A stretch of 64,000 nt of DNA from Limimaricola pyoseonensis (GTDB lineage Bacteria; Pseudomonadota; Alphaproteobacteria; Rhodobacterales; Rhodobacteraceae): positions 173,273-237,272 of the forward strand of contig NZ_FNAT01000005.1 in NCBI RefSeq assembly GCF_900102015.1, read 5' to 3'. Under the pieces are notes generated by a model. It ran no database searches. It was not told where the DNA came from and saw only the letters and a program-made list of their open reading frames with translations. Shown here in pieces: positions 1 to 64,000 of this stretch. How positions within the stretch are numbered: position 1 is the stretch's first letter; every line of letters begins with the position of its first letter. The position numbers and the translations under genes are program-made.

Positions 1-1450
1 CCATCCGGTCCAGAAGCGGCCCCGGCATGTTGTAGGAGTTCGCCGTGGTCAGGAACATCACCTTCGACAGGTCGTATTCCACCTCGAGATAGTGGTCGAC
101 GAAGGTGCCGTTCTGCTCGGGGTCGAGCACCTCGAGCATCGCGCTCGCCGGGTCGCCGCGGAAGTCCTGGCCCATCTTGTCGATCTCGTCCAAGAGGATC
201 AGCGGGTTCGAGGTCTTGGCCTTCTTCAGCGCCTGGATGATCTTGCCCGGCATCGAGCCAATATAGGTCCGGCGGTGACCGCGGATCTCGGACTCGTCAC
301 GCACGCCGCCGAGCGAGATGCGGATGAACTCGCGCCCGGTCGACTTGGCGACCGACTTGCCTAGAGAGGTCTTGCCGACGCCCGGCGGGCCGACGAGGCA
401 CATGATCGGCCCCTTCAGCGTCTTCGAGCGCTGCTGCACCGCGAGATACTCGACGATCCGTTCCTTGACCTTCTCGAGGCCGAAATGGTCGCCGTCGAGC
501 ACCTTCTGGGCGTGATTCAGGTCCTTCTTGGTCTTGGAAGGCGCATTCCACGGGATCGAGAGCAGCCAGTCGAGGTAGTTGCGCACCACCGTGGCCTCGG
601 CCGACATCGGGCTCATGTTCTTGAGCTTCTTGATCTCGGCCTCGGCCTTCTCGCGCGCCTCCTTCGAAAGCTTGGTCTCCTCGACCCGCTTCTCGAGTTC
701 GGCGACCTCGTTGCCGCCCTCCTCGCCGTCGCCGAGTTCCTTCTGAATGGCCTTCATCTGCTCATTCAGGTAATACTCGCGCTGGGTCTTCTCCATCTGC
801 GACTTGACGCGGGTCTTGATCTTCTTCTCGACCTGCAGGACCGACATCTCGCCCTGCATCAGGCCATAGACCTTCTCCAGCCGCTCGCCGATGTCGAGCG
901 TCTCAAGGAGGTCCTGCTTCTGCTTGACGTCGATGCCGAGATGGCCGGCGACGAGGTCGGCCAGCTTGGCGGACTCGGTGGTCTCGGTGACCGCGGCGAG
1001 CGCCTCCTCGGGGATGTTCTTGCGCACCTTCGAATAGCGCTCGAACTCCTGCCCGACGCTGTTGACCAGCGCCGCCACGATGTCGCGGTCGCCCGGCTGC
1101 TCGTCGAGATACTCGGCCTTGGCCTCGAAGAAGTTCTCGTTCTCGACGAATTCGGTGATGCGGACGCGCGCCTTGCCCTCGACCAGCACCTTCACGGTGC
1201 CGTCCGGCAGTTTCAGGAGTTGCAGCACGTTGGCCAGCACGCCGGCCTTGTAGATGCCTTCGGCGGTGGGCTCGTCGACGGCGGGGTCGACCTGGCTGGA
1301 CAGCAGGATCTGCTTGTCCTCCGCCATCACCTCCTCGAGCGCGCGCACGGATTTCTCGCGCCCCACGAAAAGCGGCACGATCATGTGCGGGAAGACCACG
1401 ATATCGCGCAGAGGCAGCACCGGGTAGGAGGGGCTGAGGGGCTCTTGCAT
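1..1450 (-). CDS. lon: Lon ATP-dependent protease, 5' part (runs off the left edge)
   Basis: This is the first ~483 residues of the cytoplasmic AAA+ protease Lon, which degrades misfolded and regulatory proteins. It opens [16 protein letters not shown], the usual Lon N-terminal substrate-binding domain, followed by a charged coiled-coil stretch (about residues 185-265). The AAA+ module then begins, with Walker [11 protein letters not shown] near residue 353 and Walker B LLDEIDK near 419. The sensor motifs and the Ser-Lys protease domain lie beyond base 1. An in-frame ATG at 1459 abuts the AAGGA ribosome site, whereas the ATG at 1450 sits 9 bases from it, so 1450 is preferred. Identity is certain; only the length is unknown. 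Confidence 0.97.
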
Positions 1451-1527
1451 GCTCGTCATTCCTTGTTCTTGGCAAGACGGCCATGCCCCGCTGCGCGGCA
1501 GCATCCGGGCCGTCTCCTGTCCGGCAT

Positions 1528-1559
1528 CTTACTTGGGTGAAGCGGCCTGACAGTTCAAG
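1528..1559 (-). promoter_or_regulatory. Possible heat-shock (sigma-32-like) promoter of lon
   Basis: Upstream of lon the minus strand reads CTTGAA (1559-1554), a 16-base spacer, then CCCAAGTAAG (1537-1528). The CTTGAA box fits the -35 element of RpoH promoters, and lon is a classic heat-shock gene. The -10 match is weak, so this is a candidate only. Confidence 0.3.
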
Positions 1560-1591
1560 CGCGACGGACGTGCCGGTCGCGGCGGCGTGTC

Positions 1592-1615
1592 CGGGCGGGG
1601 ACGCATCCCCGCCCG
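1592..1615 (-). terminator. GC-rich hairpin after the Old Yellow Enzyme gene
   Basis: A perfect 10-bp stem (CGGGCGGGGA / TCCCCGCCCG) with a four-base CGCA loop lies 14 bases past the stop codon of the minus-strand gene at 1630. There is no T-run on either side, so it may stop transcription weakly or protect the mRNA end. Confidence 0.5.
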
Positions 1616-1629
1616 ATGTCTCAAGACCG

Positions 1630-2727
1630 TCAGGCGGCCTTCTGTTCCCATAATGTCGGGTAGTCGATGTAGCCCTCGAGCCCGCCGCCATACCAGCTCG
1701 ACTGGTCGCTCTCGGCGATCTGCTCGTTCAGCTCAAGGCGACGTTCGAGGTCCGGGTTGCCGATATAGGGCCGGCCATAGGCCACGAAATCGGCCTGCCC
1801 CTGCTCGACCACACGGATGCCGCTCTCGCGGTCGTAGCCGGCATTGGCGATGTAGGCGCCCTCGAACAGCTCGCGCAACAGCTTGGTGGTCTGCCCGCCC
1901 TCGGTCGAGAGATCGCCCCGCGTGCCCGGCTCGACCATGTGCAGGTAGGCGAGGCCGCGGCGGCTCAGCTCGGGGATCAGGTGGCCGTAGGTCGCGAGCG
2001 GGTCGCTGTCCTTGAGGTCGGCGACCTCGACCAGCGGCGACAGGCGGATGCCGGTGCGGCCCGCGCCCATCACTTCGGCCACCGCGTCGACGATCTCGAG
2101 CACCAGCCGCGAACGGTTCTCGGGCGAGCCGCCATAGGCGTCGTCGCGCTTGTTGGCGCCGTCGCGCAGGAACTGGTCGAGCAGGTAGCCGTTCGCGGCG
2201 TGGATCTCGACCATGTCGAAGCCGGCGCGCTTGGCGTTCTCGGCGGCGCGGCGCCAGTCCTCGACCATGCGCGGCATCTCTTCGAGCCCGAGCGCGCGCG
2301 GCTCGGAGGTCGCCTCGAAGCCGTTCTCGGTGAAGGTCTGCGCCTCGGCCCGGATCGCCGAGGGCGCGACCGGCTGCTGGCCATCGGGCTGCAGCGAGAC
2401 GTGGCTGATCCGGCCGACATGCCAGAGCTGCAGCGCGATCCTGCCGCCCTCTTCCTGCACGGCCTCGACCACCTTCCTCCAGCCCTCGACCTGTTCGTCG
2501 CTATGGATGCCGGGGGTCTTGATGTAGCCCTTGCCCTCCGGGGTGATCTGCGTGGCCTCGGTGATGATGAGGCCCGCGCCGGCGCGCTGGCGGTAATACT
2601 CGACATGGATGTCGTAGGGCGCGTCGGTGCCGTCCTGGGCGCGGTTGCGCGTCATCGGGGCCATCACGACGCGGTTCTTCAGATCCACCTCGCCGAGGCG
2701 GCCCTGGGTGAACAGCTTGTCGGTCAT
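1630..2727 (-). CDS. Old Yellow Enzyme family alkene reductase (NemA-like)
   Basis: A 365-residue FMN-dependent NAD(P)H:flavin oxidoreductase, the usual length for NemA/OYE ene-reductases that reduce activated C=C bonds or nitro compounds in the cytoplasm. Family signatures are the N-terminal NRVVMAPMTRNRA block, the QLWHVGRISH segment, and EIHAANGYLLDQFL followed by NKRDDAYGGSPENR, which forms much of the flavin and substrate pocket. The C-terminal YGRPYIGNPDL block is typical. The ATG at 2727 follows AAGGA at a spacing of 8 bases. It stands alone between lon and tgt. The natural substrate cannot be read from the sequence. Confidence 0.9.
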   Translation of the reverse strand: MTDKLFTQGRLGEVDLKNRVVMAPMTRNRAQDGTDAPYDIHVEYYRQRAGAGLIITEATQITPEGKGYIKTPGIHSDEQVEGWRKVVEAVQEEGGRIALQLWHVGRISHVSLQPDGQQPVAPSAIRAEAQTFTENGFEATSEPRALGLEEMPRMVEDWRRAAENAKRAGFDMVEIHAANGYLLDQFLRDGANKRDDAYGGSPENRSRLVLEIVDAVAEVMGAGRTGIRLSPLVEVADLKDSDPLATYGHLIPELSRRGLAYLHMVEPGTRGDLSTEGGQTTKLLRELFEGAYIANAGYDRESGIRVVEQGQADFVAYGRPYIGNPDLERRLELNEQIAESDQSSWYGGGLEGYIDYPTLWEQKAA

Positions 2728-2906
2728 TCTGCGGTCCTTCCTGAATGTCAGGCTTGGGTGTCGGGGACGCGAGGCAGCTAGGCCCGCGCCCCGTCACCAC
2801 AAGACGGCCGCGCCGTGCGGTCGCATGTGCGCCGCCGCACCGATGCAGGGGGAACCCGCCGCCTGTTCGGCGCAGGGTTGCGGGCCCGCGCCCGCACTGC
2901 CGGGTC

Positions 2907-4031
2907 TCAGAGCCGCTCGATGTCGCCCTCTTCGCGCCGGGCGTGGAACTCCGCCTCCCACGCGGCGAAGCGCCCCGCCGCGATCGCCTCGCGCATCCCC
3001 GCCATCAGCTCCTGGTAGTAGTGCAGGTTGTGCCAGGTGAGCAGCATGCCGGCGATCATCTCCTGGCTGCGGGTCACGTGGTGCAGGTAGGCGCGGCTGT
3101 AGTTGCGGCAGGCCGGGCAGCTGCAGTCCTCGTCGAGCGGGCGCGGGTCGTCGGCGTGGCGCGCGTTGCGCAGGTTGACCTGTCCGCGCCGGGTCCAGGC
3201 CTGTCCGGTGCGGCCCGAGCGCGAGGGCAGCACGCAGTCCATCATGTCGATGCCGCGCTTGACCGCGCCGACGATGTCGTCGGGCTTGCCGACGCCCATC
3301 AGGTAGCGCGGCTTGTCGACGGGCAGCTGCGCGGGCGCGTAGTCGAGCACGCCGAACATCGCCTGCTGCCCCTCGCCCACCGCGAGGCCGCCCACGGCGT
3401 AGCCCTCGAAGCCGATCTCCTTCAGCGCCTCGGCGCTTTCCTCGCGCAGGTCTCGCTCGAGCCCGCCCTGCTGGATACCGAACAGCGCATGGCCCGGCCG
3501 GTCGCCGAAGGCGTCGCGGCTCCGCCGCGCCCAGCGCATCGACAGCCGCATCGACTCGGCGATGCGCGCGCGGTCGGCGGGCAGCGCCGGGCATTCGTCG
3601 AAGGCCATGACGATGTCCGAGCCCAGAAGTCGCTGGATCTCCATCGAGCGCTCGGGCGTGATCTCGTGCTTGGAGCCGTCGATATGGCTCTTGAAGGTGA
3701 CGCCGCGCTCGGTGAGCTTGCGAAGGCTCGCGAGGCTCATCACCTGGAAGCCGCCCGAGTCGGTGAGGATCGGCCGCTCCCAGTTCATGAACTTGTGCAG
3801 GCCGCCGAGACGGTCGATCCGCTCGGCCGTGGGGCGCAGCATCAGGTGGTAGGTGTTGCCCAGAAGGATGTCGGCGCCGGTCTGGCGCACGCTTTCGGGC
3901 ATCATCGCCTTCACCGTGGCGGCGGTGCCGACGGGCATGAAGGCGGGGGTGCGGATCTCGCCGCGCGGGGTCGAGATGACCCCGGTGCGGGCGGCGCCGT
4001 CGGTGGCGTTCAGGGCGAAGGAAAAGCTCAT
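2907..4031 (-). CDS. tgt: Queuine tRNA-ribosyltransferase (tRNA-guanine transglycosylase)
   Basis: A 374-residue TGT that exchanges guanine 34 of GUN-anticodon tRNAs for preQ1 during queuosine synthesis. The TIM-barrel fold carries [11 protein letters not shown] with an active-site Asp at residue 91, and [15 protein letters not shown], which holds the nucleophilic Asp. A zinc site follows, in the [16 protein letters not shown] segment near the C-terminus. The open frame extends upstream, but ATG 4031 (MSFSFALNA) gives the family length and a normal N-terminus. No other queuosine gene is adjacent. It diverges from arsR across about 110 bases. Confidence 0.96.
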
Positions 4032-4106
4032 GGCGCCGCGATAGCGGCTCGGACGCGCCCGCGCAATCGCGGCGGCATGGCAGGCGCCCCGCGACGCCGC
4101 GGCCGA

Positions 4107-4146
4107 TTGACCGCGCCCCCATATATCGATACTTCCGGATTCATGG
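4107..4146 (+). promoter_or_regulatory. Candidate arsR promoter and ArsR operator
   Basis: TTGACC (4107-4112) lies 17 bases before TACTTC (4130-4135), a plausible sigma-70-type pair. Overlapping it is an interrupted dyad, CCATATATC (4119-4127) and GATTCATGG (4138-4146), matching at 7 of 9 positions. The AT-rich site over the promoter is where ArsR repressors normally bind. If this promoter is used, transcription would start almost at the arsR ATG. Confidence 0.35.
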
Positions 4147-4487
4147 ATGAGAAAAACGCGATTTCTGCCTTCCAGGCGCTGGCCCAGCCGACCCGGCTCG
4201 CCGCCTTCCGGCTGCTGGTGCAGGCCGGCCCCGACGGCATGGCGGCCGGCGAGATCGCCGCGGCGCTCGACGCCCGTCAGAACACCATGTCGGCCAACCT
4301 CTCGGTGCTGCACGCCGCCGGGCTGGTGCGCAACGCCCGCGAGGGGCGCTCGATCCGCTACTTCGCCGATTACGACACCACCCGCGACCTGCTGTCCTTC
4401 CTGATGGAGGATTGCTGCGGCGGCCGCCCCGAGATCTGCCAGCCGCTGATGGAGCGGGTCGCCTGCTGCCCCCCGGAGACCGAATGA
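4143..4487 (+). CDS. arsR: ArsR/SmtB-family arsenic-responsive repressor
   Basis: A 114-residue winged-helix repressor of the ArsR family. The helix-turn-helix region spans roughly residues 35-75 ([20 protein letters not shown]). The usual arsenic-binding CVC motif of the recognition helix is absent. Instead the C-terminus carries C91-C92, C99 and C108-C109, a pattern like the C-terminal As(III) site reported for Acidithiobacillus-type ArsR. It is the first gene of an operon: its TGA overlaps the ATG of the arsenite pump (ATGA). No clear ribosome site precedes its ATG. The regulator call is secure; arsenic specificity is inferred from the partner and the cysteines. Confidence 0.9.
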
Positions 4488-5530
4488 CCGACACCACCGC
4501 GCAACCGCCCGCCGCCATGGCGGGCTTCGAAAGGCTGCTCAGCCTCTGGGTGGGCCTCGCCATGATCGGCGGCATCGCGCTGGGCGCCTGGGTGCCGGGG
4601 CTCTTCGCCGCCATCGCCGCGGCCGAAATCGCCTCGATCAACCTCGTCGTGGCGGTGCTGATCTGGGCGATGGTCTACCCGATGATGCTGGGGGTCGATC
4701 CGGCGGCGCTGGGCGGCATCGCCCGCCAGCCGAAGGGGCTGATGATCACGCTGGCGGTGAACTGGCTGATCAAGCCCTTCACCATGGCGCTCCTGGCGGT
4801 GCTGTTCTTCGAGCATGTCTTCGCCCCCTTCGTCGCGCCCGAGGACGCCGCGCAGTACATCGCCGGGCTGATCCTGCTCGGGGCCGCGCCCTGCACCGCG
4901 ATGGTCTTCGTCTGGTCGCAGCTCACCCGCGGCGACGAGACCTACACGCTGGTTCAGGTCTCGGTGAACGACCTGATCATGGTCGTGGCCTTCGCGCCGA
5001 TCGTCGCGCTGCTTCTGGGCGTGACCGAGATCGTCGTGCCGTGGGAGACGCTGGTGCTGGCGACGCTGCTCTACGTCGCCCTGCCGCTCGCCGCCGGTCT
5101 GCTGACCCGGCGGATGCTGGGTCGCGCCGAGCGCATCGCCGAGGTGCAGGCCAAGGTGAAGCCGGTCTCGGCGCTGGGGCTGATCGCCACGGTCGCGATC
5201 CTGTTCGGCCTGCAGGGCGAGGTGATCCTCGACCGGCCGCTGGTCATCGCGCTGATCGCGGTGCCGATCCTGCTGCAGAGCTACGGCATCTTCGCCATCG
5301 CCTATGCCGCGGCCTTCGCCCTGAAGGTGCCGCACCGCATCGCCGCGCCCTGCGCGCTGATCGGCACCTCGAACTTCTTCGAGCTGGCCGTCGCCGTGGC
5401 GATCAGCCTGTTCGGGCTGAACTCGGGCGCCGCGCTCGCCACCGTGGTCGGCGTGCTGGTCGAGGTGCCGGTGATGCTGTCGCTCGTGGCCTTCGCCAAC
5501 CGCACGCGGGCGCGTTTCGCGGCGGCCTGA
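4484..5530 (+). CDS. ACR3-family arsenite efflux transporter
   Basis: A 348-residue inner-membrane protein with about ten hydrophobic helices, the normal ACR3 size. It exports As(III) using the proton gradient. The segment [19 protein letters not shown] contains the Cys known to be essential in ACR3 proteins, and NVLVEVPVM-like sequence ([12 protein letters not shown]) near the end is also typical of the family. It overlaps arsR by four bases, so the two are translationally coupled. No arsenate reductase (arsC) or arsH lies alongside, so this unit alone handles arsenite but not arsenate. Confidence 0.93.
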
Positions 5531-5588
5531 GCGGCGCGGCATGTCGTCCGGCCCGGCGGGGAACACGGCGCCGCGCGCCGCCCCGCCC

Positions 5589-5617
5589 TTTACCCCGAGC
5601 GCGCGTTTTCCTATATG
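5589..5617 (+). promoter_or_regulatory. Candidate sigma-70-type promoter for the SufT-like gene
   Basis: TTTACC (5589-5594), a 17-base spacer and TATATG (5612-5617) precede the gene at 5674 and would give a leader of about 50 bases. Each hexamer matches consensus at four of six positions. Confidence 0.4.
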
Positions 5618-5673
5618 ATCGCTCAGGTATCGGCGCCGCTCGCCGGACCGCGCATTCAAGCCAAGGACCGCCC

Positions 5674-6030
5674 ATGCCCGACACGCAACTCGAAGGCACC
5701 CCGCTGATCGCGCCCTCCTCGACCGACCACCCGCTCTACGAGCAGGTCGTGGAAGCCTGCCGCTCGGTCTACGACCCCGAGATCCCGGTCAACATCTACG
5801 ACCTCGGGCTGGTCTACACGGTCGCCATCGACGCCGAGAACGCGGTCGACATCAAGATGTCGCTGACCGCGCCGGGCTGCCCGGTGGCGGGCGAGATGCC
5901 GGGCTGGGTCGCCGACGCCGTCGGCGCCGTGCCGGGCGTCAAGCAGGTCGATGTCGACCTCGTCTGGGAGCCGCAATGGGGCATGGAGATGATGTCCGAC
6001 GAGGCGCGGCTCGAGCTCGGCTTCATGTGA
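5674..6030 (+). CDS. sufT: SUF-system Fe-S assembly protein (SufT, MIP18/DUF59 family)
   Basis: A 118-residue MIP18/DUF59 protein. The family helps mature Fe-S proteins in the cytosol and usually accompanies suf genes in alphaproteobacteria. The core is YDPEIPVNIYDLGLVY, then LTAPGCPVAGEMPGWV with the conserved Cys, and a C-terminal VDLVWEPQWG segment. ATG 5674 follows AAGGA at a spacing of 6 bases. The suf operon itself is not in this window, but a HesB/IscA-like carrier lies at 7887, beyond the intervening channel gene. PaaD (59304) is a second DUF59 protein here. A strong terminator follows. Confidence 0.9.
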   Translation: MPDTQLEGTPLIAPSSTDHPLYEQVVEACRSVYDPEIPVNIYDLGLVYTVAIDAENAVDIKMSLTAPGCPVAGEMPGWVADAVGAVPGVKQVDVDLVWEPQWGMEMMSDEARLELGFM

Positions 6031-6062
6031 GGCGACGCGCCGCCTGAGACGACCTTGGAACG

Positions 6063-6086
6063 GGGGCGCATCACGCGCCCCTTTTT
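6063..6086 (+). terminator. Intrinsic terminator after the SufT-like gene
   Basis: A GGGGCGC / GCGCCCC stem (6063-6069 and 6075-6081) with a five-base loop, followed by five T residues. It starts 33 bases after the stop codon. Confidence 0.9.
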
Positions 6087-6171
6087 CGTGCGCGCCCGCA
6101 CAGCGCCCCGCGCGGCCGGAACCCCCCCGGCCGCCACCCGGTTGGACCGGTCAAAGACCGGGAGACGCCTC

Positions 6172-7824
6172 GTGACCCCTGCCGCGCCGATCCGCCTCTG
6201 CGCCGCCCTATTCCTGTGGGCGTGTCTCGCCCTGACGGCGCAGGCGCAGGAGACCCGCTTCTTCGAAGTCGACACGCTGAACGAGGGGCTGCCCGAGCCG
6301 CCGCAGAGCCTGGACCGCGACACGCCGCAATCGGCGATGGAGGCGCTGCTCGACCTCGTGGCGGCGGGCCAGCCCGGCCTGGCCGCGCATCTGCTCGACC
6401 TGCGCGACGTCCCGCCCGAGGAGCAGCCCGAGCGCGGCGCGCGGCTCGCCGCCGACCTCGTCGACGTGCTGCAGCGCAAGGCGGTGATCAACTGGACCGA
6501 ACTGCTGGAGCGGCCGGACGCGCTCGACGCCAATGCCAATGCCGAAAGCCCGGTCGCGGGACAGGTGCAGCGCTCGATCCTGATCGACGTGGTCGAGACC
6601 GGGAAGCGGCCGGTGGCGATCCGCCTGAACCGGCTGAAGCCCGCGGACGGCGACGCGGTCTGGGTGTTCTCGCGCCAGACCGTGGCCAACATCCCGCGAC
6701 TACACGCACTCTACGGCCCGACCTGGTTCGAGGAGGAGCTGCCCGACCTCTGGCGGGTCGAGACCTTCTGGGATCTCAGGCGCTGGGAGCTGGTCGCGCT
6801 GCCTGCGATGCTGGCGCTTGTGGGGGGCGCCGGCTGGGCGGCCGGGCGGGCGCAGGCCATGCTCGCCCGACGGGTCCGCTCGCGCCTCGCCACGGACGTG
6901 CTGCGCGCCACGCGGATGCCGATCATCCTCGCGACCTGCTCGGCGATCCTGCTGGTGCTGAGCAACTCGCTGTTCATCTTCTCGGGCCGGATCAACTCGG
7001 TGCTGGGGCCGATGATCGCGCTGGGCTTCACCGCCGCGGCGCTGATCTTCGTGATGAACGGCGTCGACGCCGTGCTCAACCGCATCGTGCCCTTCGAGGA
7101 CGACACCCTGTCTGACCCGCGCATGGAGGCGCGCCGCAACCTCGCCACCCGCATCGCCGCCTGGCGGCGGGTGCTGATCGTGGCGATCGTGCTGATCGGC
7201 GGCGCGATCGTGCTGTCGGAGGCGCAGTTCTTCGGCGGGCTCGGCCTGTCGATCCTCGCCTCGGCCGGTGCGCTGACGCTGTTGATCGGTTTCGCCGCGC
7301 GCCACATCCTCGGCAACATCCTCGCCAGCCTGCAGATCGCGATGAACCGCTCGGCCAAGATCGGCGACAAGCTGGAGTTCCGCGGCCACATCTGCACGGT
7401 CGAGCGGATCAACTTCACCTATGTGCAGCTGCTCGACTGGACCGGGGTGCGGCTGGTGGTGCCGGTCTCGGAGTTCGTGGCCGAGCATTTCGAGAACTGG
7501 ACCATGAACGACCCCTCGATGATCCGCACGATCAAGGTGAAGCTCGCGCATGACACCGAGGTGCAGCCGCTGCGCGAGGCCTTCTTCGAGATCATCGACG
7601 AACAGGACCCCAAGGAGGTGCAGGACCGCGACCAGCATTTCGTGATGGTGGCCGACCAGGACGTGTTCGGCCAGGAGGTCTGGTTCTGCCTCGCCTGCGC
7701 CAAGGCCGACACCGCCTGGATGCTGTCTTGCGAGGTGCGCGAGGCGCTTCTGGACCGCGCCCGCGCCATGGCGCGCGACGGCCGGCCGATGTTTCCGCGG
7801 GCCAACCCGGCCGAGGCCGCCTGA
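6172..7824 (+). CDS. MscS-family mechanosensitive ion channel with signal peptide
   Basis: A 550-residue MscS-type channel of the inner membrane, which opens on membrane tension during osmotic downshift. The GTG at 6172 begins a signal peptide (cleavage near AQAQE, about residue 25), followed by a ~170-residue periplasmic region and several membrane segments. The pore-lining helix is rich in Gly and Ala (GALTLLIGFAARHILGNILA). The MscS beta domain follows, with KIGDKLEFRGHICTVERINF. An upstream in-frame ATG at 6055 falls just before the sufT terminator and would skip the signal peptide. GTG 6172 has GGAG 7 bases upstream, so it is preferred. It is larger than E. coli MscS (286 aa). Confidence 0.88.
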   Translation: MTPAAPIRLCAALFLWACLALTAQAQETRFFEVDTLNEGLPEPPQSLDRDTPQSAMEALLDLVAAGQPGLAAHLLDLRDVPPEEQPERGARLAADLVDVLQRKAVINWTELLERPDALDANANAESPVAGQVQRSILIDVVETGKRPVAIRLNRLKPADGDAVWVFSRQTVANIPRLHALYGPTWFEEELPDLWRVETFWDLRRWELVALPAMLALVGGAGWAAGRAQAMLARRVRSRLATDVLRATRMPIILATCSAILLVLSNSLFIFSGRINSVLGPMIALGFTAAALIFVMNGVDAVLNRIVPFEDDTLSDPRMEARRNLATRIAAWRRVLIVAIVLIGGAIVLSEAQFFGGLGLSILASAGALTLLIGFAARHILGNILASLQIAMNRSAKIGDKLEFRGHICTVERINFTYVQLLDWTGVRLVVPVSEFVAEHFENWTMNDPSMIRTIKVKLAHDTEVQPLREAFFEIIDEQDPKEVQDRDQHFVMVADQDVFGQEVWFCLACAKADTAWMLSCEVREALLDRARAMARDGRPMFPRANPAEAA

Positions 7825-7831
7825 CCCCGGC

Positions 7832-7860
7832 TTGAGACGGCGCGCCCGGGGGCTTATGTT
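7832..7860 (+). promoter_or_regulatory. Candidate promoter for the HesB/IscA-like gene
   Basis: TTGAGA (7832-7837), a 17-base spacer and TATGTT (7855-7860) lie about 26 bases before the ATG at 7887. A strong AGGAGG ribosome site (7876-7881) follows. Confidence 0.45.
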
Positions 7861-7886
7861 GCAAGGTGCCAATCCAGGAGGCCCCC

Positions 7887-8267
7887 ATGTTCTCGATTCC
7901 CGGCAAGCAGGCCGTCTCGATCACCCCCGCCGCCGCGCAGCAGATCTCGCGTCTGATGCAGAAGGGCGGTCATGCGGGGCTGCGCATCGGCGTCAAGAAG
8001 GGCGGATGCGCGGGCATGGAATACACCATGGATTACGTCGACGACGCCGACCCGAACGACGAGACGGTCGAGCAGGACGGCGCGCGGGTGTTGATCGCGC
8101 CGATGGCGCAGATGTTCCTGTTCGGCACCGAGATCGACTACGAGACCTCGCTGCTGGAATCGGGCTTCAAGTTCCGCAACCCGAACGTCGCCGACGCCTG
8201 CGGCTGCGGCGAGTCGATCAAGTTCAAGGATGTCGAGGAGCTGGCCGCCGAGCGCGGCGAGGGCTGA
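7887..8267 (+). CDS. HesB/IscA-family Fe-S cluster carrier (SufA-like)
   Basis: A 126-residue A-type carrier that receives Fe-S clusters from the scaffold and passes them to client enzymes. The three ligand cysteines of the family are visible: C41 in KKGGCAGM, and C105 and C107 in ADACGCGES. An AGGAGG site sits 5 bases before ATG 7887. An in-frame ATG at 7866 lies upstream of that site and is rejected. It has its own likely promoter. In related genomes such a gene ends the suf operon; here it sits apart from it. Confidence 0.93.
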   Translation: MFSIPGKQAVSITPAAAQQISRLMQKGGHAGLRIGVKKGGCAGMEYTMDYVDDADPNDETVEQDGARVLIAPMAQMFLFGTEIDYETSLLESGFKFRNPNVADACGCGESIKFKDVEELAAERGEG

Positions 8268-8447
8268 GGCCCGGCGCCCGGCCGATGCGGCACCGCCCCG
8301 CCGGGGGCCGGTGCGCCGCGACGGCGTGCCGGGCCGGGATTTCCGCCGATCCTGCGTAGGGGATCGCCCGCCCGCGGGCTGGGCGGTTTAGACTTCCGTG
8401 GCGGTGCGCTACACAGGCGCAACTCTTCTCACAGGAAAGGACAGCAG

Positions 8448-9197
8448 ATGCGTCGCAAGTTGGTCGCGGGGAACTGGAAGATGAACGGCACCGGCGCCGA
8501 TCTCAAGGAGATCGACGCGCTGGGGATCGCCTGGGCCGCGCCCCGGGTCGAGATCGTGGTCTGCCCGCCCGCGACGCTGGTCTCGCGCGTGGCCTTCACC
8601 CTGGGCGGCCAGCCGATCCGGGTCGGCGGCCAGGACTGCCACGCCGAGCAGAGCGGCGCGCATACCGGTGACGTGGCGGCCGAGATGCTGGCCGAGGCCG
8701 GGGCCACGCATGTGATCCTGGGCCATTCCGAGCGCCGCGCCGATCACGGCGAGACCGACGCCATCGTCCACGCCAAGGTCGAGGCGGCGCACCGCGCCAA
8801 GCTCACCGCCATCGTCTGCGTCGGCGAAAGCCTCGAGCAGCGCGAGGGCGGCACGACGCTCGACGTGGTGGCCGGGCAGCTCGCGGCTTCGCTGCCCGAC
8901 GGCGCGACGGCGCAGAACACCGTCGTGGCCTACGAGCCGATCTGGGCGATCGGCACCGGCAAGGTGCCCTCGACCGAGCAGATCGCCGAGGTGCACGGCG
9001 CGATCCGCGACAAGCTGCGCGAGCGCTTCGGCGAGGAAGCCGACGGCATCCGCCTGCTCTATGGCGGCTCGGTCAAGGCCGACAACGCCGAGGCGATCTT
9101 CGCCACCGCCGATGTGGACGGCGCGCTGGTCGGCGGGGCGAGCCTGAAATCGACCGATTTCTCGCCCATCGTCTCGGCGCTCGAATCCAGCCTCTGA
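8448..9197 (+). CDS. tpiA: Triosephosphate isomerase
   Basis: A 249-residue TIM-barrel enzyme interconverting dihydroxyacetone phosphate and glyceraldehyde 3-phosphate in glycolysis and gluconeogenesis. The catalytic residues are visible: K11 in GNWKMN, H93 in LGHSERR and E163 in AYEPIWAIGTGK, with the phosphate-gripping YGGSVK loop near the C-terminus. Its length matches the family, and AAGGACAGCAG precedes ATG 8448. It is monocistronic, with a hairpin just after the stop. Confidence 0.98.
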   Translation: MRRKLVAGNWKMNGTGADLKEIDALGIAWAAPRVEIVVCPPATLVSRVAFTLGGQPIRVGGQDCHAEQSGAHTGDVAAEMLAEAGATHVILGHSERRADHGETDAIVHAKVEAAHRAKLTAIVCVGESLEQREGGTTLDVVAGQLAASLPDGATAQNTVVAYEPIWAIGTGKVPSTEQIAEVHGAIRDKLRERFGEEADGIRLLYGGSVKADNAEAIFATADVDGALVGGASLKSTDFSPIVSALESSL

Positions 9198-9220
9198 GAC
9201 CCGCCCCGGGCAAATGCATG

Positions 9221-9246
9221 ATGGCCGGCGCATGAGCGCCGGCCAT
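9221..9246 (+). terminator. Hairpin after tpiA
   Basis: An 11-bp perfect stem (ATGGCCGGCGC / GCGCCGGCCAT) with an ATGA loop starts 24 bases past the tpiA stop. No T-run follows. Confidence 0.55.
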
Positions 9247-9681
9247 ATCCACGATCCCCCGAGCACGGTCGGGAGCAGCCCCGCGGCAACTGCCTTCGCC
9301 TGACGACGCCGGTGTCAGGCAGCAGGCCCCGATGACCCGGCCCCGGTGGCGATCCGCGATCCCGGCCGGTTGCTGGGTCCTCAAATCCGCACCTAGTGCG
9401 GACAGCAGACTGGCAACGCGCGTCAGGCATCGCCGTTCCCGCAGACGTGAAGCATCGGCGGGGATCGGCCGACGCCCGGTGAAACCGGCCCCCTGCCCCG
9501 CGCGCGCGGTAACGCTTGGCCCTGCTCGCGTCCGCCATAACGGACCCCGCGCAGCAAGCGTCCGGCGCATCGCTCGCAGGCTCATGGGCCGGGGGTCACC
9601 GCAGCGATCCTCCACACCGCAGCGGCGCGCCCCGGCGGCTTGATGCTTGCCAAGCCCGGTGCCGCAGGCCACGGTTCTTGC
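9247..9681. other. Intergenic region between tpiA and the P450 gene, with a palindrome at 9386-9402
   Basis: About 435 bases without a convincing gene. The one clear structure is a 17-bp dyad, TCCGCAC-CTA-GTGCGGA (9386-9402). It has perfect 7-bp arms and lies about 280 bases before the P450 start, so it could be a regulator site or a short hairpin. I found no tRNA-like fold and no strong promoter pair. Confidence 0.5.
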
Positions 9682-10851
9682 ATGGAAACATTGTCCCAAG
9701 ACCCGACCGAGCCGAAATTCGTCCAGAACCCCTATCCGTTCTACGACCGGGCCCGGGCGCTGGGGCCGTTCTTCCATTGGAGCGACTACGGCATGGCCTG
9801 CGCGCCGGGCTTCGAGGCGGCCTCGCTGGTGCTGCGCGACCGGCGGATGGGCCGCGAGGCCCCGGTCGATGGGATCAGGGACATCCCCGACCACCTCGCC
9901 GCCTTCTACGCCACAGAGGCGAACTCGATGCTGGAGCTGGAACCGCCGAGCCACACGCGCCTGCGCGGTCTGGTGCTGCGTGCCTTCACCTCGCGCCGGG
10001 TCGCGGCGCTGGCGCCGAAGATCGAGGCGCTGTGCCACCGGCTGGTCGACGCGTTCCCGCGCGATGCGTCCTTCGACCTGCTCGAGGCCTATGCCCGCCC
10101 GGTGCCGGTGATCGTGATCGCGCGGCTGATGGGCCTGCCCGAAAGCCGCGCCGACGACCTGCTGGCCTGGTCGAACGCGATGGTCGGCATGTACCAGGCG
10201 CGGCGCACCCGCACGATGGAGGACGCAGCCGAGATGGCGACGCAGGCCTTCCGCGACTTCCTCGGCGTCTACATCGCCGAGAAGCGGCGCGTGCCGGGCG
10301 ACGACCTGATCTCCGAGCTGATCGCGGTCGAGGAAAAGGGCGAGAAGCTCTCGACCGAGGAGATGATCTCGACCTGCATCCTGCTCCTGAACGCCGGGCA
10401 CGAGGCCACGGTGCACACCATGGGCAACGGGGTGAAGGCGCTGCTGGGGCGCGACATCCGCGAGATCGACGCGCCGGTGATCGAGGAGATCATGCGCTTC
10501 GACCCGCCGCTGCACATATTCACCCGCTGGGTCTACGAGGATCTCGAGATCCTCGGCCAGAGCTTCCGGCGCGGCGACCGCATCGCCTGCCTGCTCGGCG
10601 CGGCGAACCGCGACCCGGCCGCCTATGCCGAGCCCGACCGCTTCCTGCCCGGCCGCTCCGGGCCCGCGCATCTGGCCTTCGGGGCGGGCATCCATTTCTG
10701 CGTCGGCGCGCCGCTGGCGCGGCTGGAGATGGAGATCGCGCTGAAGATTCTGTTCGAGCGCTGCCCGAAGCTGCGCCTGACCGCGCGGCCGCGCTACGCC
10801 GACCTCTACCATTTCCACGGGCTGGAACGGCTCGACGTGGCGGCAGGCTAG
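9682..10851 (+). CDS. Cytochrome P450
   Basis: A 389-residue soluble bacterial P450 monooxygenase. The haem ligand is C340 in FGAGIHFCVGAPLARLE, the ExxR pair is E269/R272, and the I-helix reads LLLNAGHEATVHTM (residues 235-247). In the I-helix the usual Thr after the acidic residue is Ala (E241-A242-T243), so the standard acid-alcohol pair is shifted or lost. ATG 9682 (METLSQDPTEP) gives the family N-terminus. An in-frame ATG at 9640 adds 14 unlike residues, and neither start has a clear ribosome site. No dedicated ferredoxin lies beside it. Substrate unknown. Its TAG overlaps the stop of the convergent Lrp gene. Confidence 0.9.
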   Translation: METLSQDPTEPKFVQNPYPFYDRARALGPFFHWSDYGMACAPGFEAASLVLRDRRMGREAPVDGIRDIPDHLAAFYATEANSMLELEPPSHTRLRGLVLRAFTSRRVAALAPKIEALCHRLVDAFPRDASFDLLEAYARPVPVIVIARLMGLPESRADDLLAWSNAMVGMYQARRTRTMEDAAEMATQAFRDFLGVYIAEKRRVPGDDLISELIAVEEKGEKLSTEEMISTCILLLNAGHEATVHTMGNGVKALLGRDIREIDAPVIEEIMRFDPPLHIFTRWVYEDLEILGQSFRRGDRIACLLGAANRDPAAYAEPDRFLPGRSGPAHLAFGAGIHFCVGAPLARLEMEIALKILFERCPKLRLTARPRYADLYHFHGLERLDVAAG

Positions 10852-11309
10852 AGCGGCAGCGCCACCGTCGACTTGATCTCCTCCATCGACAGAAGCGCGG
10901 TGACGCTCTGCACCTTCACCTCGGCGATCAGCGCCTGATAGAACACGTCATAGGCCCGCGCGTTGCGCACCCGGACCTTCAGGATGTAGTCGATGTCGCC
11001 CGCCAGACGGTGCGCCTCCTGCACCTCGGGCCGGTCGCGCAGCGCCCTGAGGAAGCGCGCCTGCCATTCGGCGTCGTGCTCCGAGGTGCGGATCAGCACG
11101 AAGAAGGTCGCGTCGAAGCCCAGCGCCTCGGCATCGAGCAGCACGGTCTGCGCGCCGATGATGCCGCGCTCGCGCATCTTGCGGATCCGGTTCCAGACCG
11201 GGGTCTTCGAGGAGCCCACCGCCTTGGCGATCTCGTCGAGCGAACGGCCCGCGTCGCGCTGCAGCTCGATCAGGATCTTCCGGTCGGTCTCGTCGGGCTG
11301 GAACGACAT
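10848..11309 (-). CDS. Lrp/AsnC-family regulator divergent from the sulfur-assimilation genes
   Basis: A 153-residue Lrp/AsnC protein. It has an N-terminal winged helix (DRKILIELQRDAGRSLDEIA, then SSKTPVWNRIRKMRERGII) and a C-terminal ligand-binding RAM domain (YILKVRVRNARAYDVFYQAL). The open frame continues upstream, but ATG 11309 follows GGAGG 7 bases away and gives the family length. It is divergent from DUF2849-sulfite reductase-cysH, so it is the likely regulator of that cluster, presumably sensing a sulfur amino acid; that role is inferred from position. It ends LPL-stop, and its stop shares the CTAG with the P450 stop. Confidence 0.9.
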   Translation of the reverse strand: MSFQPDETDRKILIELQRDAGRSLDEIAKAVGSSKTPVWNRIRKMRERGIIGAQTVLLDAEALGFDATFFVLIRTSEHDAEWQARFLRALRDRPEVQEAHRLAGDIDYILKVRVRNARAYDVFYQALIAEVKVQSVTALLSMEEIKSTVALPL

Positions 11310-11359
11310 TCGCACCTCCGTCGCAGATTGGGACGTCCGTTCCAGAAAGGGCGCCTTCA

Positions 11360-11375
11360 GGAACATACATTCCTT
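11360..11375. promoter_or_regulatory. Candidate Lrp operator between the regulator and the sulfur genes
   Basis: AGGAA-CATACA-TTCCT (11360-11375), a perfect 5-bp dyad with a six-base AT-rich centre. It sits midway in the 142-base divergent region. Spacing and position suit an Lrp-type site; no direct proof. Confidence 0.3.
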
Positions 11376-11451
11376 ATCTGCCCGCCCCCATGGCCAGAAG
11401 CAAGACGAATGTCCTATATCAGCCTTCAAGCCCAAAGACGGAGTCAGTGCC

Positions 11452-11751
11452 ATGCCCCGCCAGTTCACGCCCAAGGTCGTCACCGCGAACCGCCTGCTCG
11501 AAGGCGATGCCGTGTGGCTCACCGAAGACGGTCGCTGGACGCCGGACATGCGCGAGGCCGAGCTTCTGGACGAGGAGGCCCATGCCGAGCTGCGGCTGCT
11601 GCTCGCGCAGAGCCAGCCGGACGTGGTGGTCGGCCCCTATCTCGCCGACGCCCGGCCCGGAGCCGAGGGCCCCGAGCCCACGCATTTCCGCGAGACCTTC
11701 CGCACGCGCGGCCCGTCGAACTACACCCACGGCAAGCAGGTGGAGCTCTGA
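11452..11751 (+). CDS. DUF2849 small protein of the sulfite reductase operon
   Basis: A 99-residue protein (MPRQFTPKVVTANRLLEGDAV and so on) of the DUF2849 family, which is found in alphaproteobacteria just ahead of sulfite reductase. No catalytic motif is visible. The WLTEDGRWTPDMREAELLD segment is the most conserved-looking part. It is soluble and lacks a signal peptide. It is two bases from the start of the reductase, so it is co-translated with it and probably has an accessory role in siroheme enzyme assembly or electron supply. That role is a guess from gene order. Confidence 0.85.
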   Translation: MPRQFTPKVVTANRLLEGDAVWLTEDGRWTPDMREAELLDEEAHAELRLLLAQSQPDVVVGPYLADARPGAEGPEPTHFRETFRTRGPSNYTHGKQVEL

Positions 11752-11753
11752 GC

Positions 11754-13436
11754 ATGTATCACTACAACGACTTCGACCGCGCCTTCGTGCAAGAGCGCGT
11801 CGACCAGTTCCGCGCCCAGGTCGAGCGCCGCATCGACGGCTCGCTCACCGAGGACGAGTTCAAGCCGCTGCGGCTGATGAACGGCCTCTACCTGCAGCTG
11901 CACGCCTACATGCTGCGCGTGGCGATCCCCTACGGCACGCTCAGCTCCGACCAGATGCGCACGCTGGCGCTGCTGGCCGAGAAGTGGGACCGCGGCTACG
12001 GCCATTTCACCACGCGCCAGAACATCCAGTACAACTGGCCGGCGCTGAAGGACGTGCCGGACATGCTTCAGGCGCTGGCCGATGTCGGCATGCACGCGAT
12101 CCAGACCTCCGGCAACACGATCCGCAACGTGACCGCCGACCACTTCGCCGGCGCCGCCGCCGACGAGGTGGCCGACCCGCGCCCGGTGGCCGAACTGCTG
12201 CGCCAGTGGTCGACCGACCACCCGGAGTTCCAATTCCTGCCGCGCAAGTTCAAGATCGCCGTGACCGGCGCCGCGCATGACCGTGCGGTGATCCAGGCGC
12301 ATGACATCGGCATCCAGATCGTCGAGAACGCGCACGGCGAGATCGGCTACAAGCTGCTGGTCGGCGGCGGCCTCGGCCGCACCCCGATGATCGGCAAGGT
12401 GATCGAGGAGTTCGTGGCGCAGGAAGACCTGCTGCCCTACTGCGAGGCGATCGTCGCGGCCTACAACCTGATGGGCCGGCGCGACAACAAGTACAAGGCG
12501 CGGATCAAGATCACCGTGTTCGAGAACGGCCTCGACACCTTCCGCGACGCCGTCCTCGCCCAGTTCGAGCGCACCAAGGCCGCCTTCACCGGCGTCGACG
12601 TAAAGCTCTTCGAGGAAATCCGCGCGCAGTTCGCGCCGCCGGCCTGGCGCAACGCGCCGACCGACGCCTATGACGCGGCCTACCGAGCCGACCCGGTCTT
12701 CCGCAGCTGGGCCGACACCAACCTCGCAGCCCACCGGGCCGAGGGCTATGCCATCGTCTCGGTCTCGATCAAGAAGCCGGGCCAGACCCCGGGCGACGCC
12801 ACCGCCGAGCAGATGCGCGTGCTGGCCGATCTCGCCCGGGACTTCGGCCATGACGAGCTGCGCATCAGCCACGAGCAGAACGTGATCCTCCCGCATGTCC
12901 ACAAGTCGGACCTGCCGAAGCTGCACGCGAAGCTGCGCGAGCACGGCCTCGCCACCGCCAATATCGGGCTGGTCTCGGACATCATCGCCTGCCCCGGCAT
13001 GGATTACTGCGCGCTGGCCACGGCCCGCTCGATCCCGGTCGCGCAGCAGATCGCGCTGCGCTTCGAGGAGCTGAAGCTCGAGCACGATGTCGGCCCGCTC
13101 AAGATCAAGATCTCGGGCTGCATCAACGCCTGCGGCCACCACCATGTCGGCCATATCGGCATCCTCGGCCTCGACCGCGCCGGGGTCGAGAACTACCAGG
13201 TGACGCTGGGCGGCTCGGGCGACGAGACCGCGAGCATCGGCGAGCGCGCCGGCCCCGGCTTCTCGGCCGACGAGATCGTGCCGGCGATCGAGCGGCTGGT
13301 GCTGGGCTATCTCGACCTGCGCGCGGGCCCCGAGGAGACCTTCCTGCAGGCCTATCGCCGGCTCGGGCCCGCGCCGTTCAAGGCGGTGCTCTACCCCGAG
13401 CAGGAGGCGAAGCGGGAGAGGGCCGATGCTGCATGA
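11754..13436 (+). CDS. Ferredoxin-type nitrite/sulfite reductase (siroheme, 4Fe-4S)
   Basis: A 560-residue assimilatory reductase with the duplicated nitrite/sulfite reductase fold. It reduces sulfite to sulfide (six electrons) in the cytoplasm. The siroheme/4Fe-4S cysteines are C413 and C419 in CPGMDYC and C456 and C460 in GCINACG. The N-terminal half carries the THFTTRQN-like GYGHFTTRQNIQYNW segment. No flavoprotein partner (cysJ) is present, so electrons probably come from ferredoxin via the reductase gene at 14696. It overlaps cysH by 11 bases. Genes next to cysH are most often sulfite rather than nitrite reductases, which supports the assignment. Confidence 0.93.
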   Translation: MYHYNDFDRAFVQERVDQFRAQVERRIDGSLTEDEFKPLRLMNGLYLQLHAYMLRVAIPYGTLSSDQMRTLALLAEKWDRGYGHFTTRQNIQYNWPALKDVPDMLQALADVGMHAIQTSGNTIRNVTADHFAGAAADEVADPRPVAELLRQWSTDHPEFQFLPRKFKIAVTGAAHDRAVIQAHDIGIQIVENAHGEIGYKLLVGGGLGRTPMIGKVIEEFVAQEDLLPYCEAIVAAYNLMGRRDNKYKARIKITVFENGLDTFRDAVLAQFERTKAAFTGVDVKLFEEIRAQFAPPAWRNAPTDAYDAAYRADPVFRSWADTNLAAHRAEGYAIVSVSIKKPGQTPGDATAEQMRVLADLARDFGHDELRISHEQNVILPHVHKSDLPKLHAKLREHGLATANIGLVSDIIACPGMDYCALATARSIPVAQQIALRFEELKLEHDVGPLKIKISGCINACGHHHVGHIGILGLDRAGVENYQVTLGGSGDETASIGERAGPGFSADEIVPAIERLVLGYLDLRAGPEETFLQAYRRLGPAPFKAVLYPEQEAKRERADAA

Positions 13437-14169
13437 GACCCCGCACCGGATCGACGAGACCGTCGCCGAGCTGAACGCCCGCTACCGCCATCACGGCGCG
13501 ACCGCGGTGCTGGAGAAGGCGCTGGCCGAGCACGCGCTCGGCCGGATCGCCCTGGTCAGCTCCTTCGGGGCGGAATCGGTGGTGCTGCTGCACCTCGTCT
13601 CGGTGATCGACCGGACCACGCCGGTGCTGTTCATCGACACCGAGATGCTGTTCACCGAGACGCTCGAATACCAGATGGAGCTGGCCGAGCGGCTGAACCT
13701 CAAGGAGGTGCGCACCATCCGCGCCCGGCCCGAGGCGCTGGCCGAGCACGACCCCGAGGGGATCCTGCACAAGTCCGACACCGACCTGTGCTGCGCCATC
13801 CGCAAGACCGAACCGCTGCAGCGGGCGCTCTCGGGCTTCGACAGCTGGATCACCGGGCGCAAGCGCTACCAGGGCAAGACCCGCGCGGCGCTGGAGTTCT
13901 TCGAGAACGAGGACGACCTGCGCATCAAGATCAACCCGCTCGCGCACTGGACCAGCACCGACCTGCAGGACTATATCGCCGAGAACCGCCTGCCCCGGCA
14001 CCCGCTGGTGGCGAAAGGCTACCCCTCGATCGGCTGCCAGCCCTGCACCAGCAAGGTCGCGCCGGGCGAGGATCCGCGCGCCGGGCGCTGGCGCGACAGC
14101 GACAAGGAAGAGTGCGGCATCCACTTCGTGAACGGCCGGATGGTGCGCGGCAAGCCCGCCGAGGCCTGA
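13426..14169 (+). CDS. cysH: APS/PAPS reductase (CysH)
   Basis: A 247-residue thioredoxin-dependent reductase making sulfite from adenylyl sulfate. The PP-loop-like segment is VSSFGAESVVLLHL (about residues 44-57). C122-C123 in DLCCAIRKTEPL and C204/C207 in IGCQPC form the 4Fe-4S site that marks APS-type reductases. The catalytic Cys is C230 in EECGIH. Because the four cluster cysteines are present, the enzyme probably prefers APS over PAPS. It overlaps the upstream reductase gene, and DUF934 follows after 63 bases. Confidence 0.95.
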   Translation: MLHETPHRIDETVAELNARYRHHGATAVLEKALAEHALGRIALVSSFGAESVVLLHLVSVIDRTTPVLFIDTEMLFTETLEYQMELAERLNLKEVRTIRARPEALAEHDPEGILHKSDTDLCCAIRKTEPLQRALSGFDSWITGRKRYQGKTRAALEFFENEDDLRIKINPLAHWTSTDLQDYIAENRLPRHPLVAKGYPSIGCQPCTSKVAPGEDPRAGRWRDSDKEECGIHFVNGRMVRGKPAEA

Positions 14170-14232
14170 GCCGGACCGGCGGACGCCACAGACAGAAAGA
14201 CAGGCAGGGGCACGGGCCCCGATGAGGACGAC

Positions 14233-14640
14233 ATGACCGTGATCGTGACCGACAAGGGCTTTGCCCCCGACGACTTCACCGGCGGCTTCGTGCCGCTGGC
14301 CGAGCTGGGCGAGGCCGACACCGCGGTCGAGATCGCCCCGGCCGACGACCCGCGCGAGCTGGTCGGCCGGCTGGGCGAGATCGCCGCGATCCGGGTGCTA
14401 TTCCCGGCCTTCTCGGACGGGCGCGGCTTCACCCATGCGCGCGACCTGCGCCAGCTCGGCTTCACCGGCCGGCTGCGCGCGGCGGGCCACGTGATCGCGG
14501 ATCAATACGCCATGGCCCGGCGTTCGGGCTTCGACGAGGTCGAGATCTCCGACGATCTGGCCGCCCGCCAGCCCGAGGCGCAGTGGCTCGCCCGCGCCGA
14601 CTGGCAGGCCCATCATTACCAGGCACGGCTGCGCGGCTGA
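14233..14640 (+). CDS. DUF934 protein of the sulfur-assimilation cluster
   Basis: A 135-residue soluble protein of family DUF934, which is almost always encoded with cysH and sulfite reductase in proteobacteria. Recognisable blocks are FPAFSDGRGFTHARDLRQLGF and GHVIADQYAMARRSGFDEVE; the second resembles the C-terminal half of the family. Its biochemical role is unknown. GAGGA lies 5 bases before ATG 14233. It is probably the last gene of the sulfur operon proper. Confidence 0.88.
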   Translation: MTVIVTDKGFAPDDFTGGFVPLAELGEADTAVEIAPADDPRELVGRLGEIAAIRVLFPAFSDGRGFTHARDLRQLGFTGRLRAAGHVIADQYAMARRSGFDEVEISDDLAARQPEAQWLARADWQAHHYQARLRG

Positions 14641-14695
14641 GCGCCGCCTTTCCCCGCCGTCCGCTTTCCCCTATTGAGCCGAGCGAGAGACACGA

Positions 14696-15526
14696 ATGAC
14701 CGAGCAAAGCCCCGTGACCCAGACCGCCGCCACCCATGTGGCCCGTTCGCCCGACGCCCAGGTGGTGACGAGCGTGCGCCACTACACCGACAGCCTGTTC
14801 TCGTTCCGCGTGACCCGGCCGCAGAGCCTGCGCTTCCGCTCGGGCGAGTTCGTGATGATCGGCCTGATGGGTGACAACGGCAAGCCGCTGCTCCGGGCCT
14901 ATTCGATCGCCTCGCCCAACTGGGACGAGGAGCTGGAGTTCTACTCGATCAAGGTGCAGGACGGCCCGCTCACCTCGAAGCTGCAGCACATCCAGCCCGG
15001 CGACCACCTGATCCTGCGCCCCAAGCCCGTCGGCACGCTGGTGCATGACGCGCTGATCCCCGGCAAGCGGCTGTGGCTGTTCTCGACCGGCACGGGCTTC
15101 GCGCCCTTCGCCTCGCTCTTGCGCGACCCCGAGACCTTCGAGAAGTTCGAGCAGGTGATCGTCACCCACACCTGCCGCGACGTGGCCGAGCTGACCTATG
15201 GCCGCGAGCTGGTCGAGAGCGTCAAGACCGACGAGATGCTGCGCGAGCTGATCGGCGAGGAGAACCTCGACAAGCTGGTCTACTACCCGACCACCACCCG
15301 CGAAGAGAGCCCGAAGATGGGCCGGATCACCCACCTGATCGAGAATGGCGAGCTGTTCGCGGATCTCGGCGTGCCGGCGCTCGACCCCGAAACCGACCGC
15401 GCCATGGTCTGCGGCAGCCTCGCCTTCAACCTCGACATCAAGGCGCTGCTGGAGAAGGCGGGCCTGCGCGAGGGCGCGAACTCCGACCCGGCCGAGTTCG
15501 TGATCGAGAAGGCCTTCGTCGGCTGA
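14696..15526 (+). CDS. fpr: Ferredoxin-NADP+ reductase
   Basis: A 276-residue FAD enzyme of the bacterial FPR type, exchanging electrons between NADPH and ferredoxin or flavodoxin. The FAD-binding LLRAYSIASPNW block (RxYS type) and the NADP-binding FSTGTGFAPFASLLRDPETF block are clear, and VCGSLAFNLDIKALLE forms the typical C-terminal NADP site. Length and spacing match the family. It follows the sulfur genes in the same direction and may feed the ferredoxin-dependent sulfite reductase. A terminator closes the unit. Confidence 0.93.
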   Translation: MTEQSPVTQTAATHVARSPDAQVVTSVRHYTDSLFSFRVTRPQSLRFRSGEFVMIGLMGDNGKPLLRAYSIASPNWDEELEFYSIKVQDGPLTSKLQHIQPGDHLILRPKPVGTLVHDALIPGKRLWLFSTGTGFAPFASLLRDPETFEKFEQVIVTHTCRDVAELTYGRELVESVKTDEMLRELIGEENLDKLVYYPTTTREESPKMGRITHLIENGELFADLGVPALDPETDRAMVCGSLAFNLDIKALLEKAGLREGANSDPAEFVIEKAFVG

Positions 15527-15552
15527 CCTTGCCTTCGGGCCGGTCGCAATTC

Positions 15553-15583
15553 ACGCCGCGCGGCATCCTCCGCGCGGCGTTTT
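15553..15583 (+). terminator. Intrinsic terminator after fpr
   Basis: An 11-bp perfect stem (ACGCCGCGCGG / CCGCGCGGCGT) with a six-base loop and a TTTT tail, 27 bases after the stop codon. Confidence 0.9.
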
Positions 15584-15635
15584 CATGTGCCGGCCCGGCC
15601 GTGGTCGGCACGGGCGGGGCCGGCACGGGCAGGGC

Positions 15636-16208
15636 TCAGTCCAGCCCGAGATCGGCGCGGATGTCCTCGAGCAGCGCGTCGCGCAGCGGCCGGTAGGGGT
15701 TGGCCTTCTCCAGCGCGTTGGCGAGCTGGTCCTTGCGGCTCTGCTCCAGATCCGAGTTCGAGATGGCCTCCTGCACGGCGTCGTAGTCGAAGCCCTCTGG
15801 CGTGAGCAGCGCATCGAGCCGCTCCAGACCCTCGGCGCTGCCCGCCAGCTCGGTGCCGAGCTTCGCCTCGGCCTCGGTCTCGACCTCCTCGGCGAGGCCG
15901 ACATCGCTCTGCACCACCTCGGGCTCGGTGCCCTCGGCCGCGGGGACGGTTTCCTCCTCGACCTCGTCGGTCATCGCCTCGGTGGTGGTCTGGTCTGCGG
16001 CCGGGACCGGCTCCTCGCCCAGCTCCTCGACCGGCTCGGCGTCGGCCCCGCCTTCCTCGTCGACGATGTCCGCGGTCGGGGGCTCGGCCAGCTGGTCGAC
16101 CTCGCTGCCCTCGGCCAGCGATTCCGTCCCTTCGTCCTGCCCGACCAGCATGGTCACCGCGATCACCGCGAGCACGGCCGCCGCGACGATGGCGAGTATC
16201 CTCATCAT
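15636..16208 (-). CDS. Membrane-anchored acidic protein of unknown function
   Basis: A 190-residue protein I do not recognise. Residues 1-22 (MMRILAIVAAAVLAVIAV onward) form a signal anchor or signal peptide. About 100 residues extremely rich in Glu, Ala, Val and Thr follow with no apparent fold. A more ordered C-terminal ~60 residues (LLTPEGFDYDAVQEAIS, then ANPYRPLRDALLEDIR) looks helical. A GAGGAA site is 8 bases before ATG 16208, so the longer frame starting at 16250 is not used. It is probably periplasmic, tethered by its N-terminus. It diverges from infC, with which it has no obvious link. Confidence 0.75.
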   Translation of the reverse strand: MMRILAIVAAAVLAVIAVTMLVGQDEGTESLAEGSEVDQLAEPPTADIVDEEGGADAEPVEELGEEPVPAADQTTTEAMTDEVEEETVPAAEGTEPEVVQSDVGLAEEVETEAEAKLGTELAGSAEGLERLDALLTPEGFDYDAVQEAISNSDLEQSRKDQLANALEKANPYRPLRDALLEDIRADLGLD

Positions 16209-16321
16209 AGCGTTCTTCCTCGTAAATTCCTTCGGATCTCGGGAGGTCAACTAGGGCGCGATGCGGCGCGGGCCACCCCGACCGGAACGCGCGATACGCG
16301 CGCGGCCCCTTGTTTTGCGGC

Positions 16322-16350
16322 TTGAAACGCACTACCGGGGCGACTACCTT
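16322..16350 (+). promoter_or_regulatory. Candidate infC promoter
   Basis: TTGAAA (16322-16327), a 17-base spacer and TACCTT (16345-16350) predict a start near 16357. That gives a leader of about 30 bases carrying the AAGGA ribosome site at 16375-16379. Confidence 0.5.
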
Positions 16351-16387
16351 TTTGCCCATTCAAGCGAACAACCGAAGGACGTTCACC

Positions 16388-16933
16388 ATAGCCCGCAGAC
16401 CTCACAACGCGCCCCCGACGCGCGACACCGGCCCCCGCGTCAACGAACGTATCCGCGTGGCCGAAATCCGCCTGATCGGCGCCCAAGGCGAAAACCTCGG
16501 CGTGGTCACGCCGGATCGCGGCCTGTCCCTGGCCGAGGAGGCCGGTCTCGACCTGGTCGAGATCTCGCCCAACGCCTCGCCGCCGGTCTGCAAGATCATG
16601 GATTTCGGCAAGTTCAAGTACGAGACCCAGAAGAAAGAGGCCGAGGCGCGCCGGAAGCAGAAGACCTTCGAGATCAAGGAGGTCAAGTTCCGCCCCAACA
16701 CCGACGTGCACGACTACAGCGTCAAGATGAAGAACGTGCTTAAGTTCCTCGAGGCGGGCGACAAGGTGAAGGTCACTCTGCGCTTCCGCGGCCGCGAGAT
16801 GGCGCACCAGGAGCTCGGCCGCGAGCTGCTGCAGCGCGTCGCCGCAGACGTCGCCGAGATCGGCAAGGTCGAGAACATGCCGAAGATGGAAGGCCGCCAG
16901 ATGGTCATGATGATCGGCCCGACCCAGAAGTGA
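16388..16933 (+). CDS. infC: Translation initiation factor IF-3, with a non-AUG (ATA) start
   Basis: A 181-residue IF-3, which binds the 30S subunit, prevents subunit joining and proofreads the start codon. The N-domain ([20 protein letters not shown]), the linker with [11 protein letters not shown] and the C-domain ([19 protein letters not shown], then [14 protein letters not shown]) are all present. No ATG or GTG fits: AAGGA (16375-16379) stands 8 bases before an in-frame ATA at 16388, followed by ARRPHNAPP, the normal family N-terminus. Rare starts in infC allow IF-3 to repress itself. An ATG at 16310 lies upstream of the likely promoter and is rejected. rpmI and rplT do not follow; a terminator does. 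Confidence 0.92.
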
Positions 16934-16953
16934 GACGGGTCCGCATGGACGCG

Positions 16954-16980
16954 AAGGCCGCCCACCGGGGCGGCCTTTTT
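16954..16980 (+). terminator. Intrinsic terminator after infC
   Basis: A 10-bp stem (AAGGCCGCCC / GGGCGGCCTT) with an ACCG loop and a run of T residues, 21 bases past the infC stop. It separates infC from any ribosomal protein genes. Confidence 0.92.
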
Positions 16981-17107
16981 CGTTTCGGGTGACAGAAGCC
17001 CCCTGCCCCTTGGGCATTCGGATGCCGCGACCGCAGGCACCGCGGCATCCGCTGGCAGTGGTCCTGGGCGGCGAGGCACCGATCGCGATACGACCGGCTG
17101 CGCCGCG

Positions 17108-17434
17108 CTAGGGCGCCGAATAGGCCTTCGCGATCTCGCCCGCCTTTTCCTGCATCGCTGTGAACTCCGCCGTGGTGAAGGCCTGCACGGTCTTGAACCC
17201 CTCGACCGCCCCGCTCGCCCCGGCCGCCATCAGCCCGGCGATCAGGTCGCTCACCTCGTCGATCGTCACCTCGATCGAGAAATCGGTCTCTCCGGTGGTC
17301 AGGAAGTAGCGCTCCAGCCGGCCGCCGGCGGCCTCGACGACGGCGCGGGCGGCGGCCTCGCGGTCGCTGGGCTTGGCGATCATCCCCTTCAGGGCGGATG
17401 CGGAATATCGACCTGTCACGATGTATCTCGGCAT
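17108..17434 (-). CDS. GYD-domain protein
   Basis: A 108-residue small soluble protein of the GYD family, which has a ferredoxin-like fold of unknown function. It opens MPRYIVTGRYSASALKGMI, the typical first strand and helix. TTGETDFSIEVTIDEVSDLI and GFKTVQAFTTAEF match the remaining strands. A GAGGAGG site lies 6 bases before ATG 17434. It is monocistronic, between the terminators of infC and the OmpA-family gene. No catalytic residue can be named. Confidence 0.85.
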   Translation of the reverse strand: MPRYIVTGRYSASALKGMIAKPSDREAAARAVVEAAGGRLERYFLTTGETDFSIEVTIDEVSDLIAGLMAAGASGAVEGFKTVQAFTTAEFTAMQEKAGEIAKAYSAP

Positions 17435-17587
17435 TTCGGCCTCCTCGGATCAGCCTGGATGGCAAAGCGCGGCCGGGCATGACGCCCGCCCGTCTGGTCC
17501 CGCAGCCCCGTGACGGCGATCCTATCACGAATGAAGGCCGTGGCGGGCCGGGATCGGCGTCGCCCGGCCCGCCATGAGCAACAGCGC

Positions 17588-17619
17588 AAAAAAGACGGGC
17601 CGCCCGAGGGCGGCCCGTC
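17588..17619 (-). terminator. Intrinsic terminator after the OmpA-family gene (minus strand)
   Basis: An 11-bp stem (GACGGGCCGCC / GGCGGCCCGTC) with a CGAG loop. Read on the minus strand it is followed by six T residues (A-run at 17588-17593), 21 bases past the stop of the gene at 17641. Confidence 0.92.
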
Positions 17620-17640
17620 ATCGTCACCATATCCGGCGGA

Positions 17641-19938
17641 TCACTGCGCCGCGGCGGTCTGCAGAAGCGGCGTGATCCGGCGCACCGTCGCGCGGCGGTT
17701 GGCCTGCTCGGCGGTCTGCGACTCGACCTTCAGGAAGGATTCGCCGTAGCCCTGCACCACGAGGTTCTCGGGCGCGATGTCGAAGGTCTCGGTCAGCGCC
17801 AGCGCCACCGTCTCGGCCCGCCGGTCGGAGAGCGCGAGGTTGTAGGCGGCATCGCCCACCGCGTCGGTGTGACCCTCGATCAGGAACACCTCGCGCGGGT
17901 TCTCGCGCAGGAACTCCTCGATCAGCAGGCCCAGATCGACCAGCGCGTCGGTCTGCTCGGGTCGCAGCGCCGCCGAACCGGTGTCGAAGGTCAGCGTGTC
18001 GAGGTCGATCGCCGGCACCAGCTGGCGCACCGGTTCGATCTCGCGCACCTGCCGCAGGCTGTAGCTGCGGCCGGTGTCGGCCACCGCCCCGGCCCGCAGC
18101 GCCTGCAGCAGCGCCTCGCGGTCCGCCTCGCGCGCCGACAGCGTCACCGGGCGCGGCTCGATCTCGCGCAGGCTGCGGATGTCGACCGGCTCGGCCTGGG
18201 CGAGGTCGTCGAACAGCTCGATCTCGGTGCCGTCCGCGAAGATCCGGCTGCGGCGCAGCACGCGGCCCTGCGCGTCGCGGATCGTCACCACCTTGGTGCC
18301 GTCCTCGCGCAGCAGCGTCGTGCGGGTCGAGCCGTCCGAGAAGGTCTCGGTGCGCAGGTCGGCGCCGGGCTGGCGCAGCAGCGCGTCGTCGTCGCGGTAG
18401 ATCGTCAGGCCGTTCTCACCCTCGACCACCACGCGGTCGCCGGTGTTGGCCACGACCTCCTGCCCGTTCTTCAGGAGCGAGCCGACCGCGACGGCGCCGA
18501 TGCCCAGCAGAAGCGCCTTCTGGAAGTCGGACATGCCGTCGTCATCCGAGCCGGCCTCGGCGGTCTCGGCGGTCGCGTCGGCCTCGGGCTGCGCGCCGGC
18601 CTCGTCACCGGCCTCGTCCCCGGTCGCCGCATCGGCAGCGGCGGTCGCGGCGACCTCGGTGTCGAACTCCTCGTCGCTCTGGCGCGAGTTGGTCTCGTCG
18701 ATCCGCTCCTCGCTGACCTCGGCTGGCGCGTCCTCGGTCGCGGCGGCCGCGGCGACGGGCTGCGTGTCCTCCACGGTCGGGTCGACCTCGGCCTCGGCCT
18801 CGGCAGCGGTTTCGGCCTCGGTCGCGGCCGGGGCTTCGGCACCGGCTTCGGCGGTCGCCTCGGCTTCGGGTTGCGGGTCGGTCGTCTCGGCCTGCTCCGT
18901 CTCGGCCGTGCTGTCGGCCTCGGTCGCCGCATCCGCTTGCGGCGCGTCGGTCTCCGCGGCCGCATCGGCACCGGCCTCCGCCTGCGCCGCCGGATCGGCC
19001 GGGGCCTCGTCCGTCATCTCCGGCGCGGCCTGCGCGTCGGTGGCCTCGCCGGTGCCGGTCGACTCGGCCTCGGTCGCGGCGGGCGCTTCGGCTTCGGCCG
19101 TCTCGCCGGTCATGTCGGGCTCGGCCGGCGCTTCGGCTTCGGCCGGCGCCTCGGCCGCGGCGGCCGCATCGGTTTCCGTCTCGGCCGGCACGGCTTCGGC
19201 CTCGGCCGGCGCCTCGGCCTGCGCCTCCGGTTCAGCCACGGCTTCCGCCTCGGGCGCGGCGGCCGTGTCGGCCTGCGCCTCGGATGCGGCCTGTTCCTGG
19301 GCCAGGGCCTCGACCTCGGCGGCGAGCGCATCGCGCCGGGCCTGGTCGTCCTGCGCCTCGGTCTCGGCCGGGGCTGCTGCCTCAGCCTCGGCCTGGGCTT
19401 CGGGGGCGGCCTCGGGCGCGGCCTGGGTCTCGGCCGGCACGCTCTCGGCGGCGGCCTCGCCGGCCGGTTCCGCTTCGGCCGGCGCGGCGGGTTCCGCGAC
19501 GGGCTGCTCGGCCGGCGCGGTCGCGGCCGGGTCGGCGGCCTCTTCCGTCACCGCTTCGGCGGGCGCCACACCGGCCGCGGCATCAGCCTCGGGCGCGGCG
19601 CTCGCGGCCGGCGCGGCACCACCGCGCGCTGCATCCAGCGCCGCGGCAATGTCGGCCGGGTCGCCGTCGCGCAGCAGCTCCGGCGTCAGCCCGTAGGGGG
19701 CCAGCGCCCCGGCATCGATCCGGCCAGCGGCCGCCAGCTCGCGCAGCGTCTCGACGTCGAGCTCGAGCAGCGGCAGCCCGGCCTCGGGGCCCTCGGCGCA
19801 GGGCGGCTCGGCGCCGTCGAGGCAGTAGAGCGTGCCGGGCTGGCCGGCGGACTGGGCCTGCGCGATCCCGGCGATCTGCGGCATCATCAGCGACAGGCTG
19901 GCCGCCAGCGCGGTGGTGGTTCGGAAACTTGGTTTCAT
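17641..19938 (-). CDS. Large OmpA-family outer-membrane/peptidoglycan-binding protein
   Basis: A 765-residue exported protein. ATG 19938 (MKPSFRTTTALAASLSLMMP) begins a signal peptide and has AGGAG 8 bases upstream; another ATG at 19944 is too close to that site. After a short Cys-containing segment (TLYCLDGAEPPCAEGP) comes a very long Ala/Glu/Pro region, then a single hydrophobic stretch (ALLLGIGAVAVGSLL). A conserved ~200-residue part follows, and the C-terminus is a clear OmpA domain: LTFDTGSAALRPEQ, FLIEGHTDAVGDAAYN, LSDRRAETV and QGYGESFLKV. That domain binds peptidoglycan, so the protein probably links envelope layers, with the low-complexity part as a flexible spacer. Confidence 0.88.
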   Translation of the reverse strand: MKPSFRTTTALAASLSLMMPQIAGIAQAQSAGQPGTLYCLDGAEPPCAEGPEAGLPLLELDVETLRELAAAGRIDAGALAPYGLTPELLRDGDPADIAAALDAARGGAAPAASAAPEADAAAGVAPAEAVTEEAADPAATAPAEQPVAEPAAPAEAEPAGEAAAESVPAETQAAPEAAPEAQAEAEAAAPAETEAQDDQARRDALAAEVEALAQEQAASEAQADTAAAPEAEAVAEPEAQAEAPAEAEAVPAETETDAAAAAEAPAEAEAPAEPDMTGETAEAEAPAATEAESTGTGEATDAQAAPEMTDEAPADPAAQAEAGADAAAETDAPQADAATEADSTAETEQAETTDPQPEAEATAEAGAEAPAATEAETAAEAEAEVDPTVEDTQPVAAAAATEDAPAEVSEERIDETNSRQSDEEFDTEVAATAAADAATGDEAGDEAGAQPEADATAETAEAGSDDDGMSDFQKALLLGIGAVAVGSLLKNGQEVVANTGDRVVVEGENGLTIYRDDDALLRQPGADLRTETFSDGSTRTTLLREDGTKVVTIRDAQGRVLRRSRIFADGTEIELFDDLAQAEPVDIRSLREIEPRPVTLSAREADREALLQALRAGAVADTGRSYSLRQVREIEPVRQLVPAIDLDTLTFDTGSAALRPEQTDALVDLGLLIEEFLRENPREVFLIEGHTDAVGDAAYNLALSDRRAETVALALTETFDIAPENLVVQGYGESFLKVESQTAEQANRRATVRRITPLLQTAAAQ
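18550..19620 (-). repeat. Low-complexity Ala/Glu/Pro-coding repeat region inside the OmpA-family gene
   Basis: About 350 consecutive residues consist almost only of Ala, Glu, Pro, Thr, Asp and Gln, in irregular units such as AEAPAEAEA, AAPEAEA and TAEAEAP. The DNA is a degenerate repeat of GCCTCGGC/CTCGGC blocks, which can slip during replication, so length variation between strains is expected. Confidence 0.85.
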
Positions 19939-20025
19939 GGACATGGCTCCTTTCGGACCGCCCCCTCGCGGGGGCAGCGTCGCGACTGCAACTCCGGCAG
20001 GGCGCATTCCGGTTCCGCGCGGCCC

Positions 20026-20044
20026 CCGGTTATCCGATAACCGG
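20026..20044. promoter_or_regulatory. 19-bp palindrome in the divergent promoter region
   Basis: CCGGTTATC-C-GATAACCGG, with perfect 9-bp arms around one base. It lies between the OmpA-family gene (start 19938, minus) and the gene at 20183 (plus). GGTTATC/GATAACC half-sites look like those of LacI-type or similar dimeric repressors. The regulator is unknown. Confidence 0.5.
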
Positions 20045-20182
20045 CCGCCATTGCGCCCCGGACGGGCCCCGCCCAACCGAAAATGAGCACCACGCTTGCC
20101 AACTTCCGCCGCAATCGCGCAGGATTTTCCCAACCATCGAGACCGGCCCGGCCCGCCGCCATTCGCATCAACGGAGCGCCCG

Positions 20183-21139
20183 ATGACCCATTCCGCCCCC
20201 GATCTGGAGATCGACCTGACCGGCCTGTCGGACAGGGAATGGCAGACCCGGATCGAGGCGATCGGCGAGGAACACGGCTATTGCGAACCGCTGGGCGAGG
20301 CCGACATGGCGCTGTTCGTCGATGCCGGCCCGCGGCTGCTGGTGACCTTCGAGACCCGCGACGCCATCGCCCGCCGGCCCGACGGCGCGCCGCGCGGCTT
20401 CGACCTGGTGCGCCGCAACGGCTGGTCGCTGCTGGCGCTGATCTCGGATGACGAGGGCTGGTTCCGCACGCCGCAGGTCTGGGGCTATGTCGACCGGCTG
20501 GTCGATGACGGCTTCTTCGAGGATTTCGAGCGCGTGCTGTTCTTCGGCCACCATGCCGGCGGCTACGCGGCCGCGGCCTACTCGGTCGCCGCGCCGGGCG
20601 CGCGGGTGCTGGCGCTGCGCCCCGTCGCCACGCTCGACCCGGCCGTCGCCGGCTGGGACCGGCGCCACCTCGCGCAGCGGCGGCTCGATTTCACCAGCCG
20701 CTACGGCTACGCGCCCGACATGGTCGAGGCGGCGCATGAGGTGCATGTGCTGCACGACCCGCTGCACCCGGCAGACGCGATCCATGCCGCGCTGTTCCGC
20801 CGACCCAACGTCACGCCGTTGCGCGCCGCCCATGCCGGCAGCCGGCTCGAGATGATCCTCGAGGCCGAGGGGCTGGTGGCGCCGCTGATCGAGGCGGCGA
20901 TGGAGGACCGGCTCGACGTCGAGAGCTTCGCCCGGCTGTGGCGCGCCCGCCGCGCGAGCCCGCATTACCTGCGACTGATGCTGCGCCGGCTCGAGGAGGC
21001 CGGGCGCCCCGGCCTGTTGGCGCGGCTCTGCCGGCATGGCCTGACCACGCCCGACGCGGCGCTCTTCGCCCGCAAGCTCGCCGTGCTTCAGGCCGCCGCG
21101 CCGCAGCACCGCTCGCCGCCCGTGCCGCGGGCGGGATGA
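20183..21139 (+). CDS. Uncharacterised alpha/beta-hydrolase-like protein lacking a nucleophile serine
   Basis: A 318-residue soluble protein of a Rhodobacteraceae family that I cannot assign. I recall relatives being labelled phosphoadenosine phosphosulfate reductase in databases, but no such motif is visible here. The middle part, [23 protein letters not shown] (with [12 protein letters not shown] following), looks like a strand, nucleophile elbow and helix of an alpha/beta-hydrolase; however, the GxSxG serine position reads Ala. A distinct helical C-terminal ~80 residues ([21 protein letters not shown]) follows. GGAG is 6 bases before ATG 20183, so the frame starting at 20096 is not used. 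It precedes pyrC by about 50 bases and may be co-transcribed. Confidence 0.7.
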
Positions 21140-21188
21140 ATGCGCCGCCCGCAGCCGTGACCTATGGTCAGGACCGGCGGGCGGGTGT

Positions 21189-22253
21189 ATGGCCCGTGCC
21201 ATGAAAGACGCGCATCTCGACCGGATCACGATCCGCCGCCCCGACGATTGGCACCTGCACCTGCGCGACGGCGCGATGCTCAAGGCCGTCGCCCCCGAAA
21301 GCGCCCGGCATTTCGGCCGCGCCATCGTCATGCCGAACCTCGTGCCGCCGGTGGTCACAGCCGCGCAGGCCGAGGCCTATCGCGACCGCATCCGCGCCGC
21401 CCTGCCCGAGGGCAGCCGCTTCACGCCGCTGATGACGCTCTACCTCACCGAGGAGACCGACCCGGCCGAGGTGCGCCGCGCGCATCAGCAGGGCATAGCC
21501 ACGGCGGTGAAGCTCTACCCGGCCGGCGCCACCACCAACTCGGCCTCCGGCGTGCGCGACTTCGACCGCGTGCGCCCGGTGCTCGAGACCATGGCCGAGA
21601 TCGGCATGCCGCTCTGCGTGCATGGCGAGGTGACGGACCCGGCGATCGACATCTTCGACCGCGAGGCGGTGTTCATCGAGCGCGTGCTGAAGCCGATCCG
21701 CAAGAAGACCCCGGACCTGCGCATCGTGATGGAGCACGTCACCACGGCCGACGCCGTCGACTACGTGCGCGACAGCCCGAAGAACCTCGCCGCGACGATC
21801 ACCACGCATCACCTGATCATCAACCGCAACCACATCCTGGCGGGCGGCATCCGGCCGCATTTCTACTGCCTGCCGGTAGCCAAGCGCGAACGCCACCGCG
21901 TGGCGCTGGTGCAGGCGGCGGTGTCGGGCGATCCGCGCTTCTTCCTCGGCACCGACAGCGCGCCGCACAGCGACCCGGCCAAGCTGCAGCCCTGCGGCTG
22001 CGCCGGCATCTTCACCGCGCCCAACACGCTGTCCTGCCTGGCCGAGGTGTTCGAGGCGGCGGGCCGGCTGAACCATCTCGAGGCCTTCGCCGCGCTGAAC
22101 GGCGCGCGCTTCTACCGGCTGCCGGTCAACGAGGACACGGTGACGCTCGTGAAGGGCGCGCCCGTCGCCTACCCCGCGAAGATCGAGACCGGCGACGGCC
22201 CGGTCACCGTCTTCGACCCCGGCTTCCCGCTGCATTGGCGCGTCGAAGACTGA
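21189..22253 (+). CDS. pyrC: Dihydroorotase
   Basis: A 354-residue class II dihydroorotase, the enzyme that cyclises carbamoyl aspartate to dihydroorotate in pyrimidine synthesis. The metal-binding [10 protein letters not shown] block (HxH), the carbamylated-lysine segment [24 protein letters not shown] and the catalytic Asp segment FLGTDSAPH are all present. The start could be ATG 21189 or ATG 21201 (MKDAHLDR); neither has a clear ribosome site. pyrE follows after 22 bases in the same operon. Confidence 0.96.
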
Positions 22254-22275
22254 TCCCCACGACGAAGAGACAGAC

Positions 22276-22950
22276 ATGATTCCCACCGGCTACCCCCCGA
22301 AGGACGAGATCGCGCGGCTGACCGCCCGGATGCTGCTGGAGATCGGCGCGGTCCAGTTCAACGCGGCCGAGCCCTTCACCCATGCCTCCGGCAAGCAGGC
22401 GCCGACCTATGTCGACTGCCGCAAGCTGATCTCCTTCCCGCGCATCCGCGCCACGGTGATGGATTTCCTCGCCGTATCGATCATGCGCGAGGCGGGCTTC
22501 GAGGCCTTCGACAATATCGCCGGCGGCGAGACGGCGGGCATCCCCTTCGCCGCCATGGTGGCCGAGCGCATGGCGCTTCCGATGAGCTACGTGCGCAAGA
22601 AGCCCAAGGGCTACGGCCGCAACGCCCGGATCGAGGGCGCGATGTCGGAAGGCCAGCGCGCGCTGCTGGTTGAGGACCTGACCACCGATGGCGGCTCGAA
22701 GCTGAGCTTCGTCGAGGCGATCCGCGAGACCGGCGCCACCTGCGACTGGACGGCGGTGATCTTCTACTACGGCATCTTCGAGGGCGTGACCGAGGCGCTG
22801 GCCGAGAAGGGCATCGGGCTCATTCACCTGTGCACCTGGTGGGACGTTCTGGCGGAGGCGCGCGCGTCGGAGGCCTTCGACGCAGCCACGCTCGACGAGG
22901 TCGAGCGTTACCTGCGCGACCCCGCCGGCTGGGCCGCCTCGCGTGGCTGA
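22276..22950 (+). CDS. pyrE: Orotate phosphoribosyltransferase
   Basis: A 224-residue enzyme joining orotate to PRPP to make OMP, the step after dihydroorotate oxidation. The PRPP loop is [31 protein letters not shown] near the N-terminus and [17 protein letters not shown] form the orotate and flexible-loop regions. It follows pyrC directly, and dnaB lies downstream after a stretch with strong dyads. A GC-rich hairpin begins 10 bases after its stop. Confidence 0.97.
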
Positions 22951-22960
22951 GATGTGACGC

Positions 22961-22995
22961 CGTGGCGGCAATCCGCTGGCCGGATTGCCGCCACG
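22961..22995 (+). terminator. 15-bp hairpin after pyrE
   Basis: A perfect 15-bp stem (CGTGGCGGCAATCCG, 22961-22975, with its complement 22981-22995) and a five-base loop. It lacks a T-run, but its stability and position suggest it ends the pyrC-pyrE transcript. A second dyad, GTCAACA-AGA-TGTTGAC (22995-23011), abuts it. Confidence 0.6.
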
Positions 22996-23051
22996 TCAAC
23001 AAGATGTTGACCTGCGGGAGAGTGTCGGGCCAAGATGTGGCAGGGGCCGGC

Positions 23052-23086
23052 TTTCCCACAACTTGTCCACAGGCTTATACAAGTTG
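23052..23086 (+). promoter_or_regulatory. DnaA-box-like pair inside a dyad upstream of dnaB
   Basis: TTTCCCACA (23052-23060) and TTGTCCACA (23063-23071) each differ by one base from the DnaA box TTWTNCACA. The second lies in a perfect dyad, CAACTTGT (23059-23066) / ACAAGTTG (23079-23086), whose 12-base spacer ends in TTAT, giving a possible -10 TTATAC. The site is 76-110 bases before the dnaB ATG. Confidence 0.45.
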
Positions 23087-23161
23087 CGTCCCCGCCCCGG
23101 CGCTGTCTATCAGCGAGGTCACGCGGCGCGCAGGCGCCACGACGGGCAAAGGGTGACGGCA

Positions 23162-24658
23162 ATGAACGAGATCACGACTTTCCGGCCGGGCGAGGTCGAA
23201 GAGGCAAAGCCCGACCCGTTGCCGCATTCGATCGAGGCCGAGCAGCAGCTGCTGGGCGCGATCCTGATCAACAACGATGTCTTCGACCGGATCGCGATGA
23301 TCGTGTCGAAGGATCACTTCTACGACCCGGTCCACGCCCGCATCTTCGACGTCGCGGCCCAGCGCATCGCCAAGAACGCGCTGGCCTCGCCGGTGACGCT
23401 CAAGACCTTCCTCGAGGATGACGAGGGGCTGAAGGAGCTGGGCGGCCCGGCCTATCTCGCCCGCCTCGCCGGTGCGGCGATCTCGGGCTTCGCGGCGCGC
23501 GACTACGCGCAGATGATCTACGACCTCGCGATTCGCCGCGAGCTGATCCAGCTCGGCCGCGACATCGCCGACCGCGCCGCCAAGGTCGAGGTCTCCTCCG
23601 AGCCCAAGGAGCAGATCGTCGAGGCCGAGCAGAAGCTCTACAAGCTGGCCGAGCAGGGCACCTCCGAGAGCGGCTTCCAGTCCTTCCTGCGCGCCGTGAC
23701 CGACGCGGTGAAGGTCGCCAACGCCGCCTACCAGCGCGACGGCGGCCTCGCCGGCGTCTCGACCGGCCTCGTCGATCTCGACAAGAAGCTCGGCGGCCTG
23801 CACCGCTCGGACCTTCTGATCCTCGCCGGCCGCCCCTCGATGGGCAAGACGTCGCTCGCGACCAACATCGCCTTCAACATCGCCAAGGCCTACAAGCGCG
23901 GCACCATGCCCGACGGCTCGGAGGGCGCGATCAACGGCGGCGTGGTGGGCTTCTACAGCCTCGAGATGTCGGCCGAGCAGCTCGCCGCCCGTATCCTGTC
24001 GGAAGCCTCCGAGGTGCCGTCCGAGCAGATCCGCCGCGGCGACATGACCGAGGCCGAGTTCCGCCGCTTCGTCGACGCCGCCAAGCAGCTCGAGAGCTGT
24101 CCGCTCTACATCGACGACACGCCGGCGCTGCCGATCTCGCAGCTTGCCGCCCGCGCGCGGCGGCTCAAGCGGACCCACGGCCTCGACGCGCTCTTCGTCG
24201 ACTACCTGCAGCTGGTGAAGGGCACCGGCAAGGGCGAGAACCGGGTGAACGAGATCTCCGAGATCTCGCAGGGCCTCAAGGCCATCGCCAAGGAACTCGA
24301 CATCCCCGTGGTCGCGCTGTCGCAGCTTTCGCGCCAGGTGGAGAGCCGAGACGACAAGCGGCCGCAGCTGTCGGACCTGCGCGAATCCGGCTCAATCGAG
24401 CAGGACGCCGACGTGGTGATGTTCGTGTTCCGCGAGGAATACTACAAGGAGCGCGAGAAGCCCGGCGACCACGAGATGGACAAGATGGCCGTCTGGCAGG
24501 AAGAAATGGAGCGCCTGCACGGCAAGGCCGAGGTGATCATCGGCAAGCAGCGTCACGGCCCGATCGGTTCGGTCGATCTCAGCTTCGAGGGCCGCTTCAC
24601 CCGCTTCGGCAACCTCATCAAGCCGTGGCAGCAGGAAGGCGGCGCGCGCGACTTCTGA
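23162..24658 (+). CDS. dnaB: Replicative DNA helicase DnaB
   Basis: A 498-residue hexameric helicase that unwinds DNA at the replication fork. The N-terminal primase-binding domain (PHSIEAEQQLLGAILINN) and the RecA-like C-domain are complete: Walker A GRPSMGKTSLATNIA, SLEMSAEQLAARIL, the Walker B segment ALFVDYLQLVKG, and the arginine-finger region DLRESGSIEQDADVVMFVFR. The frame is open further upstream, but ATG 23162 (MNEITTFRPGE) gives the usual N-terminus. No intein or insertion is present. Possible DnaA-binding sequences precede it. Confidence 0.97.
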   Translation: MNEITTFRPGEVEEAKPDPLPHSIEAEQQLLGAILINNDVFDRIAMIVSKDHFYDPVHARIFDVAAQRIAKNALASPVTLKTFLEDDEGLKELGGPAYLARLAGAAISGFAARDYAQMIYDLAIRRELIQLGRDIADRAAKVEVSSEPKEQIVEAEQKLYKLAEQGTSESGFQSFLRAVTDAVKVANAAYQRDGGLAGVSTGLVDLDKKLGGLHRSDLLILAGRPSMGKTSLATNIAFNIAKAYKRGTMPDGSEGAINGGVVGFYSLEMSAEQLAARILSEASEVPSEQIRRGDMTEAEFRRFVDAAKQLESCPLYIDDTPALPISQLAARARRLKRTHGLDALFVDYLQLVKGTGKGENRVNEISEISQGLKAIAKELDIPVVALSQLSRQVESRDDKRPQLSDLRESGSIEQDADVVMFVFREEYYKEREKPGDHEMDKMAVWQEEMERLHGKAEVIIGKQRHGPIGSVDLSFEGRFTRFGNLIKPWQQEGGARDF

Positions 24659-24829
24659 TCGCGTGCCAAGCCGCGGCGTCAGATCCGCGTATTTTTAGAA
24701 AGAAGTTGCGAGGAGCGCGTGGTCGCTCCCCGTTTCGTGATGTGCCCTGCCCCGCCGCGATATGCGAGGAGATGGGCAAAGGGGGTTCCTGTCAGGACTG
24801 GGGCAACGGGACTGAGAAGGACGACGACC

Positions 24830-25372
24830 ATGACCATCACCCGCCGCGGCCTGCTGCTCGCCGCGCTGACCACGCCGATCGCGCGGCCGCTCGCGGCCCA
24901 GGCCCGCGCCGAGCTGCTGCCGCGCGAGGTGCGCGTGCATCCCAGGCTCGGCGTCGGAGACATCTACGTCATTCCCGAAGACTTCCACCTCTACCACATC
25001 CGCCGCCCCGGCGTGGCGATGCGCTACGGCGTCGGCGTCGGGCGCGCGGGGCTGGAGTTCAAGGGCGAGGCCAAGATCGAGCGCAAGGCGGAGTGGCCCT
25101 CCTGGCGGCCGACCGACGCGATGATCGCGCGCGAGCCCGAGAAATACGCGAAATATTCCGACGGGGTGCCGGGCGGGCCCGACAACCCGCTCGGGGCGCG
25201 GGCGCTCTATCTCTACAAGGACGGGCGCGACACCTATTACCGCATCCACGGCACCACCAACCCCGAGACCATCGGCAGCTCGGTCTCGAACGGCTGCATC
25301 CGCCTGCGCAACGAGGACGTGATGACGCTCTACGAGCAGGTGCCGCTCGGCAGCTGGGTCACGGTGGTCTAG
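24830..25372 (+). CDS. L,D-transpeptidase (YkuD domain) with Tat-type signal
   Basis: A 180-residue periplasmic L,D-transpeptidase that cross-links peptidoglycan or attaches proteins to it. ATG 24830 (AAGGA 8 bases upstream) begins MTITRRGLLLAALTTPIA, a twin-arginine-like signal peptide. The YkuD catalytic motif is complete: H140 in RIHGTTNPETIG, then S153, G155, C156 and R158 in SVSNGCIRLR. The domain fills most of the protein, and no LysM or extra domain is attached. Its stop lies inside the convergent cysG gene (14-base overlap). Confidence 0.92.
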   Translation: MTITRRGLLLAALTTPIARPLAAQARAELLPREVRVHPRLGVGDIYVIPEDFHLYHIRRPGVAMRYGVGVGRAGLEFKGEAKIERKAEWPSWRPTDAMIAREPEKYAKYSDGVPGGPDNPLGARALYLYKDGRDTYYRIHGTTNPETIGSSVSNGCIRLRNEDVMTLYEQVPLGSWVTVV

Positions 25373-26324
25373 CCGCCACCCCCGGAACGTGCTCGACCGC
25401 CAGCGCGCCCTGCGCGGCGGCGAGCGTCTCTGGCAGCTCAGCCGCGGCACCGGGCACCAAGAGCACCACGCGCTGGCCCTCGCGCGCCGCCTCGAGCGCG
25501 GCCGCCACCGGGTCGGCCGCGATCTCGCGCTCGGCGTCGCGGCGGGCCAGTTCGAGGATCTCGCGCGGCAGGTCGGGCCCGTGCACGATCACATCCGCCT
25601 CCTGCATCCGCCGCACGCCGCGCAGGCTCACCAGATCGGCCGCGCCCGGCCCCGCGCCGACATAGGCGACCGAACCCTCCGCAGCCCCCGGCCCCTCGTC
25701 GAGCCGCGCCTTCAGAAGTTTCGCCGCGCGCTGCTCGTGGCCGGCCGTATGCGCCGCGCGCACCGGACCCGAGAACACCCAGACCCAGAAGTCGCGCCGC
25801 GCCCGCGACGACAGCCGCTGCCCGACGGCACCCCGCATCCGCCCCGCCAGCGCCGCCAGCGCACCGAGCCGCGGCTCGAGCATGGTCTCGACCGCGGTCT
25901 TGATCTGGCGGCCCAGCACCGGGGCGGTGCCTTCGGTGCCGATCGCCACCACCACCGGGTCGCGGTCGACGATCGAGGGCGTCAGCGCGTCGCACAGCGC
26001 CGGCCGGTCGACCACGTTGACCACCGGCGCGCCCATGCCCTTGGCCAGCGCGTGCAGCGCCCCGTCCGCCCCGGCCGAACCGGTGGCGACGAAGACCAGC
26101 GCGGCGTTCTTAAACAGATCGGCCCGGATCTCGCGCGCATCCTCCAGCCGAACCCGGCCCTCATCGGCCAGCGCGCGCAGCTCGTCGTCGAAATCGAGCC
26201 CGGCCACGACGATCTCGGCATCGGTGCGGATCACCAGCCGCGCCTTCTGCGCCGCCTGCTCGCCGCCGCCGAGGATCACGATCCGCCGACCCGTGGTGGC
26301 GAGGAACATCGGAAAGGCCTTCAT
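25359..26324 (-). CDS. CysG-type siroheme synthase with a half-length methyltransferase domain
   Basis: A 321-residue protein. Residues 1-150 are a precorrin-2 dehydrogenase/ferrochelatase domain: NAD-binding RIVILGGGEQAAQKARL, then VNVVDRPALCDALTPSIV, where D106 matches the catalytic Asp of CysG, and GTAPVLGRQIK. Residues 218-316 start as a uroporphyrinogen III methyltransferase domain (YVGAGPGAADLVSLRGVRRM) but stop after about 100 residues. The GGDPxxFGRG SAM-binding segment and the whole C-lobe are missing; normal CysG is about 460 residues. Methylation must come from elsewhere, while dehydrogenation and iron insertion look intact. It overlaps the TrpD2-like gene by four bases and presumably supplies siroheme for the reductase at 11754. 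Confidence 0.85.
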   Translation of the reverse strand: MKAFPMFLATTGRRIVILGGGEQAAQKARLVIRTDAEIVVAGLDFDDELRALADEGRVRLEDAREIRADLFKNAALVFVATGSAGADGALHALAKGMGAPVVNVVDRPALCDALTPSIVDRDPVVVAIGTEGTAPVLGRQIKTAVETMLEPRLGALAALAGRMRGAVGQRLSSRARRDFWVWVFSGPVRAAHTAGHEQRAAKLLKARLDEGPGAAEGSVAYVGAGPGAADLVSLRGVRRMQEADVIVHGPDLPREILELARRDAEREIAADPVAAALEAAREGQRVVLLVPGAAAELPETLAAAQGALAVEHVPGVAARPP

Positions 26325-27340
26325 GCCACGTCTCCCTCGGGCAGCGCCTCGCGGTCGCGGCCCTCCCACAACTCCTCGGCCATCGCCTCGGCACGCGCGA
26401 GATCGGGCGCGGCGCGCAGGGCCAGCAGCGCCAGCGCCGCCGTGCCTGTGACCAGCGCCCGGCTGAATTCATCCTCCAGCGCGTCGGTCCAGAGCCGCCG
26501 CAGGTCCTCGGGCGTGCCGCCCGGGTCGGCGAGCCGCCGCGTCTCTTCGCGCAGCGCCTGCGCGGTCAGGTCGACCTCCGCGCCGTCGAGCAGGCCGAAC
26601 AGCTCGATCTCCTTCGACGGGTTGCGCTCGAACTCGCCGCCCGCGCCCTTGATGATCAGCAGGTTCTGCTGCCCCATCAGCGCCCCCGCATCGGTCTGCA
26701 GCCCGCGATAGGGCGGGTGGAACACGCCCTCGACCTGCGCCCGCGCGCCGAAGGGGTTGGCGACGCGCAGCACGGTGTTGATGCAGGATCTGAGCCCGAA
26801 CACCTCGCGCAGCCGGATCAGCCGGTGGCCGCCGGGCGACCAGGCCTCGAGCGGCACGTAAGCGATGGACTGGGCGTCGAGCGCGCGGCCCAGCGCATCG
26901 CCACTCTCGGCCACGGGGATGCCGAGGCCCGGCAGCGCGTCGCGGATCTCGTGGCGATGCGCGTTCCAGCCATGCAGCGTCACCCGGTGCCCGGCGCCGG
27001 CCACCAGCTTGGCGGCCAGGAGAAACCACGGCAGCCCGCGGGTGCGGCCGGCGGCGTAGCTCGGCCAGTCGAGATCGGGCCGCGCCTGCCGCCAGTCGGG
27101 CCCCGAGGCCAGCGCATCGGCGAAGCCCGCGATCTCGGAGGCCGCCTCGCCGCGGTAGCGCATCACCATCAGCAGCGCCCCCGCCGCCTCCGGCGCTGCG
27201 GTGCCGTCGAGCACGAGGCCGAGCGCCTCGGCCGCCTCCTCGCGCGTCAGGGCGCGTCCGCGCCCCGGACCGCGCGCCACGGTCCGCACGAAGGGGGCGA
27301 GCGCCGTGCGACCGGCCGGGCTGTCGATGGGCTGGGTCAT
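26321..27340 (-). CDS. TrpD2/YbiB-like glycosyltransferase-family protein
   Basis: A 339-residue protein with the fold of anthranilate phosphoribosyltransferase: an N-terminal helical domain (LTREEAAEALGLVLDGTAAP, and LLMVMRYRGEAASEIAGF) and a larger C-domain. The true TrpD PRPP motif (GTGGD and the KHGN block) is not found: the corresponding stretch reads AGAGHRVTLHGWNAHRHEI. It therefore fits the TrpD2/YbiB branch, some members of which bind nucleic acid rather than make tryptophan. The ATG has GAGGAG upstream. It overlaps the next gene, cysG, by ATGA, an order I recall from related bacteria. Function unknown. Confidence 0.8.
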   Translation of the reverse strand: MTQPIDSPAGRTALAPFVRTVARGPGRGRALTREEAAEALGLVLDGTAAPEAAGALLMVMRYRGEAASEIAGFADALASGPDWRQARPDLDWPSYAAGRTRGLPWFLLAAKLVAGAGHRVTLHGWNAHRHEIRDALPGLGIPVAESGDALGRALDAQSIAYVPLEAWSPGGHRLIRLREVFGLRSCINTVLRVANPFGARAQVEGVFHPPYRGLQTDAGALMGQQNLLIIKGAGGEFERNPSKEIELFGLLDGAEVDLTAQALREETRRLADPGGTPEDLRRLWTDALEDEFSRALVTGTAALALLALRAAPDLARAEAMAEELWEGRDREALPEGDVA

Positions 27341-27532
27341 GTCGCTCTCCTCGCGTCAGGCACCGGAATCGGTTCGATACCTAGGGCCGAACGGGGCCGA
27401 AGGGAAACCGAACGGTCAATGCGGAGCCGCCTTCTTCGAGGCAAGCTGCGGCAACGGGCCGCTTTTTCCCGCCCGACCGGGCTGGTATCGCGGGGCCGTG
27501 CCGACCCGGCACAGGACGACAAGGACCGCAAC

Positions 27533-28096
27533 ATGACCATTCTCCGCCCGCTCGCCTTTCTGGCCGCCCTCGCGCCCGCCGCCGCCGCGGCGCATGACTA
27601 CGACGCGGGCGACATTGCCGTGCTGCACCCCTACGCGATCGAGACGCCCGCGCGCGCGCTGACCGGGGCGGGCTATTTCGAGATCCGCAACGACGGCGAG
27701 ACCGCCGACGCGCTGATCGCGGTCGAGGCGGATTTTCCGAAGGTCATGCTGCACGACTCGGTCGAGGAGGATGGCGTGATGAAGATGCTGCCGCTCGAGC
27801 GCATCGAGATCGCGCCGGGCGAGACCGTGACGCTGGCCCCCGGCGGCGGCGCGCATGTGATGTTCATGGGGCTCGACGGCGACCCCTTCGAGGTCGATGA
27901 ACGCTTCCCCGCCACACTGGTGTTCGAGCAGGCCGGCGAGATCGCGGTCGAGTTCGTGGTCGAGCCGCGCGGCAGCGCCACGGGTCACGACCACATGGAC
28001 CATGACGACATGGAGCATGGCACGATGGATCACGGCGACATGACGCATGACGACACGGCGCACGACGCCGAGGCCGGGGACCACGGCGCGCTCTGA
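27533..28096 (+). CDS. PCu(A)C-type periplasmic copper chaperone with His/Met-rich tail
   Basis: A 187-residue exported copper chaperone that delivers Cu(I), typically to the CuA site of cytochrome oxidase. The signal peptide is residues 1-20 (cleavage after AAAAA, before HDYD). The copper ligands H74, M85, H108 and M110 follow the family spacing, H-x10-M-x22-H-x-M. Residues 152-184 form a tail very rich in His, Met and Asp, with repeats such as HDHMDHDDMEHGTMDHGDM; it should bind more metal. AAGGA precedes ATG 27533 by about 7 bases. No Sco or oxidase gene is adjacent. Confidence 0.92.
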   Translation: MTILRPLAFLAALAPAAAAAHDYDAGDIAVLHPYAIETPARALTGAGYFEIRNDGETADALIAVEADFPKVMLHDSVEEDGVMKMLPLERIEIAPGETVTLAPGGGAHVMFMGLDGDPFEVDERFPATLVFEQAGEIAVEFVVEPRGSATGHDHMDHDDMEHGTMDHGDMTHDDTAHDAEAGDHGAL

Positions 28097-28114
28097 GCCC
28101 GCCTTGGCCCGGTG

Positions 28115-29233
28115 TCAGATCCGGGCCGCCACGCGCTGCAGCAGGTCGAGGCAGGCGGCGAGCTGCGCCTCCTCGAGATACTCGTCGGGCCGGTGCGCCT
28201 GCGCGATGTCGCCGGGTCCGCAGATCGCCGTGTCGATGCCGAGGCCCTGCCAGATGCCGGCCTCGGTGCTGAATGCGACGAGACCGGGGGCGGCGCCCGT
28301 CAGCTCGGCCAGCAGGTCGCGCGCGGCGTTTTCCGGCACGGGCCGCAGCCCCTCGACCTCGCCGAAGCATTCGGTCTCGATCCCGAGCCCCGGCCGTGCC
28401 GTCGTCTCGGCCGCGACGTGATCGGCGAGCGCGCGTTTCACGTGCGACGCCTCGGCCTGCGAGACCGGCCGCATCTCCCATTCGACCTCGGCCTGCCCCG
28501 CGATCACGTTGCGCGCCGCCCCGGCCGCGACCCGGCCGACATTGATCGTCGCCCATGGCGGGTCGAACGGTCCATCGGGGCGCATCGCCTTCAGCTCCTG
28601 CGCCAGCGCCGAGAGCCGCGTCACGAAGCGCGCCGCGGCTTCGGCGGCGTTGATACCGCGCTCGGGCGCCGAGCCGTGGCCGTCGCGGCCCGTGAAACGG
28701 GTGGTGTATTCGCAGCAGCCCTTGTGCCCCTCGACCACGCCGAGCCGGGTCGGCTCTCCGACGATGCAGAGAGCGGGGCGCGGCACTTCACGGCGCATCG
28801 CTTGGGCCAGCGCCCCCGCGCCGACGCATCCCACCTCCTCGTCATGGGTGAGCGCGATGTGGACCGGCGCATCGGCGGCGGCGAAACGCGGGCCCAGCGC
28901 CACGCAGGCCGCCACGAAACCCTTCATGTCACAGCTGCCGCGTCCGTAAAGGCGCCCGCCCTCGCGACGCAGCCGGAACGGGTCGGACGACCAGCCCTCG
29001 CCCGCCGGCACCACGTCGAGATGCCCCGACAGCATCAGCCCGCCGGGCCGATCCGGGCCGAAGGAGGCCACGAGGTTCGCCTTCTCGCCCGTGGCGTCGG
29101 GCAGAAGCCGCACCCGCGCGCCGTCGCCACGCAGCCGGTCGGCCAGCATCTCGGCCAGCGCGCGGTTGGGGCGGTCCGACACGGTCGGATGCGCCACCAT
29201 CTGCGCCAAGAGGTCGATGGCGTCCTCCAGCAT
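28115..29233 (-). CDS. ArgE-like acetylornithine deacetylase (M20 family)
   Basis: A 372-residue M20 zinc deacylase. The metal-binding segments are LSGHLDVVPAGEGW (His and Asp), YGRGSCDMKGF, LTHDEEVGCVGA (catalytic Glu) and CIVGEPT, with GPGDIAQAHRPDEYLE near the end, typical of ArgE. In that role it removes acetyl from N-acetylornithine. It lies two bases after the M24-family gene and shares its operon, so its real substrate may be an N-acetylated product of that enzyme rather than an arginine intermediate. ATG 29233 begins MLEDAIDLL; the longer frame upstream overlaps the neighbour and is rejected. Confidence 0.85.
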   Translation of the reverse strand: MLEDAIDLLAQMVAHPTVSDRPNRALAEMLADRLRGDGARVRLLPDATGEKANLVASFGPDRPGGLMLSGHLDVVPAGEGWSSDPFRLRREGGRLYGRGSCDMKGFVAACVALGPRFAAADAPVHIALTHDEEVGCVGAGALAQAMRREVPRPALCIVGEPTRLGVVEGHKGCCEYTTRFTGRDGHGSAPERGINAAEAAARFVTRLSALAQELKAMRPDGPFDPPWATINVGRVAAGAARNVIAGQAEVEWEMRPVSQAEASHVKRALADHVAAETTARPGLGIETECFGEVEGLRPVPENAARDLLAELTGAAPGLVAFSTEAGIWQGLGIDTAICGPGDIAQAHRPDEYLEEAQLAACLDLLQRVAARI

Positions 29234-29235
29234 CC

Positions 29236-30420
29236 TCAGTCCTTTACGAAGAGCCGGCGGTCGAGGTCGCAGAGCGTCTCGGCCGGGCCGCTCTCGCGGA
29301 TCAGGATGGTCTCGGTGGTCTCGAGCCCCCACTCCTCCATCCAGATGCCCGGCATGAAGTGGAAGGTCATGCCCGGCTCCAGCACCGTCAGGTCGCCCTT
29401 GCGCAGGCTCGCGGTGCGCTCGCCCCAGTCCGGCGGGTAGCTCAGCCCCACCGGGTAGCCGCAGCGGTTCGGGCGGTGGATGCCGATGCGCCTGAGCGGC
29501 GCATGCAGCGCGGCGGCGATGTCCTGCGTGGTGTTGCCGGGCCGCGCCGCCTCGAGCCCGGCGGCAAGGCCCTCGTTCAGCGCCTCCGACGCCTCGGCCA
29601 TCGCCTTGGGCGGCGGCCCGAGATGCACGGTGCGGCAGAGCGGCGCGTGGTAGCGGCGCACGCAGCCCGACAGCTCGAAGAAGGTGGCCTCGCCGCGCTT
29701 CATCTCCTCGCCGTTCCAGGTGAGATGCGGCGCGCTGGCATCGGCGCCAGAGGGCATCAGTGGCACGATCGCGGCATAGTCGCCCCAGTCGTCGCCGGTG
29801 CCGCGCACGGCGGCGCGCATCACCTCGCCCACCAGCTCGTTCTTGCGCCGGCCCGGCTCGGCCAGCTCGATCGCCAGCCGGGCGATGGTCTCGGAGATCC
29901 GCGCGGCGCGGCGCATGAAGTCGATCTCCTCATCGGACTTCACCAGCCGCTGCCAGTTCACGAGCGCCGTCGCATCGACGAACTCGGCATTGGGCAGCGC
30001 GGTCTGCAGCACGGCATGGGCCTTGGCGGAATAATAGTAGTTGTCCATCTCGACGCCGATCCGGGCGCCGCCGTGGCCCATCCGCAGGATCTGCGCGGCG
30101 AGGTCCTGCATCGGGTGGCGCGTGACCGACTGCACGTAGTGGTCGGCATAGCCGAGGATGCAGGCTTCCGGCATCCAAACCGTGCGCTGCGCGCCGGCGG
30201 TGTCCTGCATCCGGCCCCACCAGCAGGGCTCGCCGTCGAGCGGCAGGAGCACGCCCTGGTGGACGTAGAAGGACCAACCGTCATAGCCGGTGAGCCAGTT
30301 CTGGTTCGACGGGTCGGTGACGAAGAGCAGGTCGACCCCGGCGGCCTCCATGGCGCGGCGGGTCTTCGACAGGCGGCGTTCGTATTCGGCGCGGCTGAAC
30401 GGCGCGGTGTGCGGTCCCAT
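29236..30420 (-). CDS. M24-family amidohydrolase resembling ectoine hydrolase (DoeA/EutD)
   Basis: A 394-residue creatinase/prolidase-fold protein. From memory it closely matches DoeA/EutD, which opens the ectoine ring to N-acetyl-diaminobutyrate: FSRAEYERRLSKTRRAMEA, LTGYDGWSFYVHQGVLLPL, GVEMDNYYYSAKAHAVLQ, SGADASAPHLTW, GLSYPPDWGERTASLR and GMTFHFMPGIWMEEWG. The two-metal ligands of classic M24 peptidases are mostly replaced (FFELSG and YHAPLCRTV where Asp would be expected, FHFMPG for FTxEPG). This fits metal-free creatinase-type hydrolases. The ATG at 30420 has GAGGAGGAG upstream. The rest of the ectoine pathway (doeB, uptake genes) is absent; ArgE follows directly. Confidence 0.8.
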   Translation of the reverse strand: MGPHTAPFSRAEYERRLSKTRRAMEAAGVDLLFVTDPSNQNWLTGYDGWSFYVHQGVLLPLDGEPCWWGRMQDTAGAQRTVWMPEACILGYADHYVQSVTRHPMQDLAAQILRMGHGGARIGVEMDNYYYSAKAHAVLQTALPNAEFVDATALVNWQRLVKSDEEIDFMRRAARISETIARLAIELAEPGRRKNELVGEVMRAAVRGTGDDWGDYAAIVPLMPSGADASAPHLTWNGEEMKRGEATFFELSGCVRRYHAPLCRTVHLGPPPKAMAEASEALNEGLAAGLEAARPGNTTQDIAAALHAPLRRIGIHRPNRCGYPVGLSYPPDWGERTASLRKGDLTVLEPGMTFHFMPGIWMEEWGLETTETILIRESGPAETLCDLDRRLFVKD

Positions 30421-30849
30421 GGCTCCTCCTCGCGGTCGACGCGTTCACCGAACCCCGCCGCGCACCCCCCGGTCTAGGCCGGGGGCGGCGCCGCAGGTGA
30501 CGAAAACGACCGGATGAGTTCGCGCGCCGGAAAACACGTCATGGAAGAGCCATTCCTGGCAGGCAGGGCCGGCAGCGGCGATCTTCCTGCCCTGCGCCTT
30601 GGCGCGATGGCAGGCCCGCGGCCCGCTTCGCGAAACCTCGCCGAGCCTTGGCAAACCCTTGCCGACCCGGTTTCGGCCAACGCGGCAAGGGCTTGCGCCG
30701 TTCAATGGCGGAAATCGGCCTGTCAAGCCCCTCTGCTTGCATGGCACCCCCTTCGGCAAGCGCATTGCAAGCCGCTCCAGGCTGGATCATGGGATCGTGC
30801 AACATCACTGCCGATTCCCGCGCGACTCCATCGCCTTAGAAGACCTGAC
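30421..30849. other. 429-base non-coding region before opgG
   Basis: I see no convincing gene. The plus-strand frame is open, but it lacks a ribosome site and reads as low-information sequence. Several short GCAAG/CTTGC dyads occur (GGCAAACCCTTGCC near 30651, GGCAAGGGCTTGCGCC near 30685, GGCAAGCGCATTGCAAGCC near 30754). This may be the opgG control region, since periplasmic glucan synthesis responds to osmolarity. Confidence 0.5.
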
Positions 30850-32463
30850 ATGACCAAGACCCGCCCTGCCCCCTCGACGATCGACCGCCGTGCCCTGCTG
30901 CAGGCGCTGGCACTGACCGCGCCGGTGCTCGCCGGGATCGGTCGGGTCGGCCCCGCCATGGCCGACGAGGCCCCCCGGGTGATTCCGCCCAGCGGCGCCG
31001 CGCCCGAGCCCGAGACCTTCAGCTTCGACGCGCTGACCGAGACGATGCGCGCCGCCGCCACGCGGCCCGCCCCCGAGCCCGAGACCGTCGGCTCGGGGCT
31101 GGGCGAGCTGGGCTATGACGACTACCGGATGATCGCCTTCCGGCCCGACCGCGCCCGCTGGCGCGACGACGCCGACACCGATTACCGCGTGCATGCCTTC
31201 CACATGGGCTGGCTGTTCCAGGAGCCCGTGCGCCTCTACGAGGTGGAGGACGGTCTGGCCCGGCCGCTGGCCTTCACCACCGAGGATTTCCGCTATCACG
31301 GCCCCCTGGAGAAGAAGGCCGAGACCGTGGACGAGCTGCCCGGCGTCGCCGGCTTCCGGCTGAACGCCCCGCTCAACCGCCCCGACCGCGAGGACGAGCT
31401 GGTGGCCTTCCTCGGCGCGAGCTACTTCCGTGCGCTGGGCAAGAACAGCCGCTACGGGCTGAGCGCGCGCGGCGTGGCGATCGACACCGCGACCTCGGAG
31501 GCCGAGGAATTCCCTCGCTTCTCGCGCTTCTGGCTGGAGAAGGCGGGCAAGAGCGTGGTAATCTACGCCGCGCTCGAGGGCCCGAGCCTCACCGGCGCCT
31601 ACCGCTTCGTCGTGACGCCGGGCGCCGAGACGGTGATGGACGTCACCGCCCGGCTGTTCTTCCGCCGCGCGCCCGAGCAGCTCGGCGTGGCGCCGCTGAC
31701 CTCGATGTTCCTCTATTCCGAGAAGAACCGCGCCGATTTCGACGATTACCGCCCGGCGGTGCATGACAGCGACGGTCTGATGATCCGGCGCCGCGACGGC
31801 GACGTGATCTGGCGGCCGCTGAACAACCCGCCGCGGCTGTCGGGCTCGTATTTCTCGGAAGAGAGCCCGCGCGGCTTCGGCCTGCACCAGCGCGACCGCG
31901 ACTTCGAGGCCTATCAGGACGGCGGCGCACGCTACGAGCGCCGACCCTCGCTGATGGTCGAGCCGCAGGGCGACTGGGGCCGCGGCGCGGTGCGCCTCGT
32001 CGAGATCCCCACCGACCTCGAAGCCAACGACAACATCGTCGCCTTCTGGGTGCCCGAGAAGAAGGTCGAGGCCGGCGAGGCACGCGAATACGCCTACCGG
32101 CTGCGCTGGGGCGACCTGCCGGTCGACCCCGCCGCCGAGATCGCCCATGTCGCCGAGACCCGCGCCGGCGCGGGCGGCGTCTCGGGCGTCGAGGCCGAGG
32201 CCAACAGCCGCAAGTTCGTGATCGACCTCGAGGGAGGCCTGCTGGCCGATCTGCCCGCCGATGCCGAGGTGACGCTCAAGGCCAATGCCAAGGGCGGCAA
32301 AATTATCTCGCAGACCCTGGAACGGATCGAGGCGAACGGCGTTTGGAGGGTCGTGCTCGACGTCACCGCCCCCGAGGGCGAGACGGTCGAGCTGGCCGCC
32401 CATGTCGCGGGCTTCGACCGCAAGCTCTCCGAGACCTGGCTCTATCAATGGATCAACGCCTGA
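30850..32463 (+). CDS. opgG: Osmoregulated periplasmic glucan biosynthesis protein OpgG
   Basis: A 537-residue periplasmic protein needed for beta-glucan backbone assembly and branching. ATG 30850 starts a twin-arginine-type signal (DRRALLQALALTAPVLAGIG); its E. coli paralogue OpgD is Tat-exported while E. coli OpgG is Sec-type. The mature part matches the OpgG family: FSFDALTETMRAAA, YDDYRMIAFRPDRARW, the YFRALGKNSRYGLSARGVAI block and SMFLYSEKN. The C-terminal Ig-like domain ends LYQWINA. First gene of the opg operon; its TGA overlaps the ATG of the next small gene. Confidence 0.95.
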   Translation: MTKTRPAPSTIDRRALLQALALTAPVLAGIGRVGPAMADEAPRVIPPSGAAPEPETFSFDALTETMRAAATRPAPEPETVGSGLGELGYDDYRMIAFRPDRARWRDDADTDYRVHAFHMGWLFQEPVRLYEVEDGLARPLAFTTEDFRYHGPLEKKAETVDELPGVAGFRLNAPLNRPDREDELVAFLGASYFRALGKNSRYGLSARGVAIDTATSEAEEFPRFSRFWLEKAGKSVVIYAALEGPSLTGAYRFVVTPGAETVMDVTARLFFRRAPEQLGVAPLTSMFLYSEKNRADFDDYRPAVHDSDGLMIRRRDGDVIWRPLNNPPRLSGSYFSEESPRGFGLHQRDRDFEAYQDGGARYERRPSLMVEPQGDWGRGAVRLVEIPTDLEANDNIVAFWVPEKKVEAGEAREYAYRLRWGDLPVDPAAEIAHVAETRAGAGGVSGVEAEANSRKFVIDLEGGLLADLPADAEVTLKANAKGGKIISQTLERIEANGVWRVVLDVTAPEGETVELAAHVAGFDRKLSETWLYQWINA

Positions 32464-32654
32464 TGTCCCAACCGACCGCCATCCCCGTCGGGATCGCGAC
32501 CGATCCCGCCTCGACCGAGCGCGAGGCCGCGCGGCTGGGCGCCCTGCCCGACGCCGCCCTCGCCATGCCGCGGCAGGTGCTCGAACGCGCGCCGGCCCGC
32601 GGCCCGTTGCTGCCGCGCCTGATCGGCCTCTTCGCACAGCGCCTCGGGGCCTGA
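32463..32654 (+). CDS. opgI: 63-residue protein in the opgI position
   Basis: A small protein starting MSQPTAIPVGIATDPASTER, coupled to opgG by a one-base TGATG overlap and ending four bases before opgH. It is soluble and helical at the C-terminus (ERAPARGPLLPRLIGLFAQRLG). Rhodobacter sphaeroides was reported to have an opgG-opgI-opgH-opgC order, and this gene sits exactly in that position. I assign the symbol from gene order and have not compared sequences. Its role in glucan synthesis is unknown. It could also be a piece split off the N-terminal cytoplasmic region of OpgH. Confidence 0.65.
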   Translation: MSQPTAIPVGIATDPASTEREAARLGALPDAALAMPRQVLERAPARGPLLPRLIGLFAQRLGA

Positions 32655-32658
32655 CGCC

Positions 32659-34440
32659 ATGACCCGTCCGGCCGAGGCCCGGCGCGTGTTCCGCGCCAGG
32701 GCCGTTGCCCTCGGCGCGAGCCTCGCCGCCGCCGCCGGCGCCTTCACGCTGTTCTTCGCCGAACGGCAGACCGGCGGCCTGGCGATCGAGTTCCTGCGCA
32801 GCCTGTTCATCTTCGCCGCGACCTTCTGGCTGGCCTGGGGCGCCGCGCAGGCGCTGACCGGCCTCCTGACGCACCGCCGCCCCGTCCCGGCAGACCCGTC
32901 CGCGCCGATCGCGGGCCGCTGCGCGATCCTCGTGCCGGTCTACGAGGAAGACCCCGCCGCCACCTTCGGCCGGGTCGCCGCGATGGACGAGGCGCTGGCC
33001 GCGACCGAATGGGCCGACCGCTTCGACTTCGCCATCCTGTCGGACACCCGCTCGGAGGCGGGTGCTGCGCGCGAGGCGCAGTGGTTCCTGCGGCTTCTGC
33101 GCGAGCGCGACGCCGAAGGCCGGATCTTCTACCGCCGCCGCGAGTCCAACGCCGGCCGCAAAGCCGGCAACATCGAGGAATTCATCCGCCGCTCCGGCGC
33201 GGCCTACGACTACGCGCTGATCCTCGACGCCGACAGCCTGATGGAGGCCGAAACCGTCATCGAGATGGCGCGGCGCATGGAGGCCGACCCCGATCTCGGC
33301 CTGCTGCAAAGCCTGCCCGGCGTGATCCACGCCCGCTCGCGCTTCGGCCGGGCGATGCAGTTCTCGGCGGCGCTGCACTCGCCGGTCTTCGCGCGCGGCG
33401 TCGCGGCGCTGCAGGGCGAGACCGGCCCGTTCTGGGGCCACAACGCCATGGTCCGCGTGCGCGCCTTCGCTCAGAGCTGCGCCCTGCCCGACCTGAGCGG
33501 CCCGCCGCCCTTCGGCGGCCACATCCTGAGCCACGACTACGTCGAGGCGGCGCTTCTGGCGCGCGCCGGCTGGACCGTGCGGATCGACGAGGATCTGGCG
33601 GGCTCCTACGAGGAAGGCCCCGAGAACATCGTCGCCCATGCCAAGCGCGACCGGCGCTGGTGTCAGGGCAACCTGCAGCACGCGCGGCTGCTGGCCGCGC
33701 CGGGGCTGAAGCCCTGGAGCCGCTTCGTCTTCGTGCAGGGCATCCTCGCCTATCTGTCGTCGCTGTTCTGGCTGGGTTTCCTCGTCACCTCGATCCTCGC
33801 GCCCTCCTTCCGCACCCTGCCCGACTACTTCCCGCTGCCGCACTGGCCCTTCCCGGTGCTGCCGCCGAACGAGGCCACCCGCACCGCCGGGCTGATCGTG
33901 GGCGTGCTCGGCCTACTGGTGCTGCCCAAGCTCCTGATCGCGCTTGACGCGTGGCGGCGCGGCCGGGCGGCGGGTTTCGGCGGCGGGGTGCGGGCGCTCG
34001 CCTCGATGCTGTCGGAGCTGGCGCTCTCCAGCGTCACCGCGCCCATTTTCCTGATGTTCCAGACCCGCTCGGTCGTGCAGGTGCTGATGGGCCGCGACGG
34101 CGGCTGGCCGGCCAGCGCCCGCGGCGACGGCGCGCTCTCGCTGCGCGCCTCGTGGGATGCGAGCCGCTGGATCACCGCCTCGGGCCTCGCCGGGCTCGGC
34201 GCCGCATGGTGGCTCTCGCCCGCGCTGGTGGGCTGGCTGCTGCCGGTCGCGGGCCCGATGATCGCGGCGCCGCTGGTGATCTGGTGGAGCTCGCGCCCCG
34301 GCACGAGCTGGCTCTACGCCGTGCCGTCGGAGACCGCCCCCACGCCGATCCTGCACCGGCAGGCCCGGATCGCCGCCCGCTGGTCGGCCCCGGCCGCCCC
34401 CGATCTTCCCGCCCCCGCCGCGGAGCCGCAGCATGCCTGA
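32659..34440 (+). CDS. opgH: Glucan glucosyltransferase OpgH
   Basis: A 593-residue inner-membrane glycosyltransferase (GT2) polymerising beta-linked glucose from UDP-glucose and moving it to the periplasm. Two N-terminal membrane helices are followed by the cytoplasmic catalytic domain: CAILVPVYEEDP, YRRRESNAGRKAGNIEEF, the DxD-type ILDADSLM, GHILSHDYVEAALL and the RDRRWCQGN box. Several membrane helices follow. It is shorter than the ~850-residue E. coli OpgH, mainly by lacking the long N- and C-terminal cytoplasmic regions. It overlaps opgC by eight bases. Confidence 0.95.
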   Translation: MTRPAEARRVFRARAVALGASLAAAAGAFTLFFAERQTGGLAIEFLRSLFIFAATFWLAWGAAQALTGLLTHRRPVPADPSAPIAGRCAILVPVYEEDPAATFGRVAAMDEALAATEWADRFDFAILSDTRSEAGAAREAQWFLRLLRERDAEGRIFYRRRESNAGRKAGNIEEFIRRSGAAYDYALILDADSLMEAETVIEMARRMEADPDLGLLQSLPGVIHARSRFGRAMQFSAALHSPVFARGVAALQGETGPFWGHNAMVRVRAFAQSCALPDLSGPPPFGGHILSHDYVEAALLARAGWTVRIDEDLAGSYEEGPENIVAHAKRDRRWCQGNLQHARLLAAPGLKPWSRFVFVQGILAYLSSLFWLGFLVTSILAPSFRTLPDYFPLPHWPFPVLPPNEATRTAGLIVGVLGLLVLPKLLIALDAWRRGRAAGFGGGVRALASMLSELALSSVTAPIFLMFQTRSVVQVLMGRDGGWPASARGDGALSLRASWDASRWITASGLAGLGAAWWLSPALVGWLLPVAGPMIAAPLVIWWSSRPGTSWLYAVPSETAPTPILHRQARIAARWSAPAAPDLPAPAAEPQHA

Positions 34441-35626
34441 CGCCCCCGTCTCCATCCCGGTCGCGACCCGGATGCCGTCCGCGCGCGACCCGCGCCTCGA
34501 CGTGCTGCGCGGCCTCGCGCTGGTGATGATCTTCATCAACCACGTGCCGGGCAACTTCTGGGAAGACTTCACCAGCCGCAATTTCGGATTCTCCGACGCG
34601 GCCGAGGGCTTCGTGCTGATGGCCGGGATCTCGGCCGGCCTCGCCTATTCCAGCGACTTCCGCGTGCGCTGGCCGTGGCGCGGGCTGGCGCGGGTCTGGC
34701 GGCGGGCCTGGACGCTCTACCTCGTCCACCTGCTGATCACCTTCGCGGCGCTCGGCATCGCCGCCGGGCTCGCGCTCTTCGCCGAGGCGCCGGGGCTCAC
34801 GTGGAAACACGGCATCGGGCTGCTGTTCCGCGACCCGCTGGGCTTTCTCGTCGGCGTGCCGACGCTGCTGTTCCAGATCGGCTACGCCAACGTCCTGCCG
34901 CTCTACTTCGTGCTCCTGATGGCCGCGCCGCTGGCGATCTGGGGCGCGCTGCGTCGGCCGCTCTGGGCGCTGGGCCTGTCGGTTGCGCTCTGGGCCGTGG
35001 CGGCGCATTGGCGGATCAACATGCCGGCCTGGCCTGCGGGCGGCTGGCAGTTCAGCCCCTTCGCCTGGCAGCTCCTGTTCGTGCTGGGCCTCGTCGCCGG
35101 CATCGCCGCCAAGCAGGGCCGCCGGCTGGTCCCGGCCAAGCCCTGGCTGATGGCGCTGGCGGTGGGCTTTCTGGTGCTGTCGCTGGTCTGGATGAACGTG
35201 CCGCCGGTCGGCAAGGCGGGCAATCACGGGCTCTGGCTCGCGCATCAACACGGGGTGCCGGGCTTCTTCACCGCGTTTTCCAAGCCCTATCTCAACGTGC
35301 CGCGCCTGCTGCACGTGCTGGCGCTTTTCTACGTGCTGGCGTCGTGGCCCGCCGTGCGCCGCGCCTGCGGCTCGCGCATCGCCGCGCCTCTGGCGCTTCT
35401 GGGGCGGCAGGCGCTGCCGGTCTTCGCGCTGGGCTCGGTGCTGGCCTACCTGCTGCAGGGCATCAAGACCGAGACGGGCGAGAACTTCGCGCTCGACACC
35501 GCGATGCTCGCGGGCGGCCTCGCGCTGCAACTGGCGCTGGCGGCGGCGCGGCAGTACTGGCCCGCGGACCGCGACGCGCGAAAGCCCGTCGCGGTGCCCG
35601 CGCCCGAGACGAAGCGTGCCGCCTAG
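34433..35626 (+). CDS. opgC: OpgC-type glucan succinyltransferase (membrane acyltransferase)
   Basis: A 397-residue polytopic membrane protein of the OpgC family, which adds succinyl groups to periplasmic glucans. RDPRLDVLRGLALVMIFINH at the N-terminus and GFSDAAEGFVLMAGISAGLAY are the family motifs, followed by about ten membrane segments. It is the last gene of the opgG-I-H-C operon and overlaps opgH by eight bases. Its TAG stop shares a CTAG with the stop of the convergent nadC. Confidence 0.93.
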   Translation: MPDAPVSIPVATRMPSARDPRLDVLRGLALVMIFINHVPGNFWEDFTSRNFGFSDAAEGFVLMAGISAGLAYSSDFRVRWPWRGLARVWRRAWTLYLVHLLITFAALGIAAGLALFAEAPGLTWKHGIGLLFRDPLGFLVGVPTLLFQIGYANVLPLYFVLLMAAPLAIWGALRRPLWALGLSVALWAVAAHWRINMPAWPAGGWQFSPFAWQLLFVLGLVAGIAAKQGRRLVPAKPWLMALAVGFLVLSLVWMNVPPVGKAGNHGLWLAHQHGVPGFFTAFSKPYLNVPRLLHVLALFYVLASWPAVRRACGSRIAAPLALLGRQALPVFALGSVLAYLLQGIKTETGENFALDTAMLAGGLALQLALAAARQYWPADRDARKPVAVPAPETKRAA

Positions 35627-36465
35627 AAGTCGAGGCCCAGATCGAGCGTGCGGGCCGAGTGGGTCAGCGCGCCGGAGGAGACGTAGTCCACCCCGGTCGC
35701 GCAGACCTCGGCCACCCGCTCGCGCCGCATGTTGCCCGAGGCCTCGGTGACCAGACGGCCCCCGACCATGCGCACGGCTTCCGCGAGATCCGGCGTCGAC
35801 ATGTTGTCGAGCAGCACGACGTCGGCCCCGCCCTCGTCGAGGGCCTCGGCCAGCTGGTCGAGCGTATCCACTTCGATCTCGACCTTGAGCATGTGCGAGG
35901 CATGAAGCTTCGCCGCCGCGAGCGCGGCGCGGATGCCGCCGGCGGCGGCGATGTGGTTGTCCTTGATCAGGATCGCGTCCGAAAGACCGTAGCGGTGGTT
36001 GAAGCCGCCGCCATGCAGCACGGCGAGCTTCTCGGCCGCGCGCAGCCCCGGCGTGGTCTTGCGGGTGCAGGTGACGCGGGTGTTCGTGCCACGGGTCTCG
36101 GCCACGAATTCCGAGGTCAGCGTGGCGATGCCGGAAAGCCGCCCGGCGAAGTTCAGCGCCACGCGCTCGGCCGAAAGGATGGCGCTCGCGGGCCCCGCGA
36201 CCTCCATCAGCGTGTCGCCCGGCGCGCAGGCCTCGCCGTCGCGCTTGCGGGCGGTGATCTCGAGCGTCGCGTCGACCAGCCGGAAGGCGATGGCCGCGAT
36301 CTGCAGCCCCGAGACCACGCCCGCCTCGCGCGCATTGAGCTTCGCGCGGTAGGTCAGCCCGGCGGGGATCACCGCGCGGGTGGTGACGTCGCCGTAGCCG
36401 CCGAGATCCTCGTGCAGCGCGTGGCGCACCATCGGCTCGAGCAGCAGGTCGGGGATCTCGGTCAT
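35623..36465 (-). CDS. nadC: Nicotinate-nucleotide diphosphorylase (quinolinate phosphoribosyltransferase)
   Basis: A 280-residue enzyme converting quinolinate and PRPP to nicotinate mononucleotide with loss of CO2, the third step of de novo NAD synthesis. The motifs are EDLGGYGDVTTRAVIP, CTRKTTPGLRAAEKLAV, GGGFNHRYGLSDAILIKDNH and VLLDNMS. ATG 36465 overlaps the nadB stop as ATGA; the longer frame starting at 36570 is an artefact. Last gene of the nadA-nadB-nadC operon. Confidence 0.96.
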   Translation of the reverse strand: MTEIPDLLLEPMVRHALHEDLGGYGDVTTRAVIPAGLTYRAKLNAREAGVVSGLQIAAIAFRLVDATLEITARKRDGEACAPGDTLMEVAGPASAILSAERVALNFAGRLSGIATLTSEFVAETRGTNTRVTCTRKTTPGLRAAEKLAVLHGGGFNHRYGLSDAILIKDNHIAAAGGIRAALAAAKLHASHMLKVEIEVDTLDQLAEALDEGGADVVLLDNMSTPDLAEAVRMVGGRLVTEASGNMRRERVAEVCATGVDYVSSGALTHSARTLDLGLDF

Positions 36466-38021
36466 GCGGTCTCCTTCGCGCAGTCGGCGCGGATGGTCAG
36501 GGCCTCGGCCAGCGTCATGCGGCTGCGCCGCGCCTGCGCGGGGTCGGTGTCGGGAAAATCGGTGCGGCAATGCCCGCCGCGGCTCTCGGTGCGCCGCAGC
36601 GCGGCGGCGGCGACAAGCGTGGCCGTGGCGGACATGGTGCGGAAGGCGGGCGCGTCATGGGCGCTTTCCAGCACGGCGATCTCCGCCAGCGCGGTCCGCA
36701 GCCCTTTGCCGTCGCGCAGCACGGCGACATGGTCGGTCATCACGCGGCGCAGGCGGGCCACGGCCGCGGGGTCGGCCGCCCGCCCGCCGGGCGCGAAGGC
36801 GATGTCGAGCGCCGGGGCCACGGGGGCAGGCCCGAGTGTCGCGGCGATGTCCTCTGCGCAGGCGCGGGCGAAGACCAGCGCCTCCAGAAGCCCGTTCGAG
36901 GCCAGCCGGTTGGCGCCGTGCAGCCCGGTCGAGGCCGCCTCGCCGCAGGCCCAGAGGCCCGGCAGGCTGGCGCGGCCGCGCGCGTCGGTGGCGATGCCGC
37001 CCATGTGGTAATGCGCGGCCGCGGCCACGGGAATGGTGCCGCCCACGGGGTCGATCCCGGCGCGCGCGCAGGCCTCGGCCACGGCCGGGAAGCGCTCGGT
37101 GACGCTGGCGCCCAGCGCGGCGCGGGTGTCGAGGGCGGGCGCGCGCCCGGCCTGCCGCTCGGCGAAGACGGCGCGGGCGACGACATCGCGCGGCGCCAGC
37201 TCGGCGTCGGGGTGGAGGCCGCGCATGAAGCGGCGGCCGTCGCGGTCGACCAGCCACGCGCCCTCGCCCCTCAGCGCCTCGGTCGCGAGCGGCAGCGGGT
37301 CCTCGCCGCTGGCGATGGCGGTGGGGTGGAACTGCACGAACTCGGCATCGGCGATCTCGGCCCCGGCCAGCGCCGCCGCGCCGATCGCCTGCCCGCGGAT
37401 GCGCGGCGGGTTGGTGGTGTGCAGCCACAGCCCGCCCGAGCCGCCGCCGGCGATCAGCACCGCCGGGGCCTCGACCACGACCGGCGCGGAGCCTTCGGCG
37501 GCCTCGATCCGCACGCCGGTGACGCGCCCCGCGCGGGTCTCGATCCCGGTCAGCAGCGCGCCGGGCAGCACCTGCACCGATGGCGTCGCGTCGAGCGCCG
37601 CGACCAGCGTGTCCATGATCCGCCGCCCGGCTTGGTCACCCTTGACCCGCACCACCCGCGCCGCCGAATGCGCGGCCTCGCGCGACAGCACGTAGCCGCC
37701 CGCGCCGTCGCGGTCGAAGGGGGTGCCGAGATCGGTGAGGCCGTGGATGTGGTCGCGCGCGGCCGCGGTGACCATCGCGGCGATGGCGGCATCGACCGTG
37801 CCCGCGCCTGCGGCCACCGTGTCGGCGGCATGGGCCTCGGCGCTGTCGGCCGCGTCCATCGCGGCGGCGACGCCGCCCTGCGCCCAGGCGCTGCTCGCCC
37901 CCTGCCCCGGCGGCTCGGGCGCGATCATCAGGACCGGGCGCGGCGCCAGCGCCAGCGCCGCCGAGATCGCGCCGAGACCGGCACCGATGATGACGACGCG
38001 TTCGGTGCGCAGCCGGGTCAT
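36462..38021 (-). CDS. nadB: L-aspartate oxidase
   Basis: A 519-residue FAD flavoprotein oxidising L-aspartate to iminoaspartate for NadA. The FAD-binding VVIIGAGLGAISAALAL, the SAWAQGGVAAA segment, QFHPTAI, the GGTIPVAAAAHYHMGGI block and GLHGANRLASNGLLE are all typical of NadB and of the related succinate dehydrogenase flavoprotein. The C-terminal helical domain contains the SRGGHCRTDFP segment. Second gene of the operon, seven bases after nadA. Confidence 0.96.
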   Translation of the reverse strand: MTRLRTERVVIIGAGLGAISAALALAPRPVLMIAPEPPGQGASSAWAQGGVAAAMDAADSAEAHAADTVAAGAGTVDAAIAAMVTAAARDHIHGLTDLGTPFDRDGAGGYVLSREAAHSAARVVRVKGDQAGRRIMDTLVAALDATPSVQVLPGALLTGIETRAGRVTGVRIEAAEGSAPVVVEAPAVLIAGGGSGGLWLHTTNPPRIRGQAIGAAALAGAEIADAEFVQFHPTAIASGEDPLPLATEALRGEGAWLVDRDGRRFMRGLHPDAELAPRDVVARAVFAERQAGRAPALDTRAALGASVTERFPAVAEACARAGIDPVGGTIPVAAAAHYHMGGIATDARGRASLPGLWACGEAASTGLHGANRLASNGLLEALVFARACAEDIAATLGPAPVAPALDIAFAPGGRAADPAAVARLRRVMTDHVAVLRDGKGLRTALAEIAVLESAHDAPAFRTMSATATLVAAAALRRTESRGGHCRTDFPDTDPAQARRSRMTLAEALTIRADCAKETA

Positions 38022-38028
38022 GCCCCTG

Positions 38029-39081
38029 TCAGGCCCGGGCCAGGCTGCGCGACAGGTCGATCATCCGCTCCACCGCGCGGCGGGCGGGGGCGGCGACCTC
38101 CTCGGGGACCACCACCTCGGGCGACATGGTGTGCAGCGACCAGAGCACCTTCTCGAGGCTGATCATCTTCATGTAGGGGCACATGTTGCACGGCTTCTGA
38201 AAGGTCACGTCCGGGAAGGCGTCGGTGATGTTCGAGGCCATCGAGCACTCGGTCACCAGCAGCGCCTTCGCGGGGCGCTCGCGGTCGATCCAGTCGATGA
38301 TGCCGCTGGTGGAACCGGTGAAGTCCGCTTCCGCCGTCACCTCGACCGTGCACTCGGGGTGGGCGATGATCTTCACCTCGGGGTCGGCGGCGCGGTAGGC
38401 GCGCATTTCCTCGGCCGTGTACTGCTCGTGCACGATGCAGCTGCCCTCCCACCAGACGATGCGCTTCGAGGACGCCTTCGCGACGTTGCGCGCGAGGTGC
38501 TGGTCGGGGGTCATGATGATGGTCTCGGCATCCAGCGCCTCGACGATCTGCAGCGCGTTCGAGGAGGTGCAGCAGATGTCGGAGGCCGCCTTCACCTCGG
38601 CGGTGGTGTTGACGTAGCTCACTACCGGCGCGCCGGGGTACCTGGCGCGCATCTCGGCGATGCCGGAGGCGTCGATGCTCTCGGCCAGAGAGCAGCCGGC
38701 CTCCATGTCGGGCATCAGCACGGTCTTGGCGGGGTTCAGGATCTTCGAGGTCTCGGCCATGAAATGCACGCCGCATTGCACGATCACGTCCGCCTCCACC
38801 CGCGTCGCCTCGATCGCGAGCTGCAGGCTGTCGCCCACCACGTCCGCGATGCCGTGATAGATCTCGGGCGTCATGTAGTTGTGGGCGAGGATCACCGCTC
38901 CGCGCTCGCGCTTGAGCCGGTTGATCGCCTCGACATAGGGCGCGTGGATCGCCCAGTCGGCCGGGCTCAGCACCTTGTCCATGCGCGCGTAGAGATCGGC
39001 TTGACGCTCGGCCGCCGCGAGCGAGGGCGCAAGGTCGTAGTGCCGCGCGAGCGCGTCGCGCATGATCCGGGTCTCAATCAT
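38029..39081 (-). CDS. nadA: Quinolinate synthase A
   Basis: A 350-residue 4Fe-4S enzyme condensing iminoaspartate with dihydroxyacetone phosphate to quinolinate. Cluster ligands are expected in CGVHFMAETSKIL, in DICCTSSNA and in the C-terminal KPCNMCPYMKMI. AHNYMTPEIYHGIADVVGDS and HPECTVEV form the substrate region. The start at 39081 is 10 bases from AAGGGG; that site lies inside a leader dyad, so expression may be controlled at translation. First gene of the nad operon. Confidence 0.96.
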   Translation of the reverse strand: MIETRIMRDALARHYDLAPSLAAAERQADLYARMDKVLSPADWAIHAPYVEAINRLKRERGAVILAHNYMTPEIYHGIADVVGDSLQLAIEATRVEADVIVQCGVHFMAETSKILNPAKTVLMPDMEAGCSLAESIDASGIAEMRARYPGAPVVSYVNTTAEVKAASDICCTSSNALQIVEALDAETIIMTPDQHLARNVAKASSKRIVWWEGSCIVHEQYTAEEMRAYRAADPEVKIIAHPECTVEVTAEADFTGSTSGIIDWIDRERPAKALLVTECSMASNITDAFPDVTFQKPCNMCPYMKMISLEKVLWSLHTMSPEVVVPEEVAAPARRAVERMIDLSRSLARA

Positions 39082-39133
39082 TTCGGGGGTCCCCTTGCGT
39101 CAACCGATGGGGTGGTTGCTTACAGCCCCCGAA
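39082..39133 (-). promoter_or_regulatory. Leader dyad abutting the nadA start codon
   Basis: On the minus strand, TTCGGGGG (39133-39126) pairs perfectly with CCCCCGAA (39089-39082), which touches the nadA ATG. A nested CAACC/GGTTG pair (39118-39114 and 39105-39101) lies within. The folded form would enclose the AAGGGG ribosome site. It could be an RNA switch or a protein operator. Confidence 0.4.
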
Positions 39134-39158
39134 CCAAGAGTTCCAGACGCGGCGCGGC

Positions 39159-40610
39159 TTACCGAAGAAAGGCGAAGCCCAGCACCCACAGGGTCAGCAA
39201 CGCGCCGGTGACGGCGGCGTAGGCGCCGTTCCAGCGCAGGCCGACATGGGCGGCGCTGCGCCCGGCGAAGTTGCCGATCAGGAGCGTCGTCGCGGTGAAG
39301 GGCGAGGTGATGCCCGACAGCGTCCAGCCGGCGGTGATCGCGAGGAAGAGCGCGACCGGGCTCACGCCCATGGCCTCGGGCGACGGCAAAAGCGGGAAGA
39401 GCAGCGACACCGAGAGGATCGGGTTCATGCCGATCTGCCCGGTGAGCGGGATCAGCCAGACGAGCCCCGCCAGCAGCAGAGGCGCCGGGATCTGCGTCAG
39501 GTCGAGGCCGAGCGCCGCGGCGCGTGGCACGAGCAGCGCCGCGCCGGCTGTGCCGATATAGCCCGCGAGCATCAAAAGCTGCAACTCGGAGCGGTAGCCC
39601 GGCAGCTCGACGCTGGTGTAGCGCCAAACCCGGCGCGCGGCGCCGCGCGGGCCTTCCTGCAAAAGAAGCCAGCCCAGCGCGATCGTCGGCACCACCACCA
39701 GCACCGCGCCGACCACGCGCACCCCGAAGGCGAAATGCAGCGCCAGCACCGCGACGCCCAGGAGCGCCAGCAGCCCGAGCAGCGGCAGCACCACCGACGG
39801 GCCGCCCTCGGGCGCGGCCCGGGCCGGGGCGGGTTTCGACAGGCGCGGCTTGAAGATCGTGTCCATCGCCCAGCCGGTGCCCGCGACGATCGCGCCGGTG
39901 ACCAGCGCCGGCAGCGCGGTCTGGGCATAGGGCGCGTCGGGCAGGAAGCCGCCGGTGATCGCCACCGCGAAGGAGAGCGGCGAGAAGGGCAGGATCGAGA
40001 TGAAGCCGCGCTGCACCGCGAGCAGCATCCGGCGCGAGCGGTGGAAGCGGATCTCGGGGTCCTTGTCCTGCGCGGCGTTGGCAACCGAGAGGCTGCCCAG
40101 AAGCGCGATCGAGCCGTAGTTCAGCAGCACCGAGAAGGCCTGCCCGCCCAGCGTCAGCGCAGCGTAGCGCCGCCCCGGCGGCTGCTGGGCGAGGTAGAGC
40201 CCGCAGGCGCGGATCGCGGGCGAGCTCTCGGCCGCCGAGCGCAGCGTGGCCAGCGCGGTGAAGAAGGCGCCGATGAAGGCGGCCGAGCCGAGCCCCTGCA
40301 TCACCGGCGCGCTCCAGTCGCCGCCCTCGGCCCAGAGCCCGGCGGTGATCGCCAGCGCCACCAGCACGAAGCCGAGCCGGCGGGTCCCGAGCCGCAGCGC
40401 CAGCAGCGCCACCGCCAGCGGCACCGCGAGCGCGGCCGCCGTCGCGGCGGGCGAGCCCGGCGCCCATTCCTTCAACGTCGCCAGCAGCGCCAGCACCATC
40501 AGCACCACGCCGAGAAGCGGCGCGGGGCGCGACGCGGCCGGCGTGTCGGGCGGCGCGCCGGCGGGCGTGGTCGCCGCGGCGGCCGCCGGGCGGCGAAAGG
40601 GGAAGACCAT
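39159..40610 (-). CDS. Uncharacterised polytopic membrane transporter
   Basis: A 483-residue protein with about twelve hydrophobic segments that I cannot place in a named family. Two halves each carry a Ser/Pro/Gly-rich stretch in mid-membrane: GFISILPFSPLSFAVAITGGFLPD and GQIGMNPILSVSLLF followed by GWTLSGITSPFTATTLLIGN. Such paired, broken-helix motifs recall ion-transporter superfamily members (citrate, arsenite or dicarboxylate type). The N-terminus is Ala/Pro-rich and cytoplasmic. It stands alone on the minus strand between nadA and dppA, but a weak transcriptional link to nadA cannot be excluded. Confidence 0.7.
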   Translation of the reverse strand: MVFPFRRPAAAAATTPAGAPPDTPAASRPAPLLGVVLMVLALLATLKEWAPGSPAATAAALAVPLAVALLALRLGTRRLGFVLVALAITAGLWAEGGDWSAPVMQGLGSAAFIGAFFTALATLRSAAESSPAIRACGLYLAQQPPGRRYAALTLGGQAFSVLLNYGSIALLGSLSVANAAQDKDPEIRFHRSRRMLLAVQRGFISILPFSPLSFAVAITGGFLPDAPYAQTALPALVTGAIVAGTGWAMDTIFKPRLSKPAPARAAPEGGPSVVLPLLGLLALLGVAVLALHFAFGVRVVGAVLVVVPTIALGWLLLQEGPRGAARRVWRYTSVELPGYRSELQLLMLAGYIGTAGAALLVPRAAALGLDLTQIPAPLLLAGLVWLIPLTGQIGMNPILSVSLLFPLLPSPEAMGVSPVALFLAITAGWTLSGITSPFTATTLLIGNFAGRSAAHVGLRWNGAYAAVTGALLTLWVLGFAFLR

Positions 40611-40809
40611 GTCGAGGGCTCCGGGAACTCCCTTCGGACCTAGCGCCCGCCAAAGCCGGCTTCAAGCGCGCCGGGCGGGCCGCCGCTGCCGCAGCGGAAA
40701 CAGGGGCAAGGGACTTGCCTGCCGGCGCGGGGTGGGACAGGTTGACCGCACAACGCATCGGACCGGCCGGCTCTTGCCGCGCCAGGGCCGGGCAGACAGG
40801 GAGATTGCT

Positions 40810-42393
40810 ATGAAGATGAAGACTTGGCTCGCCGCCGGCGCAGCCACCATTGCCCTCGCGAGCGCCGCGCAGGCGCAGAACCTCGTCTATTGCTCGGAAG
40901 GCAGCCCCGAGGGCTTCGACCCGGCGCTCTACACCTCCGGCACCACCTTCGACGCCTCGTCGCACACGGTCTACAACCAGCTGGTCGAGTTCGAGACCGG
41001 CACCACCAACGTCGTGCCGGGCCTGGCCGAGAGCTGGGAAGTGTCCGAGGACGGCACCGAGATCACCTTCACCCTGCGCCAGGGCGTGAAGTTCCACTCG
41101 AACGACCAGTTCACGCCGTCGCGCGACTTCAACGCCGATGACGTGCTGTTCACCTTCCAGCGCCAGGGCCAGGACGACCACCCGTTCCACATGGCCTCGG
41201 GCGGCACCTGGGAATACTACCAGGGCATGTCGATGCCCGACCTGATCGAGAGCATCGAGAAGGTCGACGACTACACCGTGGTGTTCCGGCTGACCCGCCC
41301 CGAGGCGCCGTTCATCGCCAACCTCGCGATGGACTTCGCCTCGATCCTCTCGGCCGAATACGCCGACAGCGTCGCCGACAGCCCCGAGATGCTGAACCAG
41401 CAGCCGATCGGCACCGGCCCGTTCGAGTTCGTGGCCTACCAGAAGGACGCGGTGATCCGCTTCGAGCGCTTCGACGACTACTGGGGCGAGCCCGCCAAGG
41501 TCGAGAACCTGATCTTCGCGATCACGCCCGACGCCTCCGTGCGCTACCAGAAGCTGCAGGCGGGCGAGTGCCACGTCATGCCCTACCCGAACCCCGCCGA
41601 CATCGCCGCGATGAAGGAGGCCGAGGGCATCGAGGTGATGGAGCAGGAAGGCCTGAACGTCGGCTACCTGGCCTACAACACCCAGCAGGCGCCGTTCGAC
41701 CAGCCCGAGGTCCGCAAGGCCCTCAACATGGCGATCGACAAGCAGGCGATCCTCGACGTGGTGTTCCAGGGCTCGGGCGAGGTCGCCAAGAACCCGATCC
41801 CGCCGACCATGTGGTCCTACAACGACTCCATCGAGGACGACCCCTACGATCCGGAAGCCGCCAAGCAGATGCTCGCGGATGCCGGCGTCGAGGACCTGTC
41901 GATGAAGATCTGGGCGATGCCGGTGCAGCGCCCCTACAACCCGAACGCCCGGCGCATGGCCGAGCTGATCCAGGAAGACATGGCCGAGATCGGCGTCGAC
42001 GTGGAGATCGTGTCCTACGAGTGGGGCGAGTATCTCGAGCGTTCGAAGGACGTCGAGCGCGACGGTGCGGTGCTGCTGGGCTGGACCGGCGACAACGGCG
42101 ACCCGGACAACTTCCTCGCCGTGCTGCTGGGCTGTGACGGCGTCGGCGGCTCGAACCGCGCCCAGTGGTGCAACGAGGAGTTCGAGGCCCTGATCCAGGA
42201 CGCCAAGACCAAGTCGAGCCAGGAAGAGCGCGCCGCGATCTACGAAGAGGCGCAGCAGGTCTTCAAGGACCAGGCGCCCTGGGCCACCATCGCCCACTCG
42301 GTCGTGGCGATGCCGATGCGCTCCGAAGTCGAGGGCTACGTGGTGCACCCGCTGGGCGGCCACATCTTCGACAACGTCTCGATCGCCGAGTAA
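40810..42393 (+). CDS. dppA: Dipeptide ABC transporter substrate-binding protein
   Basis: A 527-residue periplasmic binding protein (SBP family 5). The signal peptide is residues 1-22 (MKMKTWLAAGAATIALASA then AQAQN). Mature motifs are VYCSEGSPEGFDPALYTSGT, LAESWEVSEDGTEITFTLRQG, IGTGPFEF and GWTGDNGDPDNFL, all close to E. coli DppA. Conserved cysteines (SEG-adjacent Cys, GECHVM, LGCDG, WCNEEF) probably form disulfides. A strong ribosome site (GGGAG) precedes ATG 40810. First gene of dppABCDF; a terminator-like hairpin follows it, which should keep this protein in excess of the membrane parts. Confidence 0.95.
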   Translation: MKMKTWLAAGAATIALASAAQAQNLVYCSEGSPEGFDPALYTSGTTFDASSHTVYNQLVEFETGTTNVVPGLAESWEVSEDGTEITFTLRQGVKFHSNDQFTPSRDFNADDVLFTFQRQGQDDHPFHMASGGTWEYYQGMSMPDLIESIEKVDDYTVVFRLTRPEAPFIANLAMDFASILSAEYADSVADSPEMLNQQPIGTGPFEFVAYQKDAVIRFERFDDYWGEPAKVENLIFAITPDASVRYQKLQAGECHVMPYPNPADIAAMKEAEGIEVMEQEGLNVGYLAYNTQQAPFDQPEVRKALNMAIDKQAILDVVFQGSGEVAKNPIPPTMWSYNDSIEDDPYDPEAAKQMLADAGVEDLSMKIWAMPVQRPYNPNARRMAELIQEDMAEIGVDVEIVSYEWGEYLERSKDVERDGAVLLGWTGDNGDPDNFLAVLLGCDGVGGSNRAQWCNEEFEALIQDAKTKSSQEERAAIYEEAQQVFKDQAPWATIAHSVVAMPMRSEVEGYVVHPLGGHIFDNVSIAE

Positions 42394-42415
42394 TCCGCGC
42401 GAAATCGTGACCCGG

Positions 42416-42446
42416 GGGTCCGGGGCCGTCATGGCCCCGGACCCTT
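42416..42446 (+). terminator. Terminator/attenuator between dppA and dppB
   Basis: A 12-bp perfect stem (GGGTCCGGGGCC / GGCCCCGGACCC) with a five-base loop and a weak TTCT tail, 23 bases after dppA. The other dpp genes continue in the same direction, so read-through is expected and this probably sets the binding-protein excess. Confidence 0.7.
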
Positions 42447-42637
42447 CTCGTATCCGGGCCAGCCCGCTTGACCGGCGCGTCGCGCCGGGCGCAGGCTGGG
42501 ACAGACCCCGCGTCACGGATCACGAAAACTCGACAGAACCGCGATCCGCGTGATATGCGGCCCGCTTCAAGGACCGGCCCATCGGGCCGCCCCTTTCCGA
42601 GACCCCGATCGCCAAGCAACAGGAGACCCGTTCCGGC

Positions 42638-42706
42638 ATGGTCATCCCCCACCCCACCGGCCCCGCCGCACCCGCGCGCCCGGGCCCCAGCAAGGCGGGC
42701 CGTTAA
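42638..42706 (+). CDS. Possible 22-codon proline-rich leader peptide before dppB
   Basis: ATG 42638 opens a 22-codon frame (MVIPHPTGPAAPARPGPSKA, then GR) rich in Pro, whose TAA directly touches the dppB ATG (TAAATG). AGGAG lies 12 bases upstream. It could couple translation of dppB, which itself lacks a close ribosome site, or stall ribosomes. It could also be chance; the remaining ~240 bases between dppA and dppB hold only the hairpin and a small CGGCCC/GGGCCG dyad. Confidence 0.35.
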   Translation: MVIPHPTGPAAPARPGPSKAGR

Positions 42707-43714
42707 ATGCTGCGCTACGTGCTGTCGCGCTTCGCGACCTTCGTGCCGACCTTCATCGGCGTGACCCTCATTTCCTTCGCCTTCATCCGCGTGCTGCCGG
42801 GCGACCCGATCATCGTCATGGCCGGCGAGCGCGGCATGACGCAGGAACGCTACGACGAGCTGGTCAAGCAGTTCGGCTTCGACCGTCCGATCTTCGTCCA
42901 GTTCTGGGACTACCTGACAGGCGTACTCCAGGGCGACCTCGGCAACAGCTACGTCACCAAGAAACCGGTCTGGGACGAGTTCTTCGCCCTGTTCCCGGCG
43001 ACGCTGGAATTGTCGATCTGCGCGATGATCTTCGCGGTGGCGCTGGGCCTGCCGGCCGGCGTGATCGCCGCGATGAACCGCGGCAAGTTCTTCGACCGGA
43101 CGCTGATGTCGACCGCGCTCGTAGGCTATTCGATGCCGATCTTCTGGTGGGCGCTGCTCTTGATCATCGTGTTTTCGGGCAATCTCGGCTGGACCCCGGT
43201 CTCGGGCCGGATCGACCTGCTCTACTACTTCGACAACGTCACCGGCTTCATGCTGATCGACAGCCTGCTGTCGGGCCAGGACGGCGCCTTCGGCTCGGCG
43301 GTGCGGCACCTGATCCTGCCGACCATCGTGCTGGGCACCATCCCGCTGGCGGTGATCGCGCGCCAGACCCGCTCGGCGATGCTCGAGGTGCTGGGCGAGG
43401 ACTACATCCGTACCGCGCGCGCCAAGGGCCTGCCGCCGGGCCGGATCAACGGCCTGCACGCGCTCAGGAACGCGCTGATCCCCGTCATCACCGTGATCGG
43501 CCTGTCGGTCGGCACGCTGCTCGCGGGCGCGATCCTGACCGAGACCATCTTCAGCTGGCCGGGCATCGGCAAGTGGATGGTCGACAGCATCTTCCGCCGC
43601 GACTACCCGGTCGTGCAGGGCGGGCTGCTGCTGATCGCCGTGATGGTGATGATCGTGAACCTGACCGTCGACCTGCTCTACGGCCTCATCAATCCCAAGA
43701 TCAGGAAGCGCTGA
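42707..43714 (+). CDS. dppB: Dipeptide ABC transporter permease DppB
   Basis: A 335-residue inner-membrane permease with six predicted helices. The N-terminal MLRYVLSRFATFVPTFIGVTLISF is typical of DppB/OppB. The cytoplasmic EAA loop that contacts the ATPases is EDYIRTARAKGLPPGRI. Together with DppC it forms the channel. Its TGA overlaps the dppC ATG by one base. Confidence 0.95.
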   Translation: MLRYVLSRFATFVPTFIGVTLISFAFIRVLPGDPIIVMAGERGMTQERYDELVKQFGFDRPIFVQFWDYLTGVLQGDLGNSYVTKKPVWDEFFALFPATLELSICAMIFAVALGLPAGVIAAMNRGKFFDRTLMSTALVGYSMPIFWWALLLIIVFSGNLGWTPVSGRIDLLYYFDNVTGFMLIDSLLSGQDGAFGSAVRHLILPTIVLGTIPLAVIARQTRSAMLEVLGEDYIRTARAKGLPPGRINGLHALRNALIPVITVIGLSVGTLLAGAILTETIFSWPGIGKWMVDSIFRRDYPVVQGGLLLIAVMVMIVNLTVDLLYGLINPKIRKR

Positions 43715-44622
43715 TGGACCACGCACTCTCCGAAGAAGTGGAAACCCAGGTCGAGAAGCGCCCCGGCCGGTTGCGCGAGTTCTGGTTCTACTTCCGCGAA
43801 AACCGCGGCGCCGTGTTCGGCTTCTGGGTCTTCGTGGCCTTCGTCTTCATCGCCGCGACCGCGCCGTGGATCGCGCCGCACGACCCGACCGAGCAGTTCC
43901 GGCAATACACGCTGCTGCCGCCGGTATGGCAGGAGGGCGGCAGCTGGACCTTCCCGCTCGGCACCGACCCTCTGGGCCGCGACATGCTTTCGCGGCTGCT
44001 GAACGGCGCGCGCTACTCCTTCTTCGTCGGCATCGTCGTCGTGGTGGTGGCGGCCTCGGGCGGCATCCTGATCGGCCTGCTGGCGGGCTTCTCGCCGAAA
44101 TGGCTCGACGCGATCATCATGCGGCTGATGGACATCATCCTCGCCTTCCCGTCGCTGCTTCTGGCGCTGGTGCTGGTGGCGATCCTCGGGCCGTCGCTGA
44201 TCAACGCGATGATCGCCATCGCGATCGTGCTGCAGCCGCATTACGTGCGCCTGACGCGCGCCAGCGTGATCGGCGAGCTGAACAAGGACTACGTGACCTC
44301 GGCGCGGGTCGCGGGCGCGGGGCTGTGGCGGCTGATGTTCGTCACCGTGCTGCCGAACTGCCTCGCCCCGATCATCGTGCAGGCGGCGCTCAGCTTCTCG
44401 ACCGCGATCCTCGACGCCGCGGCGCTGGGCTTCCTCGGCATGGGCGCGCAGCCGCCGACGCCGGAATGGGGCACCATGCTGGCCGAGGCGCGCGAGTTCA
44501 TCCTGCGCGCCTGGTGGGTGGTCACCCTGCCCGGCCTCGCGATCCTGATCACCGTGCTCGCCATCAACCTGATGGGCGACGGTCTGCGCGACGCGCTCGA
44601 CCCGAAACTGAAGCGGAGCTGA
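43714..44622 (+). CDS. dppC: Dipeptide ABC transporter permease DppC
   Basis: A 302-residue permease with an N-terminal cytoplasmic tail ([20 protein letters not shown]), the family helix [20 protein letters not shown], the conserved HPLGTD-like [20 protein letters not shown] region and an EAA loop at [17 protein letters not shown]. It pairs with DppB. One-base TGATG overlap with dppB; dppD starts four bases after its stop. Confidence 0.95.
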
Positions 44623-44626
44623 TCTC

Positions 44627-45604
44627 ATGAGTCTTCTGAGACTGCGCAACCTCTCGGTCGAGTTCGCCACCACCGGCGGCCGGTTCCGGGCCGTCGACAA
44701 GGTCGATCTCGACGTCGACCGCGGCGACGTTCTGGCCATCGTCGGCGAGAGCGGCTCGGGCAAGTCGGTGTCGATGCTGGCGCTGATGGGGCTCCTGCCC
44801 TGGACCGCCAAGGTCACCGCCGACGAGATGACCTTCGACGGGCACGACCTGTCGAAGCTCTCGGCGCGCGGCCGCCGCCGGATCGTCGGCAAGGACATGG
44901 CGATGATCTTCCAGGAGCCGATGTCCTCGCTGAACCCCTGCTTCACCGTGGGCTTCCAGATCCGCGAGACGCTGCGCATCCATCTCGGCATGGACCGCAA
45001 GGCCGCGCAGAAGCGCGCGGTGGAGCTGTTCGACCTCGTCGGCATCCCCGACCCCGAACAGCGGCTCAAGGCCTTCCCGCACCAGATGTCGGGCGGCATG
45101 AACCAGCGGGTGATGATCGCCATGGCGATCTCGTGCAATCCCAAGCTCCTGATCGCCGACGAGCCGACCACCGCGCTCGACGTGACGATCCAGGCGCAGA
45201 TCCTCGACCTGCTGGTCAAGCTGCGCGACGAGACCGGCATGGGGCTGGTGCTGATCACCCACGACATGGGCGTGGTGGCCGAGACCGCGCAGCGCGTCTC
45301 GGTGCATTACGCAGGCCAGAAGGTCGAGGAGCAGCCGGTGCGCCCGCTGTTCCGCGCGCCGCACCACCCCTACACCTCGGCGCTGCTCGCCGCCCTGCCC
45401 GAGCGCGCCACCGACAAGCGGCTTCCGACCATCCCGGGCGTGGTGCCGGGGCAGTTCGACCGGCCGAAGGGCTGCCTGTTCTCGCCGCGCTGCAAGTTCG
45501 CGGACGACCACTGCCGCAAGGTGCCGCCCGAGCCGCGCGGGGCCGATCTCGGCCTGGCGCGCTGCCACTACCCGCTCAACACCGACGAAAGGCTCGCCTC
45601 GTGA
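44627..45604 (+). CDS. dppD: Dipeptide ABC transporter ATPase DppD
   Basis: A 325-residue ATPase: Walker [11 protein letters not shown], signature [14 protein letters not shown], Walker [13 protein letters not shown], and the oligopeptide-transporter C-terminal domain with four cysteines ([21 protein letters not shown]). These cysteines match the Fe-S site described in DppD-type ATPases. Dimerises with DppF. Overlaps dppF as GTGA. Confidence 0.95.
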
Positions 45605-46632
45605 GTGCCGTGACCACAGACGCCCCGAACACGACAAGGCCCCAAGCCGGCCCCGTCGTCACCGCGAAGGGTCTCACCCGCCACTACGAGGTGGGCGGCG
45701 GCCTGTTCGGCAAGCCCAAGACCGTGCGCGCGCTGTCCGAGCTCGATTTCGAGCTGACCCCGGGCCGCACGCTGGCGGTGGTGGGCGAGTCCGGCTGCGG
45801 CAAGTCCACCCTCGCCCGCGTGGTGACGCTGATCGAGGAGCCGACGCGCGGCGATCTGAGCATCGACGGCACCAAGGCCACGCCCGACGCCTGGAAGAGC
45901 CTGCGCTCCAAGGTGCAGATCGTGTTTCAGGATCCCTACGGCTCGCTCAACCCGCGCCAGCGGATCGGCCAGATCCTGATGGAGCCGCTGCTGATCAACC
46001 GCCCGCAGATGCCGGCGGCCGAGCGCGAGGAGAAGGCGCGCGAGATGCTGCGGCTGGTGGGCCTCAGGCCCGAGCATTTCGACCGCTACCCGCACATGTT
46101 CTCGGGTGGCCAGCGGCAGCGCGTCGCCATCGGCCGGGCGCTGATGCTGGAGCCGGAAGTGCTGGTGCTCGACGAGCCGGTCTCGGCGCTCGACGTGTCG
46201 ATCCAGTCCTCGGTGCTGAACCTGCTGATCGACCTGCAGGAGCGGATGCAGCTGGCCTACCTCTTCATCAGCCACGACCTGTCGGTGGTGCGCCACGTCG
46301 CCGACGACGTGACGGTGATGTATCTGGGCCGGGCGGTGGAGACGGGTCCGAAGGACATGATCTTCGACAACCCGCAGCACCCCTACACCAAGGCGCTCCT
46401 GTCGGCGACGCCGCGCGCCGACCCGGAGGCGGGCAAGGAGCGGATCAAGCTGCAGGGCGAGCTGCCCTCGCCGCTCGCGGTGCCGCCGGGCTGCGCCTTC
46501 GCGCCGCGCTGCTGGAAGGCGCAGGACAAGTGCCGCGCCGCGCGGCCGCTGCTCGACGGCGCGACGCAGAAATCGGCCTGCTTCTTCCCCGAGGGCGACG
46601 GCACGGCCTCGCCCGAGGCGCCGAAGAGCTGA
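45601..46632 (+). CDS. dppF: Dipeptide ABC transporter ATPase DppF
   Basis: A 343-residue ATPase starting at GTG 45601 ([14 protein letters not shown]), overlapping dppD by four bases. Walker A is [12 protein letters not shown], the signature is [14 protein letters not shown] and Walker B is [12 protein letters not shown]; the C-terminal oligopeptide domain has [16 protein letters not shown]. It completes a five-gene dpp transporter. A strong terminator follows. Confidence 0.95.
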
Positions 46633-46654
46633 AGCCACGATCCCGTTGACGAGA

Positions 46655-46682
46655 AACGCCGCCGGTCCTCCGGCGGCGTTTT
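46655..46682. terminator. Terminator shared by dppF and the DapA-family gene
   Basis: An 11-bp stem (AACGCCGCCGG / CCGGCGGCGTT) with a TCCT loop, a TTTT run on the plus side and an A-run (T on the minus strand) at the other end. It lies between the convergent dppF and the gene ending at 46687, so it should act both ways. Confidence 0.88.
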
Positions 46683-46686
46683 GCGT

Positions 46687-47583
46687 TCAGGCGACGGCCT
46701 CGACCCGCGCCAGCGCCGCGGCGACGCGGTCGAGATCCGCCCCCGTCAGCGGCAGGATCGGGCGCGGCGGCCGGGCCTGCGTCAGATCCATGAGGTTGGC
46801 CGCCGCATGGACCACGCGCAGGCTGCCGAACTCCTTGAACAGCTCCCAAAGCGGCATGAAGGCCGCCTCGATCCGCGCCGTCCCGTCGCGGTCGCCCGCC
46901 TGAGCGGCGCGGGCGAGTTCCAGCGTGGGTCCGGGCCAGAGCCCGCCCGCGACGCTGAACCACGCATCCGCCCCCGCAAGCAGCGCCTCGGTGCAGCCCC
47001 AGTCGCCGCTGTAGCCGACGGCGAAGCCCTCGGGCAGGCCTGCGCGCAGGGCGGCGAGATCCTCGGCCAGAGCGGTGCCGGCCGGCAGGGGCATCTTCAC
47101 GCCTTCGACGCCGGGCAGATCGGCGAGCCGCTGCAACAGCGGCAGGCCGAAGCGGAAATGCGTGGTGCCGGGGTTGTTGTAGATGCAGAGCGGCAGGCTC
47201 GTCGCCGCCGCGACGGCGCGGAAATGCTCGTGCACCTCCTCGTCGGTCAGCGGCGTATAGGACATCGGGGCGAGCAGCAGCCCGTCGGCCCCGGCCTTCT
47301 CGGCCTCCCGCGCCAGCGCCATCGCCGTATCGGTCCGCAGCGCGCCGACGCCCGCGATCAGCGGCACCCGCCCCGCCACGGCCTCAGCCGCGGCCGAGAC
47401 CGCGCGTCCGCGTTCCTCGCGCGAGAGATAGGCATAGCCGCCGGTGCTGCCGAGCAGGCCGATGGAGTCGACCCCGGCCGCGCAGAGCCGCTCCAGCAGG
47501 CGCGAAAGCGCATCGGCGTCGACGCGTCCCTCGGCATCGGCCGGGGTGATCGGAAAGGCCGAGAGGCCGGTGAAGATCGTCAT
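46687..47583 (-). CDS. Dihydrodipicolinate synthase (DapA)-family lyase/aldolase
   Basis: A 298-residue TIM-barrel class I lyase. The DapA family uses a Schiff-base lysine, here in EGVKMPLPAG. The phosphate-like GSTGGYAYLSREER loop (family GTTGE) and the YNNPGTT block with the active-site Tyr are present. GTTGE is GSTGG here, so the pocket differs from true DapA and the substrate is probably another 2-keto acid or sugar acid. ATG 47583 has GGAGG 7 bases upstream; the frame starting at 47655 is too long. It lies 71 bases after livF in the same direction, so it may belong to the liv operon. Confidence 0.85.
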   Translation of the reverse strand: MTIFTGLSAFPITPADAEGRVDADALSRLLERLCAAGVDSIGLLGSTGGYAYLSREERGRAVSAAAEAVAGRVPLIAGVGALRTDTAMALAREAEKAGADGLLLAPMSYTPLTDEEVHEHFRAVAAATSLPLCIYNNPGTTHFRFGLPLLQRLADLPGVEGVKMPLPAGTALAEDLAALRAGLPEGFAVGYSGDWGCTEALLAGADAWFSVAGGLWPGPTLELARAAQAGDRDGTARIEAAFMPLWELFKEFGSLRVVHAAANLMDLTQARPPRPILPLTGADLDRVAAALARVEAVA

Positions 47584-47654
47584 GAAGGCCCTCCCGTGGC
47601 ATGGCTCGGGAGGACCTTCCCTGCATTCGTCCGGCGGAACAAGAGCCCCGCCCA

Positions 47655-48357
47655 TCAGGCCCCGAGATAGGCCTCGCGGATGCGCGGATCGGCGATCAGG
47701 TCGGAGGCCTTGCCCTCAAGGGTGATCTCGCCCTGCTCCATGACGTAGCCGCGATCGGCGATCGACAGCGCGGCATAGGCGTTCTGCTCGACCATCAAGA
47801 GCGTCACGCCGCGGTCGCGCAGCGATTTGACCACCGCGAGCACCTGGTCGACCAGCACCGGGGCGAGACCCATCGAAGGCTCGTCGAGCAGCATCAGCTT
47901 CGGCCGGCCCATGATGGCGCGGCCGATGGCGAGCATCTGTTGCTGGCCGCCCGAAAGCCCGCCCGCGGGCAGATCGGCCTTGTCGCGCAGGATCGGGAAG
48001 AGGCCGTAGACCTCCTCGAGATCGGGGCCGAGATCGTCGGTGCGGTGGTAGCCACCAAGCCGCAGGTTCTCGACCACGCTGAGGTCGCCGAAGATTTGCC
48101 GCCCCTCGGGCGAATGGGCGATGCCGAGGCCGGCGCGGGCGTGGTCGGGCTGGCGGGTGAGGTCGGCGCCGCCAAAGCGGATCGCGCCCGCCTTCACCGG
48201 CTGCACGCCCGAGATGCAGCGCATCAGCGTGGTCTTGCCCGCGCCGTTGGCGCCGACGAGCGAGACGATCTCGCCCTCGTTCACGGTCAGGTCGACCCCG
48301 TGCAGCACCTCGATCGGGCCGTAGGCGGTGCGCAGGCCCTCGATGGACAGAAGCGGT

Positions 48358-48365
<8 letters not shown>
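47655..48365 (-). CDS. livF: Liv-type ABC transporter ATPase LivF
   Basis: A 236-residue cytoplasmic ATPase of the branched-chain amino acid (HAAT) transporter family. Walker A is GANGAGKTTLM, the signature LSGGQQQMLAIGRAI and Walker B LMLLDEPSMGLAP; the C-terminal MEQGEITLEGKA block is typical of LivF. ATG 48365 (MPEPLLSIEGL) overlaps livG by eight bases; ten more residues from an upstream start are possible but unlike the family. Last Liv gene of the operon. Confidence 0.93.
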
Positions 48366-49142
<777 letters not shown>

Positions 49143-49146
<4 letters not shown>

Positions 49147-50180
49147 GATTTCCTCCGGTTCCAGAGGTCGGCGATGAAGGGCACGAGGCCGCGGCGCATC
49201 AGGATCATGGTCAGGACCATGATGCCGCCGAGCACCATGTGCTCGTAATCGGCGAAGACGGTGAGCACCTGCGGCAGCGCGGTGAGGATCAGCGCGCCCA
49301 CGAGCGCGCCGTAGACCGAGGCCGCGCCCCCCAGCACCGCCATGGTCACCATCTCGACCGAGTGCATGAAGCCACCGGTGTCGGGCGTGATGTAGCCGTT
49401 GGCCAGCGCCAGGAGCGCGCCGGCCACGGCGGCGTAGATCGCCGAGATCACGAAGGCGCGCGACTTGGCCTTCGCCACGTCGACGCCAAGCGAGCGCGCG
49501 GCGACGTCGCTGTCATGGATCGCCCGGAGCGCGCGGCCCGAGGGGCTGCCCGCGAGGTTCACGGCGATGGCCGCGCCAATGGCGGCGACGAGGCCCGCGA
49601 CCCAGTACCATGCCTCGGCCGATTTCAGGCTCAGCCCGACCATCTTGAAGAGGTTGCGGGCGTTCATGCCCGACACGACCATGCCGTCGGGGCCGCCGGT
49701 GAGCCAGGCTTCCTTCGACAGCACCATCCAGATCAGCATGCCGAGGCCCAGCGTCGCGATGGCGAGGTAGTAGCCGGACAACTTCAGGATCGGCCGCCCC
49801 ACGATCAGCGCGAGCAGCCCGGCCAGCGCCACGCCCCCGGCCATGGCGAGCGGCGACGGGATGCCGTAGTTCGGCCCGATCGCCGTGACATAGGCGCCGA
49901 TGGCGAAGAAGCCGGCATGGCCGAGGCTGACGAGGCCGACATAGCCCAGGAGCACCACGATGCCGGTGACGGCGAGCGTGTTGATCCAGACCAGCGTGCC
50001 GACCCGGTAGAAGTAGCTCGACGGAAAGATCAGCGCGCCCAGCGCGACGAGCGCGACAAAGATCAGGAAGGTGCGCAGGCCCGGCCCGATGCGCCGGCGC
50101 CCCGCGCCTTCACTCTTCGAATACTCGCGGCGCCCGGTTCCGGCCGGTGCGACGTCGGTGGTCGTCCCCTGCCCGGCCAT
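49143..50180 (-). CDS. livM: Liv-type ABC transporter permease LivM
   Basis: A 345-residue permease with a ~35-residue hydrophilic N-terminus (Gly/Thr/Arg-rich) and about nine or ten membrane helices. The family motifs VLLGYVGLVSLGHAGFFAIGAY and ATLGLGMLIWMVL, and the EAA-type loop region SPSGRALRAIHDSDVAARSLG, are present. GTG 50183 is a second possible start: the sequence reads GTGATG, and both lie within range of a GGAG site. The TGA of livH overlaps this start. Confidence 0.93.
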
Positions 50181-51052
50181 CACACCCGCTCCACGATGCG
50201 CGCGCCGAACAGGCCCTGCGGGCGCAGGAACAGCACGAGAAGGATGACGATGAAGGCGGCGGCGTCCTTGTAGTCTGACGAGATGTAGCCCGCGGTCAGC
50301 GCCTCGATCAGCCCGATCAGCAGGCCGCCCGCCAGCGCGCCCAGCGGCGATCCGACGCCGCCCAGCATGGTGGCCGAGAAGCCCTTGAGCGCCATCAGCA
50401 CGCCGACGTCGTAGCTGGTGAAGGTCACGGGCGTCGCCAGCACGCCCGCGAGCGCGCCTATGCCGGCCGAGAGCGCGAAGGAAAGGTTCATCGCCCGCCC
50501 GGTGTTGATGCCGACGAGGGCTGCGGCCATGCGGTTCGAGGCGGTGGCCTTGATGCCCCGCCCCGCGCGGGTCCGGTTCAGGAACCAGGCGAGGAAGGCG
50601 AAGACCGCGATGCTGCCGCCGACGATCCAGAGGCTCTGCGGCAGGATGGTGGCGCCCCCGACGCGCAGGGGCGCGTCGCCGGAGAAGCCGTCATAGCGGT
50701 GGATCTGCTTGTCGAAGACCGCCTGCATCGCGCCGCGCAGGAAGATGCTGGCGCCGATCGTGATGATGATCAGCGTCACAAGCGGCGCCTGCCCGGCGGG
50801 CCGGATCGCCAGCCGGTAGAGCAATATGCCCACCAGCGTGCCCGCCACCACGGCGATGGGCGCGGCGAGGATCACCGGCACGCCCGCGGCGATCAGCGCG
50901 GCCGCCGTCATCCCGCCGATCACCACGAACTCGCCCTGGGCGAAGTTCACCACGCCCGAGGCGTTGTAGATCAGCGTGAAGCCGAGGGCGATGGCCGCGT
51001 AGATCGCGCCCACCGTGACCCCGGAGATCAGGAATTGCAGAAGCTCCGACAA
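50180..51052 (-). CDS. livH: Liv-type ABC transporter permease LivH (TTG start)
   Basis: A 290-residue permease with about eight helices and the family N-terminus SELLQFLISGVTVGAIYAAI, then FTLIYNASGVVNFAQGEFVV. The start codon is TTG at 51052, with AAGGA 7 bases upstream; no ATG gives the family N-terminus. The EAA-like loop is RTRAGRGIKATASNRMAAALVG. It follows livK by 15 bases. Confidence 0.93.
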   Translation of the reverse strand: MSELLQFLISGVTVGAIYAAIALGFTLIYNASGVVNFAQGEFVVIGGMTAAALIAAGVPVILAAPIAVVAGTLVGILLYRLAIRPAGQAPLVTLIIITIGASIFLRGAMQAVFDKQIHRYDGFSGDAPLRVGGATILPQSLWIVGGSIAVFAFLAWFLNRTRAGRGIKATASNRMAAALVGINTGRAMNLSFALSAGIGALAGVLATPVTFTSYDVGVLMALKGFSATMLGGVGSPLGALAGGLLIGLIEALTAGYISSDYKDAAAFIVILLVLFLRPQGLFGARIVERV

Positions 51053-51067
51053 GCCGGGATCCTTTCG

Positions 51068-52210
51068 TTACTGCTCGACCGGGGTCCAGCCGCCATCCTT
51101 GATCTCGAGGATGCGGAAGGCCGAGAGGTCGAGGCCCATGTGGTCCTCGGGGGTGAAGCTGTAGACGCCGGTGACGCCGGCATGGCCCTCGATCGCCTCG
51201 ATCGCGTCGCGGATTGCCGCCGGGTCCTCGGCGCCGGCCTCGCGGATCGCGTGGGTCAGCAGGTGGAAGGCGTCGTAGGCGTAGCCGCCGAAGGTCGAGG
51301 GCTTTTCGCCGTAGGCGGCCTCGTAGGCGGCGATGTAGTCCTGCACCGGCTGGCGCTGCACGTCGTCCTCGGCCAGCTGGTCGGGGATCAGCAGCGGGGT
51401 GGCGGGCAGGCGCACGCCCTCGGCCGCGTCGCCGGCGAGCTTGATGAACTCGTCGGAGGCGACGCCGTGGCTCTGGTAGAAGGGCATCTCGAGGCCGAGC
51501 TGGGCGTAGTTGCGGGTGACCACCGCCGGGCCCTGGCCGAAGCCCGGGTTCACCACCGCCTCGACGCCGTCGGTGCCGGCGATGTTGGTGAGCTGCGGGG
51601 TCATGTCGCTGTCGTTGGGCCCGTAGGTCTCGTCGGCGACGATCTCGACGCCGGCGGCGCCGGCCACGTCGAGGCACTGCTCGCGCATCGAGGCGCCGAA
51701 GCCGCCGGTGCCCGAGATCATGCCGACCTTCGTCAGGCCGCGCGCCGTGATGTCGGCGAAGATCTTCTCGCAGGCCATGCGGTCGGTGTGCGGCGTCTTG
51801 AAGACGTATTCCTGCACCGGGTCGATGATGACCACCGCGCCCGCGAGCGAGATGAAGGGAATTTCGTAGTCGGCGAAGAGCGGCGCCATCGCCATGGTCG
51901 CGCCGGTGGTCGAGCCGCCGATCACCGCGACCACCTCGTCCTCCTCGATCAGGCGGGTGGCGAAGGTGCGCGCCTTGTTGGGGTCGCCGCCGTCGTCATA
52001 GAGGACCAGCTCGACCTCCTCGCCGTCGATGCCGCCGTTGGCGTTCAGCTCCTCGACCAGCATCTCGAGCGTCTTGGCCTCGGGGTCGCCCAGAAAGGCC
52101 GCCGGGCCGGTGACGGCGAGCGTGGCACCGATCTTGATCTCGGCGATGGCGGGGGCGCCCGCCAGCAGGGCCAGCGCCGAAACACCGGCGGCAACGGCTT
52201 GTCTTGTCAT
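51068..52210 (-). CDS. livK: Liv-type periplasmic substrate-binding protein (LivK family)
   Basis: A 380-residue two-lobed binding protein (type I periplasmic fold). The signal peptide ends at AIAEIKIG, about residue 23. Family motifs are IKIGATLAVTGPAAFLGD, VAVIGGSTTGATMAMAPLF and GFGASMREQC. It is first in the livKHMGF operon, and its start faces paaG across about 200 bases. The ligand cannot be read from sequence: amino acids, or an aromatic acid such as phenylacetate given the neighbours, are both possible. GGGAGG precedes the ATG. Confidence 0.92.
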   Translation of the reverse strand: MTRQAVAAGVSALALLAGAPAIAEIKIGATLAVTGPAAFLGDPEAKTLEMLVEELNANGGIDGEEVELVLYDDGGDPNKARTFATRLIEEDEVVAVIGGSTTGATMAMAPLFADYEIPFISLAGAVVIIDPVQEYVFKTPHTDRMACEKIFADITARGLTKVGMISGTGGFGASMREQCLDVAGAAGVEIVADETYGPNDSDMTPQLTNIAGTDGVEAVVNPGFGQGPAVVTRNYAQLGLEMPFYQSHGVASDEFIKLAGDAAEGVRLPATPLLIPDQLAEDDVQRQPVQDYIAAYEAAYGEKPSTFGGYAYDAFHLLTHAIREAGAEDPAAIRDAIEAIEGHAGVTGVYSFTPEDHMGLDLSAFRILEIKDGGWTPVEQ

Positions 52211-52326
52211 GTCTTTCCTCCCTTTTCATCACATCGACGCACGCATTTTCGGCATTCCGTGACGCTTTATTCATTGACCAAGCGCGTCCGTCATGCAACA
52301 CATTTTTCCCGAAAGCGCCCCGTTTC

Positions 52327-52351
52327 CGTGCCCCTTTGAGGGGAGGGCACG
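52327..52351. other. Dyad in the liv/paa divergent region
   Basis: CGTGCCC (52327-52333) and GGGCACG (52345-52351), perfect 7-bp arms with a nested CCCC-TTTGA-GGGG. It is about 65 bases before paaG in the ~200-base region between the livK and paaG starts. It could be a leader stem-loop or an operator. Confidence 0.3.
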
Positions 52352-52413
52352 GGCCGAGGACCGGTCGGAAGACGGGTCGGCGGACCGGGCGCGGGAGACC
52401 TGAGGGAGGGACC

Positions 52414-53211
52414 ATGACCGAGCCAGTTCTGCTCGAGCAGCAATCGGATGGCGTGCTGCGCCTGACGCTCAACCGGCCCGACCGGCTGAACGCCTTCACG
52501 CCCGAACTGCACGCCGCGCTGCGCGCCGCGATCGCCCGGGCGGCCGAGGACGACGCGGTGCGCGCGGTGCTGCTCACCGGGGCGGGCCGCGGCTTCTGCG
52601 CCGGGCAGGATCTCGGGCAGCGGCATCCCGACGCCGAGGGCGGCGCGCCGGATCTGGGCGAGACCATCGGCACGCTGTGGAACCCGCTGGTGCGCGCGAT
52701 CCGCGCCCTGCCCAAGCCGGTGATCTGCGCGGTCAACGGCGTCGCGGCCGGCGCCGGCGCCAACCTCGCCATCGCCTGCGACATCGTGCTGGCGGGCGAG
52801 AGCGCGCGCTTCATCCAGTCCTTCGCCAAGCTCGGCCTCGTGCCGGATTCGGGCGGCACATGGACCCTGACCCGGGCGCTGGGCGAGGCGCGCGCCAAGG
52901 CGCTGGCGCTGACCGGCCAGCCGCTCGGCGCGGCGCAGGCGGCCGAATGGGGCCTGATCTGGCGCGCCGTGCCGGATGCGGCGCTGATCGAGGAGGCCGA
53001 GGCGCTGGCGGGCAGCCTCGCCAAGGGGCCGACCTACGGCTTCGGCCTGACCAAGCAGGCGATCCAGGCCGCGGGCGGGCAGGATCTCGACGCCAGCCTC
53101 GATCTCGAGCGCGATCTGCAGCGCAAGGCGGGCTTCTCGCCCGACTATGCCGAGGGCGTGCGCGCCTTCACCGAAAAGCGGGAGCCGGCCTTCACCGGGC
53201 GCGCGCAATGA
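52414..53211 (+). CDS. paaG: Epoxyphenylacetyl-CoA isomerase PaaG
   Basis: A 265-residue crotonase-fold enzyme converting ring-1,2-epoxyphenylacetyl-CoA to oxepin-CoA. The oxyanion segments are GAGRGFCAGQDLGQRHPDAE and CAVNGVAAGAGANLAIACD. SFAKLGLVPDSGGTWTL supplies the isomerase-type acidic residue, and the C-terminal SPDYAEGVRAFTEKREPAFT is typical of PaaG. A strong GGGAGGG ribosome site precedes ATG 52414. First gene of the paaG-paaI-paaK-paaX operon; overlaps paaI as ATGA. Confidence 0.93.
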   Translation: MTEPVLLEQQSDGVLRLTLNRPDRLNAFTPELHAALRAAIARAAEDDAVRAVLLTGAGRGFCAGQDLGQRHPDAEGGAPDLGETIGTLWNPLVRAIRALPKPVICAVNGVAAGAGANLAIACDIVLAGESARFIQSFAKLGLVPDSGGTWTLTRALGEARAKALALTGQPLGAAQAAEWGLIWRAVPDAALIEEAEALAGSLAKGPTYGFGLTKQAIQAAGGQDLDASLDLERDLQRKAGFSPDYAEGVRAFTEKREPAFTGRAQ

Positions 53212-53654
53212 GCGGGGCGGTGCAGATGAAGCTCGATCCGCAGGCCCAGGCCGAGAAGCGCACGCAGGAAATGTGGGACGAGGACACCGCCAGCAAGGCC
53301 ATGGGGATGGAGCTTCTGGAGGTCGGCCCCGGCTACGCCAAGATGCGGATGCGGGTGCGCGAGGACATGGTGAACGGCCACGGCACGCTGCATGGCGGGC
53401 TCACCTTCGCCTTCGCCGACAGCGTCTTCGCCTTCGCGGCCAACAGCTACGACTACCAGGCCGTCGGCAGCCATTGCGACATCACCTACCACGCGCCGGG
53501 GCGGCTGGGCGACATGCTGATCGGCACCGGCACCGAGGTGACGCGGGCCGGGCGCTCGGGGCTCTACGACGTGGCGGTGCACCGCGAGGACGGCACGCTG
53601 ATCGCCAGTTTCCGCGGCAATTCGCGGATCGTGCGGGTGCCCAAGGACGGCTGA
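53208..53654 (+). CDS. paaI: Hydroxyphenylacetyl-CoA thioesterase PaaI
   Basis: A 148-residue hotdog thioesterase with the family motif NGHGTLHGGLTFAFADSVFAFAANS (in two parts: GHGTLHGGL and FADSVFAFAANS). PaaI releases CoA from dead-end ring-hydroxylated phenylacetyl-CoA products, protecting the CoA pool. The ATG overlaps the paaG stop; a second in-frame ATG lies six codons in (MKLDPQAQ). Forty-nine bases separate it from paaK. Confidence 0.93.
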   Translation: MSGAVQMKLDPQAQAEKRTQEMWDEDTASKAMGMELLEVGPGYAKMRMRVREDMVNGHGTLHGGLTFAFADSVFAFAANSYDYQAVGSHCDITYHAPGRLGDMLIGTGTEVTRAGRSGLYDVAVHREDGTLIASFRGNSRIVRVPKDG

Positions 53655-53703
53655 CCCGCGACCGGATGAGAGAGGCGCGGCGACGCGCCAGAGGGAGGAC
53701 GAC

Positions 53704-55014
53704 ATGCTCACCAGACCCACCGGGGCGCGCGCGCCCCTCGACCCGATCGAGACCGCCTCGCGCGACGAGATCTCGGCGCTGCAGCTCAAGCGGATGAAGC
53801 AGACGCTGGCCCGCGCCTATGAGGGCTCGCCCTTCTACCGCGCCAAGTTCGACGAAGCCGGCGTCCACCCGGACGACCTGAAGTCGCTGTCGGACCTGAA
53901 GAAGTTTCCTTTCACCGTGAAGCAGGACCTGCGCGACAATTATCCCTTCGGCATGTTCGCCGTGCCGCAGAGCCAGATCGCGCGGCTGCACGCCTCGTCG
54001 GGCACCACCGGCAAGCCGACCGTGGTGGCCTACACCAAGAACGACATCGACACATGGGCCGACGTGATGGCGCGCTCGATCCGCGCCGCGGGCGGCGCGC
54101 CGGGCGACATCTGCCACGTGGCCTATGGCTACGGCCTCTTCACCGGGGGCCTGGGCGCACATTACGGGGCCGAGCGGCTGGGCTGCACCGTGGTGCCGGT
54201 CTCGGGCGGCATGACCGAGCGGCAGATCACCCTGATCGAGGATTTCAAGCCCTCGATCATCATGGTCACGCCCTCCTACATGCTGTCGATCCTCGACGCC
54301 TACCGCGCCGCCGGGCTCGACCCGCGGCAAAGCTCGCTCAGGACCGGCATCTTCGGGGCCGAGCCCTGGACCAACGCCATGCGCGAGGAGATCGAGCAGG
54401 CCTTCGACATGGACGCGGTCGACATCTTCGGCCTGTCTGAGGTGATGGGCCCGGGCGTGGCGCAGGAATGCGTCGAGACCAAGGACGGGCTGCACATCTG
54501 GGAGGATCACTTCTACCCGGAGATCATAGACCCCGAGACCGGCGAGCCGGTCGAGGACGGGCAGGAAGGCGAGTTGGTCTTCACCTCGCTCACCAAGGAG
54601 GCCTTCCCGATCATCCGCTACCGCACCCGCGACCTGACGCGGCTTCTGCCCGGCACCGCGCGTTCGATGCGGCGGATGGAGAAGGTGACGGGGCGCAGCG
54701 ACGACATGATCATCCTGCGCGGCGTCAACGTCTTCCCGACCCAGATCGAGGAGCAGATCCTGAAATGCGCGGGCCTCGCCCCGCATTACCAGATCCACCT
54801 GTCCCGCAAGGGCCGGATGGACGAGATGTGCATCCATTGCGAGTGCAAGACCGATGGCGACGAGGCTGCGGCCCAGGCCGCCGCGCGCGAGCTGATGGGC
54901 CATGTGAAAAGCGTGGTCGGCGTGTCCTGCAAGGTCGAGATCAAACCCTCGGGCTCGATCCAGCGGTCCGAGGGCAAGGCCAAGCGCGTCGTCGACGCCC
55001 GGCCCAAGGGCTGA
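53704..55014 (+). CDS. paaK: Phenylacetate-CoA ligase PaaK
   Basis: A 436-residue AMP-forming ligase activating phenylacetate with ATP and CoA, the entry step of the pathway. Motifs: LHASSGTTGKPTVVAYT (phosphate loop), YGYGLFTGGLGAHYGAERLG, GLSEVMGPG, RYRTRDLTRLLPG and GRSDDMIILRGVNVFPTQIE, all in PaaK order. GGGAGGA precedes ATG 53704. It lies ahead of paaX, after a 10-bp hairpin. Confidence 0.96.
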   Translation: MLTRPTGARAPLDPIETASRDEISALQLKRMKQTLARAYEGSPFYRAKFDEAGVHPDDLKSLSDLKKFPFTVKQDLRDNYPFGMFAVPQSQIARLHASSGTTGKPTVVAYTKNDIDTWADVMARSIRAAGGAPGDICHVAYGYGLFTGGLGAHYGAERLGCTVVPVSGGMTERQITLIEDFKPSIIMVTPSYMLSILDAYRAAGLDPRQSSLRTGIFGAEPWTNAMREEIEQAFDMDAVDIFGLSEVMGPGVAQECVETKDGLHIWEDHFYPEIIDPETGEPVEDGQEGELVFTSLTKEAFPIIRYRTRDLTRLLPGTARSMRRMEKVTGRSDDMIILRGVNVFPTQIEEQILKCAGLAPHYQIHLSRKGRMDEMCIHCECKTDGDEAAAQAAARELMGHVKSVVGVSCKVEIKPSGSIQRSEGKAKRVVDARPKG

Positions 55015-55026
55015 TTGCCCCCTTGA

Positions 55027-55052
55027 CGCGAGGGCGCTAGACCGCCCTCGCG
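55027..55052 (+). other. Hairpin between paaK and paaX
   Basis: A perfect 10-bp stem (CGCGAGGGCG / CGCCCTCGCG) with a six-base CTAGAC loop, 12 bases after paaK and 17 before the paaX ATG. There is no T-run. It may lower paaX expression or mark an mRNA end. Confidence 0.5.
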
Positions 55053-55069
55053 CAAGCCCCGGAGCCGCC

Positions 55070-55921
55070 ATGTCCCCCGACGCCCTGCACGCCACACTCG
55101 CCGCCTTCCCGGTCAGCGCCGGGGCCTTCATCGTGACGCTCTACGGCGACGTGGTGGCGCCGCGCGGTGGCGAGATCTGGATGGGCAACATCATCAGCGC
55201 CTGCGCCGCCGTGGGGCTGAGCGAAAGCCGCGTGCGCACCGCCGTGTCGCGGCTGGTGGCGGCCGAGCGGATCGAGGGGGTGAAGGACGGGCGCAAGAGC
55301 TACTACCGGCTTACCCCCGCCGCCGAGAAGGAATTCCAGCGCGCCGCCCGGCTGATCTATCGCCGTCCGCGCGCCGAGCCGCTGCAGGGCTGGCATCTCG
55401 TGGCGCTGCCGCAGGGGCCGGGGCGCGAGGCGCTGGTGGCGCGTCTGACCCGGCTGCGCTTCGGCATGGCCGAGCCCTATCTCGCGATCCTGCCCGACCG
55501 GGGCGACCCCCTGCCCCCTCTGGGCGCGCCGCATTTCCGCGCCACCACCGAGGACGACCTCACGGAGATGGCCCGCGCCGCATGGCCGCTCGAGGCGCTG
55601 TCGGAGCGGATGGAGCGCTTCGTGGCGGGCTTCGCGCCACTCGAAGGCATCCTCTGCAGCCCCGAAGAGGCGCTCGGGCTGCGGCTGCTTCTGGTGCATG
55701 TCTACCGCGACATCGCGCTGTCGGACCCGGCCCTGCCGCTGGGCCTTCTGCCCGAGGGCTGGAAGGGGCCCGAGGTGCGGGCGCTCTTCGCGCGGCTCTA
55801 CCTTCAGCTCACGCCGGAGGCCGACCGCGCCGTGGCGCGCGACTTCGTCGACCGCGACGGCCCGCTGACCGCCGATCCGACCCGGATCGCCCGGCGCATC
55901 GCCGATCTCTCCTACCACTGA
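55070..55921 (+). CDS. paaX: Phenylacetate repressor PaaX
   Basis: A 283-residue PaaX-family transcriptional repressor that is released by phenylacetyl-CoA. The N-terminal winged helix (WMGNIISACAAVGLSESRVR then TAVSRLVAAERIEG and GRKSYYRLT) and the PaaX-type middle domain (YRRPRAEPLQGWHLVAL) are clear, as is the C-terminal region with LEGILCSPEEALGLRLLLVHVYR. It is last in the paaG operon and sits next to the palindrome at 56017-56037, upstream of paaJ, its likely operator. Confidence 0.93.
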   Translation: MSPDALHATLAAFPVSAGAFIVTLYGDVVAPRGGEIWMGNIISACAAVGLSESRVRTAVSRLVAAERIEGVKDGRKSYYRLTPAAEKEFQRAARLIYRRPRAEPLQGWHLVALPQGPGREALVARLTRLRFGMAEPYLAILPDRGDPLPPLGAPHFRATTEDDLTEMARAAWPLEALSERMERFVAGFAPLEGILCSPEEALGLRLLLVHVYRDIALSDPALPLGLLPEGWKGPEVRALFARLYLQLTPEADRAVARDFVDRDGPLTADPTRIARRIADLSYH

Positions 55922-56010
55922 TCCCTGCCCCCGGCAGCCGTGACGCGAAGCGCCGCCCGCGGTCTCGCGCGGCGCCGCGCCGATACATCACGCTTGCGCC
56001 CATACCTGAC

Positions 56011-56041
56011 TTGATTTGTGACACGTCACGTGTCACATTAT
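56011..56041 (+). promoter_or_regulatory. Candidate PaaX operator and paaJ promoter
   Basis: Perfect dyad TGTGACAC (56017-56024), centre GTCAC, GTGTCACA (56030-56037). TTGATT (56011-56016) just before it and CATTAT (56036-56041) at its end could be the -35 and -10, so a bound repressor would block the promoter. The paaJ ATG is 31 bases further on. No copy was found before paaG. Confidence 0.55.
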
Positions 56042-56072
56042 CCCCGAGACACGACGAAACATGTGAGGCGAC

Positions 56073-57281
<1,209 letters not shown>

Positions 57282-57293
57282 GGAGATCGATCC

Positions 57294-58268
57294 ATGTATG
57301 CGCAACTCGTCGAGACCGGACAGTCGGAAGGCACCGAGCAGGAGCTCGAATTCCAGGCCAAGATCGACCGCGGCGTGCGGATCGAGGCCAATGACTGGAT
57401 GCCCGAGGGCTACCGCAAGACGCTGATCCGCCAGATCGGCCAGCACGCCCATTCCGAGATCGTGGGCCAGCTGCCCGAGGGCAACTGGATCACCCGCGCG
57501 CCCTCGCTGCAAAGGAAGGCCATCCTTCTGGCCAAGGTGCAGGACGAGGCGGGCCACGGGCTCTACCTCTACTGCGCCGCCGAGACGCTGGGCATCTCGC
57601 GCGACGAGATGACCGCGCAGCTTCTGTCGGGCAAGGCCAAGTATTCCTCGATCTTCAACTACCCGACCCTGACCTGGGCCGACATGGGCGCGGTCGGCTG
57701 GCTGGTCGACGGCGCGGCGATCATGAACCAGGTGCCGCTGCAGCGCTGCTCCTACGGCCCCTACTCGCGCGCGATGATCCGCATCTGCAAGGAAGAGAGC
57801 TTCCACCAGCGGCAGGGCTTCGACATCATGCGCCAGCTCTGCCAAGGCACCGACGACCAGAAGGCGATGGCGCAGGACGCTCTGAACCGCTGGTGGTGGC
57901 CCTCGCTGATGATGTTCGGCCCCTCCGACAAGGACTCGGTGCATTCCGAGCAGTCGATGAAGTGGGGCATCAAGCAGAACACCAATGACGAGCTGCGGCA
58001 GAAATTCGTCGACCAGACCGTGCCGCAGGCCGAGTGGCTGGGCCTGACCGTGCCCGACCCGGAGCTGAAGTGGAACGAGGAGAAGGGCGGCTACGATTTC
58101 GGCGAACCGGACTGGTCCGAGTTCTTCGAGGTGATCAAGGGCAACGGCCCGTGCAACCGCGACCGGCTCGAGGCCCGCAACAAGGCCTGGGACGACGGCG
58201 AATGGTTCCGCGACGGGCTCACCGCCCATGCCGAGAAACAGCAACAGCACAACATCGCGGCGGAGTGA
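57294..58268 (+). CDS. paaA: Phenylacetyl-CoA epoxidase, catalytic subunit PaaA
   Basis: A 324-residue di-iron subunit that, with PaaB, PaaC and PaaE, adds one oxygen atom to the ring of phenylacetyl-CoA. Iron-binding segments: [19 protein letters not shown] (ExxH) and [13 protein letters not shown] (the second ExxH). [21 protein letters not shown] is a conserved family stretch. GAGGAG precedes the ATG. It starts 12 bases after paaJ; paaB follows after five bases. Confidence 0.96.
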
Positions 58269-58273
58269 CTTCG

Positions 58274-58558
58274 ATGAGCAAGGAATGGCCCCTTTGGGAA
58301 ATCTTCATCCGCGGCCAGCATGGGCTGTCGCACCGGCACGTGGGCTCGCTGCACGCGCCCGACGCCGAGATGGCGCTGAAGAACGCGCGTGACGTCTACA
58401 CCCGGCGCAACGAGGGCGTGAGCATCTGGGTGGTCGAGTCGAACAAGATCACCGCCTTCGACCCCGACGCGGCCGAGCACAACTTCGCCGCGCCGAAGTC
58501 GAAGGTCTACCGCCACCCGACCTTCTTCGACATCCCCGAAGACGTGGGGGCGATGTGA
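58274..58558 (+). CDS. paaB: Phenylacetyl-CoA epoxidase subunit PaaB
   Basis: A 94-residue small subunit with the family opening EWPLWEIFIRGQHGLSHRHV, then GSLHAPDAEMALKNARDVYT. It helps assemble the PaaABC complex and has no catalytic residues of its own. The predicted ATG is 58274. The TGA overlaps the paaC ATG by one base (TGATG). Confidence 0.95.
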   Translation: MSKEWPLWEIFIRGQHGLSHRHVGSLHAPDAEMALKNARDVYTRRNEGVSIWVVESNKITAFDPDAAEHNFAAPKSKVYRHPTFFDIPEDVGAM

Positions 58559-59307
58559 TGGATCCGCTCGTCACCTTCTGTCTCAGGATGGGCGACACGA
58601 CGCTGATCCTCGGCCAGCAGACGGCGGCGTGGTGCGGCCACGCGCCGGTGCTGGAGGAGGACATCGCCTTCGCCAACATGGGGCTCGACCTGATCGGCCA
58701 GACCCAGCTCTGGTACGAGCTGGCCTCCGAGGCCGAGGGAAAGGGCCGCACGCCCGACGACCTCGCCTTTTTCCGCACCGAGCGGCAGTTCCTCAACGCG
58801 CAGCTGGTGGAGCGGCCCAACGTGGACTTCGCCCACGCGCTGATGCGGCAATACCTGTTCGACGCCTGGCACCTGCCGATGCAGGAGGCGCTGTGCGAAA
58901 GCGGCCATGACGGCATCCGCGAGCTGGCGCAGAAATCGGTCAAGGAAGTGCGCTACCACATCGACCGCTCGCGCGACCTGATCGTGCGGCTGGGCGACGG
59001 CTCGGACGAGAGCCGGGCCAAGATGCAGGCCGCGCTCGACGCGCTCTGGCCCTACGCCGCCGACCTGATGGCGACCGACGAGGTCGAGGCGACGCTCTCC
59101 GAGCAGGGCGTGCTGCCCGATCTCGACCGGGTGCGGCGCGCCTTCGAGGCCGAGACCACCGCGACGCTCGACCGCGCGACGCTGGCTGTCCCCGAGAACG
59201 GCCACGCCCGCACCGGCGGCCGCACCGGGATCCACACCGAGACGATGGGCTACATCCTGGCCGAGATGCAGTCGATCCCGCGCACCTACCCCGACGCCCG
59301 CTGGTGA
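58558..59307 (+). CDS. paaC: Phenylacetyl-CoA epoxidase structural subunit PaaC
   Basis: A 249-residue ferritin-like subunit that pairs with PaaA but does not bind iron, so the ExxH pairs of PaaA are not expected. The family pattern is FCLRMGDTTLILGQQTAAWCG, LGLDLIGQTQLWY-like NMGLDLIGQTQLWYE and LMRQYLFDAWHLPMQEAL. ATG 58558 is preferred over GTG 58555, which only adds one codon. GTGA overlap with paaD. Confidence 0.95.
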   Translation: MDPLVTFCLRMGDTTLILGQQTAAWCGHAPVLEEDIAFANMGLDLIGQTQLWYELASEAEGKGRTPDDLAFFRTERQFLNAQLVERPNVDFAHALMRQYLFDAWHLPMQEALCESGHDGIRELAQKSVKEVRYHIDRSRDLIVRLGDGSDESRAKMQAALDALWPYAADLMATDEVEATLSEQGVLPDLDRVRRAFEAETTATLDRATLAVPENGHARTGGRTGIHTETMGYILAEMQSIPRTYPDARW

Positions 59308-59798
59308 GCGCCATGCGGCCCGACACCGACACCGTGCGCGACTGGTTGGGCGAGGTGCCCGACCCCGAGATCCCGGCGATCTCGGTGGTCGATCTCGGCA
59401 TCGTCCGCGACGTGGCCTGGGAGGACGACACGCTGGTGGTGGACGTCACGCCCACCTATGCCGGCTGCCCCGCGACGCTGGTGATCGCGCTCGACATCGA
59501 GACGGCGCTGCGCGAGCACGGGGTCGAGAAGGTCGAGGTGCGCCGCAAGATGTCGCCGCCCTGGTCGACCGACTGGATCACGAAGGAGGGGCGGCAGAAG
59601 CTGCTCGACTACGGCATCGCGCCGCCGCAGCTGAACGCGGCCAACTGCGCCGGGATGCTCTCGGCCCAGTCCGCCGCCTGCCCGATCTGCGGCTCGGAGA
59701 ACACCGAGATGCTGGCGGGCCGCGGCTCCACCCCCTGCAAGGCGCAGTTCCGCTGCCGCGACTGCCGCGAGCCCTTCGACTATTTCAAGGCGATCTGA
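59304..59798 (+). CDS. paaD: Epoxidase maturation protein PaaD (DUF59 plus zinc ribbon)
   Basis: A 164-residue protein with an N-terminal MIP18/DUF59 domain (VPDPEIPAISVVDLGIVRDV, then TYAGCPATLVIALDIE) and a C-terminal four-cysteine ribbon (CPICGS and CRDC). It is needed for an active epoxidase, probably for Fe-S insertion in PaaE. GTG 59304 overlaps the paaC stop as GTGA; ATG 59313 is the alternative. The DUF59 part resembles the SufT-like gene at 5674. Confidence 0.94.
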   Translation: MSAMRPDTDTVRDWLGEVPDPEIPAISVVDLGIVRDVAWEDDTLVVDVTPTYAGCPATLVIALDIETALREHGVEKVEVRRKMSPPWSTDWITKEGRQKLLDYGIAPPQLNAANCAGMLSAQSAACPICGSENTEMLAGRGSTPCKAQFRCRDCREPFDYFKAI

Positions 59799-60868
59799 TG
59801 CAAGAGTTCTTTCCGCTGACCGTCACCGGCATCGACCACGACACCCGCGACGCCGTGGTGGTCTCGCTCGCGCCCGCCAAGGGCGATTGCGAGAAGTTCC
59901 GCTTCCGCCCGGGCCAGTACCTGACCTTCCGCCGCGACTTCGACGGCGAGGAGCTGCGCCGCTCCTACTCGATCTGCGCCACGCCCGAGGAGGGGCTGCG
60001 CGTCGGCATCAAGAAGGTCGATGGCGGCGCCTTCTCGAGCTTTGCCAAGCACGAGCTGAAGGTCGGCGACACGCTCGACGCGCTGCCGCCGCAGGGCCGC
60101 TTCCACGCCCCCGAGGAGGCCGGCGAGAAGCACTATCTGGGCTTCGCCGCCGGATCGGGCATCACGCCGGTCCTGTCGATCGCCAAGAGCATCCTGCAGG
60201 GATCGAAGCAGGCGCGCTTCACGCTGGTCTACGGCAACCGGCAGCTGTCGTCGGTGATGTTCAAGTCCGAGCTGGGCGACCTCAAGGACCGCTATCTCGA
60301 CCGGCTGAACATCGTGCATGTCTTCTCGGGCGAGGCGCAGGAGATCGAGCTGTTCTCGGGCCGGATCGACGCCGAGAAGTGCCACGCGCTGTTCGGCCCC
60401 TGGGTCAGCCCCGAGGCCGAGATGGCCTTCATCTGCGGCCCCGAGGCGATGATGAAGGACGTGGCCTCCGCGCTCGAGGCGGCAGGCATGCCGAAGGACC
60501 GCATCAAGTTCGAGCTGTTCGGCGCCGCCCAGCCGGGCCGCGCCAAAATGCGGGCCGCCGCAGAGGCCGCGCGCGAGAGCGGCGAGATGGTGCGAGCCAC
60601 CGTCATCCTCGACGGCGTGTCGCGCTCGTTCCGCATGCCGCGCGCCGGCCAGTCGGTGCTCGATGCCGCGCGCGAGCACGACATCGACGCGCCCTACTCC
60701 TGCAAGGCCGGGGTCTGCTCGACCTGCATCGGCCGGGTGAAGTCGGGCGAGGTGGAAATGATGCAGAACTACGCTCTCGAGGATCACGAGGTGGCGGACG
60801 GGCTGGTGCTGACCTGCCAGTGCCTGCCGCTCTCGGACGAGATCGTCATCGAATACGAAGGACACTGA
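59798..60868 (+). CDS. paaE: Phenylacetyl-CoA epoxidase reductase PaaE
   Basis: A 356-residue reductase carrying electrons from NADPH to PaaA. FAD-binding RRSYSICATPEEGLRVGIKK and the FASG-like GFAAGSGITPVLSIAKSILQ block, then the NADP-site AFICGPEAMMKDV, and a C-terminal plant-type 2Fe-2S domain (PYSCKAGVCSTCIGRVKSG, then the fourth Cys in LTCQC). The ATG overlaps the paaD stop as TGATG. Confidence 0.95.
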   Translation: MQEFFPLTVTGIDHDTRDAVVVSLAPAKGDCEKFRFRPGQYLTFRRDFDGEELRRSYSICATPEEGLRVGIKKVDGGAFSSFAKHELKVGDTLDALPPQGRFHAPEEAGEKHYLGFAAGSGITPVLSIAKSILQGSKQARFTLVYGNRQLSSVMFKSELGDLKDRYLDRLNIVHVFSGEAQEIELFSGRIDAEKCHALFGPWVSPEAEMAFICGPEAMMKDVASALEAAGMPKDRIKFELFGAAQPGRAKMRAAAEAARESGEMVRATVILDGVSRSFRMPRAGQSVLDAAREHDIDAPYSCKAGVCSTCIGRVKSGEVEMMQNYALEDHEVADGLVLTCQCLPLSDEIVIEYEGH

Positions 60869-60871
60869 GAC

Positions 60872-62917
60872 ATGCTGGACGCCATCCCCACCGAGCCGCG
60901 CCGCCTTGAAAGCTACGTCGCGGGCCGCTGGCAGGCCGGCACCGGCGAGGGCCAGGTCGTCGCCGACGCCGCGACCGGCGACCCGGTCGCCCGTGTCGAT
61001 GCCACCGGCCTCGACATGGGCGAGATGCTGCGCCACGGCCGCGAGGTGGGCGGCCCCGCCCTGCGCGAGATGACGACGCATCAGCGCGCCATGATGATGA
61101 AGCGCATCGGCCTCGCGCTGATGGAGCGCAAGGAAGAGCTCTACGCGATCTCCACCGCCACCGGCGCCACCCGCTCCGACGGCTGGATCGACATCGAGGG
61201 CGGCATCGGCACGATGCTCTCCTACGCCTCGAAGGGCCGGCGCGAGCTGCCCAACGCCCATGTGATCCCCGACGGCACGCCGGAGATCCTGTCGCGCGAC
61301 GGCAGCTTCATCGGCCAGCACGTGCTGATGCCGCTCGAGGGCGTAGCGATCCACATCAACGCCTTCAATTTCCCGGTCTGGGGCATGCTGGAAAAGCTCG
61401 CCCCCACCTGGCTCGCGGGGATGCCCGCCATCGTGAAGCCCGCCAGCCAGACCGCCTATCTGACCGAGGCCTGCGTGCGGCTGATCCTCGAGACCGGCGA
61501 GCTGCCCGAGGGCGCGCTGCAGCTGATCTGCGGCCGCACCGGCGACCTGCTGGACCGCGTGACCTGCCAGGACGTGGTGACCTTCACCGGCTCGGCCGCG
61601 ACCGCGCGCAAGCTGCGCAACACGCCCGCGATCATCGAGAACGCGGTGCGCTTCACAGCCGAGGCGGACAGCCTGAACGCCTGCATCCTCGGTCAAGATG
61701 CCACGCCCGATAGCCCGGAATTCGAGCTTTTCGTCAAGGAAGTGCATCGCGAGATGACAGCCAAGGCGGGCCAGAAATGTACCGCCATCCGCCGCGCCAT
61801 CCTGCCGCGCGCGCTGGTCGAGCCGGCCGTCGAGGCGCTGCGCGCCCGGATCGAGAAGACCGTGATCGGCCATCCCGGCGACGCGGCCACCCGCATGGGC
61901 GCGCTGGCCTCGACCGACCAGGTCGAGGAAGTGCGGAAGGCGGTCGAGGCAATCGGCGCCGAGGCGCGCGTCGCCATCGCACCGGGGCCTGTGCCGGAGA
62001 AAGGCGCCTTCGTGTCGCCCTGCGTGCTGGTCTGCGACGAGCCGCTCACCGCCAAGGCGCCGCACGAGATCGAGGCCTTCGGCCCGGTCTGCACCTTGAT
62101 GCCTTACGACACGCTCGAGGACGCCATCGCCATCGCCAACCGCGGCGCGGGCTCGCTCGTGGCCTCGGTCTTCACCGACGACACCGAGGTCGCCAAGACC
62201 TTGGGCCGCGGCATCGCCAAGCTGCATGGCCGGGTGCTGTTCGGCAACCGCCTCTCGGCCAAGACTTCGACCGGCCACGGCTCGCCCCTGCCGCAGATGG
62301 TGCATGGCGGCCCCGGCCGCGCGGGCGGCGGCGAGGAGCTGGGCGGCATGCGCGCGGTCAAGCACTTCATGCAGCGCACCGCGCTGCAGGGCACGCCCGA
62401 CCAGCTGACGGCGGTGATCGGCCAGTGGATGCCGGGCGCGAGCCGTCGCGAAACGGACGTCCACCCCTTCCGCAAGTCGCTGGCCGAGCTGGAGATCGGC
62501 GACACCGTCGTCACCGAGGCCCGCAAGGTCACGCTTGAGGACATCGAGCATTTCGCCAACTTCACCGGCGACACCTTCTACGCCCACATGGACGAGGAGG
62601 CCGCCAAGCGGAACCCGTTCTTCGAGGGCCGCGTCGCGCATGGCTACCTGATCGTCTCCTTCGCCGCCGGGCTCTTCGTGCAGCCCGACGAGGGGCCGGT
62701 GCTGGCCAATTACGGCGTCGACAATCTGCGCTTCATGACCCCGGTGAACGCAGGCGACTCCTTGCGCGTCCAGCTCACCGCCAAGCAGATCAACCCGCGC
62801 GAGACCGACGATTACGGCGAGGTCCGCTGGGACTGCACCGTGCTGCGCGACGATGCCGAGGTGGTGGCGCAGTACGACGTGCTGACGCTGGTCGCCAAGC
62901 AGCCGCGCGATCTCTGA
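60872..62917 (+). CDS. paaZ: Bifunctional oxepin-CoA hydrolase / semialdehyde dehydrogenase PaaZ
   Basis: A 681-residue fusion. The N-terminal ~530 residues are an aldehyde dehydrogenase (NAFNFPVWGMLEKLAPTWLA, FTGSAATARKL, catalytic Glu in FTAEADSLNACIL, catalytic Cys in AGQKCTAIRRA). The C-terminal ~140 residues are a MaoC-like hotdog hydratase (DIEHFANFTGDTFYAHMDEEA and GRVAHGYLIVSFAAGLF), with the Asp/His pair. The hydratase opens the oxepin ring and the dehydrogenase oxidises the resulting aldehyde. Both halves look intact. Its TGA overlaps paaY. Confidence 0.96.
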   Translation: MLDAIPTEPRRLESYVAGRWQAGTGEGQVVADAATGDPVARVDATGLDMGEMLRHGREVGGPALREMTTHQRAMMMKRIGLALMERKEELYAISTATGATRSDGWIDIEGGIGTMLSYASKGRRELPNAHVIPDGTPEILSRDGSFIGQHVLMPLEGVAIHINAFNFPVWGMLEKLAPTWLAGMPAIVKPASQTAYLTEACVRLILETGELPEGALQLICGRTGDLLDRVTCQDVVTFTGSAATARKLRNTPAIIENAVRFTAEADSLNACILGQDATPDSPEFELFVKEVHREMTAKAGQKCTAIRRAILPRALVEPAVEALRARIEKTVIGHPGDAATRMGALASTDQVEEVRKAVEAIGAEARVAIAPGPVPEKGAFVSPCVLVCDEPLTAKAPHEIEAFGPVCTLMPYDTLEDAIAIANRGAGSLVASVFTDDTEVAKTLGRGIAKLHGRVLFGNRLSAKTSTGHGSPLPQMVHGGPGRAGGGEELGGMRAVKHFMQRTALQGTPDQLTAVIGQWMPGASRRETDVHPFRKSLAELEIGDTVVTEARKVTLEDIEHFANFTGDTFYAHMDEEAAKRNPFFEGRVAHGYLIVSFAAGLFVQPDEGPVLANYGVDNLRFMTPVNAGDSLRVQLTAKQINPRETDDYGEVRWDCTVLRDDAEVVAQYDVLTLVAKQPRDL

Positions 62918-63525
62918 TGGCCAAGGTCTACGCCTATGATGGCGTCGTGCCGGTGGTGGACGAGACGGCCTTCGTCCACCCCGAAGCGGTACTGATCGGC
63001 GACACCCATGTCGGCCCCGGCGCCTATGTCGGCCCCGGCGCGATCCTGCGCGGCGATTTCGGTCGCGTGGTCGTCGGCGCCAACGCCAACCTGCAGGAAA
63101 CCTGCGTCATGCACGCCTTCCCCAACAAGGACGTGGTGATCGAGGAACGCGGCCATGTCGGCCACGGCGCGGTGCTGCATGGCTGCCGGGTGGGCGAGAA
63201 CGCCATGGTCGGCATGAACGCGGTGATCATGGACGACGTGGTGATCGGGGCCGAGAGCATCGTCGCCGCACTGGCCTTCGTGAAGGCCGGCATGCAGATC
63301 CCGCCGCGTTCCATGGTCGTGGGCATGCCCGCCAAGGTCATCCGCGAACTGACCGAGGACGAGGTCGCCTGGAAGAGCCAGGGCACCGCGATCTACACCC
63401 GCCTCGCGGCGGAAGCGGGCGAGAAGCTCGTGGCCTGCGACCCCCTGCCCCGCGCCGAGGAGGGGCGGAAGCGGATCGAGGCCCCGGCCTACGACCCGAA
63501 ATACCTCGCCACGCCGAAGCCCTAG
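62917..63525 (+). CDS. paaY: PaaY thioesterase (hexapeptide-repeat, gamma-carbonic-anhydrase fold)
   Basis: A 202-residue left-handed beta-helix protein. Hexapeptide repeats span VLIGDTHVGPGAYVGPGAI to VGENAMVGMNAVIMDDVVIG, with the metal-binding His residues (HAFPN, ERGHVGHGAVLHG). PaaY releases CoA from dead-end ring-opened products. It is the last gene of the operon; its stop shares a CTAG with the stop of the convergent Lrp gene. paaF and paaH are not in the window. Confidence 0.93.
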   Translation: MAKVYAYDGVVPVVDETAFVHPEAVLIGDTHVGPGAYVGPGAILRGDFGRVVVGANANLQETCVMHAFPNKDVVIEERGHVGHGAVLHGCRVGENAMVGMNAVIMDDVVIGAESIVAALAFVKAGMQIPPRSMVVGMPAKVIRELTEDEVAWKSQGTAIYTRLAAEAGEKLVACDPLPRAEEGRKRIEAPAYDPKYLATPKP

Positions 63526-63986
63526 AGCGGCAGCTTGCTGCGCGTCTTGACGGCGCGCAGCACCATGTTGGTCTGGGCGCTGGCCACCGCCGGCTGGCGG
63601 AACAGGAACTGCTCGAGAAACGCGTTGTAGGCCGCGAGGTCGCGGCACAGCACCCGCAGGTGGTAGTCCGCCTGCCCGGTCGTGGCGTAGCATTCCTGCA
63701 CCTCGGGCCGCGCCTGCACCGCGCGGATGAAATCCTCGACGGGCCGCATCTCGTGGCGCACGAGGCTGACATGCACGATCGCCTGGAAGCCCAGCCCGCA
63801 GGCCTCGGGGTTGAGCCGCACGCCCGGCCGCTCGATCGCGCCCGCCTCCTCCAGCGCCCGCATCCGCCGCCAGCAGGACGAGGCCGACATGCCGACGCGC
63901 TCGGCCAGATCGGCATTAGAGAGGCGGCCGTCCTCCTGCAACGCGGTCAGGATGCGGATGTCGGCGGGATCGAGGGTCGTGACCAT
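63522..63986 (-). CDS. Lrp/AsnC-family transcriptional regulator
   Basis: A 154-residue regulator with a winged helix (DPADIRILTALQEDGRLSNA then CWRRMRALEEAGAIERPG) and a RAM ligand domain (YHLRVLCRDLAAYNAFLEQF). It ends LPL-stop, like the Lrp gene at 10848, and the two share an identical 13-base end. It reads toward paaY, so its own promoter and any divergent target lie beyond the right edge of the window. A weak CGGAA stands before its ATG. Ligand and regulon unknown; a role in amino acid catabolism is usual for the family. Confidence 0.9.
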   Translation of the reverse strand: MVTTLDPADIRILTALQEDGRLSNADLAERVGMSASSCWRRMRALEEAGAIERPGVRLNPEACGLGFQAIVHVSLVRHEMRPVEDFIRAVQARPEVQECYATTGQADYHLRVLCRDLAAYNAFLEQFLFRQPAVASAQTNMVLRAVKTRSKLPL

Positions 63987-64000
63987 AGCATTCCGGAAAC

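Follow-up and report, generated by a model that had tools for sequence, protein, structure and literature searches.

Does a pair of adjoining genes in the marine bacterium Limimaricola pyoseonensis, one for an M24-family protein and the other for an M20-family protein, encode the opening steps of ectoine breakdown, and what would then stand in for the usual deacetylase? Ectoine protects cells against salt stress and occurs widely as an osmolyte and as a nutrient. In the pathway as described, the ring is opened by DoeA, which gives N(alpha)-acetyl-diaminobutyrate, and acetate is then split off by DoeB, a member of the M14 desuccinylase/aspartoacylase group (PMC8739950, PMC5924519, PMC3187862); EutE, according to the first of these papers, presumably aids the release of the acetylated product, ADABA, from EutD (PMC8739950). 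The window, that is the whole stretch of 64,000 nucleotides analysed, carries the pair on its minus strand, with the M24 gene first and the M20 gene downstream:

29236..30420, minus strand: M24 gene of the DoeA/EutD clade, 394 aa, ATG start; predicted ectoine (hydroxyectoine) hydrolase (TIGR02993 580.5 bits, 6twk, tree)
29674..29676, minus strand: Glu249 codon of the M24 gene, aligned with HeDoeA Glu255 (alignment to 6twk)
29234..29235, minus strand: intergenic gap of 2 bases from the M24 stop to the M20 ATG; probably one transcription unit
28115..29233, minus strand: M20 gene, ArgE-type metallohydrolase, 372 aa, ATG at 29233 (TIGR01892, PF01546, PF07687, M20 tree); predicted N(alpha)-acetyl-2,4-diaminobutyrate deacetylase in DoeB's stead
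29021..29023, minus strand: His71 of M20, presumed metal-ligand position, invariant in 18 rows
28928..28930, minus strand: Asp102 of M20, presumed metal-ligand position, invariant in 18 rows
28835..28840, minus strand: Glu132-Glu133 of M20, presumed general base and ligand positions, invariant in 18 rows
28754..28756, minus strand: Glu160 of M20, presumed ligand position, invariant in 18 rows
28193..28195, minus strand: His347 of M20, presumed ligand position, invariant in 18 rows

The M20 open reading frame is intact and, as the original prediction had it, an ArgE-like gene begins two bases downstream of the M24 gene. An alternative GTG start at 29332 would overlap the M24 gene, and 18 aligned M20 rows gave this longer form no support. 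From their translations, we take the flanking genes to be related to pyrimidine, dnaB, glucan and NAD genes. When ectoine reference proteins were searched against the window with tblastn, the close matches were the M24 and M20 genes, the remainder reached at most 37% identity, and no close EutB, EutC, DoeD or EhuB was found inside it. The nearest loci are Limimaricola records (M24 identity 86–90%), and the adjacent pair is present in all 7 other Limimaricola loci. Across Alphaproteobacteria and Actinomycetota MAGs, DoeA adjoins M20 in 60/163 DoeA loci (59 different DoeAs; 7 of the 60 loci are Limimaricola), with M20 identity to the window of 43–76% in 17 aligned rows. Because adjacency recurs to this extent, the pairing is not a matter of chance.

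The M24 protein (PF00557 and PF01321) had been predicted to be ectoine-hydrolase-like, and it does group with the DoeA/EutD clade. Against the DoeA model TIGR02993 it scored 580.5 bits (E 1.8e-174), missing the curated cut-off of 613 by about 33 bits, and it is therefore described here as DoeA-clade rather than as an NCBI equivalog; that cut-off was passed in only 48/188 Rhodobacteraceae genomes with a DoeA match. Its match to Halomonas elongata DoeA (PDB 6twk) had an E-value of 1.1e-140, compared with 5.1e-19 for the best prolidase. A FastTree phylogeny of 130 rows was built from 127 loci (chosen from 163 DoeA loci and three plasmid loci), the window and 2 outgroup rows. In it, the 128 DoeA-type rows, including the window, split with support of 98 from two same-genome M24 paralogues, an outgroup of only two rows on long branches that drew a warning from the program about long branches at the root. 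The M24 protein thus did not fall among the prolidases, and a prolidase or creatinase identity was rejected on the tree and the two E-values. A search of the window's genome (3.9 Mb, 99.99% complete) recovered no second DoeA, the next best match scoring 62 bits.

The earlier claim that most dimetal ligands are missing from the M24 protein proved understated. In alignment to the prolidase 1pv9, whose metal ligands are D209, D220, H284, E313 and E327, all five positions are replaced (E249, P260, Y322, M356 and T369). The same replacements prevail across 125 other DoeA-type rows: the equivalent of E249 is E in 67/67 M20-side and 58/58 DoeB-side DoeAs, and each of the other four positions has the same letter in 66–67/67 and 56–58/58, respectively. 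Glu249 aligns with Glu255 of HeDoeA, which Mais et al. reportedly found in 2020 to be catalytic. Moreover, of 105 positions that are near-invariant among DoeAs of the DoeB side, 84 are retained in ≥95% of those on the M20 side, which leads us to expect unchanged hydrolase chemistry; the window's M24 protein retains 95 of the 105 and shares 60% identity with its Sinorhizobium meliloti homologue (L138). In the tree it belongs to a 67-row group (support 83 at its fork, 99 for its 62-row core) comprising 50 rows with M20 next door, 17 with neither deacetylase, and none with DoeB next door. In L026, counted among the 17, an M20 truncated by the contig end does adjoin DoeA. Two further M20-linked rows (L230 and L235) branch outside the group.

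The M20 protein (PF01546 and PF07687) scored 352.2 bits against the acetylornithine deacetylase model TIGR01892, above its cut-off of 297.7, and 381.7 bits against PRK07522, under its cut-off of 412; the M20s of three relatives that were scanned reached 450–491 bits on PRK07522, above that cut-off. H71, D73, D102, E132, E133, E160 and H347, presumably the seven metal-site positions of the M20 family, are invariant in 18 aligned rows. The DoeB model TIGR02994 did not feature in the top 25 of 54 profile matches; the protein may work like DoeB, without being a member of the DoeB/EutE family. The product name ‘DoeB2’ was not found as a word in the literature searched, and no model so named occurred among the profile matches listed.

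NCBIfam would name the M20 protein an acetylornithine deacetylase, given its score above the TIGR01892 cut-off, and it might accordingly be taken for an ordinary enzyme of arginine metabolism that lies beside DoeA by chance. We regard this as very unlikely. ArgJ recycles the acetyl group, making ArgE unnecessary, and ArgJ was present in 49/50 genomes, the window's included, which led us to reject an arginine role. This M20 type tracks DoeA, accompanying it in 118/122 genomes (detailed below), and a 103-row M20 tree contains a 78-row clade (52 DoeA-linked and 26 unlinked rows, support 98) from which all 24 sampled paralogues are absent, as is one linked member (L194). What the M20 protein shares with ArgE (TIGR01892, PRK07522 subfamily) is family, dimetal-site positions, the TIGR01892 score and, by prediction, the deacetylation of an acyl amino acid. 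It differs in its tie to DoeA and in not being needed for arginine, and its predicted substrate is one carbon shorter.

We consider it likely, judging from sequence, that the pair instead unites a DoeA-type ectoine hydrolase with an ArgE-type deacetylase that acts on its product and replaces DoeB. The two genes would be co-transcribed as one unit. The M24 protein, lacking the usual metal ligands, would cleave the ring of ectoine to form N(alpha)-acetyl-L-2,4-diaminobutyrate (ADABA), from which the dimetal M20 enzyme would remove the acetyl group to yield 2,4-diaminobutyrate and acetate, as a non-orthologous replacement for the M14, desuccinylase/aspartoacylase-type DoeB/EutE. ADABA is N-acetylornithine minus one CH2, and for this reason an ArgE-type enzyme would be a natural substitute. 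If EutE does help ADABA to leave EutD, the M20 protein would have to serve likewise. One element of the original prediction, that the target ring is a cyclic amide, has to be corrected: the ectoine ring is a cyclic amidine. Compared with the DoeA/DoeB (EutD/EutE) pairs of H. elongata, Ruegeria pomeroyi and S. meliloti, the locus has a DoeA of the same clade in a tight gene pair of the same order, and would perform the same two reactions, but its second gene is of M20/ArgE type rather than M14 type, and its DoeA lineage lies mostly below the NCBI cut-off.

A check for doeB in the genome had been proposed, and none was found over the cut-off: the best match to TIGR02994 had 95.4 bits, against 402.7 required. 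It lies on another contig (C9), and a DoeB hidden elsewhere in the genome was rejected on that score. The comparison was extended to 50 genomes with this DoeA or near relatives (the window's and those of 49 of the 63 relative loci), of which 48 were without DoeB over the cut-off; four of the 48 (G008, G016, G019 and G042) had DoeB-like proteins of 166–276 bits, below it. The M20 profile, run on 45 of the 50 genomes, gave ≥532 bits in 43, and the two exceptions (433.8 and 383.5 bits) were exactly the two DoeB genomes.

The association was then tabulated in 295 Rhodobacteraceae genomes, nearly one per genus, with thresholds of E 1e-90 for DoeA, the curated cut-off for DoeB and ≥500 bits for M20, this last chosen after seeing a gap between 507 and 462. 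DoeA was detected in 188 genomes, M20 in 122 and DoeB in 39. M20 and DoeA occurred together in 118 genomes, M20 without DoeA in 4, DoeA without M20 in 70 and neither in 103 (Fisher p 7.6e-27, ignoring relatedness); the distance from M20 to DoeA was no more than 500 bases in 73 of the 97 genomes, of the 118, for which coordinates were listed. One of the 4 genomes scored as M20 without DoeA (G196) has a DoeA-type gene adjoining M20 on a short contig. The 188 genomes with DoeA divided into 115 with M20 only, 35 with DoeB only, 3 with both and 35 with neither (p 3.4e-15, ignoring relatedness). This exclusion held with a laxer definition of DoeB (E 1e-50; both 19, M20 only 99, DoeB-like only 45, neither 25; p 3.8e-11, ignoring relatedness). 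Within the DoeB side, M20 was present in 9/19 genomes without DoeB and 1/35 with it (G062 and G316 set aside), and ran opposite to DoeB in every informative pair (0 versus 1–4). Corrected for the tree, the pair test did not reach significance (median p of 0.25 inside the DoeB side and of 1 on the whole tree), and the exclusion may for that reason rest on few events.

Two of the three genomes with both deacetylases (G062 and G316) have two DoeAs, one of them adjoining M20; in G062 the second adjoins DoeB. When 15 of 17 fetched loci scored as having neither were inspected by eye, no further deacetylase was conspicuous beside DoeA, apart from a diverged M20 in L194. G085, likewise scored as having neither, carries an M20 that has diverged (462 bits), and EutB-, EutC-, DoeX- and DoeD-type genes share its locus; in locus L297 a diverged M20 is accompanied by genes of these four types.

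Further ectoine-type genes accompany the pair in many relatives. Of the 60 M20-adjacent DoeA loci, 24 had ≥1 and 14 had ≥2, at identity thresholds that we set ourselves (EutB, EutC and DoeC 60%, DoeD 70%, DoeX 54%, and a loose 30% for EhuB). In Mesorhizobium sp. YIM 152430 (L063), EhuA, EhuB, EhuC, EhuD, EutB and EutC, all above curated cut-offs, are divergent from DoeA-M20 (DoeA 604.7 bits, below cut-off; M20 490.7 bits on PRK07522, above), and next come an Lrp-type gene, which matched no NCBIfam model at E 1e-40, and a semialdehyde dehydrogenase below the models' cut-offs. EhuB above its cut-off lies beside DoeA-M20 in L202 and in L069, a Nitriliruptoraceae MAG (Actinomycetota). L234 contains EutB above PRK07476, EutC above PRK08291 and below TIGR02992, and an aminotransferase. 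DoeX- and DoeC-like genes likewise belong to ectoine clusters elsewhere in which M20 takes the position of DoeB; the slot after DoeA is occupied by DoeB itself in the canonical cluster of Chelatococcus. Where M20 lies far from DoeA, in three genomes (L288, L290 and L292), it adjoins DoeX- and DoeD-type genes. Thus the core of the original prediction, an ArgE-like M20 enzyme for DoeB in a two-gene variant, is supported by the absence of DoeB, the complementarity of M20 and DoeB, and the ectoine clusters; its scale was misjudged, the variant being a wide lineage and not a local oddity.

These clusters also bear on the order of the steps. A route via N-acetyl-aspartate is outlined, in part of Schwibbert et al. 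2011 (PMC3187862), as one option for organisms that lack part of the doe set; ADABA would then be transaminated and oxidised first, and the M20 enzyme would deacetylate N-acetyl-aspartate last. We think this order highly improbable here. The DoeD-type aminotransferases look like one orthologue in both types of cluster (76–82% identity to one reference in M20-type clusters, 71–85% in DoeB-type), which argues for the same substrate, diaminobutyrate, in both, and the closest named family of the M20 protein acts on a basic N-acyl amino acid.

In Limimaricola itself, no ectoine-type genes were found beside the pair, either in the window or in the 7 other loci of the genus, and the 11 Roseovarius M20 loci that were fetched had none within about 5 kb. 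EutC over the cut-off is missing from the window's genome (best 118.6 of 471.65 bits), as is a close DoeD: the best candidate is 42% identical, compared with 75% in Roseovarius pacificus. The class III aminotransferase nearest to DoeD (L244) was rejected as a candidate, not being beside ectoine genes; its neighbours are, as far as we recognise them, a transporter-like and a deacetylase-like gene. With EutC and a DoeD-like aminotransferase missing, only the first two steps are predicted for Limimaricola. Such a truncated pathway, together with the bare neighbourhood and a stem branch of 0.48 for the Limimaricola M20s in the M20 tree, would fit recruitment of the pair to another cyclic amidine or amide. 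Set against the 95/105 DoeA positions kept by the M24 protein and the adjacency of the pair throughout the genus, recruitment appears very improbable.

AbgB is presumably likewise a member of the M20 family. Putative ectoine clusters of Bacillota, as presented in part of PMC13188858, resemble the present locus in having DoeA without DoeB, with abgB (a putative amidohydrolase) and no eutE; they differ in phylum, in a deep DoeA branch and in an AbgB-type rather than ArgE-type protein, to which no deacetylase role is given in that part of the paper. In a survey centred on EutE genomes, the same paper distinguishes a divergent clade of EutD proteins from Roseovarius and Nitratireductor. Portions of other papers place argE in GABA regulons of betaproteobacteria, with eutABCDE as the ectoine regulon (PMC5320631), and report a DoeB retained in Methylotuvimicrobium at only 22% identity to that of H. 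elongata (PMC7192451). The part of PMC12016528 examined makes no mention of ectoine use by Limimaricola.

In the literature searched, which covered few subscription papers, no published proposal of an ArgE/M20-type replacement of DoeB was found. The locus most likely represents a new variant of a known pathway, a DoeA-clade hydrolase with a putative ArgE-type deacetylase for DoeB, common in Rhodobacteraceae. One survey set comprises 363 genomes with juxtaposed eutD/eutE (in part of PMC8739950), and EutE is also a criterion for ectoine consumers in the portion of PMC13188858 seen; surveys requiring both EutD and EutE would miss degraders with an ArgE-type deacetylase. For organisms with only DoeA-like genes, a section of PMC3187862 considered either no ectoine use or alternative pathways with or without DoeA, and the M20 finding makes this 2011 suggestion directly testable. 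DoeA-M20 occurs in about three times as many of the sampled Rhodobacteraceae genomes as DoeA-DoeB. We are evenly divided on the broadest reading, namely that DoeA and an ArgE-type M20 partner make up a second, so far unrecognised version of the bimodule, often with a PotABCD-like candidate importer, in which the product would be handed to a structurally unrelated deacetylase, and that it may be the main ectoine route of Rhodobacteraceae, found also in Rhizobiales and Actinomycetota.

A divergent PotA-like ATP-binding gene lay upstream of DoeA (ectoine hydrolase) in 19/60 loci where an M20 gene adjoins DoeA, in 30/68 with neither M20 nor DoeB adjoining, and in 0/35 DoeB-linked loci, counts drawn from flanks that vary in size from locus to locus. 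In an M20-linked example, L212, the following gene presumably encodes a PotD-like binding protein (by recognition), and the PotA-like and PotD-like genes are a candidate ectoine importer of this DoeA lineage. Features of relatives' loci, with coordinates within each locus, are:

L212:5439-7920, PotA-like then PotD-like gene, divergent from DoeA
L135:4460-5644, plasmid DoeA-type gene, annotated only as M24 metallopeptidase
L136:8001-9185, plasmid DoeA-type gene, annotated only as M24 metallopeptidase
L027:4526-6778, part of a Roseovarius ectoine cluster, described below
L037:5077-5841, part of a second Roseovarius ectoine cluster, described below

The plasmid genes shared 67.5% identity with the window M24. 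Beside them stood two SDR genes together with a DMT transporter, and the annotation close by names no deacetylase. In the Roseovarius clusters, whose genes are named by recognition, a carbon-nitrogen hydrolase gene adjoins EutC, and a small reductase-like gene occupies the EutB-EutC interval in some. Within Limimaricola, sp. G21655-S1 carries a gene of ~600 aa between DoeA and the glucan gene (L019:5961-7760), of which no counterpart was seen at 30421-30850 of the window.

In the family sample, DoeA was matched at E 1e-90 in 188 Rhodobacteraceae genomes, of which 35 had neither DoeB over cut-off nor a high-scoring M20; in some of these, DoeA is presumably adjoined by phosphate-transport or translation genes (L182, L184, L187; by recognition). 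Just 48/188 passed the TIGR02993 cut-off, so annotation by TIGR02993 would leave most unnamed.
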